DNA of 35,204 bases. It comes from Elusimicrobiaceae bacterium (GTDB lineage: Bacteria; Elusimicrobiota; Elusimicrobia; Elusimicrobiales; Elusimicrobiaceae). The stretch is taken from assembly GCA_017417005.1 (NCBI GenBank), contig JAFQAA010000017.1:1-35204 (forward strand), written 5' to 3'. Positions 1 through 35,204 of the stretch are shown here, piece by piece. How positions within the stretch are numbered: position 1 is the first letter of the stretch; the number at the start of each line of letters is the position of its first letter. Both the position numbers and the translations under genes were made by a program. The notes beneath the pieces are model-generated. The model worked only from the letters and a program-made list of their open reading frames with translations, was not told the DNA's origin and ran no database searches.

Positions 1-270
1 CCCTATCAGCAAAGCAATAATAAATAAATAAAGTTTTTTATACTGCTCGGCATAAATCTGATAATTAAACAACCAGCCAAAAACAAAAGCCCCTGCTGCA
101 ATAGGCAAAGCAATAAGATGCGTTCTAAAAACACTTTGCCCTAAAGGAGAAGTGCTTAAAGCAGAAAAAACTATTGCAAACCCTATCATAGCAAGTAAAA
201 TAACGCTTGCAAGAATCACAAAATCTATGGAACTTCTTTTCATACTTTGATTGTTATCTTTACTAAACAT
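1..270 (-). CDS. rodA: RodA, SEDS peptidoglycan glycosyltransferase (partial, N-terminus)
   Basis: Only the first 90 codons are present; the gene runs off the left edge. The translation begins MFSKDNNQSMKRSSIDFVIL and continues into two hydrophobic segments at about residues 15-37 and 51-70, as in the first membrane spans of SEDS proteins. RodA polymerises glycan strands in the inner membrane with the class B transpeptidase PBP2. The start ATG directly abuts the stop codon of the upstream PBP2 gene, so the pair is almost certainly co-translated. FtsW is the alternative SEDS member, but position after mreBCD-mrdA makes RodA far more likely. Confidence 0.82.
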   Translation of the reverse strand, partial: MFSKDNNQSMKRSSIDFVILASVILLAMIGFAIVFSALSTSPLGQSVFRTHLIALPIAAGAFVFGWLFNYQIYAEQYKKLYLFIIALLIG

Positions 271-2034
271 TTACTTAACTCCGTAATAGGCCTTTATTAT
301 TTCACGGGCAATAGGTGCTGCTGCCGAAGAACCACCTTTGCCAAATTCAACAAAAACAGCTAGGGCAATATCAGGCTCCTGCCCGGGCAAACCTGCAAAA
401 GCCAAAAACCAGCCGTGGTCATCACCATGGGGATTTTGCGCCGTTCCCGTTTTGCCATAAACATCAATACCTTCAACTCTTGCTGCACGCCCAGTTGCCC
501 TATCAACAACTTCTTTTAAAGCTTTATGAATAATTTCATAATGACCGGGTTTAAGTTCGGCTTTGGCAATAATTTCCGGTTTGTTTTCTTCTAAAACTTG
601 CCCTTGGGGACTAACAACTTTTTGAATATAATAGGGTTTATAAATATTGCCTTTTGAGGCAAGGGCTGCGCCGTAAACTGCCATTTGTAGGGGTGTTAAC
701 AAAAGTTCCCCTTGCCCAATAGAAAGATTTAATGTATCCCCGGCAAACCAATAGGTTCTGTTTCTAGCGCGTTTTGAAGGGCCATAAATATTGCCGCTTT
801 TTTCCCCAGGCAAATCTATTCCCGTTTTTTGTCCTAAGCGAAAAAGCCTTTGTATTTTTTCAATAGAAGAAGACCCGGTTTTTAAGGCAAGTTCATAAAA
901 ATAAACATCGCAAGATTGCGCCATACCTTCCATTAAATCAATATTTGGTCCGTGAGTTTTCCAACACTTAAATTCCCTGCCGTTCATAAATATTTTACCT
1001 TTGCAGGTAGTGTGATCGTGCAAATCAAGTCTATCATTTTCCAAAGCGGCAATAGCAGTTATAGTTTTAAAAGTAGAAGCCGGCGGATACATACCTTGAA
1101 GAGCTAAATTATACTCCGGAATTTTTTTAGAAGACAAAGACATTTCCTCATCACTATAAGAAATAAAAATGTTAGGATCAAAATCAGGCGCGCTGACCAT
1201 AGCCAAAATAGCGCCTGTTTTTGCATCTAAAACAACCGCCGCACCACGCCCTGTTATAGATTTTTTTATCCCGTTTTCCGCAGCTTTTTGGACTTCTAAG
1301 TTAAGCGTCGTCCACACATCAGAGCCTTTGCGCCATTTATTGTCTTTAAGTTTCTGTTTTACGCGGCCCATATAATCAACTTCAAGATAAAGCCCCCCAT
1401 CGCTACCTTTAAGATAACTTTCATAGCGTTTTTCTATACCGCTTTTGCCTATTTTAGAGTTTAAGCGATAATCCGTATTTTCATCTTTTTTATTCCAAAA
1501 CTTATTATCCATAGTACCTATATAGCCAAGCAAATGGGAGGCAAATGCACCATTAGGATAATCTCTTTTTGTTTCTTCAAGCAAATATAAACCTGAATAA
1601 TAAACCTGAAGTTCACTAAAAGCAAATGCTCTTTTGGGAGATATATTCTGTGCTATCAAAACAGCTTTGCCGCTTTTTACCCCTCTATTTAAAAGTTTTA
1701 AAATATCCTTTGACTTTGTTTCCAAAAAAGAAGCAACATCAGCACTAAGAGAAGACAAATACTCCGAACTTACTTTTTGCGCCCCGGGTAAATAATATAA
1801 ACTAAAAGAAGGAACATTGCCGGCAAGCGTTTGCCCTTGGGCAGTTAAAATGCGCCCGCGCGGTGCTGTTTGATATAAAATTTGGGTGCGGTTTTGCTCT
1901 GCTGCTAAAGCGTATTTTTCGTGAGATATAAATTGAATATCTGTTAGTCTAATAGCTATTAAGGCCACTACAAAATAAGCAGCATACTGCAAAAAACGCA
2001 ATCTTTTAACATTAAAAAAATCTTTTTGCTTCAT
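271..2034 (-). CDS. mrdA: Penicillin-binding protein 2 (elongation-specific transpeptidase)
   Basis: A 587-residue class B PBP that cross-links peptidoglycan during elongation, working in the periplasm with RodA and MreBCD. One N-terminal membrane anchor lies at about residues 13-31. The dimerisation domain follows, with the R-G-R-I-L-T motif near residue 60. The C-terminal transpeptidase domain has all three active-site motifs: S320-T-F-K323 (acylated serine), S374-C-D376 and K528-T-G530. Length and motifs are normal for the family. Its start lies inside the end of mreD (23-base overlap) and its stop abuts rodA, consistent with a tightly coupled operon. Confidence 0.95.
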   Translation of the reverse strand: MKQKDFFNVKRLRFLQYAAYFVVALIAIRLTDIQFISHEKYALAAEQNRTQILYQTAPRGRILTAQGQTLAGNVPSFSLYYLPGAQKVSSEYLSSLSADVASFLETKSKDILKLLNRGVKSGKAVLIAQNISPKRAFAFSELQVYYSGLYLLEETKRDYPNGAFASHLLGYIGTMDNKFWNKKDENTDYRLNSKIGKSGIEKRYESYLKGSDGGLYLEVDYMGRVKQKLKDNKWRKGSDVWTTLNLEVQKAAENGIKKSITGRGAAVVLDAKTGAILAMVSAPDFDPNIFISYSDEEMSLSSKKIPEYNLALQGMYPPASTFKTITAIAALENDRLDLHDHTTCKGKIFMNGREFKCWKTHGPNIDLMEGMAQSCDVYFYELALKTGSSSIEKIQRLFRLGQKTGIDLPGEKSGNIYGPSKRARNRTYWFAGDTLNLSIGQGELLLTPLQMAVYGAALASKGNIYKPYYIQKVVSPQGQVLEENKPEIIAKAELKPGHYEIIHKALKEVVDRATGRAARVEGIDVYGKTGTAQNPHGDDHGWFLAFAGLPGQEPDIALAVFVEFGKGGSSAAAPIAREIIKAYYGVK

Positions 2035-2524
2035 TTATATTTCTTAAAGGTCCCCAACTTAAATACTTGTTTATTACAAAGTAAATAACAGGTAAAAATA
2101 ACCCCGTTAGCACTGAACCAACTACAAAATTTACAAAACCTTGCCAAATAAATTCACCAATAAAAAATTTGCTTATTAAGCCATAAAAAATAAGCAGAAC
2201 CATATTTAAAACAGCGGTAATTACCATCTGCGGTGCGCTATCTCTAAAGTCTATTTTATCGTCAATAATATAAAAAACGAATAAAACCCAAGTAAAAGCA
2301 AGGGCATTAGCACCAAATAAATTATTGCCGAAAAAATCTAAAAAAAGACCGCTTAAAAAACCAAAAAGATAACCGCCAAACTCACTTAATTTGGTTGCCA
2401 TAACTAAAGTAAAAGAAAACATTACACCCAAAATTATGCCATATTGGCCAAAAGTTTCTATGGCAAGCCAATGGGCGATGGTCGCAATAATAAAAATAAA
2501 AAAAACATTTAAAAACTTTATCAT
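2012..2524 (-). CDS. mreD: Rod shape-determining protein MreD
   Basis: A 170-residue, almost wholly hydrophobic protein with about five membrane segments, the usual size and character of MreD. This family is poorly conserved in sequence, so the call rests mainly on position between mreC and mrdA. MreD is an inner-membrane part of the elongasome that joins MreC and RodA/PBP2. It starts through an ATGA overlap with mreC and its end overlaps mrdA by 23 bases, implying translational coupling on both sides. Confidence 0.85.
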   Translation of the reverse strand: MIKFLNVFFIFIIATIAHWLAIETFGQYGIILGVMFSFTLVMATKLSEFGGYLFGFLSGLFLDFFGNNLFGANALAFTWVLFVFYIIDDKIDFRDSAPQMVITAVLNMVLLIFYGLISKFFIGEFIWQGFVNFVVGSVLTGLFLPVIYFVINKYLSWGPLRNINEAKRFF

Positions 2525-3378
2525 TTTTTTATTTCCCCCAAGGGTAAATTTAGTGCTGGCATTATTAAAACTTCATTTACAGCGTTGCTATCTACTACGG
2601 GAACAATTTTTGCTGTTATAAAAGAATCTTCTATTTTTTGTGTGTTATGAGGGCCGATATAACCAATCAAAATACCATCCGGAAAAATAGCACTGGAAAT
2701 AGAAGTAAAAACCTTTTCCCCTTCGGTTAAATCTTGTCCAAGCGTAATGTATTTAATAAACATACCGCCTTTAGCATCGCCTAAAGCAAGGCCTTCTTTT
2801 TTACTTTCAGATAAAAATGCTGCAACAGAAAAATCTTCATCACTGCTAAGTAAAATTTTACTTGTAGTTGGAGAGACTTCTATAACTTTGCCAACCAAAC
2901 CGACTTTTCCTTGGTCTATTGCAATTACAGGCGCACGCAAAGAAATGCCGTTTTGACTGCCTTTATCAACAATAATTGTTCCTCTCCTTGAAGGTTCCCG
3001 GTAAGCTACTTTGGCCCAAAGGCCTTTCCACTTTTCTTTGGAAGATATTTGTAAAGATTCTGTAAGCCTTTTATTTTCTGCAAAAAGAGATTCCAGTTGG
3101 GCGTTTTCTAAAAGAAGATTTGAAACTTCTTCCCTTAATTTTAAATTTTTATCTGCCGTGTTTAATAAATCTTTTGTGCTATCAAGGGCATCTTTTGTAT
3201 ATTGTGTTATTCTGTGAGAAGCCCTTATCTGCGGAATAAAAATATAAGTTAAAATTGACCTTGTAGAAACAACTATACTTTGCAAGGGCAAAAACATTAT
3301 AACCAAGGCAAGTATAGTAAAAACCGCCGGTAAAACTTTTGAATAACCTCTTTCTAAAGCACTTATTTTTTGTTTCAT
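2521..3378 (-). CDS. mreC: Rod shape-determining protein MreC
   Basis: A 285-residue bitopic inner-membrane protein. A short cytoplasmic tail and a membrane segment (about residues 15-35) are followed by a coiled coil (about 63-110) and a beta-rich periplasmic MreC domain (about 120-270) with the typical V-D-K-G-S-Q-N-G-I segment near 138-146. MreC scaffolds PBP2/RodA in cell elongation. It is separated from mreB by 80 bases carrying a terminator-like hairpin, unlike the overlapping genes downstream, so the mreCD-mrdA-rodA part may be expressed at a lower level than mreB. Confidence 0.93.
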   Translation of the reverse strand: MKQKISALERGYSKVLPAVFTILALVIMFLPLQSIVVSTRSILTYIFIPQIRASHRITQYTKDALDSTKDLLNTADKNLKLREEVSNLLLENAQLESLFAENKRLTESLQISSKEKWKGLWAKVAYREPSRRGTIIVDKGSQNGISLRAPVIAIDQGKVGLVGKVIEVSPTTSKILLSSDEDFSVAAFLSESKKEGLALGDAKGGMFIKYITLGQDLTEGEKVFTSISSAIFPDGILIGYIGPHNTQKIEDSFITAKIVPVVDSNAVNEVLIMPALNLPLGEIKK

Positions 3379-3389
3379 TTTTATTTTTT

Positions 3390-3438
3390 TACTCTAAAAA
3401 TACAAAAGCGGGAGCTCCCATTTAAGAGCACCCGCTTT
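3390..3438 (-). terminator. Terminator-like hairpin between mreB and mreC
   Basis: An 8-bp stem (AAAGCGGG pairing with CCCGCTTT at 3405-3412 and 3431-3438) extends inward by four more pairs after one T-T mismatch. Read leftward it is followed by a T-rich stretch at 3390-3404. This fits an intrinsic terminator or attenuator lying inside the mre cluster. The right-hand flank is also T-rich on the other strand, but no plus-strand gene ends here. Confidence 0.65.
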
Positions 3439-3458
3439 CTTTTTAAAAAACCTTCTGA

Positions 3459-4487
3459 TTACAAGTTGTTCTTACGAAATTTGCCTTCAGAAAGAAATTC
3501 CAAATATTTACCTGTCCCAAGAGCTACACAACTTAAAGGATCTTGTGCGCGGCGAACAGGAATATCTGTTTCTTTTCTTATAAGCTCAGTGATACCTCTT
3601 AAAAGAGAGCCACCACCTGCAACAACAAGGCCTCTATCAACAAGGTCTGCTGCAAGTTCCGGCGGGGTTTTTTCAAGAGTGCTTTTGACAAGTTCCACAA
3701 TAGAGCGCACCGGCTCTAAAATGGCTTGGCGTATTTCCTCAGAAGTAATAGTCATGGTTCGCGGCAAACCTTGGGTTTGGTCGCGGCCTTTAACTTCCAT
3801 AGTTGTTTCTTCTTCTAAAGGATAAACTGAACCTATATTAATTTTTACATCTTCTGCCGTGGTTTCACCCACGATAAGATTATATTTCTTTCTAAAATAT
3901 TGAACTATGCAATCGGTAATTTCATCGCCAGCGATATCAATAGATTCTGTTACAACCATACCACCTAAAGAGATTACGGCAACTTCTGTGGTTCCGCCGC
4001 CAATATCAACAATCATACTGGCGTGGGGTTCCGTAATAGGCAAATCAGCCCCCATGGCAGAAGCCATAGGCTCTTCTATTAAATAGACTTCTCTTGCTCC
4101 GGCTTGGCGGGCGGCATCTTCCACCGCTCTTCTTTCAACCGGGGTAATTTCTGAAGGTATGCCTATTACAATTCTAGGTCTAAGTAAGCTCTTTCTGGTA
4201 TGGACGCTTCTTATGAAGTACTTTATCATTTTTTGGGTAACTTCAAAATCAGCAATTACACCATTTTTCATCGGGCGAACAGCTATTATATTTGCGGGTG
4301 TTCTGCCAAGCATTTGCTTGGCTTTGCTTCCTACTGCTTTAACTTCTCCAGTATCTCTATCTAAAGCTACTACGGAAGGTTCCCTAAGCACTATGCCTTG
4401 GTCCTTAACATAAATAAGGCAGTTGGCTGTGCCTAGGTCCATCCCCATATCATTAGATAAAAGTCCGCCTAAATAATCTAATATCAT
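3459..4487 (-). CDS. mreB: Rod shape-determining protein MreB (bacterial actin)
   Basis: A 342-residue actin-fold ATPase that forms membrane-bound filaments directing lateral wall synthesis. The nucleotide-binding motifs are intact: phosphate-1 around D17-L-G-T20, phosphate-2 at D161-I-G-G-G165 and the adenosine motif at A290-G-G-G-S294. Length is standard. The start codon directly abuts the stop codon of rplQ with no spacer, so mreB is read as the last gene of the ribosomal alpha operon. A terminator-like hairpin follows it. Confidence 0.97.
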
Positions 4488-4832
4488 TTAGTCCACCAAT
4501 TTAATTATTGCAACTTCGGCATTATCGCCTTTTCTAATACCTGCTCTGTAGATTTTTGTATAACCGCCGTTTCTGGCTGCATATTTTTCGGATAAAACTT
4601 CAACTAGTTTTTTGTAAGCGGTTTTATCTGCTACAGCATTTTTAAGGGCTAAATTATCTTTATCTTTTGCAAGAGTAATAAGACCTTCAACTTCACGGCG
4701 AAGTTCTTTTGCTTTTTGCAATGTTGTTTTAATTTCTTCGTGCAAAACCAAACTAATTGCCATATTGCTTAACATAGCTTTTCTATGGGAAGTGGTTTTG
4801 CCAAGTTTGCGGTATCCCGTATTTTTAATCAT
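4488..4832 (-). CDS. rplQ: 50S ribosomal protein L17
   Basis: A 114-residue L17, recognised by the start M-I-K-N-T-G-Y-R-K-L-G and the segment S-H-R-K-A-M-L-S-N-M near residues 15-24. L17 binds several 23S rRNA domains near the exit tunnel. It follows rpoA by 10 bases, the canonical end of the alpha operon, and is fused by zero spacing to mreB. No unusual length or composition. Confidence 0.97.
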   Translation of the reverse strand: MIKNTGYRKLGKTTSHRKAMLSNMAISLVLHEEIKTTLQKAKELRREVEGLITLAKDKDNLALKNAVADKTAYKKLVEVLSEKYAARNGGYTKIYRAGIRKGDNAEVAIIKLVD

Positions 4833-4842
4833 TTCAAAACTC

Positions 4843-5802
4843 CTATAATTTCATACCTAACTCAAGTTTCATTTTTGCGAGTTTTTCTTTTACCTCGTCA
4901 AATGACTTTGAGCCAAAGTTTTTTACCAATTTCAATTGGGCTTCAGTCTTTACCACTAAATCGCGAATAGTTTTAATGCCTTCTGCTTTTAAGCAGTTAA
5001 CCGATCTGGAAGTTAAATCCATATCTTCAATTGCTTGGGAAAGGACTTCTTCAAGTTCTTCGCTAACTTGGTTTTCTAAAGCAGGCTCTGCGGCTTGTTC
5101 TTCTTGGGCTATAGCCTCTTCGCCTTCAATAGTAAAAATGTGTAAAGATTGCGAAAGTAAAATAGCAGCTTTATGTAAAGCTTTGCGCGGTTCCAAAGTG
5201 CCGTCGGTAGTGATTTCAAGAATCAATCTATCATAGTCGGTTTTTTGGCCAACGCGGGCAGGCTCAACATCATAATGCACTTTCAAAATAGGTGAGAAAA
5301 TAGAGTCTATCGGCATAAAACCTGCCGGTCTTGCGCCTTTAGGGGTTTCTTCCGCATAACCTTTGCCTTTGGAAATTTCAATTTCCATTCTAAGAGAACC
5401 GCCTGCTTCAATAGTGGCGATAGGCAAATCTTTATTAATGATTTCTACGCCGTCAACTTCTTCAATATTAGCAGCGGTTACGACTCCGGGCTTTTCACTA
5501 TGCAAAACCAAATATTCTCTATTTTTACCTTCTAATTTAACACGAAGTTTTTTAAGATTTAAGAGAATTTCAATAACATCTTCTCTTACATTTGGAATTG
5601 TGCTATATTCGTGGGTTGTGCCTTCTACACGAACAGCTGAAACTGCTGCACCTTCCAAACCGGATAATAAAATCCTTCTTAAAGAATTACCAACGGTGTG
5701 CCCCAAACCAGATTCATAGGGTTCGGCTACAAATCTGCCGTAAGTTGCACTTTCTTCTTCTACTTTAATAGATTTCGGTAAAACTAAATTTTCAAAAGCC
5801 AT
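4843..5802 (-). CDS. rpoA: DNA-directed RNA polymerase subunit alpha
   Basis: A 319-residue alpha subunit. The N-terminal domain (about 1-230) assembles the polymerase core; the sequence G-H-T-V-G-N-S-L-R-R-I-L-L-S near residue 34 is diagnostic. An acidic, Glu/Ala-rich linker (about 225-250) leads to the C-terminal domain (about 255-319), which contacts UP elements and activators and has the usual helix-hairpin-helix region with K-N-F-G. It lies between rpsD and rplQ as in the classic alpha operon. Confidence 0.98.
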   Translation of the reverse strand: MAFENLVLPKSIKVEEESATYGRFVAEPYESGLGHTVGNSLRRILLSGLEGAAVSAVRVEGTTHEYSTIPNVREDVIEILLNLKKLRVKLEGKNREYLVLHSEKPGVVTAANIEEVDGVEIINKDLPIATIEAGGSLRMEIEISKGKGYAEETPKGARPAGFMPIDSIFSPILKVHYDVEPARVGQKTDYDRLILEITTDGTLEPRKALHKAAILLSQSLHIFTIEGEEAIAQEEQAAEPALENQVSEELEEVLSQAIEDMDLTSRSVNCLKAEGIKTIRDLVVKTEAQLKLVKNFGSKSFDEVKEKLAKMKLELGMKL

Positions 5803-5816
5803 TATTTTTACTCCTA

Positions 5817-6446
5817 TTACTTAGAATAGTGTTCTACTATCAACTGATCATTGACTGGGTAGCTGCTTTCGCTTCTATCCGGCCATCTGAGCAGGGTGGC
5901 TGTCTTTTTTGTATCGTCATATTCAAGGAAGCTGGGGCGTAAAGATCTTTTTGTAGCTTCTTCCAAGCCTTGTTTGACCACAACGCCATCGGTAATTTTA
6001 CCGACGATAGCAACCTTATCGCCAATTTTTAATTGGTAAGAAGGAATATTAACGAGTTTATCATTGACTCTGATATGGCCGTGTAAAACGAGCTGTCTTG
6101 CGGTTCTTAAAGAAGTGGCAAAACCTGCTCTTTTAACGATATTATCAAGTCTTGTTTCCAAATATCTGAGGAAATGTTCGCCTGTTTGACCGGTTGCCTT
6201 GCTGGCTTTATCAAATAAGTTAGCAAAGGGAACTTCCGTCATGCCGGACATAAATCTGGCTTTTTGCTTTTCATACAAACGCACACCATATTCGGAAAGT
6301 TTTGCTCTTTTTACGCCACCTTTACCTTTCTTGGCGGAAGCAAGTTTATCCATTACACAATTGGTGTAACATTTTGTTCCTTTTAAAAATAATTTGCAAG
6401 CTAATTTTCTGCATTTCTTGCAGCTAGGTCCTGTATATCTTGACAT
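5817..6446 (-). CDS. rpsD: 30S ribosomal protein S4
   Basis: A 209-residue S4, an early 16S rRNA-binding assembly protein. The start is placed at M-S-R-Y-T-G because AGGAGAAT lies just upstream; an ATG 33 bases earlier overlaps rpsK and has no support. The N-terminus carries zinc-ribbon cysteines C9, C12, C26 and C30 (the zinc-binding form), followed by the S4 RNA-binding domain at about residues 97-160. In many bacteria S4 represses the alpha operon; no S4 target site could be recognised here. Confidence 0.96.
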   Translation of the reverse strand: MSRYTGPSCKKCRKLACKLFLKGTKCYTNCVMDKLASAKKGKGGVKRAKLSEYGVRLYEKQKARFMSGMTEVPFANLFDKASKATGQTGEHFLRYLETRLDNIVKRAGFATSLRTARQLVLHGHIRVNDKLVNIPSYQLKIGDKVAIVGKITDGVVVKQGLEEATKRSLRPSFLEYDDTKKTATLLRWPDRSESSYPVNDQLIVEHYSK

Positions 6447-6448
6447 TA

Positions 6449-6871
6449 TTATATTCTCCTGGCTTTGGGCGGTCTGCATCCGTTATGAGGTATGGGGGTT
6501 ACATCTTTAATAGAGGTTACAACCAAACCTGCTTGTTGTAAAGCGCGGACGGCTGTTTCTCTACCCTGGCCGGGGCCGCAAACTTTAACGGCAACTTCTT
6601 TCATACCCATTGCAACGGCTTTTTCGCCGACTTTATTGCAAGTAATTTGGGCGGCAAACGGAGTGCCTTTTTTGGTGCCTTTAAATCCGTGTGATCCTGA
6701 AGTGGACCAAACCAAAGTTGAACCTTTATCATCGGTAACGGTTACTATGGTATTGTTAAATGAACAGCTGATATGGACAACGCCGTGGGCGGGTGCTTTA
6801 CCAGCTTTCTTTTTATTCTTTGCTGCAACCGGTGCTGCAGTTGTTGTTTCTTTCTTTTGTTCTTCTGCCAT
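6449..6871 (-). CDS. rpsK: 30S ribosomal protein S11
   Basis: A 140-residue S11 of the 30S platform. The conserved core from [10 protein letters not shown] to the C-terminal R-P-P-K-A-R-R-I is intact. It is preceded by an Ala/Lys-rich extension of about 28 residues that most S11 proteins lack or have shorter. The stop codon lies two bases from the rpsD start, so the two are likely coupled. Confidence 0.97.
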
Positions 6872-6893
6872 TTTAATTTACCTGTTTTAAAAT

Positions 6894-7274
6894 TTAATCA
6901 GCTTTAACTTTTGCGCCGACGGTTTTTCTGCGGCCACGTCTTGTTCTGCTGTTTGTTTTTGTTCTTTGGCCGCGTGCGGGTAAATTGCGGCGGTGGCGGT
7001 TACCTCTGTAGGAACCGATTTCAATAAGTCTGTGAATGTTTTGGGAAACTTCCCTTCTAAGTTCACCTTCAACTTTATATTCCTTCTGCAAGAGAGTGTT
7101 TAATAAACCGGCTTGTTGTTCGGTTAAATCTTTAACTCTTGTAGAGGCTTCAATTTGGCCGTTTAATTTGCTTAAAATTTCTGCTGCAACTTTAGGCCCG
7201 ATACCATAGACATATTGTAATGCTATATCTATTCTTTTGTTCTTGGGTAAATCTATACCTGCGATTCTTGCCAT
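6894..7274 (-). CDS. rpsM: 30S ribosomal protein S13
   Basis: A 126-residue S13 starting [10 protein letters not shown]. It has the helix-two-turns-helix region and the highly basic C-terminal tail (about 90-126) that reaches toward the ribosomal A and P sites. Position between rpmJ and rpsK is the usual alpha-operon order. Nothing unusual is seen. Confidence 0.98.
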
Positions 7275-7295
7275 ATTCTAACAAATCTCCTCTAA

Positions 7296-7409
7296 TTAAC
7301 CTTGGCGTTGTTTGTGTTTTGCAACTTTACACACAACACGGACTACGCCGTTTCTCTTTACAATTTTACATTTTTGACATATCTTCTTTACACTAGCTCT
7401 GACTTTCAT
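7296..7409 (-). CDS. rpmJ: 50S ribosomal protein L36
   Basis: A 37-residue protein translated directly from the minus strand: it starts [11 protein letters not shown] and ends KHKQRQG. The zinc-binding set C11, C14, C27 and H32 is complete, so this is the zinc form of L36. It starts two bases after the infA coding region region's end (infA stop at 7410-7412), consistent with the usual infA-rpmJ-rpsM order. Confidence 0.96.
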
Positions 7410-7622
7410 TTATTTCTCCCGATAGATTATTCTGCCTTTAGTTAAGTCATACGGAGAAAGCTCCAATTTAACTTTATCACCAGGTAAGATCCTGATGTGG
7501 AACATTCTCATTTTACCTGAAATATGCCCCAAAATAACTTTGCCACCAGCAATTTCAACTTTAAACATTGCATTTGGTAAAGCCTCAAGTATTTTGCCTT
7601 CTACTTCTATCTTATCACTCAT
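7410..7622 (-). CDS. infA: Translation initiation factor IF-1
   Basis: A 70-residue OB-fold protein that occupies the 30S A site during initiation. The conserved segment [18 protein letters not shown] is present from residue 6. The start at 7622 is the only one giving the family N-terminus, yet its nearest strong Shine-Dalgarno (GGAGG) lies 19 bases away with a hairpin in between (separate entry). It sits between map and rpmJ. Confidence 0.97.
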
Positions 7623-7646
7623 AATCGCCTAAAAGGCGGTTCCTCC
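7623..7646 (-). promoter_or_regulatory. infA ribosome-binding region with a hairpin between Shine-Dalgarno and ATG
   Basis: Reading leftward, GGAGG (7646-7642) is followed by a 5-bp hairpin CGCCT-TTT-AGGCG (7638-7626) and then the ATG at 7622. The linear spacing of 19 bases is too long for normal initiation. If the 13-base hairpin folds, the remaining spacing is 6 bases. The AGGCG arm could also serve as a weak ribosome-binding site. Sequence is certain; function is inferred. Confidence 0.55.
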
Positions 7647-7659
7647 GTATTATTTAACT

Positions 7660-8406
7660 TTATGCCGTTAGTATTAGGTGCCCGTTTTGGGTCACTGCGA
7701 CACTATGTTCAAAATGGGCAGAATAACTGCCGTCTTTTGTAACAACCGTCCAGTCATTATCTAAAACTTCTACTTCATCCCCACCTAGGTTAAGCATTGG
7801 CTCTATTGCAAGAACCATACCTTCTTTTAAAATAGGTCCTTTACCTTTTGGACCATAATTTAAAACGCAAGGTTCTTCATGTAGTTTGCGACCAACGCCG
7901 TGGCCGCAATAGTCTCTGACTATTCCAAGCTTACCAGCTGTGGCGTAAGTTTCAACCATATTGGATATATCGCCAAGATGTATCCCTGGTTTTACAAGTT
8001 CTATTGCTTTGTTTAAAGATTTTTGAGTTTGTTCCAAAAGTCTTTGAGCCTCACTTGCAACTTTTCCCACAGGTATGGTGAGGGCCGCGTCAGCATGAAA
8101 ACCATCAAGATAAGCGCCAACATCTATACCAACTATGTCGCCTTCTCTTAATATTTTTGTTTTACTGGGTATCCCGTGAACGACTTCTTCATTTACGGAA
8201 GCACAAATGCTCCCTGGGAAACCGCCATAACCCAAAAAGGATGGAACAGCTCCGCAGCTCCTTATAACTTCTTCTGCTATTTTATCAAGATGCCAAGTGC
8301 TAACACCGGGCCTTACTTCCAGTTGCATCCTTTTTAAAACTTTGGATACAACTTTGCCCGACGCTTGCATTTTTTTAATTTCTTCACTACTCTTTAATTC
8401 TATCAT
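7660..8406 (-). CDS. map: Methionine aminopeptidase, type I
   Basis: A 248-residue metalloprotease that removes the initiator methionine from nascent proteins in the cytoplasm. All five metal ligands of the pita-bread fold are visible: D95, D106, H169, E202 and E233. There is no N-terminal zinc-finger extension. The start overlaps the adk stop as ATGA, implying translational coupling. The order secY-adk-map-infA is common in bacterial ribosomal clusters. Confidence 0.97.
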   Translation of the reverse strand: MIELKSSEEIKKMQASGKVVSKVLKRMQLEVRPGVSTWHLDKIAEEVIRSCGAVPSFLGYGGFPGSICASVNEEVVHGIPSKTKILREGDIVGIDVGAYLDGFHADAALTIPVGKVASEAQRLLEQTQKSLNKAIELVKPGIHLGDISNMVETYATAGKLGIVRDYCGHGVGRKLHEEPCVLNYGPKGKGPILKEGMVLAIEPMLNLGGDEVEVLDNDWTVVTKDGSYSAHFEHSVAVTQNGHLILTA

Positions 8407-9038
8407 TTTTTTAGACCTATTGCACGCAAAATTTCAGTATGAACCTCACGCGCATCTTTACTGGCATCTAAACGCTTAACTCCAATAGAAGATTCATAAT
8501 AATCTACTAAAGGGCGCGTTTGCTTTTCAAACACCTCAAGGCGATGCTTGGCACTTTCAAGGCTGTCATCACTGCGGGTTATTAAAGCCCCGCCGCAAGA
8601 ACACATACCTAAAAAACCTTTATCGTATATATTATAAATCGCTCCGCATTTTGAACATACCCTTCTTGAGGTTAAGCGTTTTACGACTTCTTCTTTACTT
8701 AACTCCAAAAAGAGAACATAATCTATCTTTTGTCTTAGAGCATTTAAACTTATACGCAAACTTTCCGCTTGGGGTATAGTTCTGGGAAAGCCGTCAAATA
8801 TATGCGACTGCCTCCCCCTTTTTAAAACCTGTTCTACAAGTTTTATTATTTGTTCATCACGAACCAAATTGCCCTGGCTTATGCCTTTTTCAACTGCTTT
8901 ACCAAGGGGGGTTTGAAGGGCAATTTCTTTTCTTATCATATCCCCTGTGGAAATATGTTCAAAGTCATATTCTTTTACTAAAATTTCCGCTTGCGTGCCT
9001 TTGCCCGCTCCCGGATATCCAAGTAAAATTATATTCAT
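8403..9038 (-). CDS. adk: Adenylate kinase
   Basis: A 211-residue enzyme interconverting ATP + AMP and 2 ADP. The P-loop is G7-Y-P-G-A-G-K-G-T15, and D-G-F-P-R-T near residues 83-88 is the second family motif. The LID domain is the zinc type, with C128-x2-C131 and then C146-x-C148. The second pair is usually C-x2-C, so a residue seems to be missing from this knuckle. A good Shine-Dalgarno (AGGGCGG) precedes the start. It overlaps map by ATGA. Confidence 0.96.
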   Translation of the reverse strand: MNIILLGYPGAGKGTQAEILVKEYDFEHISTGDMIRKEIALQTPLGKAVEKGISQGNLVRDEQIIKLVEQVLKRGRQSHIFDGFPRTIPQAESLRISLNALRQKIDYVLFLELSKEEVVKRLTSRRVCSKCGAIYNIYDKGFLGMCSCGGALITRSDDSLESAKHRLEVFEKQTRPLVDYYESSIGVKRLDASKDAREVHTEILRAIGLKK

Positions 9039-9059
9039 ATTTCCGCCCTGGCTTATGTC

Positions 9060-9090
9060 CGGCCGATCCTGTTAAAAACAGAGCCGGCCG
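9060..9090 (-). other. Intergenic hairpin between secY and adk
   Basis: CGGCCG at 9060-9065 pairs with the same palindromic hexamer at 9085-9090, and an inner 5-bp stem CTGTT/AACAG closes a 3-base loop after a 3x3 internal loop. No T-run follows on either strand, so this does not look like an intrinsic terminator. It could be an mRNA-processing or stability element. Confidence 0.45.
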
Positions 9091-9099
9091 AAACAAAAT

Positions 9100-10446
9100 T
9101 TATTCGCCTACATTAAACCAACGGCCTTTAATACCACGCCCTTTCATTAAAGGCTGATAATTGTGCGCAAGCAAGTGGGCTTGCACTTGGCCAACCGTAT
9201 CTAATGCAACACCTACTACGATGAGTAAGGAGGTTCCGCCGAAATAGAAAGGAACATTAAATTTGACCCTTAAAAAGTCCGGCAGAACAGCGATAGCGGC
9301 AACAAACAAAGCACCGCTTAAAGTTATTCTGTTCATAACCCACTCAATATAATGTTGAGTGGCATCCCCCGGTCTGATACCGGGAATAAAGCCGCCCCAT
9401 TTCTTCATATTTTCTGCTATATCTTTAGGATTGAAAGACATGGAGTTATAAAAATAACAGAAGAAGATAATTAAAGCGACATAGATTAAAGTATATGCCA
9501 AATTGCCGTGGCCAATATATTGCATAACTTTTTGAGCCCACGGAGATTCCGGCATAAATTGTGCTATTGTTAAAGGCATTGAAAGAACAGACATAGCAAA
9601 GATAACAGCGATAACGCCACTTTGGTCTATTTTTAAAGGCAAGTAGCTTGTTTGACCGCCATACATCTTATTGCCGACCATTCTTTTTGCATATTGCACA
9701 GGTATTTGTCTTTGGGCAGTTTCCACCCAAACAACAAGGCCCATAATAACAACCGCAAGACCAATAATAATTAAGAAGGTTAGTAATTGCATTTCATCTG
9801 CTCTTACTAAAGCAACCAAACTATTAACGGCCGAAGGCAACCTATCAACGATACCGGCAAAGATGATTAAAGAAATACCATTGCCAATACCTTTTTCTGT
9901 CATCTGTTCGCCAAGCCACATAAGAAACATCGTGCCTGTGGCAAGGGTTAAGGTTGTTGTAAAAATGAAAGTCCAAGACGGATCTACAACCATCTGTAAA
10001 TTGCCCGGAGCAGACATTTTTGTTAAAGCCAAAGTTAAACCAAAACCTTGAAGCAAGGATAAAACAAGAGCAAAAACTCTTGTAATTTGGTTTTCTTTGC
10101 GGCGGCCGTATTCCCCTTCTTTGCTTAGTTTATCTAAGCCGGGGAAAACATGGGCGCCCTTTACCAAGCTCATAATAATTGAAGCATTGATATAGGGCAT
10201 TATACCTAATGCCAGAACAGAAAACTTACCCAAAGCACCGCCTGAAAATATATCCAAGAAACCAAGCATACCATTTTCATGTTGTTTGAAAAAGGAAGCA
10301 AGGGCTTCTGCATTAATACCAGGTATCGGTATTATTGCTGCGACACGGAAAACTGCTAAGGCAATTGCTACAAACAAAAGCCTTTTTTTGAGTTCCGGAG
10401 ATTGAAATATATTCAATATATTTGCTGTTGGGTTATTTTCGTGCAT
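9100..10446 (-). CDS. secY: Preprotein translocase subunit SecY
   Basis: A 448-residue inner-membrane protein with about ten membrane spans, forming the protein-conducting channel with SecE and SecG. Recognisable parts are R-V-A-A-I-I-P-I-P-G-I in the first span and the cytoplasmic loop Y-A-K-R-M-V-G-N-K-M-Y-G-G near residues 256-268, where SecA and ribosomes bind. Length is typical. Its ATG overlaps the rplO stop by one base (TAATG), the standard spc-operon coupling. Confidence 0.97.
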   Translation of the reverse strand: MHENNPTANILNIFQSPELKKRLLFVAIALAVFRVAAIIPIPGINAEALASFFKQHENGMLGFLDIFSGGALGKFSVLALGIMPYINASIIMSLVKGAHVFPGLDKLSKEGEYGRRKENQITRVFALVLSLLQGFGLTLALTKMSAPGNLQMVVDPSWTFIFTTTLTLATGTMFLMWLGEQMTEKGIGNGISLIIFAGIVDRLPSAVNSLVALVRADEMQLLTFLIIIGLAVVIMGLVVWVETAQRQIPVQYAKRMVGNKMYGGQTSYLPLKIDQSGVIAVIFAMSVLSMPLTIAQFMPESPWAQKVMQYIGHGNLAYTLIYVALIIFFCYFYNSMSFNPKDIAENMKKWGGFIPGIRPGDATQHYIEWVMNRITLSGALFVAAIAVLPDFLRVKFNVPFYFGGTSLLIVVGVALDTVGQVQAHLLAHNYQPLMKGRGIKGRWFNVGE

Positions 10447-10910
10447 TATTTAGCCTTTTTATTTTCAATAACTATTGCTTTACCGCCGGCTTTTTCAATA
10501 GCTGCTTTTGCAGTTGCGGAAAAAGCATGTGCGGTAATGTTAAGAGCATGTTTTAACTCGCCATTAGCCAAAACTTTGATTTTTTTGGTATCTTTTACAA
10601 GATTTTTCTTTTTCAAAATTTCGGGGGTAACATCCTCGCCTGCTTTAAAAACTTTTGCAAGAGAGCCTAAGTTTACCCACTGGCCCTTAACGGCAAAGGA
10701 GGCATTAGAAAAACCGCTTTTCGGGATTCTTCTAACTAAAGGCATTTGACCGCCTTCTTTGCTTTCTTTGCGGGTATTACCAGAGCGGGAAGTTTGACCT
10801 TTCATACCTTTTGTTGAGGAACGACCCATCCCTGAACCAACACCTAAACCAATTCTTCTTTTTGCTTTTCTTGAGCCGTGTTTAGGAAAAAGTGAACTTA
10901 ATGTTGTCAT
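10446..10910 (-). CDS. rplO: 50S ribosomal protein L15
   Basis: A 154-residue L15. The Gly/Lys/Arg-rich N-terminal region contains G-L-G-V-G-S-G-M-G-R and a segment with K-G-M-K-G-Q-T-S-R-S-G; the C-terminal globular domain follows. In the standard spc order rpmD would lie between rpsE and rplO, but here only 11 bases separate the two genes. Confidence 0.97.
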   Translation of the reverse strand: MTTLSSLFPKHGSRKAKRRIGLGVGSGMGRSSTKGMKGQTSRSGNTRKESKEGGQMPLVRRIPKSGFSNASFAVKGQWVNLGSLAKVFKAGEDVTPEILKKKNLVKDTKKIKVLANGELKHALNITAHAFSATAKAAIEKAGGKAIVIENKKAK

Positions 10911-10921
10911 AAACTATCCTC

Positions 10922-11506
10922 CTATTTTGCAACTGCCGGGGTTTCTTCAGCAGGAACTTCAGCAGCAGTTTGTTTGCCACGGCTGGTAAGAACAGCTTCT
11001 TTGCTCTTTAACAATTTTAAGGCTTCCATTGTTGCATAAGCTAAATTGCAAGAGTTGGTGCTGCCAATACTCTTAGAAAGAATATTTTTAATACCGGCTG
11101 CTTCCAAAATCAAGCGCACTGCCGCACCGGCGATAACACCGGTTCCGGGGGCGGCCGGTTTCATCCATACGCTAGAGGAACCGAACTTACCCAAAACTTC
11201 GTGCGGAATAGTATCGTTTACAATAGGGAATTTTACGCTATTTTTTCTTGCTTGGAATTCTGCTTTAGACACGGCAAATTGAACTTGATTTGCCTTGCCG
11301 ATAGCTACGCCGACTTTGCCGTTGCCGTCGCCGACAACAACTAAAGCCCTAAAACCAAAGCGTTTACCGCCTTTTACCACTTTTGCCGTTCTTGCAACAT
11401 GGATAACGGTGGTTGTGCCTTCAGGTTTTGCGCGCAACTGAAACTCGGTCTTGTGACCTTTCGCTTCTCTTTTATTTTCGCTCTTTGGCGTTTCGTTATT
11501 TAACAT
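10922..11506 (-). CDS. rpsE: 30S ribosomal protein S5
   Basis: A 194-residue S5, with the double-stranded RNA-binding fold in the first half (R-F-G-F-R-A-L-V-V-V-G-D-G-N-G-K-V-G) and a ribosomal S5 domain 2-like half after it. It has an N-terminal basic extension of about 30 residues and a short Ala/Glu-rich C-terminal tail (about 180-194). S5 contributes to decoding fidelity. An AAGGTG ribosome-binding site supports the chosen start. Confidence 0.97.
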   Translation of the reverse strand: MLNNETPKSENKREAKGHKTEFQLRAKPEGTTTVIHVARTAKVVKGGKRFGFRALVVVGDGNGKVGVAIGKANQVQFAVSKAEFQARKNSVKFPIVNDTIPHEVLGKFGSSSVWMKPAAPGTGVIAGAAVRLILEAAGIKNILSKSIGSTNSCNLAYATMEALKLLKSKEAVLTSRGKQTAAEVPAEETPAVAK

Positions 11507-11521
11507 TTATTCACCTTAAAG

Positions 11522-11887
11522 TTAAAATTTCAATCCTGCTTTGCGGGCAGAATCTGCTAAGGCTTTTACTCTGCCGTGATAGACGCGTGCGCCTCTGTCA
11601 AAGCGAACTTCTTTAACCCCTTTTTCAAGGGCGCGTTTTGCAATGAGTTCGCCTAAGGCGGTGGCGGCTTCTATGCTTTTGCCGGAGGCTTTATATTTGC
11701 CTTCAAGTTCTTTGCAAGCGCTGGTTGCGCTAACAAGAACTTTGCCTTCCATATCATCTATTACGGAAGCATAAATATATTTTAAACTTCTGTAAACAGA
11801 TAATCTGGGTCTCTCAAGACCGGCAGCTTGCAATTTCTTTTGTGTTCTTGCTTTTCTGAACTGATATCTTTCTTGCTTAGTTGCCAT
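11522..11887 (-). CDS. rplR: 50S ribosomal protein L18
   Basis: A 121-residue L18 that binds 5S rRNA with L5. The N-terminus is basic (K-A-R-T-Q-K-K-L), followed by R-P-R-L-S-V-Y-R-S, and the C-terminal part has F-D-R-G-A-R-V-Y-H-G-R-V-K-A-L-A-D. Both size and ends match the family. It follows rplF by two bases. Confidence 0.97.
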   Translation of the reverse strand: MATKQERYQFRKARTQKKLQAAGLERPRLSVYRSLKYIYASVIDDMEGKVLVSATSACKELEGKYKASGKSIEAATALGELIAKRALEKGVKEVRFDRGARVYHGRVKALADSARKAGLKF

Positions 11888-11889
11888 AA

Positions 11890-12441
11890 TTATTTGCCTC
11901 CTGCAGCAGCCTTACCGGCTTTTCTGACGATGTGTTCGTCTTGATATTTAATACCGCTGCCTTTATAGGGTTCCGGCGGTCTGATTTTCCTGATTTTAGC
12001 AGCAAAATCACCGACTAAAACTTTATCGCTGCCTTGAATTTCCACTAAAGGATTTTTGGGGTCGGCAACAACTTTTAAACCGGCAGGAATTTCCATAACT
12101 ACCGGGTGAGAAAAACCAAGTTCCATATTAAGTTTATTGCCGCTAACGACGACTTTATAACCAAGGCCGTTAACTTCCAAAACTTTTTTGAAAGGAGTTT
12201 CAACACCGCTGACTAAATTTTGGACTCTTGCTCTTGTGGTGCCGTAAAGGGCATTAAGTTCAACTTCTCTGCCTTTTTCAACATCAAAAGTTAAGGTAGA
12301 GCCGTCAAGTTTTGCGGTAATACCTTGCGGTATAACATAATTTAAAGTGGCTAAAGGGCCTTGAACTTTAATATCACTGCCGTTAATTTCAACTTTAACT
12401 TTGGCCGGGATTTGGATAGGTTTTTTACCAATTCTACTCAT
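11890..12441 (-). CDS. rplF: 50S ribosomal protein L6
   Basis: A 183-residue L6 made of two repeated alpha/beta domains; the C-terminal signature P-E-P-Y-K-G-S-G-I-K-Y is present. The start is set at M-S-R-I-G-K-K-P, preceded by a G-rich Shine-Dalgarno (GGGGGGAT). An ATG 66 bases further upstream lies inside rpsH and is not supported. L6 binds 23S rRNA near the factor-binding site. Confidence 0.96.
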   Translation of the reverse strand: MSRIGKKPIQIPAKVKVEINGSDIKVQGPLATLNYVIPQGITAKLDGSTLTFDVEKGREVELNALYGTTRARVQNLVSGVETPFKKVLEVNGLGYKVVVSGNKLNMELGFSHPVVMEIPAGLKVVADPKNPLVEIQGSDKVLVGDFAAKIRKIRPPEPYKGSGIKYQDEHIVRKAGKAAAGGK

Positions 12442-12451
12442 ATTATCCCCC

Positions 12452-12841
12452 CTACCAAACTTGGCACAAGACTTCGCCGCCAACTTTTTCTTCTTTGGCT
12501 TTAGCATCTGTCATAATGCCTTTTGAGGTTGAAAGTATTGAAGTGCCAAAAGCACCGCGCACGCTGGGGATATTTTCATAAGAACTATAAACTCTTTTAC
12601 CCGGGCGGGAAACTCTTTTAAGGCCTTGAATAACGCTTTGATTATCGTTATATTTCAAAAATACTCTTACAAAACCGCCTTTGGTTTCATTGTGGATGGC
12701 TTTATAGTTTGCTATATAGCCTTCTTCCTTTAAAACTCTGGCGATTTCGGTTTTGATTTTAGAGAAAGGAATATCTACTCTTTCTTTTCTCTTCATATTG
12801 GCATTTCTTATTCTTGTTAAGAAATCTGCTATTGGATCCAT
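12452..12841 (-). CDS. rpsH: 30S ribosomal protein S8
   Basis: A 129-residue S8, starting M-D-P-I-A-D-F-L-T-R-I-R-N-A, with the C-terminal 16S rRNA-binding motif S-T-S-K-G-I-M near residues 103-109. An in-frame TAA six bases upstream excludes a longer N-terminus. No convincing Shine-Dalgarno precedes this ATG, unlike its neighbours, and the gap to rpsN is unusually long at 94 bases. S8 is a known spc-operon repressor in E. coli; whether it acts here is unknown. Confidence 0.96.
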   Translation of the reverse strand: MDPIADFLTRIRNANMKRKERVDIPFSKIKTEIARVLKEEGYIANYKAIHNETKGGFVRVFLKYNDNQSVIQGLKRVSRPGKRVYSSYENIPSVRGAFGTSILSTSKGIMTDAKAKEEKVGGEVLCQVW

Positions 12842-12887
12842 AAATTAAAACGCTAAAACAATTTTACTTTCCGCTTAGTTAAATTGA

Positions 12888-12919
12888 CGCAATTACTTGC
12901 GGCGCGGAGTTAAAATCAT
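12888..12919 (-). other. Eight-codon ORF with strong Shine-Dalgarno, plus small hairpin, in the rpsN-rpsH gap
   Basis: After the rpsN stop the minus strand reads AAAGGAGGAAAGCTTTAA and then ATG at 12919. The frame encodes MILTPRRK and stops at TAA (12893-12895). The end of the ORF overlaps a 5-bp hairpin CGCAA-GTAA-TTGCG (12901-12888). It could be a leader peptide, a vestige of a moved start, or a ribosome landing site feeding rpsH. No function is known to me. Confidence 0.35.
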
Positions 12920-12935
12920 TTAAAGCTTTCCTCCT

Positions 12936-13121
12936 TTACCAGCTTGATTTTTTTACACCAGGCAATAATCCCTGATGGGCCATTTTTCTAAAGCAGATAC
13001 GACAAAGACCGAAATCTCTGTAATATCCTCTTGATCTGCCGCAGATTTGGCATCTGTTATGATAGCGGACTGCAAACTTCTGCGGTTTTGCCATTTTGGC
13101 AACCCATGCTTTTGTAGCCAT
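12936..13121 (-). CDS. rpsN: 30S ribosomal protein S14, zinc-binding short form
   Basis: A 61-residue S14 of the short zinc type. It has four ligands C24-x2-C27 and C40-x2-C43, the core [16 protein letters not shown], and ends in S-S-W. The long form lacking cysteines is about 100 residues, so type Z is clear. It follows rplE by three bases in normal spc order. Confidence 0.97.
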
Positions 13122-13124
13122 AGT

Positions 13125-13721
13125 TTAGTTGCTCCTCTTTCTGAACGGAAAACCCATGAAGTCCATCAACATTTGGCCGTCTTTATCGTTTTTGGCGGTT
13201 GTTACAAATGTGATATTCATACCATGTGCTTTAGGAGATTTTTCCACATCAATTTCCGGGAACACATAATGTTCTTTTAAACCGATGTTAAGATTGCCTC
13301 TCCCGTCAAAACCTCTGTTGAAACCTTGGAAGTCTCTGATACGAGGGCAGACGATATTGATGAATCTATCCATAAATTCATACATAATTGCGCCTCTTAA
13401 GGTTACTCTGACGCCAATAGGCATACCTTCTCTTAACTTAAAGTTAGAGATAGATTTTTTTGCTCTTCTAATTTGAGCAAGTTGCCCGGTAATAGCGGTT
13501 AAATCTTCTCTTGCGATGTCTAAGAATTTAATATCTTCTTTTGCATCAGCTACACCGATATTAACGACTATTTTTTCAATTTTTGGCGCTGCCATAGGGC
13601 TTTTAACTTTCATTTCTTTTAGTAAAGCCGGCAACACTTTGGTTTTGTAATAAGATCTCAACCTTGGCTCATAGGCTTGGGTTTTGACTTCTTTTTTTGC
13701 TGTTTCTTTCTTTTCTGTCAT
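13125..13721 (-). CDS. rplE: 50S ribosomal protein L5
   Basis: A 198-residue L5 that anchors 5S rRNA and contacts the P-site tRNA. The core begins L-R-S-Y-Y-K-T-K-V-L-P-A-L near residue 21 and includes G-Q-L-A-Q-I-R-R-A-K-K-S-I-S-N-F-K-L-R-E. An N-terminal Lys/Glu-rich extension of about 20 residues is additional to the usual length of about 180. Confidence 0.97.
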   Translation of the reverse strand: MTEKKETAKKEVKTQAYEPRLRSYYKTKVLPALLKEMKVKSPMAAPKIEKIVVNIGVADAKEDIKFLDIAREDLTAITGQLAQIRRAKKSISNFKLREGMPIGVRVTLRGAIMYEFMDRFINIVCPRIRDFQGFNRGFDGRGNLNIGLKEHYVFPEIDVEKSPKAHGMNITFVTTAKNDKDGQMLMDFMGFPFRKRSN

Positions 13722-13723
13722 TT

Positions 13724-14032
13724 TTATTTACCTGCCGCATTTACTAAAGCCGCATTACATTTGCGGCAAACTCTGCCTTCTTGAGTGTTCTTAGGGGTCA
13801 TATGTTTACCGCATTTGGGGCAAACAACGGCCACATTAGAAGCATCTAAAGGGGCTTCTTTTTTAATTATTCCGCCTTTGCTGTTTTGGCTGGGTTTGGT
13901 ATTCTTAGAAATCATATTGATGCCTGAAACAATAACTTTATTTTTAGAAGGCATAATTTCTCTAATTTCACCAGTTTTGCCTTTATCTTTACCGGCCAGA
14001 ATAACAACTTTATCGTTCTTCTTTAAATTCAT
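13724..14032 (-). CDS. rplX: 50S ribosomal protein L24 with a four-cysteine C-terminus
   Basis: A 102-residue L24 that initiates 50S assembly. The KOW motif is at the N-terminus (D-K-V-V-I-L-A-G-K-D-K-G-K-T-G). The C-terminal region carries C71-x2-C74 and C89-x2-C92, spaced like a zinc ribbon, instead of the cysteine-free tail of E. coli L24. It stands between rplN and rplE as expected. Confidence 0.96.
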   Translation of the reverse strand: MNLKKNDKVVILAGKDKGKTGEIREIMPSKNKVIVSGINMISKNTKPSQNSKGGIIKKEAPLDASNVAVVCPKCGKHMTPKNTQEGRVCRKCNAALVNAAGK

Positions 14033-14033
14033 A

Positions 14034-14402
14034 TTATAGAACCTCCGGAGCTAAGGAAATAATTTTTAAGAAATTCTTTTCTCTTAACTCTCTGGCGACG
14101 GGGCCGAACACGCGGGTGCCTTTAGGTTCGCCTGTTTCGTTGATAAGGCAAACGGCATTATCATCAAAGCGGATATAAGATCCGTCTTTTCTGCGTTTTT
14201 CGCGTGCAATTCTAACGACCACTGCTCTTACTACATCACCTTTTTTAACATTGGATGTAGGAATTGCGTCCTTAACGGAACACATAATGACATCTCCCAA
14301 AGAAGCGATATCTCTGTGATGACCGCCTCTGATTTTAAAGCATTGGACTTTTCTTGCGCCGGAGTTGTCTGCAACATTAAGAATAGATCTAAGTTGAATC
14401 AT
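14034..14402 (-). CDS. rplN: 50S ribosomal protein L14
   Basis: A 122-residue L14, highly conserved: [17 protein letters not shown] at the start and [13 protein letters not shown] in the C-terminal half. It lies at the subunit interface. Stop codon and rplX start nearly touch. Nothing unusual is seen. Confidence 0.98.
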
Positions 14403-14420
14403 TTTATACTCTCCTCAAGC

Positions 14421-14690
14421 TTAACCCAAGGCCTTTTCCGTAATTTTGGAAATACGCCATCTTTTAAGTTTAGACAAAGGTCTTGTTGATGTAATCTCTA
14501 CCTTGTCGCCAATTTTGCTTTCATTGTTCTCATCGTGAGCATGATAGCATTTGGAGGTTGTTATAACCTTGCCATAAAAAGAATGCTTTTTGGTGGTTAG
14601 AACTTCAACCGTGCGGGTTTTGTTCATTTTATCTGAAACTACTACGCCATTAAGCACTTTTCTTTGTGCGCGATTTACTTTATTTTCCAT
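14421..14690 (-). CDS. rpsQ: 30S ribosomal protein S17
   Basis: An 89-residue OB-fold S17 that binds 16S rRNA early in assembly. It has the family segments G-V-V-V-S-D-K-M-N-K-T-R-T-V and the C-terminal T-R-P-L-S-K-L-K-R-W-R. It lies between rpmC and rplN in conserved order. Confidence 0.97.
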   Translation of the reverse strand: MENKVNRAQRKVLNGVVVSDKMNKTRTVEVLTTKKHSFYGKVITTSKCYHAHDENNESKIGDKVEITSTRPLSKLKRWRISKITEKALG

Positions 14691-14702
14691 TTATAAATCC
14701 TC

Positions 14703-14906
14703 TTATTTGGACTGCCTTTTTTGCCTAATAAGTGTGTTAAGCAAGGCAATTTCGCGTCTGACAACTCTAATTTCCAAAGGGTTGGATAGCGGAGTTGTTG
14801 AGTGTTTGAAAAGAAGATTAAACTTCTTTTCTTTAGCCTTGGCAAGTTGATCTTGCAATTCTTCAAGGCTTTTATTTTTCAAGATTTCTTTTTCTTTGGT
14901 CTTCAT
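14703..14906 (-). CDS. rpmC: 50S ribosomal protein L29
   Basis: A 67-residue, two-helix L29. Leu/Glu/Lys-rich N-terminal half, then R-V-V-R-R-E-I-A-L-L-N-T-L-I-R at the C-terminal half. L29 sits at the tunnel exit near L23, where trigger factor and SRP dock. It follows rplP by three bases. Confidence 0.95.
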   Translation of the reverse strand: MKTKEKEILKNKSLEELQDQLAKAKEKKFNLLFKHSTTPLSNPLEIRVVRREIALLNTLIRQKRQSK

Positions 14907-14909
14907 ATA

Positions 14910-15320
14910 TTACCTTCTTGTGACCAGTTTGGTCTTGATAGGCAATTTATCAGAAGCCAAGCGGAAAGCTCTTTTTGTTTCCTCAAGTTCTGTGCCTTCA
15001 ATTTCAAACAAAATGCGGCCTGGTTTTACGACACAAACCCAATGATCCGGTGCGCCTTTACCTTTACCCATTCTGGTTTCTGCCGGGTGTTTGGTGATGG
15101 CTTTATCCGGGAAAATTCTGGTCCACATTTTACCTTTCTTTCTGATAAATCTGGAAAGGGAAACACGAGCCGCTTCAATTTGGCGGGCTGTAATCCATTT
15201 TGGTTCTAAGGCTTTTAAGCCATATTCACCGAAGGAAACTTCCGCACCTCTTTTTGCTTTATCCTTAATACGAGGAGCAGAAAACGGCTTTCTATATTTA
15301 ACTCTTTTTGGCATCAACAT
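14910..15320 (-). CDS. rplP: 50S ribosomal protein L16
   Basis: A 136-residue L16 near the A site of the peptidyl transferase centre. Diagnostic parts are [10 protein letters not shown] near the start, R-Q-I-E-A-A-R and [13 protein letters not shown]. The first ATG (15320) has the better spacing to a strong GGAGGAG site; the second ATG at 15314 gives the classical M-P-K-R start and cannot be excluded. Confidence 0.97.
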
Positions 15321-15335
15321 AGTTTTTCTCCTCCT

Positions 15336-16103
15336 TTATTTAGTTTCTTCCTTTTTGGAATCTTCTTTTTTAGCAACTGCTTTTTTAGCTGTTGTTTTTT
15401 TGGCGGCTGCTTTCTTTGCCGGAGCTTTTTTTGTTTCTGCTTCCGGTTTAATTAAAGTTTTAGCGGCAGAAATAACTTCTTCTTTAACGCCTTCAACGCT
15501 GCTGCCTTCTTGCATTTCTCTATGTTTTCTAAGTTCGTTTAAGATTTCTTTTGGAGATTTAGCAAAGTGAGTTTTCTTGAAAATCCAAACTTTTATGCCG
15601 ATTTTACCGCTGACGGTGTTGGCTTCATAGGTACCATAGTCAATGTCGGCGCAAAGGGTATGCAAAGGAACGCGGCCTTCTCTTTTCCATTCGGTTCGGG
15701 CAATTTCTGCACCGCCGAGTCTGCCGCTGAGCATAATTTTAATACCCAAGGCTTTGCCTGCTAAGGCTTTTTCAATAGCTTTCTTCATAGCAGCACCATA
15801 GTGGGCGCGTTTTTCAATTTGGAAAGCAATTGACTGAGCGACAAGTCTTGCATCCGTTTCCGGATTTTTGATTTCAATAACATTAACGAAGGTTTTGCTG
15901 CCTGTTAATTTTTCAAGGTCTTTTCTTAAGGTTTCAATATCAGCACCTTTTTTACCGATCACTACGCCCGGTCTTGCGGTGTGAATATTAACTCTTAAGA
16001 AGGAACCTGCTCTTTCAATACCAACAGCGCTGACGGCTGCGAGTACAAATCTGGATTCCACAAGTTGTCTGATTTGGAAATCTTCCATAATAAGGGCAGG
16101 CAT
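15336..16103 (-). CDS. rpsC: 30S ribosomal protein S3 (uninterrupted part; natural N-terminus lies behind a stop codon)
   Basis: This 255-residue open frame holds nearly all of S3: the type II KH domain with G50-K-K-G53, the C-terminal S3 domain with M-L-S-G-R-L-G-G-A-E-I-A-R, and a Lys/Ala-rich tail (about 218-255) with repeated A-K-K units. The first ATG of the uninterrupted frame is at 16103, but it has no Shine-Dalgarno and would lack the first 27 residues of S3. These are encoded just upstream in the same frame, from 16184, with one TAA at codon 10. S3 is part of the mRNA entry channel and is normally essential. Confidence 0.9.
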   Translation of the reverse strand: MPALIMEDFQIRQLVESRFVLAAVSAVGIERAGSFLRVNIHTARPGVVIGKKGADIETLRKDLEKLTGSKTFVNVIEIKNPETDARLVAQSIAFQIEKRAHYGAAMKKAIEKALAGKALGIKIMLSGRLGGAEIARTEWKREGRVPLHTLCADIDYGTYEANTVSGKIGIKVWIFKKTHFAKSPKEILNELRKHREMQEGSSVEGVKEEVISAAKTLIKPEAETKKAPAKKAAAKKTTAKKAVAKKEDSKKEETK

Positions 16104-16184
16104 ATTTTTGGGGGCAAACCATCTTGACTGCCAATCTTGTGTGTATCCAAGTCTTTAACCTTTATGGTGTATCTTATGTCCCAT
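16104..16184 (-). other. rpsC: Upstream N-terminal coding segment of rpsC with an in-frame TAA
   Basis: In frame with rpsC, the minus strand from ATG 16184 reads M-G-H-K-I-H-H-K-G-stop-R-L-G-Y-T-Q-D-W-Q-S-R-W-F-A, an obvious S3 N-terminus (usual pattern M-G-x-K-x-x-P-x-G-F/L-R-L-G). The stop is TAA at 16155-16157; one base change from TTA (Leu) would give it. The normally conserved Pro7 is also changed to His. The start overlaps the rplV stop as TAATG and has a strong AGGGAGGG ribosome-binding site, so the original start signals are intact. Confidence 0.9.
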
Positions 16185-16546
16185 TATTTAAGCCCTCCCT
16201 TCTTTTCGTCACTAACAATAACTGTTAAGTGGCAAACACTTTTCTTATAAGGCATTGCTCTGCCTTGCGGGCCGGGCTGCACTCTTTTTAAGTGTTTCAT
16301 AGGACCTATGTTTGCATAGGCCTCTTTAATATAAACTTTGGAAAAATCAAGTTTCTTGCCTGATTTTACCTGAAGGTTTGAAGCTGCGGAATGAATAGTT
16401 TTTTGAACTAAGTCGCTGCAGCGAAGTCCGCTGAAATTCACAACGTTTTCAGCATATTGGACATTTTTGCCGCGGACTAAGTCTAAGAGCAAACCAACTT
16501 TCCTGCTGCCATACCTTTGAAATTTAGCTTTTGAACAAGCTTCCAT
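16184..16546 (-). CDS. rplV: 50S ribosomal protein L22
   Basis: A 120-residue L22 that lines the exit tunnel with its long beta hairpin. Recognisable parts are [14 protein letters not shown] near residues 14-27 and the C-terminal [13 protein letters not shown] region of the hairpin. Its stop overlaps the original ATG of rpsC (TAATG), the usual coupling. Confidence 0.97.
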
Positions 16547-16567
16547 ATCAAATTATCCTCTTATCTC

Positions 16568-16849
16568 TTATTTAAGGGCCTTAGACTCTTTGGTCATTCC
16601 GCCGTGGCCTTTAAATGTTCTGGTAAATGCAAATTCACCAAGTTTATGACCGATCATTCTTTCGGACACATAGACAGGTAAAAACTTCCTGCCGTTATGG
16701 ACTAAAAATGTATGTCCCACAAATGCGGGAACTATTGTGCATGCTCTAGCCCAAGTTTTAATCTGCTTTTTGTCGTTGGGGTTCATAGCTTCAACGGCTT
16801 CAAGCAAGTTATGGTCTACATAAGGACCTTTCTTTGTTGATCTTGACAT
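16568..16849 (-). CDS. rpsS: 30S ribosomal protein S19
   Basis: A 93-residue S19 of the 30S head, contacting S13. It starts [12 protein letters not shown] and contains the signature [16 protein letters not shown]. Length and sequence are standard. Confidence 0.98.
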
Positions 16850-16851
16850 TT

Positions 16852-17694
16852 CTAATTAGCTCCCGATTTAGATTTGCGTCTATCTCTGATGATCATCCAA
16901 TCCCAAGTTTTTGCCGGTCTGGTTTTTAAACCTCTTGACATTTGGTTCCAGGGTGAGCGCGGGATATTGCCGCCTTTAGAGTGGCCTCTACCGCCGCCCA
17001 TAGGGTGATCAACAGCGTTCATTGCATTACCGCGAACGGTTGGTTTGATACCGCGATGTCTGTTTCTGCCGGCATTACCGATAACAACAGCATTGTGTTC
17101 TGTATTACCGACTTGGCCGATAGTGGCGCAGCAATTTTCCGGTATAAGTCTGATTTCGCCTGACGGCATTTTGATATGGACATAACCGCCATCATGGGCC
17201 ATAATTTGAGCTTGGCTTCCGGCTGAGCGGGCAAGTTGTGCCCCTTTGCCGACTTTAAGTTCAATAGCATGGATAAAAGTACCTTCAGGTATATTTTTGA
17301 GTGGAAGGCAATTACCCGTTTTAATCTCTGCTTTAGGACCGGACATTACTTCATCGCCGACTTTAAGACCTAAAGGATGAAGCATATATTGCTTATCCCC
17401 GTCCGCATATTTTAAAAGGCAGATTCTGGCGGATCTGTTCGGGTCGTATTCAATAGAAACGACTTTTGCGGGAACGCCGAATTTTGCTCTCTTAAAATCA
17501 ATTTTTCTGTATAATTGTTTATGGCCGCCGCCAATATGGCGAACCATAATCATACCGGTATTATTTCTACCGCCGCTTTTCCTTAAACCTTTAGTTAACT
17601 TCTTTTCAGGAGTTTTCTTTGTGATTTCGGAAAAGTCTGCTACCGTAATAGTTCTCCTAGAGGGAGTATACGGTCTGAATGTCTTTATAGGCAT
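16852..17694 (-). CDS. rplB: 50S ribosomal protein L2
   Basis: A 280-residue L2, needed for subunit joining and peptidyl transfer. The C-terminal signature around [13 protein letters not shown] (near residue 227) contains the conserved histidine. The start [14 protein letters not shown] is typical. It follows rplW by 15 bases in S10-operon order. Confidence 0.98.
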
Positions 17695-17709
17695 AGTTTA
17701 TACTTTCTC

Positions 17710-18006
17710 CTACTTAGATGCGCCTTCAACGGCATCTATTTTATCGCCTTTTTTCAATGTGACGAACGCCTTTTTAAGATCAGGTCTTTTTCCGGCGAAG
17801 CGCCCCATTCTTTTGACTTTGCCGCGTAAAACGCTTGTGGCAATTTTTTCAACTTTAACTTTAAAAATTGTTTCCACAGCTTCGCGGATTTCGTGCTTGT
17901 TTGCTGATTTTTCCACAACAAAGCAGTAGCAATTATCACTATCTCTTAAGATTAAGCTTTTTTCTGTTAAGAGGGGTTTTCTTAATGTTTCGTATGTTTT
18001 TGTCAT
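17710..18006 (-). CDS. rplW: 50S ribosomal protein L23
   Basis: A 98-residue L23 at the tunnel exit, docking site for trigger factor and SRP. It shows the family pattern [10 protein letters not shown] near the start, [11 protein letters not shown] and the loop-adjacent [12 protein letters not shown]. Standard position between rplD and rplB. Confidence 0.97.
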
Positions 18007-18020
18007 TTTTTAATCTCCCT

Positions 18021-18629
18021 TTATTTGCTCATCTTTTCAAGTGCTTCTTTGGTGATAATAACTTTTGTGGAGTTCAAAACAGCATAAGCGTTTAAATCAC
18101 TTGGAACCATTTTGTTTAAGCCTTCAATATTGCGGCTTGCTTGGTCAAGTTTTGCATCTTTTGAACTGACTATCAAAGGTTTTTTGCCGGCTTCTAAAGT
18201 TTTTAAAACTTCAGCAACCATTTTTGTTTTGGCTTCTTTGATATCAAAATTATCAAGAATTATAATGCTATCGCTATTATATTTGCTGCTTAAAGCGTGT
18301 GCTAAAGCAAGGCGTCTTTTTGCGACGGGCAAATCAATTCTGAAAGAGTGCGGGGTAGGCCCAAAAGCCACACCGCCGTGGCGCCAGATGGGTGAGCGCA
18401 TGCTACCATGTCTTGCGCGACCTGTGCCTTTTTGTTTCCACGGCTTCTTGCCTGTTCCGCTTACTTCGGAGCGGGTTTTTACATCTGCCGTGCCGGATCT
18501 TTGGTTAGCCAAAAAGGCTGTGATGACTTCGTGTAAGAAAGTCGGGTTAGGCTTTACACCGAACAAGGCTTCCGGTAAATTAATTTTACCTTGTTCTTTA
18601 CCTTGGATATTTAAAAGTTTAGTTTCCAT
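18021..18629 (-). CDS. rplD: 50S ribosomal protein L4
   Basis: A 202-residue L4. The extended loop reaching the tunnel wall is visible as G-T-G-K-K-P-W-K-Q-K-G-T-G-R-A-R-H-G (near residues 55-73). In E. coli L4 represses its own S10 operon through the leader RNA; the long structured leader upstream of rpsJ makes similar control plausible, but no homologous L4 site was recognised. Confidence 0.97.
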   Translation of the reverse strand: METKLLNIQGKEQGKINLPEALFGVKPNPTFLHEVITAFLANQRSGTADVKTRSEVSGTGKKPWKQKGTGRARHGSMRSPIWRHGGVAFGPTPHSFRIDLPVAKRRLALAHALSSKYNSDSIIILDNFDIKEAKTKMVAEVLKTLEAGKKPLIVSSKDAKLDQASRNIEGLNKMVPSDLNAYAVLNSTKVIITKEALEKMSK

Positions 18630-18640
18630 TTTGCGCCTTC

Positions 18641-19417
18641 CTATTTCTTCTTGGTATTAGCGGCTTTAGAAGCAGAAATCTTCTGCACTTGGGCGGCTAC
18701 TACATGTTTTTTGGGTTTGGAAGTTTCCAACACGGACACGATTGTTCCTTTTGCACCGGGAACGGAACCTTTTAAGAAAATTAAGTTATTTTCTGTGTCA
18801 ACTTTAGCAACTTCAATTTTGGAAATTGTTGTTGTGGTAAAGCCATAATGGCCGGCCATTCTTTGACCGCTGAGAACTTTACCCAAAGATCTTCTGGAGG
18901 CTAAACCGCCGGGTGCTCTTTCTCTATCGCTTGCGCCGTGGGAAGCAGGTTGACCTGCAAAGCCGTGGCGTTTCATAGCACCGGCAAAACCTCTGCCTTT
19001 AATTTTACCCTGAACATCAACATAATCGCCAGGTTTAAAAATTTCACCAAGATTGATAACTTGACCGACTTCAAAGCCATTTACATCAGCAAGGCGATAT
19101 TCTTTAATATGTCTGACAGGGCTAATACCTAATTTTTTGAAATTGCCCAAATCGGGTTTGTTAAGTTTGTTTTCCTTAACTTCGCCAAAACCCACGGCAA
19201 CGGCATTATAGCCGTCCTTTTCCTGAGTTCTGACACGAACAACCTTGCAAGGTCCTGCGTGAACAACAGAAACTGCATTAAGGTTGCCCTTTTCATCAAA
19301 CAACTGGGTCATACCTAACTTTTCACCAATAACAAATCTTAAGGTTGACGGAGCTGTTTTAACTTCTGCCTTGGCGTTTTCTGCCGGGGCAGCTTGTGTG
19401 TTTGTTTCTTGTGTCAT
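18641..19417 (-). CDS. rplC: 50S ribosomal protein L3 with N-terminal extension
   Basis: A 258-residue L3. The core starts about residue 28 with G-E-K-L-G-M-T-Q-L-F and includes K-R-H-G-F-A-G-Q-P-A-S-H-G and H-R... type basic segments that reach the peptidyl transferase centre. The first 27 residues are Ala/Thr/Glu/Lys-rich and are not part of the usual L3; a shorter start is possible, but AAAGGAAAA lies at proper spacing from this ATG. A 207-base gap separates it from rpsJ. Confidence 0.95.
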   Translation of the reverse strand: MTQETNTQAAPAENAKAEVKTAPSTLRFVIGEKLGMTQLFDEKGNLNAVSVVHAGPCKVVRVRTQEKDGYNAVAVGFGEVKENKLNKPDLGNFKKLGISPVRHIKEYRLADVNGFEVGQVINLGEIFKPGDYVDVQGKIKGRGFAGAMKRHGFAGQPASHGASDRERAPGGLASRRSLGKVLSGQRMAGHYGFTTTTISKIEVAKVDTENNLIFLKGSVPGAKGTIVSVLETSKPKKHVVAAQVQKISASKAANTKKK

Positions 19418-19624
19418 TTATTTTCCTTTAACGGCCGCATCATAATTAGAAGGAAAGGTTTTTGTGCTGCCTTTGCCTTATGTTGCCTTATGGCACTAAC
19501 TACTGCGTCACCTAATTTTTACTGATGCAGAGTTCTTGTGTTTTCTGCACCCGATGCCCCTTGTTTAAGAAGCACCGCTATAAATCGTGTCAACTAAACC
19601 TTTTTGCTTTAGGCAAAAAGGTAT
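19418..19624 (-). other. Long rpsJ-rplC intergenic region
   Basis: No gene is seen in these 207 bases, unusually long for this junction. On the minus strand it starts with the downstream arm of a strong hairpin (own entry), then has a 6-bp hairpin TGCAGA/TCTGCA (near 19523-19546) and two copies of ATAAGGCAA close together. Only a very short unsupported frame leads into rplC. It may hold control signals for rplC onward. Confidence 0.5.
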
Positions 19625-19631
19625 TTAGTTG
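19591..19631 (-). repeat. 17-bp inverted repeat overlapping the rpsJ stop codon
   Basis: CAACTAAA-CCTTTTTGC at 19591-19607 pairs with GCAAAAAGG-(TA)-TTTAGTTG at 19613-19631, with a two-base bulge and a five-base loop. The rpsJ stop codon (19625-19627) lies inside one arm. No T-run follows on either strand, so a standard terminator is unlikely; partial termination, processing or mRNA stabilisation are possible. Confidence 0.7.
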
Positions 19632-19972
19632 CTCTTGATTGCCACATCTACACCGGCCGGTAAATCAAGTTTCATTAATTCATCAACGGTTTTAGAAGTG
19701 GGACTCTTAAGATCAATAAGTCTTTTGTGGATACGCATTTCAAATTGCTCTCTAGATTTTTTATCTGTATGGGGAGAGCGAAGAACTGTGTATTTGCGAA
19801 TTTTAACCGGTAAAAGAACCGGACCGCAAACTAAGGCGCCGGTTTTTCTGGCGGTATCAACAATTCTTGAAACAGAGTTATCCAACATTCTGTAATCATA
19901 AGAGCGAAGTTTAATGCGGATCCTTTCTTGTCCGCTTAACTTTGCTGTTTTCTTTTCTGTTTTTTCTGCCAT
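19625..19972 (-). CDS. rpsJ: 30S ribosomal protein S10 (NusE)
   Basis: A 115-residue S10, first gene of the superoperon. The core begins [11 protein letters not shown] near residue 18 and includes [19 protein letters not shown] and [10 protein letters not shown]. It has a short Lys-rich N-terminal extension. S10 also acts in transcription antitermination with NusB. An AGGAAA site precedes the start at rather long spacing. Confidence 0.97.
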
Positions 19973-20049
19973 TGTTTTTTGTTTTCCTAATTTCTTTTTT
20001 TAAAAAATATCTTTTTAAAAATCTTATCGCTTCCTTGCTTTTCTCTGAC

Positions 20050-20096
20050 GGCAAAACTCCAATTTTTGCCTTTTGTTTTTTTTGAGAAAACAAAGG
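20050..20096 (-). promoter_or_regulatory. Second and third hairpins of the S10 leader
   Basis: Two adjacent stems are seen. One pairs CC-TTTTGTTTT (from 20069) with AAAACAAAGG (to 20096), with one bulged base. The other pairs GGCAAAA (20050-20056) with TTTTGCC (20064-20070). They share bases 20069-20070, so they compete at their junction, a layout often seen in attenuators. No terminator T-run is evident after the promoter-distal stem. Confidence 0.45.
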
Positions 20097-20098
20097 GT

Positions 20099-20163
20099 CT
20101 AAAAGATACCTCTATGGCCGTTGTGTTAACTTGCAACAACCATAGTCCTGAGATTTCTTTTAG
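20099..20163 (-). ncRNA. Structured 5' leader element upstream of rpsJ
   Basis: A 65-base two-tier stem lies between promoter and rpsJ. The outer 8-bp stem CTAAAAGA/TCTTTTAG (20156-20163 with 20099-20106) encloses an asymmetric internal loop. The inner 12-bp stem is CTATGG-TT-GTTG with CAAC-GG-CCATAG (20134-20145 with 20112-20123), where the two central pairs are G-U wobbles in the minus-strand RNA only. That strand bias supports an RNA function. I do not recognise a known riboswitch; a ribosomal-protein autoregulatory leader is the simplest guess. Confidence 0.5.
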
Positions 20164-20189
20164 AGGCGATACAATACACCTACTCTTAT

Positions 20190-20220
20190 ATTATACCAAA
20201 TAATTTGGTATTTTTAACAA
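20190..20220 (-). promoter_or_regulatory. Promoter of the S10 superoperon (proximal), with palindrome in the spacer
   Basis: Minus strand: TTGTTA (20220-20215), 19-base spacer, then TATAAT (20195-20190) preceded by TGG, an extended -10. Transcription would begin near 20183, giving a leader of about 210 bases before rpsJ. A perfect 8+1+8 palindrome TACCAAAT-A-ATTTGGTA (20194-20210) fills the spacer and enters the -10 box, so a dimeric repressor could bind there; it may also be chance in AT-rich DNA. Confidence 0.65.
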
Positions 20221-20271
20221 TTTTTAAAAAATCTTCTTCAATTTTGTTAGGGCAAATTTTGCCTTGTTTAT

Positions 20272-20280
20272 ATTATAGCA
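20272..20280 (-). promoter_or_regulatory. Distal extended -10 promoter of the S10 superoperon
   Basis: TGCTATAAT on the minus strand (20280-20272). No good -35 box is present 17 bases upstream, as is typical for extended -10 promoters. A small palindrome GGCAAA-T-TTTGCC lies downstream of it near 20251-20263. The same TGCTATAAT box recurs upstream of rpmG. Confidence 0.45.
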
Positions 20281-20290
20281 TTTTTATAGC

Positions 20291-20332
20291 AAAACACCCG
20301 CTCTTTAAAAAAATAAAAAGGGCGGGTGTTTT
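20291..20332 (-). terminator. Terminator of the secreted Lys/Asn-rich protein gene
   Basis: AAAACACCCGC (20291-20301) pairs with GCGGGTGTTTT (20322-20332), extended inward by five further pairs including one wobble, around an A/T loop. The arms end in A/T runs, so it can terminate in either direction. It separates the secreted-protein gene from the S10 promoters. Confidence 0.8.
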
Positions 20333-20353
20333 AAATTTATAAACTAAATAAGT

Positions 20354-20872
20354 TTATTTTGTGGAAGTTGCTTCTTTCCAAGCATTTGCTTCTGCTTTAG
20401 CAGCATTTTTTGTGTTTCGCCAATTTTGCTTTACGCTTTTTTCAGTATTTTGAGCATTTTGCTTTGCCTGATTTTGACGATTTTTCCAATTCTGCCTCAT
20501 CTGATTGTGGCGTTCTTTCCAATTTTGTTTGGCCTGCTTTTCAGCATTTTTGGCATCTTTTTTTGCTTGGATTTTTTTGTTTTTAAAATCTTGTTTTGCC
20601 TGCTCCCATTTTGCTTTATTTTCCGCATTTTTTGCGGCATTTTCTTTTTGGGCATTGGTAACTTTTTCGTTCCAATTCTCTTTAGCTTCTTTTATATTTT
20701 GCTTTGCAGCTGCTTTATCTGCTTTATATTGCTCTTTTACAGATTTAACGGCTGCTTTAGCACATTCGTTTTTGCACGCAAGGTCTTCTGCTGTGCAAGA
20801 ACAGGTATCGGCGGCAAAAGAAACTGCGCCAAAGGCAACAAAAGTTGCTGTTAAGACAAATAATTTTTTCAT
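20354..20872 (-). CDS. Secreted Lys/Asn/Gln/Ala-rich protein with QNW repeats, function unknown
   Basis: A 172-residue protein I do not recognise. The start at M-K-K-L-F-V-L is chosen because AGGAGAAAC lies at ideal spacing; an ATG 21 bases upstream would overlap that site. A signal peptide (about 1-20, ending S-F-A) is followed by a small cysteine cluster (C24, C26 and two more C near residues 33-37). The rest is a charged, helix-prone low-complexity region with repeated (K/R)QNW(K/R) units and many A-K-N blocks, likely coiled coil. It could be a periplasmic polyanion-binding or envelope-spacing protein; this is speculation. It has its own promoter and terminator. Confidence 0.8.
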   Translation of the reverse strand: MKKLFVLTATFVAFGAVSFAADTCSCTAEDLACKNECAKAAVKSVKEQYKADKAAAKQNIKEAKENWNEKVTNAQKENAAKNAENKAKWEQAKQDFKNKKIQAKKDAKNAEKQAKQNWKERHNQMRQNWKNRQNQAKQNAQNTEKSVKQNWRNTKNAAKAEANAWKEATSTK

Positions 20873-20916
20873 TGTTAGTTTCTCCTTATACATAAGTTTG
20901 ATTTTATATACATAAA

Positions 20917-20925
20917 ATTATACCA
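20917..20925 (-). promoter_or_regulatory. Extended -10 promoter for the secreted protein gene
   Basis: TGGTATAAT on the minus strand (20925-20917), with no clear -35 box. Transcription would start near 20910, leaving a leader of roughly 38 bases before the ATG at 20872. It has the same extended form as the promoters of the S10 operon. Confidence 0.5.
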
Positions 20926-20953
20926 TTATTTATTATAAGTTTTGGAGATTTTT

Positions 20954-22189
20954 ATGGAAATTATATTTGTTTTTATTGCTCTTGCCCTCGGCATTATTCT
21001 TGGAAAATTTATTTTTGCTAAAACGGGTGAAACCCAATTTTTAAAAGAAGAATTATCTAAAAAAGACTCTCTTATTGCCGCAAAAGAACAGGAAAACAAA
21101 GAACTAACCGCCAAATGCGCCGGCGAACAAAAACAAAGAGAAATCGCCGAAAGTTTTAATAAGGAAAGGGAAAACGCTTTTAAAACTATCGCCCAAGAAG
21201 TTTTGGAAGAAAAAGTTAAAAACTTTAGCGAGCAGGCAAAAACAAGTTTTACCCCCCTTCAACAAGATGTCCGAAATTTTAGAGAAAAACTTGAAAAACT
21301 TGAAGAAGCAAACAAAATAGGGCAAGTAGAGCTTAAAGAAGGAATCAAGGATGTTTTAAATCTAAATAATACCCTTCAGCAACAAGCGCTTGATTTAACA
21401 AAAGCCATTAAAGGCGATCCAACAGCAAAAGGCGCCTGGGGTGAGGCCACGCTTTTTAATATTCTTGAAAATGCGGGCTTGCAAAAAAATATAGATTTTT
21501 TTGAACAATCAGTCCACGGCGAACACCGCTTTGATATTCTTTTAAAATTGCCAAATAATAATTATTTGATTATTGATTCTAAAACAACTTTTGAACATTA
21601 TATGAATTATTCCGCCTGCCAAGAGGAAGAAGAGCAAAAAAAATATCTAAAAGCCCACATTGAAGATATAAAAGACACTATAAAAGACTTAGCAAAAAAG
21701 GAATATCCAAAAGATATTAAAGACCCAAACGGCGAAACTTTCCGCCCGGATTTTACTTTGATGTTTGTTAACCCGCAAAGCGCACTTGAGTGTGCTTTAA
21801 AGGCAGATAATACTTTGCTTAATTTTGCGTGGAAAAATAATATTTTACTTGTCTGCTACGATACTTTAATAAATACTATTGAAATTGTTAAAAAATTGTG
21901 GAATATTGAAAACCAATACGCCAAAATGCAAGATACTATTGACCTAATTAAAAAGATGAATAATGAGTTTACTTACTTTTTAACCAGCTTTGCAAGAGTT
22001 GAAGAAAGCGCAAAGAATTGCCTTGAAACAATAAAAGTGGCACGCGGCCATATTGACGGCGATAAAGGTGCCCTTTTGCCTTTAGTTAATCAAATACAAA
22101 AAACTTATCACGCACCGGAAATTTCTAAAGATAATGCGCGCTTAATTACAAAAGCCGATTATGAATATGACGGAAAAGGCAGCAATTAG
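20954..22189 (+). CDS. rmuC: DNA recombination protein RmuC family
   Basis: A 411-residue RmuC-type protein. The start is ATG at 20954, with TTTGGAG just upstream; an in-frame TTG inside that site was rejected. An N-terminal membrane segment (about 2-18) leads into a long coiled coil (about 25-145), then the RmuC domain with K160-G-A-W-G-E165 and a nuclease-like core R-F-D-I-L ... I-I-D-S-K (about 192-210), the D-x(n)-D-x-K pattern of the PD-(D/E)xK fold. RmuC limits inversions between short repeats in E. coli; biochemical activity remains inferred from the fold. No terminator separates it from the next gene. Confidence 0.92.
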   Translation: MEIIFVFIALALGIILGKFIFAKTGETQFLKEELSKKDSLIAAKEQENKELTAKCAGEQKQREIAESFNKERENAFKTIAQEVLEEKVKNFSEQAKTSFTPLQQDVRNFREKLEKLEEANKIGQVELKEGIKDVLNLNNTLQQQALDLTKAIKGDPTAKGAWGEATLFNILENAGLQKNIDFFEQSVHGEHRFDILLKLPNNNYLIIDSKTTFEHYMNYSACQEEEEQKKYLKAHIEDIKDTIKDLAKKEYPKDIKDPNGETFRPDFTLMFVNPQSALECALKADNTLLNFAWKNNILLVCYDTLINTIEIVKKLWNIENQYAKMQDTIDLIKKMNNEFTYFLTSFARVEESAKNCLETIKVARGHIDGDKGALLPLVNQIQKTYHAPEISKDNARLITKADYEYDGKGSN

Positions 22190-22192
22190 GTT

Positions 22193-22221
22193 TTTACAAC
22201 TTTATTTCTAGCTGGTAAAAA
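22193..22221 (+). promoter_or_regulatory. Candidate promoter for the SIMPL-domain gene
   Basis: TTTACA (22193-22198), 17-base spacer, TGG and then TAAAAA (22216-22221). This is a moderate match to a sigma-70 promoter with an extended -10. It lies in the 62-base gap after rmuC, so the SIMPL gene can be transcribed alone as well as with rmuC. Confidence 0.4.
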
Positions 22222-22251
22222 ATATAAAATATATTTATTAAGGAGAAACTT

Positions 22252-22995
22252 ATGGAAGAAAATAAAAACACTTGTAGTTGCACTAAAAAATATATTGCAT
22301 TTTTGATACTTGCCCTTGGCATTTTAGGGGCCGGTTTTGCAATAGGCTGTTATTATTACCACGCAAAAATGGATAATAATTTTGTAGTAGTCAAAGGTTT
22401 GGCCGAGCAAGATGTTAAAGCAGATCTTGCCGTGTGGGATTTAAAATATGTCCTAACCGGTAATGATGTTATTGCCTTGCAAAAGAAATTGACCGAACAA
22501 CAAAATATTATTGTTAACCACTTAAAAAAACAAGGCTTTGAAGATTCCGAAATTAATATCGGCCGCCTTAATACAAACGACCTTACCGCCAACCCTTATA
22601 GAAGCGAACAACTTGGCACGCGCTTTATTTTAAACCAAACAATCACTATCAGCAGCAAAAAAGTTGAACTGGTGGAAAAATCTATCGGCACTTTAAGCGA
22701 ACTTGTGGCCCAAGGTATTATTTTTGACAACCAGGAATATTCTTCCCCGGTTGCTTATATCTTTACAAAATTAAATGATATTAAGCCGCAAATGCTTAGC
22801 ACCGCGACAGAAAAGGCAAAAGCCGCCGCTAATGAATTTGCAAAAAGTTCCGGCACAAAAGTTGGCAAAATACACCGCGCCCAGCAAGGTGTGTTTTCCA
22901 TTTTACCTAGGGAAGAAGCCCCCGGTGTTATGGAATCACAACAAATAAACAAAAAAGTTCGCGTTGTTAGCACTATTGAATATTATTTAGATTAG
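22252..22995 (+). CDS. SIMPL domain (DUF541) membrane-anchored periplasmic protein
   Basis: A 247-residue protein with a cytoplasmic tail containing T-C-S-C, one membrane segment (about 15-35) and a SIMPL domain (about 43-245) starting V-V-V-K-G-L-A-E-Q-D-V-K-A-D, where most family members have G-x-G/A followed by V-x-A/P-D. The family is widespread in Gram-negative envelopes, related to BP26/OMP28, and its role is poorly defined. AAGGAG at proper spacing supports the start. A strong terminator follows immediately. Function beyond family name is not claimed. Confidence 0.88.
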   Translation: MEENKNTCSCTKKYIAFLILALGILGAGFAIGCYYYHAKMDNNFVVVKGLAEQDVKADLAVWDLKYVLTGNDVIALQKKLTEQQNIIVNHLKKQGFEDSEINIGRLNTNDLTANPYRSEQLGTRFILNQTITISSKKVELVEKSIGTLSELVAQGIIFDNQEYSSPVAYIFTKLNDIKPQMLSTATEKAKAAANEFAKSSGTKVGKIHRAQQGVFSILPREEAPGVMESQQINKKVRVVSTIEYYLD

Positions 22996-23010
22996 TTTTG
23001 CTTTTTTATA

Positions 23011-23047
23011 AAACTCCGTCTTATTAAAAACAAGACGGAGTTTTTTT
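23011..23047 (+). terminator. Terminator of the rmuC-SIMPL transcription unit
   Basis: AAACTCCGTCTT (23011-23022) pairs perfectly with AAGACGGAGTTT (23032-23043) over a 9-base loop and is followed by a T-run to 23047. The A-run on the left side makes it potentially bidirectional, facing the convergent rplA operon. Confidence 0.9.
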
Positions 23048-23052
23048 ATAAT

Positions 23053-23088
23053 AAAAAAGCCCCGAACTTCATTAAAGAAATTCGGGGC
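23053..23088 (-). terminator. Terminator after rplA
   Basis: GCCCCGAA (23059-23066) pairs with TTCGGGGC (23081-23088), followed on the minus strand by six T (23058-23053). It closes the rpmG-rplA operon 15 bases after rplA, so rplJ-rplL-rpoBC are not co-transcribed. Confidence 0.92.
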
Positions 23089-23103
23089 GGCAAAAGAGCG
23101 CGT

Positions 23104-23793
23104 TTATGCGTTTAATTTGTTTGTATCAACATGTAAACCCGGACCCATGGTGGAAGCAATACTTACGCTTCTAACATAGACACCTTTTGAGGTTGTAGGT
23201 TTAACTTTGTTGATTGTTTCTAAAACGGCTTTTGCATTATCAAACAATTTGCCTTCGTCAAAGGAGGCTTTGCCTAACGGAACATGAACGATACCATAGG
23301 TATCTGCCTTAAACTCAATTCTACCGGCTTTAAGTTCTTTAACGGCGGTAGCGATATCAAAGGTAACAGTTCCGGCTTTTGGGTTTGGCATAAGACCGCG
23401 CGGGCCTAAGATTTTGGCTGCTTTTGCCAAATCTTTCATAGTATCAGGGGTGGCAACTAAAACATCAAAGTCCATTTTACCTTTTACTATATCTTCTACC
23501 AAATCTTCCCCGCCGACAAGATCGGCACCGGCTTTTTGGGCATCTTGGGCGTGTTCACCTTTAGCAAGAACGGCAACCCTTTTGGTCTTGCCTGTTCCGT
23601 GCGGTAAAACGACCATAGTGCGAACCTGTTGATCAGACTTTTTGGTATCAATACCTAAGCGGACATGAAGTTCAATAGTCTCATCAAACTTGGCTTTTGC
23701 ATTTTGTTTGCTTAATGCCACAGCTTCTTTAAGGGTATATAATTTGCCCTTTTCAAGTGTTTCTTTAGCTGCTTTAAGTCTTTTTCCAATCAT
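23104..23793 (-). CDS. rplA: 50S ribosomal protein L1
   Basis: A 229-residue L1 that forms the mobile stalk for E-site tRNA release. It has V-L-P-H-G-T-G-K-T in domain I and G-P-R-G-L-M-P-N-P-K-A-G-T-V in domain II, the family signature. L1 often represses its own operon by binding the rplK-rplA mRNA; hairpins in the two gaps nearby are candidate sites but unproven. Unlike the common order, a terminator follows instead of rplJ. Confidence 0.97.
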   Translation of the reverse strand: MIGKRLKAAKETLEKGKLYTLKEAVALSKQNAKAKFDETIELHVRLGIDTKKSDQQVRTMVVLPHGTGKTKRVAVLAKGEHAQDAQKAGADLVGGEDLVEDIVKGKMDFDVLVATPDTMKDLAKAAKILGPRGLMPNPKAGTVTFDIATAVKELKAGRIEFKADTYGIVHVPLGKASFDEGKLFDNAKAVLETINKVKPTTSKGVYVRSVSIASTMGPGLHVDTNKLNA

Positions 23794-23816
23794 TATTTTT
23801 ACTCCTTAAGGTTTGC

Positions 23817-23837
23817 GGGTTCCTTTTTAAAGAACCC
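23817..23837 (-). other. Hairpin in the rplK-rplA gap
   Basis: GGGTTC (23817-23822) pairs with GAACCC (23832-23837) over an A/T loop, with no T-run after it. It lies just upstream of the rplA ribosome-binding site (AAGGAG). It may protect or regulate rplA translation; this is inference. Confidence 0.4.
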
Positions 23838-23852
23838 TCCCTAACTTCCTAT

Positions 23853-24287
23853 TTATTTTACGATATCAACACCCATACTTCTTGCGGTGCCTTTTACCAT
23901 TTCTGCTGCTTGTTTAACATCTTTTGTGTTTAAATCGGGCAATTTTTCAGCGGCGATTTCTTCACATTGTTTTTGTGTTAACTTGCCTACTTTATCTTTA
24001 TGTGGTGTGCCTGAACCTTTTTTAAGGTTAAGCTTTTTTACAATAAGGACTGCCATAGGCGGCATCTTGGTGATAAAGGAGAAAGATCTATCTTCATAAA
24101 CGGTTATGACGACAGGGATCTTAATACCTTTTTCTAATTTTGCGGTTTTAGCATTAAACTGCTTGCAAAATTCCATAATGTTAACACCATGTTGACCAAG
24201 TGCTGGACCAACTGGCGGCGCAGGATTTGCAGACCCTGCAGGAATTTGCAGTTTAATATAACCTTTTATTTTTTTCTCTTTTGCCAT
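23853..24287 (-). CDS. rplK: 50S ribosomal protein L11
   Basis: A 144-residue L11 at the GTPase-associated centre. The N-terminal domain contains [20 protein letters not shown] (about residues 12-31), the flexible region contacted by release factors and RelA. The C-terminal rRNA-binding domain ends A-R-S-M-G-V. It sits between nusG and rplA in conserved order. Confidence 0.98.
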
Positions 24288-24308
24288 TTTAATTATACTC
24301 CTTAAAAT

Positions 24309-24329
24309 CTCCGTATTTTTAATGCGGAG
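24309..24329 (-). other. Hairpin between nusG and rplK
   Basis: CTCCG (24309-24313) pairs with CGGAG (24325-24329) over an A/T loop. One arm contains the GGAG-like sequence closest to rplK's TAAGGAG site but does not overlap that site itself. No T-run follows. An L1-binding site would be expected about here by analogy with E. coli, but no conserved L1 motif was recognised. Confidence 0.35.
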
Positions 24330-24340
24330 GACAACAAAAT

Positions 24341-24913
24341 CTAGTTAATTTTTTCCACTTGTAAATAGTCCACTTCAACGGGGGTGGCTCTATCAAAAAC
24401 GGTTACCATAACTTTAAGTTTGTTTTTGGTTTCGTTGACTTCTTCTATAACACCGATAAAATGTTTAAAAGGCCCTTCGGTAATGCGTACTTGTTCGCCG
24501 TGGCTAAACTGAATTGCATGTTTAGGTTTGCCATCGGTTGCAGTAGTAAGTTCAACAATACCAGCAATTTCTTCTTCCGGAAGGGGCACGGGGATAGGAT
24601 CACCCAAAAAGCCTGTAACGCCGATGATGTTTCTAATGAACCAATAAGATTCGCTAGTCATAACCATTTCCACCAAGATATATCCCGGGAAGAATTTGCG
24701 TTTTCTTAAAGTTTTTTTATTTTGCTTAACTTCAACAACATCTTCGGTAGGAACTAAGACATTGAAAACTCTATCAGCAAAATTTCTTACTTTAACTTGG
24801 GTTAAAATTTTATCTTTAACTTTATCTTCGTGGCCGGTTTGGGTATGCACTACATACCAAAGTTTTTCGCCTACGGGTTCTTGTTTAGGTGTTTGCAAAG
24901 TTTCTTCTGGCAT
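24341..24913 (-). CDS. nusG: Transcription termination/antitermination protein NusG
   Basis: A 190-residue NusG. The NGN domain (about 15-125) contains [11 protein letters not shown] and [10 protein letters not shown], which bind RNA polymerase. The KOW domain (about 135-190) contains the [11 protein letters not shown] pattern that binds S10 or Rho. Its ATG overlaps the secE stop by one base. Length is typical, with no inserted domain. Confidence 0.97.
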
Positions 24914-25101
24914 TATCTACCTCCGATAACAGAGCCAAGAATACCGGCAAGCCCCCAATCAATAATACTGATATAAAGGGTCACGATACCGACAACGATA
25001 AAAACAAAAATCGTTGATTGAATCATCTGCGACCTGGAAAGCCAAACGCTTTTTTTAAGTTCGCCGTAAGATTCTTTAAAAAAGTTTATTATTTTTGTCA
25101 T
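24913..25101 (-). CDS. secE: Preprotein translocase subunit SecE (short form)
   Basis: A 62-residue single-span SecE. It has the cytoplasmic amphipathic helix (F-F-K-E-S-Y-G-E-L-K-K-S-V-W-L-S) and the conserved membrane helix at about residues 29-55. This is the short form; E. coli SecE has two more spans. SecE clamps SecY. It lies between tRNA-Trp and nusG, the usual place. Confidence 0.95.
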   Translation of the reverse strand: MTKIINFFKESYGELKKSVWLSRSQMIQSTIFVFIVVGIVTLYISIIDWGLAGILGSVIGGR

Positions 25102-25126
25102 TATAACCTACCTGTTATTAAAGTAA

Positions 25127-25201
25127 TGGCAGGAGCGGAAGGACTCGAACCTTCAGTCTTGGTTTTGGAGACCAATGGTTTGCCAGTTAACCGACGCTCC
25201 C
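25127..25201 (-). tRNA. trnW: tRNA-Trp (CCA anticodon)
   Basis: The 75-base minus-strand sequence folds as a cloverleaf. The acceptor is GGGAGCG with CGCTCCT (terminal G-U), followed by discriminator G and an encoded CCA. The anticodon stem TTGGT/ACCAA holds loop CTCCAAA with anticodon CCA. The T arm is GAAGG-TTCGAGT-CCTTC. It lies between rpmG and secE and is probably processed from the same transcript, a common arrangement. Confidence 0.96.
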
Positions 25202-25228
25202 GTATTACTTCAAATTTTAATAGCACTC

Positions 25229-25393
25229 TTACTTAGAGGCCTTGCTTTCTTTGTGAATTGTTTGTTTGCCGCATTTCTTGCAGAATTTATTTAATTCTAC
25301 TTTATAATCTTTCTTTTTGCCTTTGGCAAAATAGTAGTTTTTATTTTTGCATTCTGTGCAAGAAAGAACAAAAGTTAATCTTTCATTAGCCAT
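25229..25393 (-). CDS. rpmG: 50S ribosomal protein L33
   Basis: A 54-residue protein read directly from the minus strand, starting MANERLTFVLSC. It has the zinc ligands C12-x2-C15 and C38-x2-C41 (zinc form) and the typical Y-Y-F/T-x-K-x-K-K segment between them. First gene of the rpmG-tRNA-secE-nusG-rplK-rplA unit. An AAGGT sequence is the only, weak, ribosome-binding site upstream. Confidence 0.95.
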   Translation of the reverse strand: MANERLTFVLSCTECKNKNYYFAKGKKKDYKVELNKFCKKCGKQTIHKESKASK

Positions 25394-25454
25394 TTTATTT
25401 ACCTTGATTTACCGCTACACGCGGAATTTATTACTAAAAAACAAGCAAATCTCA

Positions 25455-25475
25455 GGCGTAAATCTTATTTACACC
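25455..25475 (-). promoter_or_regulatory. Nine-pair hairpin in the rpmG leader
   Basis: GGCGTAAAT (25455-25463) pairs with ATTTACACC (25467-25475), including one wobble, over a 3-base loop. It lies about 60 bases upstream of the rpmG start. It may belong to the same regulatory leader as the terminator-like hairpin at 25507-25531. Confidence 0.4.
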
Positions 25476-25506
25476 CCAAAAATTTAACTTGCCGGTTAAC
25501 ACCGAT

Positions 25507-25531
25507 TAAAAAGCCCCTTGCTTATGGGGCT
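25507..25531 (-). terminator. Terminator-like hairpin directly downstream of the rpmG promoter
   Basis: AGCCCC (25512-25517) pairs with GGGGCT (25526-25531), followed on the minus strand by TTTTT (25511-25507). It starts at or next to the predicted transcription start of the proximal promoter. For RNA from that promoter it would be a 5'-end hairpin; for RNA from the distal promoter it would be an attenuator. Confidence 0.6.
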
Positions 25532-25537
25532 AAATAT

Positions 25538-25607
25538 ATTATACAAAAGTTTAAGAACTTTTTAAAGTCTTTTTTACTTTCTTTTTGTTTATATAAATAT
25601 TATAGCA
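25538..25607 (-). promoter_or_regulatory. Tandem promoters of the rpmG-rplA operon
   Basis: Two TATAAT boxes are seen on the minus strand. The proximal one is at 25543-25538, with TTTAAA as a weak -35 at 17 bases. The distal one is the extended -10 TGCTATAAT at 25607-25599, identical to the distal box of the S10 operon. Tandem promoters are usual for heavily expressed translation genes. Confidence 0.5.
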
Positions 25608-25614
25608 TTTTAAA

Positions 25615-25644
25615 CACCCCCTAAACTTTTTGTTTAGGGGGGTG
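25615..25644 (-). terminator. Terminator of the efflux operon
   Basis: A GC-rich stem, CACCCCC-TAAAC (25615-25626) with GTTTA-GGGGGG-TG (25632-25644), one bulged G and a 5-base loop, is followed on the minus strand by TTTAAAA. It lies 17 bases after the RND pump gene and next to the distal rpmG promoter. Confidence 0.82.
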
Positions 25645-25661
25645 CGTAAATAAAATATCGG

Positions 25662-28600
25662 TTAATACTCTTGTGGAACTTCAGAATATATTACATCAGC
25701 GTCCTTATCTTCCGGTATAGGTTCGCCGGTGGTCTTGTTTTTAACCCAGGCACCAATAGAGTCCATAAGAATATAAGTAACAGGCGTCATCAAAAGCGTA
25801 ATAAGCAAGGATAAAGCCTGACCTCCGACGATAACGATAGCAAGTGAGCGTCTTGAGTCCGCACCTTCGCCGTGGGAAACAAGCATCGGCAAAACACCCA
25901 TAATCAAGGTTAAAGTCGTCATCAAAATCGGGCGTAAGCGAACTTTGTTTGCCTGCAAAATAGCATTTGTTCTGCCATAGCCACGCGCTCTTAATTGATT
26001 AGTATAATCAGTCTGCAAGATAGCGTTTTTACTAACAACACCCACAAGCATAAACATACCAAGCATACTGAAAATATTAAGGTTTTGCCTGGTTAATAAA
26101 AGTGCAATTAAAGCAAAGGGCAAAGTTAAAGGCAAACTAACAATAATTGCAACAGGATGGGTTAAACTTTCAAACTGAGCGGCAAGCACCATATATTTGA
26201 AAATGAAAGCTAAGATAAAAGCAACAATAAAGCTCTTAAACATTCTGCCCATTTCTTGCGCCATACCGCTTTCCGTGGTATGATAACCCGGCAAGGTATC
26301 TATTTCTTTAAACATTTGCTTCATTAAGTTGGTAGCGGTGCGGGTATCAAGGCCGTTTAAGTTTGCTTCCACAGAAACTTCCCTTTCCCTTTTAAAGCGG
26401 TTAATTTGGCTTGGGCCAACACCTTCTTCAATAGCGGCAACGCTATCAAGACGGACAACGCTATCTTTACCACCAAAAGAAGCCGGTATTTGAAGGGCGG
26501 AAATTGTTTCTTTTGTGTTTCTATATTGTTCATCAACACGCACGCGCACTTCGTAAAGTTCATCCCCTTCTTTATATTTTGTAATATCGTCCGTTCCGCC
26601 GACCATAGTTCTTAAAGCACTTGCAATATCGGAAACTCTAACCCCAAGATTATTTGCTTTTGCCCTATTAATAACAACCCTATATTCCGGTTTGGCAAGT
26701 TCCAAAGTTAAGTCAATATCTCTGAAGCGGCCGTCTTTTTCCATTTTTGCAATTAAGGCATTGGCATAATCGGAAAGTTTATTTATATCCGGGCCGGAAA
26801 TTCTTAACTGAACATCCTTACTTCCTCCGGGGCCATCACTTAAAACAAGAACACTTGTTTTTAGCCCTTCGTATTTGCTTAAAATATCGCGCATTTTTTC
26901 AACAAAATTTTTAGTGTTTATTGTATTGCGCGCTTCTCTATCTTCAAGTTCTATTTGCAGGTAGCCTTCATTAGTCGGTTTAGAATCAGAAAAAGCCGCC
27001 ATATTGCTGCCACCGCGGCCTGCAATATTTAACACACTGCTAACATGAGGCAAACGACGGATATCTTGTTCAATAGCGTTTAAAATTTCTTTTGTTTCGC
27101 TGTAGCTTGTGCCAACGGGTGCTTTAACAGATACTTTTATTTTACCGCTATCTTCCTGCGGGAAGAACTCGCCCCCGATACCGCCTGCAATAAAAGGTAT
27201 GGCAACAATACATAAAACAGCAAAAATAGTCATAATTAATTTATGATTGATAGACCATTTTAAAAACGGCATATACCAATTAACTAGGCGAAGGTTAATA
27301 CTATCAATAATTTTGTCAAAGCGGGATTTTTCCGGTGCTTTTTTAAGAAGTCTAGAACAAAGCATAGGTGTTAAAGTTAAAGCAACTAAACCGGAAAGCG
27401 CAATAGCAAAAACAACCGTCCAGCCATAACTGCTTAAAACACGGCCAACCATACCGCTCATATAAGCAAGTGGCAAGAAAATAACCAAGATTGAAAGCGT
27501 TGTTGCAACAACCGTTGCGGTAATTTCTTTTGAGCCGTCAAGCGCTGCTTGCATTGGTGTTTTATTATACTTTTCCATATGTCTATAAATATTTTCAAGC
27601 ATAACGATAGCATCGTCAATAACAATACCCACGGCAACGGTTAAACCAAGCAAAGTAATATTGTTAATGGTATAACCTTTCATATTCATAAACAAGAAAG
27701 AACCTATAATTGATATAGGTATAGCCAAAAAGGCAATTAAAGTAGAACGCAGGGAACCCATAAAAACAAGCACCATAACACCCGCAAGAAAACCACCCAA
27801 GAATAAGTGTTCCAAAACGGTGTTAACGCTTGCTTTAATAGTGCCGCTTTGGTCTGACATTAGGGTAATTTGAATATCATTTGGTAAAGTTTTTTGAATC
27901 TCGTCAAGTTTATCTTTTACTCCTTGAATAACAGCAAGAGTATTTGAGCCGCTTTGTTTTTTAACTTCCAAGGTAACAGATGGTTTACCATCTAAGATAG
28001 TGCTTTCCTCTTCAAACTCGCCACTATCTTCAACGCGGGCAACATCGGAAACTTTAACCGGCACGCCGTTTTTGGTTGCAATATAAATATCTTCAAAACT
28101 TTTTACATCAGGAATACGCCCCAAAATACGCAAACTATATGATTGGTGCGGCTGCTCCACTTTGCCACCGGGTGTTTCAAAGTTTTGCTCTTTTAAAGCC
28201 CCGGTAAGTTTTGTAATAGGAAGACCAAGTGAATAGAGTTTAAAAGGATTAACTATAACATGAACTTCCCTTTCTCTTCCACCGACAACACTGACAGAGC
28301 CCACACCGGAAGTATTTTCTATACCTTCTTTAACTTTCTTTTTGGCAATTTCGGTAAGTTCAATAATATCTCTATCACCGGAAACAACTACATTTAATAC
28401 GGCAATAGAGTCCATATCAATTTTTAACACTATGGAAGGTTGCGTCCCTTCTGGAAAGTCTTTTTTAACCTGGTCCACTTTATCGCGCACTTCCTGCGCG
28501 CCGATAGAAGCATCCTTTTCCATAACAAATTTAACAACGACTAAGGAAACCCCCTCCATACTATAAGAAGAAACTTCGTCAACACCTTCAATTTGGTTAA

Positions 28601-28895
28601 CGGCTTCTTCTACATATTTGGTGACGGAAGTTTCAATTTCTTCAGGGCTGGCACCGGGTAAAATTGTTTGCACCATAGCAACAGGTATATCCATACTCGG
28701 ATAAAGACTTACCCCCATATTGCTGTAAGACATTAAACCAACAACAATTAAAGCAAGGCTTAACATTATGGTAAAAACAGGCCTGTGAATAAAAAAAGCC
28801 GTAAAACCCGTGGAGTTTTTAACTTTCTTTGGGGCTTTGGGATTTACCATTTTTTTATCTTGAGCGTTTATATCCTCTATTTCCATATCTTGCAT
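25662..28895 (-). CDS. RND efflux transporter, inner-membrane pump subunit (AcrB/MexB family)
   Basis: A 1077-residue pump with the RND layout: first span about 33-52, large periplasmic porter loop, spans about 360-560, second periplasmic loop, spans about 900-1055. Proton-relay residues D427-D428 are in G-I-V-I-D-D-A-I-V-M, and the conserved lysine is in V-G-V-V-S-K-N-A-I near residue 965. The start is preceded by a GAGGT site lying in the last codons of the membrane-fusion gene. It would export drugs, dyes or lipophilic compounds by proton antiport; substrate cannot be read from sequence. Confidence 0.95.
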   Translation of the reverse strand: MQDMEIEDINAQDKKMVNPKAPKKVKNSTGFTAFFIHRPVFTIMLSLALIVVGLMSYSNMGVSLYPSMDIPVAMVQTILPGASPEEIETSVTKYVEEAVNQIEGVDEVSSYSMEGVSLVVVKFVMEKDASIGAQEVRDKVDQVKKDFPEGTQPSIVLKIDMDSIAVLNVVVSGDRDIIELTEIAKKKVKEGIENTSGVGSVSVVGGREREVHVIVNPFKLYSLGLPITKLTGALKEQNFETPGGKVEQPHQSYSLRILGRIPDVKSFEDIYIATKNGVPVKVSDVARVEDSGEFEEESTILDGKPSVTLEVKKQSGSNTLAVIQGVKDKLDEIQKTLPNDIQITLMSDQSGTIKASVNTVLEHLFLGGFLAGVMVLVFMGSLRSTLIAFLAIPISIIGSFLFMNMKGYTINNITLLGLTVAVGIVIDDAIVMLENIYRHMEKYNKTPMQAALDGSKEITATVVATTLSILVIFLPLAYMSGMVGRVLSSYGWTVVFAIALSGLVALTLTPMLCSRLLKKAPEKSRFDKIIDSINLRLVNWYMPFLKWSINHKLIMTIFAVLCIVAIPFIAGGIGGEFFPQEDSGKIKVSVKAPVGTSYSETKEILNAIEQDIRRLPHVSSVLNIAGRGGSNMAAFSDSKPTNEGYLQIELEDREARNTINTKNFVEKMRDILSKYEGLKTSVLVLSDGPGGSKDVQLRISGPDINKLSDYANALIAKMEKDGRFRDIDLTLELAKPEYRVVINRAKANNLGVRVSDIASALRTMVGGTDDITKYKEGDELYEVRVRVDEQYRNTKETISALQIPASFGGKDSVVRLDSVAAIEEGVGPSQINRFKREREVSVEANLNGLDTRTATNLMKQMFKEIDTLPGYHTTESGMAQEMGRMFKSFIVAFILAFIFKYMVLAAQFESLTHPVAIIVSLPLTLPFALIALLLTRQNLNIFSMLGMFMLVGVVSKNAILQTDYTNQLRARGYGRTNAILQANKVRLRPILMTTLTLIMGVLPMLVSHGEGADSRRSLAIVIVGGQALSLLITLLMTPVTYILMDSIGAWVKNKTTGEPIPEDKDADVIYSEVPQEY

Positions 28896-28897
28896 AG

Positions 28898-29830
28898 TTA
28901 TTTAACCTCAATAGGACTGCCTTCTTTAAGGCCAAAAACAAAATTTAAAACCGGTTGATTTTCTGCTATTCCGGAAACTTGCCAGTGGTCATTATTTTTA
29001 AAACCGACTTCAATATTTTTCTTTACCGCAGTTTTTTTGTCAGCAGAAGGCACTAAAACATAATAAGAGCCATCTTCATTTTCTAAAATATTCTTTTTAG
29101 ATAAAGATAAAGCTTGCTTTTGTTCTGCAAGGGAAATATCCAATTTTGCAAACATACCGGACATTAATTTATTATCCTTATTATCCGCTTTAAATTCAAC
29201 CGCAACCGAACGACTGAGGGAATCAACCACCGGGCTTATTAAATCCAAGGTTGCTTGAAACTTTTGATTTGGCAAAGCTTCAACCATAAGCCAAGCTGTT
29301 TGGCCTTTAGAAATTTCGCCGACATACCTTTCCGGAATATCAACGGCAATTCTAATTGTTTCCTGGTTTACAACCAAAGCAACCGGTGTAGAAGTTATGA
29401 CATTTGCTCCCGGGTCTAAATAAATTCTGCCGATAACCCCATTAATTGTGGAAGGCACAACTACAGGTTCATATTTTGCGCCGACCTCATCGCGTTCAAT
29501 TAAGGAAATTGTTTGGCCTTTTTTAACTTTATCACCTTCTCTTAAAACATTTCTTAAAAGTTTACCGGAAACACGGGGATAAATAACGGCTTCCTCAAGG
29601 GCTTTTAAACTGCCGGAAGTTAAAAGTTGGTGTTTTAAATCGCGCTTTTGCGGTTTTTCAATGGAAACAGCAAAAACATCCGTATTAATTTGATCTAAAA
29701 TTTTTGCGGGATCTTTCTTAAAAAATAAATTCCACACTAAAAGCAATATTACTATTACTATAACAGCGCCAATTATATAGTTAGCGATTTTTCTTTCTTG
29801 TTCATTTTTTGGTTTTCTAATTTTTATCAT
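28898..29830 (-). CDS. RND efflux periplasmic adaptor (membrane-fusion protein)
   Basis: A 310-residue HlyD/AcrA-type adaptor with an N-terminal membrane anchor (about 17-36). After it come a lipoyl-like barrel-sandwich (S-G-S-L-K-A-L-E-E-A-V-I-Y-P-R-V-S-G and G-D-K-V-K-K-G-Q), a beta-barrel and a membrane-proximal domain. The coiled-coil hairpin is very short or absent. This is on the small side for the family, as AcrA has about 400 residues. It links the RND pump and the TolC-like channel encoded on either side. Confidence 0.92.
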   Translation of the reverse strand: MIKIRKPKNEQERKIANYIIGAVIVIVILLLVWNLFFKKDPAKILDQINTDVFAVSIEKPQKRDLKHQLLTSGSLKALEEAVIYPRVSGKLLRNVLREGDKVKKGQTISLIERDEVGAKYEPVVVPSTINGVIGRIYLDPGANVITSTPVALVVNQETIRIAVDIPERYVGEISKGQTAWLMVEALPNQKFQATLDLISPVVDSLSRSVAVEFKADNKDNKLMSGMFAKLDISLAEQKQALSLSKKNILENEDGSYYVLVPSADKKTAVKKNIEVGFKNNDHWQVSGIAENQPVLNFVFGLKEGSPIEVK

Positions 29831-29849
29831 TTTAATATATCTCCTAAAA

Positions 29850-31223
29850 TTATTTTATTGCAACATCTTTACCTACTGCATAATTTAAATTTGAAAATGC
29901 TACAAAAGCATCGTGGATAGCCTGCACAAATTGAAGTTCTGCATCGTGCAAAAGCAAGGCCGCATCATCAAGATCAAGACGGCTTACAAGCCCGTTTCTA
30001 TATCTTAAATTTGTGCTGTGTAAGTTTTTGCGAGCTTGACCGATTGTGCCTTTAGTGGAATCAATTCTTTCCTTTGCTTCGTTTAAATTTAACCAAGCGC
30101 GTTTAACTTCTATTTTGATATTTCTTTTGGTATCTTGCGCTTGAATAAGGGCCTGCTCGTAAGCAAGTTCCTTTTGGCGCACCTGGGAAGAAACCTTAAA
30201 GCCTTCAAATAAAGGAATATTTAATCTTAGACCGACTGCCGTGCCATAAGAAGAATTATAACTACTCATTGGGATAATAACCTCAGCAGAAGTACCGCTG
30301 TAAGTAGCATTGGCAAAAGCCGTAAGCGAACCTAAATGATCGGCTTTGGCAACATTAATTTGCTCTTTAGCCATTTTAACATTCAGTTCTGAAATTATAA
30401 GTTCCGGCCTGTTCTTTTGGGCCATTTCAAAAAGGGTATCTAAATCCGGTATCTGATAAGCCATAATATCTTTAAGATTCCACTTTAAAGAAAGCTCGTC
30501 TTGCGGATCTTTATTTAAAACTCTTCTTAAAGTAAGAAGCCCGATTTCATAAGCATTTTTTGCCTGTATTAAGGCTGGCTCGCTGTTAGATACTTTTACC
30601 TTTTGGTTAAGCACATCTAAATCGCTTGCAAGCCCTTGTTTATATTTTTGTCTGATTTCTTTTAAGTGGTCTTTGGCAATATCAAGATTTTCTTTTTGAA
30701 CCTGTATTAAAGCATGGGATAAAATAATGCCATAACATAAAATATTTACATTATCTTTAATAAGATTTTGTGTTTCTGTAAGTTCCAAATAACCGCTTTG
30801 AGAGTGGTATTTACCCATCCTTATGCCAGCGCTTACAGCACCACCTTTCCAAAGCAAAAGGGTTGCTTCAGCTGTGCCGCTGGTAGCATTGTCAAGGCTC
30901 ATTCTAAATTTACCCATAGAAGTTATGGCCTCCTGGGGATGAAGTGTGTGTGTGTAAGAGCCGCTTAAATTAATTTGCGGATAAACATAAGACCAATATT
31001 GTTTAACCTGCTGTTCGTAAATCTGAGCTGATTTTTTTGCAATTTGGATACTTGAGTTGTTTTCCATAGCAATTTCAATAGCCTGTTCTATGGTAATAGC
31101 ATTTGGATCGGCATTATGCAAGGCAAACAAATCTACCCCGTCTTTTGTGTTTTGTGCAAAACTAAGCGAAGTGGCTAAACTAAATGCACAAACACATAAT
31201 AATAATCTAGGTTTAATTTCCAT
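29850..31223 (-). CDS. TolC-like outer-membrane efflux protein
   Basis: A 457-residue protein with a signal peptide (about 1-23, ending S-F-A). Two tandem OEP repeats follow, each with long helices and a beta region, e.g. Y-P-Q-I-N-L-S-G-S-Y-T-H-T in the first half and L-R-L-N-I-P-L-F-E-G-F in the second. TolC proteins trim into an outer-membrane barrel with a periplasmic tunnel. The gene implies a two-membrane envelope and starts four bases after the tetR-type gene. Confidence 0.93.
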   Translation of the reverse strand: MEIKPRLLLCVCAFSLATSLSFAQNTKDGVDLFALHNADPNAITIEQAIEIAMENNSSIQIAKKSAQIYEQQVKQYWSYVYPQINLSGSYTHTLHPQEAITSMGKFRMSLDNATSGTAEATLLLWKGGAVSAGIRMGKYHSQSGYLELTETQNLIKDNVNILCYGIILSHALIQVQKENLDIAKDHLKEIRQKYKQGLASDLDVLNQKVKVSNSEPALIQAKNAYEIGLLTLRRVLNKDPQDELSLKWNLKDIMAYQIPDLDTLFEMAQKNRPELIISELNVKMAKEQINVAKADHLGSLTAFANATYSGTSAEVIIPMSSYNSSYGTAVGLRLNIPLFEGFKVSSQVRQKELAYEQALIQAQDTKRNIKIEVKRAWLNLNEAKERIDSTKGTIGQARKNLHSTNLRYRNGLVSRLDLDDAALLLHDAELQFVQAIHDAFVAFSNLNYAVGKDVAIK

Positions 31224-31227
31224 CTGT

Positions 31228-31827
31228 TTATTTCCCCCCTTTAAAAGAAATTCCTTTTAATATAGCATTTGCCATATCGTTTATTAAGTCTTTATCTATC
31301 TTTATACTCTTATCAACGGAATACATAGATAAAAAAGAGAAAACCGCTAAAACTAAATAAAAACCAGTTTCCCTATTTTTTTTAGTTAAACGGCCCTTTT
31401 TATATTGTAAATTAAGCATTTTATAGATAGCTTCGTTTGCTTCTTTGCGTATATTAAGAAGTTTATTTTCCAAGGTTTTATTGCCACGGACATAAACGCT
31501 TAAATGCAGCAAAAACGAAGAGGTTTCCTTAAAATCGCTTTTTACTATAAAATGGGAATAAAGCAAAGTTTTTAAAAGATCCTGCAAAGATAAATCTTTT
31601 TCTAAGCCTTGATTTAAGATTTTATTTATCTCATCAAGCCTTTCCTTTATCATTTGAAAAAGCAAATCATCTTTATCTTTAAAGTAGTAATAAAGCACAG
31701 GCTTACTTACGCCGCAAGCCTCGGCAATTTGGCGCATAGAGATACTTTTTATCCCTTGGCGTGCCATAAGCTCAAAAGCTTTTAGCTTTATTTCTTCTTT
31801 AGAAGTTTTATTTTCTTTTTTTGCCAT
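31228..31827 (-). CDS. TetR/AcrR-family transcriptional repressor of the efflux operon
   Basis: A 199-residue regulator. The N-terminal helix-turn-helix (about 15-60) has the family pattern A-F-E-L-M-A-R-Q-G and S-M-R-Q-I-A-E-A-C-G-V-S-K-P-V-L-Y-Y-Y-F. The C-terminal ligand-binding part is not assignable by eye. It is the first gene of the efflux operon, followed by the TolC-like gene after four bases, and it has a palindromic operator in its own promoter, so autorepression relieved by an efflux substrate is the likely scheme. Confidence 0.93.
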   Translation of the reverse strand: MAKKENKTSKEEIKLKAFELMARQGIKSISMRQIAEACGVSKPVLYYYFKDKDDLLFQMIKERLDEINKILNQGLEKDLSLQDLLKTLLYSHFIVKSDFKETSSFLLHLSVYVRGNKTLENKLLNIRKEANEAIYKMLNLQYKKGRLTKKNRETGFYLVLAVFSFLSMYSVDKSIKIDKDLINDMANAILKGISFKGGK

Positions 31828-31840
31828 AAGTTTTTATATA

Positions 31841-31860
31841 TTTACCTACCGGTAAGTATA
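31841..31860. promoter_or_regulatory. TetR-type operator in the efflux promoter
   Basis: The imperfect palindrome TTTACCTACCGGTAAGTA is centred on TACCGGTA. It resembles operators of AcrR/TetR-family regulators, which often contain TACC(G)GTA-type half-sites. It lies between the -10 box and the start codon of the regulator, where bound repressor would block transcription start. Confidence 0.7.
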
Positions 31861-31889
31861 TTTTATCAAATATCTCTTATGGCTGTCAA
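31860..31889 (-). promoter_or_regulatory. Promoter of the efflux operon
   Basis: Minus strand: consensus TTGACA (31889-31884), 18-base spacer, TAAAAT (31865-31860) preceded by TGA. Together with the adjacent operator this gives a strong but repressible promoter for tetR-tolC-adaptor-pump. Confidence 0.7.
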
Positions 31890-31917
31890 ATACAGAGGGC
31901 GTGTTTTAAATTCCTAT

Positions 31918-32772
31918 TTAAAATTTTTGTTTTAAAATTACTTCTAATTTTTTTAAAACTTTTTTATCTACGGCTTTATTATGACTTGCCTTTAAATCGG
32001 GCATCTCTTTTTTACAATCAGCGCAACAAGCTGTTTTTGCAATTAAAGGAACTGCCGCTAAAATAAGTTTTTTTGCGCAAACCTCATTATATTTCATTGT
32101 TTCATTTACTTTAGCCACGCTGACTTCTTCGCCTTCTTTCCAGGTATCAAAATCGGTTACCATACAAACTTGGGCAAAACGCAAACTTGCTTCCCGCGCT
32201 AGTTTTGCCTCGGGGCAAGCCGTCATACCAATTAAATCAAAGCCCATTTTTTTGTGAAATAAACTTTCTGCTTTAGTTGAATAAGCCGGCCCTTCCATAG
32301 CAACTAAAGTTGCCCCTGAGGCTGCTTTAATTTTTAATTTCTTTGCTTCTTTATATAAAAGCTCTTGTAAACAATTGCAAAACGGATAAGCAAAAGGGGC
32401 ATGAATTACCAGCCCGCCGCCGAAAAAGGTATTTTGGCGCAAAGTTGTTTTATCTATAAGTTGGTCCGGCATAACTAAGGTTTTAGGTGGAAATTTTTCT
32501 TGTAAAGAGCCAACTGCGCTAAACGCCAAAACCACACTTGCACCAAGTTTTTTAAGGGCGTAAATATTTGCTTTGTAAGGAACTTCTGTCGGAGTAAAAA
32601 TATGTTTTCTGTTATGGCGGGCAAGAAAGCCAACTTTAATGCCAGCAATTTCGCCCGTGATAATTTTATCTGAAGGGTTGCCAAAAGGCGTTCTTACAGC
32701 AATTTCTTTGATCTTTTTTAAACCTTCCACATTATAAAGGCCACTACCGCCGATTATACCTATTTGTATCAT
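31918..32772 (-). CDS. mtnP: S-methyl-5'-thioadenosine phosphorylase
   Basis: A 284-residue purine-nucleoside-phosphorylase-type enzyme that splits methylthioadenosine, a by-product of aminopropyl transfer and other reactions, into adenine and methylthioribose-1-phosphate. Visible motifs are G-I-I-G-G-S-G-L at the start, A-R-H-N-R-K-H near residue 52 (phosphate site), [12 protein letters not shown] and [13 protein letters not shown]. The C-terminus has a small Cys cluster (C-C-A-D-C). It overlaps glyA by ATGA. Purine nucleoside phosphorylase is the alternative. Confidence 0.9.
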
Positions 32773-34016
32773 ATTAACTCCTTATATAAAGGAAAAGCGG
32801 ATAAAAACTTTTCCACTTTCAAAGAAATTTCTTTAAGTTTTTCCTCGCTAGTGTGATTATTTATAACTTCATCAATAAAAGCAGCAATAGTTAGCATATC
32901 TTTTTCTTTCATACCGCGCGTTGTAATTGCCGGTGTGCCAAGGCGGATACCGCTTGTAATCATTGGCTTTTGTGGGTCATAGGGAATAGTATTTTTATTG
33001 CAAGTAATTCCAGCTTTATCAAGGGCAATTTCGGCTTCTCTGCCGGTTATATTTTTGGAGCGTAAATCAACGCAAAGCAAATGGCAATCTGTGCCGCCGG
33101 CAACAATTTGATAGCCCTTATCTTGCAAGGCTTTGGCTAAAGTCTTGGCATTAAGTTTAACTTGTTTTTGATAAGTTTTAAATTCGGGTTTTAAAGCTTC
33201 GCCAAAGCAAACAGCTTTTGCCGCAATTATGTGCATCAAAGGCCCCCCTTGGTTGCCCGGGAAAACAGAAGAATTAACTTGTTTTAAATATTTTTCTTTA
33301 CACAAAATTAAACCGCCACGCGGCCCGCGCAAAGTTTTGTGGGTTGTGGTTGTTGTAATATCAGCATAAGCAACAGGGCTTGGATATTCGCCAGCAGCCA
33401 CAAGTCCTGCATAATGGGCAATATCGCAAACAAGATAAGCACCAACGCTATCAGCAATTTTTCTTAAAAAAGCCCAATCAAAAATACGCGAATAATTTGA
33501 GGCCCCTGCCATAATAAGTTTAGGGTTAAATTCTTTTGCAATTTTTAAAGCTTCATCATAATCAATTTCGTTAGTATCGGGACGAACATTAATTGAAGCA
33601 ACTTTAAAATATTTACCGCTAAAATTTAAAGGATGGCCGTGGGATAAATGGCCGCCGTGCGATAAATTTAAACCCAAAATTTTATCACCCGGATTTATTA
33701 AGGATAAATAGGCCGCCAAATTTGCCTGCGTGCCACTATGAGGTTGCACATTTGCGCCTTCTGCTTTAAAAAGTTCTTTTGCGCGTTCAATAGCAATAGT
33801 TTCAACTTTATCAACAAACTCACACCCGCCATAATATCTTTTGCCGGGGTAGCCTTCGGCATATTTATTAGTTAAAATTGAACCTTGCGCCTGCATAACG
33901 GCAGGAGAAGTAAAGTTTTCCGAAGCAATTAGCTCTATGCGGTTTTTTTGGCGTTCATATTCCTGCATAATTGCCGTATAAACGGGCAAATCTTGTTCTT
34001 TAATAAAGTTATACAT
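32769..34016 (-). CDS. glyA: Serine hydroxymethyltransferase
   Basis: A 415-residue PLP enzyme converting serine and tetrahydrofolate into glycine and methylene-tetrahydrofolate. The PLP lysine is K227 in [15 protein letters not shown]; the N-terminal E-L-I-A-S-E-N-F and [13 protein letters not shown] are family hallmarks. The start at M-Y-N-F-I-K has GCGGAGAAA upstream; the open frame runs 50 codons further but that part is AT-rich, hydrophobic junk that covers the promoter region. It is translationally coupled to mtnP. Confidence 0.97.
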
Positions 34017-34100
34017 ATTTTCTCCGCTATCTTTAAAAAAATTTACTATAATTATATAATAATTATATAAAACATTAAAGCAAATAGGAGGCCCCAAAAA
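34017..34100. promoter_or_regulatory. Divergent promoter region between glyA and the deoxyhypusine-synthase-like gene
   Basis: An AT-rich gap with an 11-base direct repeat, AATTATATAA at 34050-34059 and 34061-34070. Rightward, TTTACT (34042-34047) and TATATA (34064-34069) are 16 bases apart; leftward, several TATAAT-like boxes overlap. Both genes have good ribosome-binding sites at its ends. Exact promoters cannot be fixed by eye. Confidence 0.5.
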
Positions 34101-35180
34101 ATGGTAAAATTGAAACAAAAAGATTTTCTTAAGGAAACAATCAAACACATTGATATTAAAAAACATAATGTTGTTAAACTCGTTGACGATATGGCCGATA
34201 TGGCTTATACTTCAAGAGATTTAAACAGAGCTGCAAATATTTATAATTCAATGCTAAAAGAAAAAGATTGTTGCGTCTTTTTGACAATTGCCGGTTCCCT
34301 TGTTTCCGCCGGACTTAAAAAAGTTATTGTTGATATGATTCAAAATAATATGGTTGATGCAATAATTTCTAACGGCGCAAATATTATTGACCAAGATTTC
34401 TTTGAGGCTTTAGGTTATAAACACTATAAAGGCGATCAACATTTTGCCGATGACAACTTGCTACGCGATTTACATATTGACAGAATTTACGATACCTATA
34501 TTAACGAAGACGAACTTAAAGTTTGCGACGAAAGCGTGCATAAAATTTGCAATATGCTTGAGGCACGCCCTTATTCTTCCAGAGAATTTATTTATGAAAT
34601 GGGCAAATGGCTTGAAAAAAATAAAAAAGGTAAAGATTCAATTATCTATAATGCCTATAAAAAAGGGGTGCCTATATTTGTGCCGGCATTTTCTGATTGC
34701 TCTGCCGGTTTTGGCTTTGTAGCCCATCAAACAGAAAACCCCGTACACCATGTTTCTATTGACAGCGCAAAAGATTTCTTGGAACTTACCAAAATTAAAA
34801 TGGCAGCAAAAGAAAGCGGTCTTATGATGTTCTGCGGAGGTGTGCCAAAGAACTTTGTGCAAGACACCGTTGTGGCAGCAGAAATTTTGGGTGCAGATAT
34901 CCCTATGCATAAATATGCCGTTCAAATTACCGTTGCCGATGTTAGAGATGGTGCCCTGTCCGGTTCTACCTTAAAAGAAGCTTCCAGCTGGGGTAAAGTT
35001 TCCACCTCTCAAGAACAAATGGTTTATAGCGAAGCAACCTTAGCTATTCCTTTAATTATCGGTTATGGCTATCATAAAAAATCTTGGAAAAACAGAAAAG
35101 CCCATAACTATCAAAAATTCTTACAGGAAGAAGATAAAAAAGCCAAAACAGCAAAAACAACAAAATGTTCCTGCTGCTAA
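34101..35180 (+). CDS. Deoxyhypusine synthase-family protein (bacterial type)
   Basis: A 359-residue member of the deoxyhypusine synthase fold. Key parts are [10 protein letters not shown] (about 65-74, NAD region), M-M-F-C-G-G-V-P-K250-N-F (the catalytic-lysine region, K-H-H-x in eukaryotes) and E293-A-S-S-W-G-K299, matching the conserved E-A-x-S-W-G-K. Bacteria have no eIF5A, so relatives are thought to act on small polyamines, e.g. making homospermidine from putrescine or spermidine with NAD. The tail is Lys/Thr-rich and ends C-S-C-C. AGGAGG lies 10 bases upstream of the ATG. Proximity to mtnP supports a polyamine role. Confidence 0.88.
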
Positions 35181-35197
35181 AATTAACGAGGTAAAAA

Positions 35198-35204
35198 ATG
35201 AAAA
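35198..35204 (+). CDS. Start of a further gene, cut by the window edge
   Basis: An ATG follows a CGAGGT ribosome-binding site 17 bases after the deoxyhypusine-synthase-like gene, the spacing of an operon partner. Only ATGAAAA is visible, so nothing can be said about the product. Confidence 0.35.

What the first reader, a model, noticed from the sequence alone, without database searches (positions are those of the whole stretch)
20050..20163. Three-hairpin leader upstream of the S10 superoperon
Between promoter and rpsJ lie a 65-base two-tier stem whose two central pairs are G-U only in minus-strand RNA, and two further stems that compete for bases 20069-20070. This is more structure than expected in an AT-rich leader, and I do not recognise any known riboswitch or the E. 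coli L4 leader. It may be a new ribosomal-protein autoregulatory RNA.
Basis: partly seen in the sequence, partly recalled or inferred. Interest (0 to 1): 0.6.

Follow-up and report, generated by a model that had tools for sequence, protein, structure and literature searches.

The report
Conserved RNA hairpin before ribosomal-protein genes
In gut bacteria of the phylum Elusimicrobiota, the messenger RNA for some 25 ribosome proteins begins with a folded hairpin that evolution keeps paired while changing its letters; it is probably a new, family-specific switch by which the cell limits ribosome-protein production, a known kind of switch not previously described in this phylum.

Summary
The window is from an Elusimicrobiota (family Elusimicrobiaceae) genome. 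The 65-nt two-tier stem (minus strand, 20163-20099) is real. It folds far better than shuffles (z about -5), lies about 20 nt after a predicted extended -10 promoter (20217-20190), and precedes rpsJ, first gene of an S10-spc-alpha superoperon. In nine genomes of the genus, three diverged clades keep it by compensatory changes (covariation 0.384 against 0.23 in shuffles). A model of it finds one place per genome, always before rpsJ. The sister genus Elusimicrobium has a two-tier hairpin at the same place, again single-copy and covarying in its upper stem, but so different in sequence that the two models do not recognise each other.

The two downstream stems are not comparably supported. They occur only in the two nearest relatives, have unremarkable energy (z -1.7 to -2.5), and stem 2 loses to a long-range helix in the full leader. 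So "three hairpins" is only partly right.

No Rfam family matches. Best reading: a new lineage-specific ribosomal-protein leader. The ligand is untested; L4 is the best prior. boxA/NusE control and homology to the rRNA-operon leader hairpin were tested and not supported. New member of a known kind.

The parts
20190..20217 (-). Predicted promoter TTAAAA-16-TATAAT with TG before the -10 (extended -10); expected transcription start about 20183
   Evidence: Consensus scan (promoter-like sites in the region are at chance frequency overall, 5 found against 4.2 expected). A -10 at the same distance from the hairpin is visible in clades A, B and C, with a TTGCAA/TTGCAT -35 in B and C (sequences).
20099..20163 (-). 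Two-tier bulged hairpin (element III): P1 20163-20151/20111-20099, bulge 20150-20146, P2 20145-20134/20123-20112, loop 20133-20124
   Evidence: Fold z -4.8; covariation in the genus; unique hit of model R2 per genome
20033..20096 (-).
   Evidence: Folds; kept in L003 and L004 only, z -1.7 to -2.5: weakly supported
20080..20092 (-). boxA-like TGTTTTCTCAAAA (compare the family's rRNA-leader boxA-like YGYTCTNTGAAAA)
   Evidence: Marginal in the window clade (P 0.04-0.085), near chance in nearly all other clades
19985..19990 (-). Weak Shine-Dalgarno-like TTAGGA before rpsJ, in an A-rich unpaired stretch
   Evidence: Read directly from the sequence; unpaired in the leader fold
19625..19972 (-). rpsJ (ribosomal protein S10), first gene of the S10-spc-alpha superoperon (continues to about 4488)
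   Evidence: orthologues found in 108 of 150 relatives

Best explanation
The hairpin is the sensor domain of a cis-acting ribosomal-protein leader (r-leader) specific to the Elusimicrobiaceae. The S10-spc-alpha superoperon mRNA starts about 20 nt upstream of it (inferred from the promoter). When a primary rRNA-binding protein encoded by the superoperon is in excess over rRNA, it binds the conserved bulged junction of P1 and P2 (inferred). The best prior is uL4, which controls the S10 operon in E. coli. Binding lowers expression of rpsJ and the genes coupled to it. Because no intrinsic terminator is predicted on this strand of the leader and the ribosome-binding site lies more than 100 nt downstream in an unpaired A-rich stretch, I favour interference with translation initiation or transcript elongation over a terminator switch or direct sequestration (inferred). 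Shown here: structure, covariation, position, single copy per genome, and restriction to this family among the genomes searched. Not shown: transcription, ligand, regulation.
For: Energy far below shuffles in the window and in 25 of 26 relatives tested. Compensatory changes between three clades of the genus: 11 double-sided pairs in the hand alignment, 8 in the covariance-model alignment with covariation 0.384 against 0.232 +/- 0.023 in shuffles and at most 0.139 when partners are slid; tree-aware null P 0.0055 for P1 and 0.0015 for P2. R2 hits one place per genome, before rpsJ, in nine genomes and nowhere else in 149 genomes of the order. Elusimicrobium has its own single-copy two-tier hairpin in the same place in 48 genomes with a covarying inner stem. 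In more distant relatives rpsJ directly follows a gene end that reads as the EF-Tu C-terminus, and no such hairpin is seen (L146, L149, L151). uL4 control of the E. coli S10 operon and the rule of predicting ligands by precedent: PMC10931766, PMC7247131.
Against: No sequence motif is conserved across all clades apart from the junction region within the genus; bulge and apical loop vary, which is unexpected if one protein reads them. Some members of the genus (L014-L016, L012) have hairpins that R2 matches weakly or not at all. In Elusimicrobium the outer stem does not beat a tree-aware null. No transcription, binding or expression data.
Confidence: 0.6

Rival explanations
1. Conserved structured leader that does not bind a ribosomal protein: for example an RNase III or other processing site, a 5' stabiliser, or a pause hairpin that shapes co-transcriptional translation of the superoperon.
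For: The paired shape is kept while bulge and loop sequences drift, which fits a double-strand-specific nuclease or a stability element; Eckert and Weinberg also warn that some RNAs regulating r-proteins in cis may bind none (PMC7247131).
Against: The junction (P2 pairs 1, 3, 4, 5 and the 3' strand AGGU) is the most conserved part within the genus, more than a pure stability element needs; the element is tied to one operon only.
Confidence: 0.25
2. S10 (NusE) with NusB autoregulates through a boxA next to the hairpin, by analogy with the rRNA-operon leader (hairpin plus boxA).
For: The window clade has TGTTTTCTCAAAA just after the hairpin (best score, shuffle P 0.04-0.085). The family's rRNA leaders have a two-tier hairpin directly followed by YGYTCTNTGAAAATTTGA. 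Putative boxA upstream of rpsJ has been reported in three gammaproteobacterial genera (PMC5725501).
Against: boxA is not conserved: scores are at chance level in nearly all other clades. Models of the rRNA-leader hairpin and of the window's rpsJ hairpin do not recognise each other.
Confidence: 0.08
3. Chance hairpin in an AT-rich intergenic region, or a structure acting in DNA.
For: Stable hairpins occur by chance; there are no expression data.
Against: z -4.8 with 0 of 200 shuffles; compensatory changes; U-G pairs that work only in RNA of the transcribed strand; strand-specific model scores (window 77.6 bits on the sense strand, 22.5 on the other).
Confidence: 0.05

Closest known systems
E. 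coli S10-operon leader (uL4-responsive)
   Same: 5' untranslated region of the S10 operon, directly before rpsJ, with hairpin structure
   Different: No Rfam match of any kind; no predicted attenuator terminator on this strand; the E. coli-type site is reported only from some Gammaproteobacteria (PMC10931766). Not aligned directly here.
Firmicutes S10 r-leader and Archaeoglobi L4 r-leader (listed in PMC7247131)
   Same: Predicted r-leaders before S10/L3-L4 operons, found by covariation
   Different: Other phyla; their alignments were not available here, so resemblance was not tested directly. No such motif is listed for Elusimicrobiota.
rRNA-operon leader with boxB-like hairpin and boxA
   Same: A two-tier hairpin near the 5' end of the transcript; S10 is NusE
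   Different: Reciprocal covariance models do not link the window hairpin with the family's rRNA-leader hairpin; one Elusimicrobium-type model hit in one rRNA leader is isolated; boxA not conserved before rpsJ

Membership tests
Ribosomal-protein leader (r-leader) | Lies in the 5' UTR immediately upstream of ribosomal-protein genes, consistently across genomes | tested here: met
   One place per genome, always before rpsJ: R2 in nine genomes, R1 in 50 genomes. That it is transcribed is inferred from the promoter.
Ribosomal-protein leader (r-leader) | Secondary structure supported by covariation | tested here: met
   in the window's genus; inner stem only in Elusimicrobium
Ribosomal-protein leader (r-leader) | A protein encoded by the operon binds the RNA | not testable with these tools
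   Needs binding assays
Ribosomal-protein leader (r-leader) | Binding reduces expression of the operon | not testable with these tools
   Needs reporter assays
Any RNA family of Rfam 15 | Match at or above the gathering score | tested here: not met
   Only a tRNA elsewhere in the window; nothing credible at the leader at permissive thresholds
E. coli-type uL4 S10 leader | Leader with an intrinsic attenuator terminator before rpsJ | tested here: not met
   No terminator-like site on the minus strand of the leader; the E. coli hairpins were not aligned directly
boxA/NusB-NusE (S10) regulated leader | boxA conserved before rpsJ | tested here: not met
   Marginal in the window clade, near chance in nearly all others
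rRNA-leader boxB-like hairpin of the same bacteria | Recognised by a covariance model of that hairpin | tested here: not met
   R3 finds the rRNA leaders but not the window hairpin; R2 finds no rRNA leader

The most novel reading that the evidence does not exclude
A fast-evolving r-leader class unique to Elusimicrobiaceae that recognises a protein not known to control this operon by a hairpin elsewhere (S10/NusE itself, possibly with NusB). In Elusimicrobium it would be extended by two more structured elements: a GGUGAA hairpin and a hairpin overlapping a second, internal promoter. That would tie ribosomal-protein synthesis to the rRNA antitermination machinery.
Probability: 0.1. Interest if true: 0.7.

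Novelty: new member of a known kind. Interest (0 to 1): 0.45.

Why it matters
Ribosomal-protein leaders are known mainly from Proteobacteria, Firmicutes and a few other lineages. This adds a candidate for a phylum with almost no RNA biology, in front of the largest ribosomal-protein superoperon. It also gives a clear example of a leader whose position and two-tier shape persist while its sequence turns over between sister clades, useful for studying how such regulators arise.

Tried and rejected
(1) Known family: Rfam at gathering and permissive thresholds gave nothing credible at the leader. (2) Unrestricted all-pairs covariation over the whole Elusimicrobium leader: no single pair significant after correction for all pairs, so only pre-specified helices were judged. 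(3) Elusimicrobium model R1 on the window: no hit at the hairpin, only weak hits elsewhere, one of them at stem 3 (20046-20073, E 0.08). (4) Shared element with rRNA-operon leaders: R1 hits one such leader strongly (L160 488-552) and one weakly, but R2 finds none and R3 does not find the window hairpin, so homology was not accepted. (5) boxA in the rpsJ leader: not conserved. (6) Leader-peptide switch: P2 of clades A and B contains a 5-codon AUG...UAA frame (MVVAS in the window, MAVDR in clade B), but it is not kept across the other clades; treated as a by-product of the stem. (7) Terminator/attenuator: no terminator-like site on the minus strand of the leader. (8) No 23S or 16S rRNA was found in the window's own assembly, and mimicry of rRNA binding sites was not attempted.

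Full report
What is there. The window lies in a 1.19-Mb Elusimicrobiota assembly (named relatives). On the minus strand, rpsJ (19972-19625) opens a gene string that reads, from its translations, as rpsJ-rplC-rplD-rplW-rplB-rpsS-rplV-rpsC-rplP ... rpsH-rplF-rplR-rpsE ... rplO-secY-adk-map ... rpsM-rpsK-rpsD-rpoA-rplQ (gene names from general knowledge of these families). Upstream is an unrelated exported-looking protein (20893-20354). The leader runs from a promoter-like site with extended -10 (20217-20190; expected start about 20183, inferred) to the ATG at 19972.

The observation. RNA 20163-20050 folds at -34.2 kcal/mol against -19.4 +/- 3.1 for shuffles (z -4.8), and the leader as a whole has z -5.2. 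The 65-nt two-tier stem is exact: P1 of 13 positions with one A-A mismatch, bulge CAGGA, P2 of 12 pairs including two U-G pairs, loop CAAGUUAACA. The two later stems are weaker. In the full leader the fold prefers a long-range helix (20096-20084 with 20045-20033) around stem 3 and drops stem 2. This downstream part alone has z -2.5, -2.1 and -1.7 in the window and the two nearest relatives and looks different in the other clades.

Relatives. rpsJ was located in 108 of 150 related genomes and the upstream regions were read. Within the window's genus three clades have a recognisable version: A (window, L003, L004), B (L005, L008, L010) and C (L009, L011, L013). L012 is a distant form, L014-L016 have another hairpin, and L006/L007 carry the Elusimicrobium type. 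By hand alignment, 211 of 221 cells are standard pairs and 11 pairs show double-sided changes. Because that alignment was fitted to the structure, it was checked in two ways. On the covariance-model alignment, 86% of cells pair, 8 pairs change on both sides, and covariation is 0.384 against 0.232 in shuffles and at most 0.139 when partners are slid; this alignment is also fitted to a structure, but not by hand. Against a null that moves each column's changes to random branches of an assumed tree, P is 0.0055 for P1 and 0.0015 for P2 on the hand alignment. Folded singly, without any alignment, nearly every relative gives a strong hairpin at this place (z -3.5 to -6.7 in 25 of 26 tested; L016 only -1.1).

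Specificity. Model R2 (built) hits one place per genome in nine of 18 genomes of the genus and nowhere in the other 140 of 149 genomes of the order at E 0.01. Model R1, built from Elusimicrobium-type hairpins, hits one place per genome (plus the antisense of the same place in a few) in 48 genomes of the sister genus and two of the window's genus, and no other place in 235 genomes of the class except one rRNA-operon leader. R1 and R2 do not recognise each other's hairpins, so that they are the same element is an inference from position, size and two-tier shape. In the Elusimicrobium type the inner stem exceeds a tree-aware null (0 of 400), while the outer stem, which can slip in register, does not.

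Function. The position, covariation and single copy are what Eckert and Weinberg (PMC7247131) require of a candidate r-leader, and their practice of naming the ligand by precedent points to uL4, the regulator of the E. coli S10 operon (PMC10931766). The most conserved part in the genus is the P1/P2 junction (P2 pairs 1, 3, 4, 5; 3' strand AGGU), a plausible binding site. How binding would act is inferred: no intrinsic terminator is predicted on this strand of the leader, and the ribosome-binding site is far away and unpaired, so translation-initiation interference or an effect on elongation is favoured. Two specific alternatives were tested. A boxA for NusB-S10, for which there is precedent upstream of rpsJ (PMC5725501), is marginal in the window clade and not conserved. 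Homology with the two-tier hairpin that precedes the boxA-like motif in the family's rRNA operons is not supported by reciprocal models.

Verdict. Real, conserved, and not in Rfam: a new lineage-specific candidate of a known kind. It is not a three-hairpin device; only the first hairpin carries evolutionary evidence. Regulation by a ribosomal protein is likely but unproven.

Noticed in passing
L160 488-552; rRNA leaders in L169-L196, about 200-250 nt before 16S rRNA: The rRNA-operon leaders of this family carry a two-tier hairpin (typically AAAUUUCC ... GGAAAUUU outer stem, variable inner stem) directly followed by a boxA-like YGYTCTNTGAAAATTTGA, after a TTGACA/-10 promoter.
   Followed up: partly
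rpsJ leaders of the Elusimicrobium-type genus and L006/L007, upstream of hairpin III (e.g. L116, L030, L119): Two further conserved elements lie between a TTTACA-17-TAYAAT promoter and hairpin III: a two-tier hairpin with a near-invariant GGUGAA in its apical loop, and a hairpin whose 5' arm contains TTTGGTAYAAT (an extended -10). Compensatory changes are visible by eye, but the second did not beat a tree-aware null on the present alignment and the first was not tested.
   Followed up: partly
L121 (one Elusimicrobium-type genome): A deletion has removed the GGUGAA element and half of the promoter-overlapping hairpin but left hairpin III intact.
   Followed up: no
window 20194-20210: Palindrome TACCAAATTATTTGGTA overlaps the start of the predicted -10; near-identical in L003 and L004. 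Possible operator or promoter dyad.
   Followed up: no
window 20112-20145, minus strand: P2 contains a 5-codon AUG...UAA frame (MVVAS); clade B has MAVDR at the same place. Not kept in the other clades, probably a by-product of the stem.
   Followed up: partly
window 20354-20893, minus strand: 179-residue protein with a signal-peptide-like start and a long Lys/Ala/Asn/Gln-rich repetitive region upstream of the leader; a strong GC-rich hairpin (about 20290-20333) follows it, probably its terminator.
   Followed up: no

What the first reader, a model, noticed from the sequence alone, without database searches (positions are those of the whole stretch)
20354..20872. Unrecognised secreted QNW-repeat, Lys/Asn-rich protein
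A signal peptide, a four-cysteine N-terminal cluster and a long basic helical low-complexity region with (K/R)QNW(K/R) units make a distinctive protein of unknown role, with its own promoter and terminator, next to the ribosomal superoperon.
Basis: partly seen in the sequence, partly recalled or inferred. Interest (0 to 1): 0.5.

Follow-up and report, generated by a model that had tools for sequence, protein, structure and literature searches.

The report
Secreted three-faced helix protein of Elusimicrobiota
A small secreted protein that looks like one long, positively charged helix belongs to a so far unnamed protein family that most Elusimicrobiaceae bacteria searched carry, and it probably coats or braces their cell envelope.

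Summary
The gene is real (window 20354-20872, minus strand, 172 aa): signal peptide, CxC-x6-C-x3-C head, Lys/Asn/Gln-rich helix, three exact (K/R)QNW(K/R) units. It has no Pfam match at E<=1 and nothing over an NCBIfam cut-off. It belongs to an undescribed family that, at this sensitivity, is confined to one bacterial family, Elusimicrobiaceae: the head region is matched in 67 of 90 genomes there and in 0 of 250 others of the phylum. A probable Elusimicrobium minutum homologue lacks the cysteines but keeps the C-terminal EKEAWK motif. The QNW units are a local decoration of an 11-residue repeat. Summed over relatives, hydrophobic residues recur every 3.62 residues (straight helix, not the 3.5 of a coiled coil). 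All six Trp fall on one face. Lys/Arg lie on one side and Asp/Glu on the other side of the hydrophobic stripe in 42 of 45 genomes' proteins (shuffles: mean 14.8, maximum 25). AlphaFold draws one helix, residues 31-170. Its place beside the S10 operon is incidental. Most likely function (inferred, about 0.35): a cationic helical rod lying on an anionic envelope surface, working like Asr, group 3 LEA or Lpp proteins without shown membership in any. Function is untested.

The parts
20354..20872 (-). CDS, 172 aa, secreted Cys-headed cationic helix protein
   Evidence: homologues
20813..20872 (-). signal peptide, residues 1-20 (probable signal peptidase I site SFA|AD, by eye)
   Evidence: sequence; A20 invariant in alignment A1
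20762..20803 (-). four-cysteine head C24-x-C26-x6-C33-x3-C37 with Asp30
   Evidence: invariant in 20 of 20 rows; exact spacing in 44 of 45 genomes' proteins taken without a Cys filter
20363..20782 (-). predicted long single helix, residues 31-170, with 11-residue repeat
   Evidence: AlphaFold; repeat; helical period
20399..20530 (-). stretch with the three QNW units (residues 115-158), four 11-residue repeats in register
20357..20392 (-). conserved C-terminal motif E161-x-x-A164-W165-K (residues 161-172)
   Evidence: Trp in the last 12 residues in 45 of 45
20882..20887 (-). ribosome-binding site AAGGAG
   Evidence: sequence; conserved in relative
20917..20937 (-). promoter-like stretch with two TATAAT boxes, one preceded by TGG
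   Evidence: not above chance by count alone
20290..20333 (-). terminator-like hairpin with short U run, nearly symmetrical
   Evidence: z -4.65 for the folded stretch 20262-20360

Best explanation
It is one member of a clade-specific family of secreted proteins of Elusimicrobiaceae. Shown by computation: signal peptide; Cys head; a Lys-rich, helix-predicted region of variable length (100-232 residues) whose residues sort into a narrow Ala/Trp stripe, a Lys face and an acidic/amide face along a straight helix; a conserved C-terminal E..AWK motif. Inferred: after export the protein is a stiff rod some 20 nm long in the periplasm or on the surface. Asp30 and the cysteines cap and staple the start of the helix. 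The Lys face and the Ala/Trp stripe lay the rod on an anionic envelope surface (outer-membrane lipid, LPS or wall polymer). Because the charged faces have a fixed handedness, neighbouring rods could pack side by side in parallel, Lys face to acidic face, and so brace or shield the envelope, as Asr or group 3 LEA proteins are thought to shield cells under stress. The extra Trp of this species would strengthen surface binding.
For: Head region matched in 67 of 90 family genomes. In one protein from each of 45 genomes, taken without a Cys or Lys filter, the head spacing is exact in 44, net charge is positive in 45 and the C-terminal Trp is present in 45. Summed helical period 3.62 with background at 3.5 (34 proteins), and 3.61 without the query and its two closest relatives. 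Six Trp on one face, R=0.93, p=0.0006 for random positions, 0.002 with the angle left free. Lys/Arg on the plus side and Asp/Glu on the minus side of the stripe in 33 of 35 (shuffles mean 11.5, maximum 21) and 42 of 45 (mean 14.8, maximum 25). AlphaFold: helix 31-170, pLDDT about 90 from residue 61 to 160; a second member, helix 31-147; Asp30 lies just before the helix in both. The probable E. minutum homologue lacks Cys but keeps the faces (+110/-109) and the C-terminal motif, so the helix and the C-terminal end look like the core.
Against: No functional, expression or localisation data. AlphaFold tends to draw Lys/Ala-rich low-complexity sequence as one helix (recalled); pTM is 0.36 and 0.32, so the region could be disordered in solution. 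Single proteins vary: the best period lies between 3.58 and 3.68 in 23 of 34 and elsewhere in 11, and the power at 11/3 beats shuffles at p<0.05 in 12 of 34. Some charge pairing typical of single helices is present too: K/R at E/D+3 is 1.25 and at E/D-4 is 1.19 times expected, though +4 (0.81) and -3 (0.64) are depleted and +/-2 is strongest (1.45, 1.57). Codon usage is ordinary: 22% of 63 background ORFs score at least as high, and the score is below that of all 23 ribosomal genes. Neighbours differ between genera. The gene is not found in some nearly complete relatives, e.g. G014, 99%. The counted sequences are related, not independent.
Confidence: 0.35

Rival explanations
1. Spacer or tether: the Cys head docks at one membrane or partner, the C-terminal AWK motif at another, and the helix is a ruler, as in Lpp or TolA domain II.
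For: Two conserved ends joined by a fast-changing helix; 27 of 33 proteins and 42 of 45 end in Lys; a weak E=0.072 match of the Cys-less homologue to Lpp/OprI alanine-zipper lipoproteins.
Against: Helical region varies from 100 to 232 residues among relatives; no lipobox (ADTC before C24) and no second hydrophobic stretch; no YkuD transpeptidase at E<=0.001 in 4 of 5 genomes, the exception being G018; OmpA-type wall anchors already present in 5 of 5; summed period 3.62, not 3.5.
Confidence: 0.2
2. Secreted stress chaperone of the Asr/LEA kind: a basic, partly disordered protein that buffers or keeps other periplasmic proteins soluble in acid or bile.
For: Asr profile matched over residues 1-116 at E=0.00067, while none of 5 shuffles and not the copy with its mature part reversed matched Asr at E<=1; 3 of 20 members match Asr at E<=0.1, best 4.3e-7; 11-residue repeat as in group 3 LEA; expression of a Lys-rich LEA peptide improved E. 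coli viability at pH 4 (PMC12871917, passages read).
Against: 20.4 bits against an Asr cut-off of 50; unrelated profiles match more members than Asr does (11, 10 and 7 of 20); the probable E. minutum homologue does not match Asr at E<=1; the group 3 LEA consensus is fitted beyond shuffles in only 13 of 35; face arrangement differs from the LEA motif; Cys head and Trp motif.
Confidence: 0.2
3. Nucleic-acid binding protein outside the cytoplasm (for DNA uptake or matrix), using the Lys/Asn/Gln faces.
For: Lys/Ala/Asn/Gln composition, net +20 after the Cys head; a type IV pilin-like FTLIELL motif is encoded in 16 of 35 sister-genus loci (motif name recalled); the phiX174 pilot protein tube also has 11-residue repeats and an Asn/Gln/Arg lining (PMC7354561, passages read).
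Against: Only weak matches to nucleic-acid proteins (RNase E E=0.68; RNase Y in 3 of 20 members, best 0.015), no better than to unrelated families; no pilin-like motif in 10 of 10 same-genus loci. Uptake genes were not otherwise searched for.
Confidence: 0.1
4. Metal-binding or metal-sensing protein using the four cysteines.
For: CxC and CxxxC spacing; no DsbA over cut-off in 5 of 5 genomes (weak matches in 2), so disulphides are not assured; MntP-family pumps lie near it in 18 of 35 sister-genus loci.
Against: The probable E. minutum homologue has no cysteine and the G015 copy has two; no MntP hit in 10 of 10 same-genus loci tested, flanks about 1.5 kb or wider.
Confidence: 0.08

Closest known systems
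Asr, acid shock periplasmic basic protein (NF033636)
   Same: Signal peptide, short, strongly basic, repetitive; weak profile match along residues 1-116
   Different: 20.4 bits against cut-off 50; Cys head, Trp motif and ordered helical faces that Asr is not known to have (recalled)
Group 3 LEA proteins (11-residue motif; LEA_4)
   Same: 11-residue repeat, hydrophilic helix; the query fits the published consensus better than shuffles
   Different: No LEA_4 match at E<=0.1 in 20 members; Lys and acid faces on opposite sides with a handedness, whereas in a schematic LEA motif acids lie opposite the stripe and Lys on both flanks; exported; Cys and Trp
Lpp/OprI alanine-zipper lipoproteins
   Same: Small exported Ala/Lys helix, mostly ending in Lys
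   Different: No lipobox, non-heptad period, much longer (Lpp has about 58 residues, recalled), YkuD not found in 4 of 5 genomes
Skp/OmpH periplasmic chaperone (PF03938)
   Same: Exported, basic, helical (Skp recalled)
   Different: No match at E<=1; these genomes carry a separate OmpH-like protein
TolA domain II
   Same: Lys/Ala/Glu-rich long periplasmic helix (recalled)
   Different: No membrane anchor after signal cleavage and no TolA model among the matches

Membership tests
Asr (NF033636) | score over curated cut-off of 50 bits | tested here: not met
   20.4 bits
Asr (NF033636) | similarity beyond signal peptide and composition | tested here: inconclusive
   0 of 5 shuffles and 0 of 1 reversed copy match Asr at E<=1, but only six controls, and unrelated profiles match more family members than Asr
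Group 3 LEA / LEA_4 | Pfam model match | tested here: not met
   none of 20 members at E<=0.1
Group 3 LEA / LEA_4 | 11-residue consensus as given in PMC10295645 | tested here: inconclusive
   query fit 0.52 against 0.39 in shuffles; p<0.05 in 13 of 35; no true LEA control was run and shuffles do not keep periodicity
Lpp/OprI lipoprotein | lipobox cysteine at the cleavage site | tested here: not met
   A-D-T-C24, probable cleavage three residues earlier
Lpp/OprI lipoprotein | heptad coiled coil | tested here: not met
   summed peak at 3.62; 3.5 at background
Lpp/OprI lipoprotein | C-terminal Lys joined to wall by a YkuD enzyme | tested here: inconclusive
   Lys end in 27 of 33; no YkuD in G000 (90% complete), G006, G001, G026, but one in G018; the link itself cannot be tested
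Skp/OmpH | PF03938 match | tested here: not met
   no Pfam match at E<=1
This family (Cys-headed Elusimicrobiaceae helix) | signal peptide, CxC-x6-C-x3-C head, basic 11-residue helix, C-terminal Trp motif | tested here: met
Periplasmic location | found in periplasm or on the surface | not testable with these tools
   signal peptide by eye only

The most novel reading that the evidence does not exclude
The handed three-face pattern is an assembly code: helices lock side by side in parallel, Lys face to acid face, into a sheet or tube in the periplasm or on the surface, with the Cys heads and Trp tails as the two edges. This would be a previously unknown kind of bacterial envelope scaffold built from single low-complexity helices.
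Probability: 0.1. Interest if true: 0.7.

Novelty: new variant of a known kind. Interest (0 to 1): 0.4.

Why it matters
Most Elusimicrobiaceae genomes searched carry this gene (67 of 90), yet none of the four family libraries tried names it, and my paper searches found no description of it (listings only). If the helix really lies on or braces the envelope, it is a compact example of a low-complexity sequence whose physical pattern (period, faces, handedness) is conserved while its letters are not, and it offers a target for biochemistry by expression in a laboratory E. coli.

Tried and rejected
Tried and rejected: (1) Composition artefact: rejected, because the 11-residue repeat, the helical period and the face pattern exceed shuffles and the head is conserved. 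(2) Role tied to the S10 operon: rejected, the neighbourhood is local. (3) Heptad coiled coil: not supported. (4) High expression by codon usage: not supported. (5) A1 matches in G050 and G075 are a different protein on inspection. Among the 67 genomes, G063 has only a 52-residue open frame with the head and looks degraded, and G015 has two of the four cysteines; both are counted. (6) Solved-structure searches gave nothing at E<=1 for the protein and 13 chance-level hits (E 0.25-1, mostly ATP synthase stalk subunits) for the alignment. (7) PHROGs and PADLOC gave only weak matches (best E 0.015 tape measure, 0.022 ZorA). (8) No fold search was run, because a single helix would match too much. 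(9) The first genome-contig scan with the single protein confirmed no relative; the second, with sister-genus members, confirmed 13. (10) Paper searches (listings only) showed no description of this family. (11) The 33 proteins were picked by a script that required the Cys pattern, over 15% Lys and over 90 residues, so their Cys and charge counts are partly by construction; one search repeated the counts without these filters, though its loci were still chosen by profile or protein matches.

Full report
What is there. The gene at 20354-20872 (-) encodes 172 residues: signal peptide (by eye), C24-x-C26-x6-C33-x3-C37, then a Lys/Asn/Gln/Ala-rich stretch to a C-terminal EANAWKEATSTK. The three exact (K/R)QNW(K/R) units start at residues 115, 126 and 148, with a KENWN at 64. 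A hairpin at 20290-20333 (z -4.65 for the folded stretch) can end its transcript; the rule-based scan did not list it. The promoter-like stretch is conserved in the nearest relative but is not above chance by consensus counts.

Where it occurs. The protein finds one copy in its own genome and matches in 47 of 199 genomes, its own included. A 20-row alignment finds 70 of 90 genomes of its family at E<=1e-5, of which G050 and G075 are a different protein. An alignment of the N-terminal head alone, over 340 genomes of the phylum, matches 83 at E<=0.001. By my count from its list, 67 of these matches run through the cysteine positions: 12 of 18 genomes of the same genus, 55 of 66 of the sister genus, none among the 250 outside the family. 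The other 16 cover only the first 21-34 positions, essentially the signal peptide. Within the 67, G063 has only a short frame and G015 two cysteines. Named relatives are 13 loci whose records are named as Elusimicrobiales, Elusimicrobium, Elusimicrobiaceae, Candidatus Avelusimicrobium or (two) uncultured bacterium; the nearest relative lies in a sheep-rumen Elusimicrobiaceae genome, RGIG6771 (L072; its contig has the same length, 238,907 bases, as G006:C24). A genome in a single 1,643,562-base contig (G018, probably E. minutum by my recollection of its size) has a homologue without cysteines that keeps the C-terminal SLKAEKEAWKNIAK. Used as a query it returns 22 of 90 family genomes: itself, 20 loci already found with the alignment, and one new locus in G025.

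Anatomy of the family. Among 33 proteins from the first 30 loci, picked by a script that required the Cys pattern and over 15% Lys, 32 have exactly C-x-C-x6-C-x3-C, 33 have an Asp between the cysteine pairs, 33 have a Trp in the last 12 residues with a Glu shortly before it, and 27 end in Lys. Without those filters, one protein from each of 45 genomes: exact head 44, Trp in last 12 residues 45, net positive 45, Lys end 42. In the 33, net charge after the head is +6 to +31 and the region is 100-232 residues long; self-identity at 11 residues is raised in 33 of 33 (z at least 3.1) and is the strongest lag tested in 19, with 18 residues or another lag stronger in the rest. The QNW units sit in register in this repeat. 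Trp outside the C-terminal motif and the signal peptide is found only in this protein and in those of G006 and G007, so QNW is probably a late addition.

Physical pattern. The hydrophobic residues have a summed periodogram peak at 3.62 residues (169.5; 34 proteins, about 34 expected by chance) and background at 3.5 (38.6). Singly, the best period lies between 3.58 and 3.68 in 23 of 34, and the power at exactly 11/3 beats shuffles at p<0.05 in 12 of 34. Without the query, G006 and G007 the summed peak is at 3.61 (130.8, about 32 expected). That is the pitch of an undistorted helix, not of a heptad coiled coil. The six Trp of the query share one face (R=0.93; p=0.0006 for random positions at this angle, 0.002 with the best angle from 96 to 104 degrees). 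Relative to the hydrophobic stripe, Lys/Arg lie on the plus side and Asp/Glu on the minus side in 33 of 35 proteins (33 plus the G018 and G015 homologues; 200 shuffles of the non-hydrophobic residues: mean 11.5, maximum 21), and in 42 of 45 in the unfiltered set (mean 14.8, maximum 25). Asn/Gln share the acidic side in the query. A first test by angular spread did not separate the data from its shuffles (0.90 against 0.90 for Lys/Arg; 0.84 against 0.73, maximum 0.86, for Asp/Glu), because any polar class avoids the stripe; the handedness test replaced it. The proteins are related, so these counts overstate independence.

Structure. AlphaFold with 14 sequences gives a helix 31-170, mean pLDDT 81.1, pTM 0.36; a sister-genus member gives a helix 31-147, mean 76.1, pTM 0.32. 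The head is not confidently placed. Asp30, invariant in the alignment, is the residue before the helix, as a helix cap would be, and C33 and C37 lie in its first turns (inference: the cysteines staple the cap). Single-helix models of such sequences should be read with caution.

Context. In 45 loci, one per genome (10 same-genus, 35 sister-genus; flanks mostly 1.5 kb), S10 is beside the gene in 3 of 10 same-genus loci, RmuC in 2 and a GGDEF protein in 5; in the sister genus a DUF1646 transporter in 35 of 35 and an MntP-family pump in 18 of 35 (names). A pilin-like motif is encoded in 16 of 35 sister-genus and 0 of 10 same-genus loci. In the seven loci I looked at for direction (L002, L004, L005, L010, L013, L020, L022) the gene is divergent from the named neighbour. 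Codon usage is ordinary. Five genomes were tested for envelope genes: OmpA-type proteins 5 of 5, OmpH-like 5 of 5 at E<=0.001 and 4 of 5 over cut-off, YkuD 1 of 5, DsbA over cut-off 0 of 5.

Interpretation. Shown: a conserved exported family with a cysteine head, a three-faced helical sequence and a C-terminal motif. Inferred: a rod on an anionic envelope surface, with possible parallel side-by-side packing because the handed faces make a parallel neighbour present its acid face to the Lys face. Rivals are a spacer, an Asr/LEA-like chaperone, a nucleic-acid binder and a metal binder; the evidence for and against each is in its own section.

Known relatives. Asr is the nearest named profile, below its cut-off (20.4 against 50 bits). 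Six shuffled or reversed controls do not reproduce the match, but unrelated profiles match more family members than Asr does and the E. minutum homologue does not match it, so I do not file it there. Group 3 LEA proteins share the 11-residue repeat; their consensus (PMC10295645, passages read) is fitted beyond shuffles in 13 of 35, the charged faces are arranged differently in a schematic of that motif, and LEA_4 does not match at E<=0.1. Expression of an engineered Lys-rich LEA peptide improved E. coli viability at pH 4 (PMC12871917, passages read), which makes the stress rival testable.

Verdict. It is a new variant of a known broad kind (exported basic helical proteins); its function remains open.

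Noticed in passing
window 19966-20200 (-), upstream of rpsJ: Strongly structured leader of the S10 operon (z -4.92 for 19966-20190); its stretch 20040-20200 is 94-96% identical in G006 and G007 with partial matches in G005, G017 and G012 (6 of 90 family genomes including the own one), and has no Rfam match over a gathering score. Possible autoregulatory leader.
   Followed up: partly
window 34101-35180 (+): Deoxyhypusine-synthase relative that passes the NCBIfam cut-off for 1,9-bis(guanidino)-5-aza-nonane synthase (588.5 against 500 bits).
   Followed up: no
window 22252-22995 (+): SIMPL (DUF541) protein next to RmuC.
   Followed up: no
L012, L015, L016: Tandem second copies of the helix protein in three sister-genus genomes (G041, G064, G061) with a different, acidic end (VDWEAVVEE/N).
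   Followed up: no
L075 2095-2211: Only a 52-residue open frame with the Cys head is left in G063; the gene looks degraded there.
   Followed up: no
L076 1733-2356, L077 1801-2550: A different exported Lys-rich protein with CKGDECP after the signal peptide and a Pro-rich end, next to a protein that looks like an anti-sigma factor (name by eye, no call).
   Followed up: no
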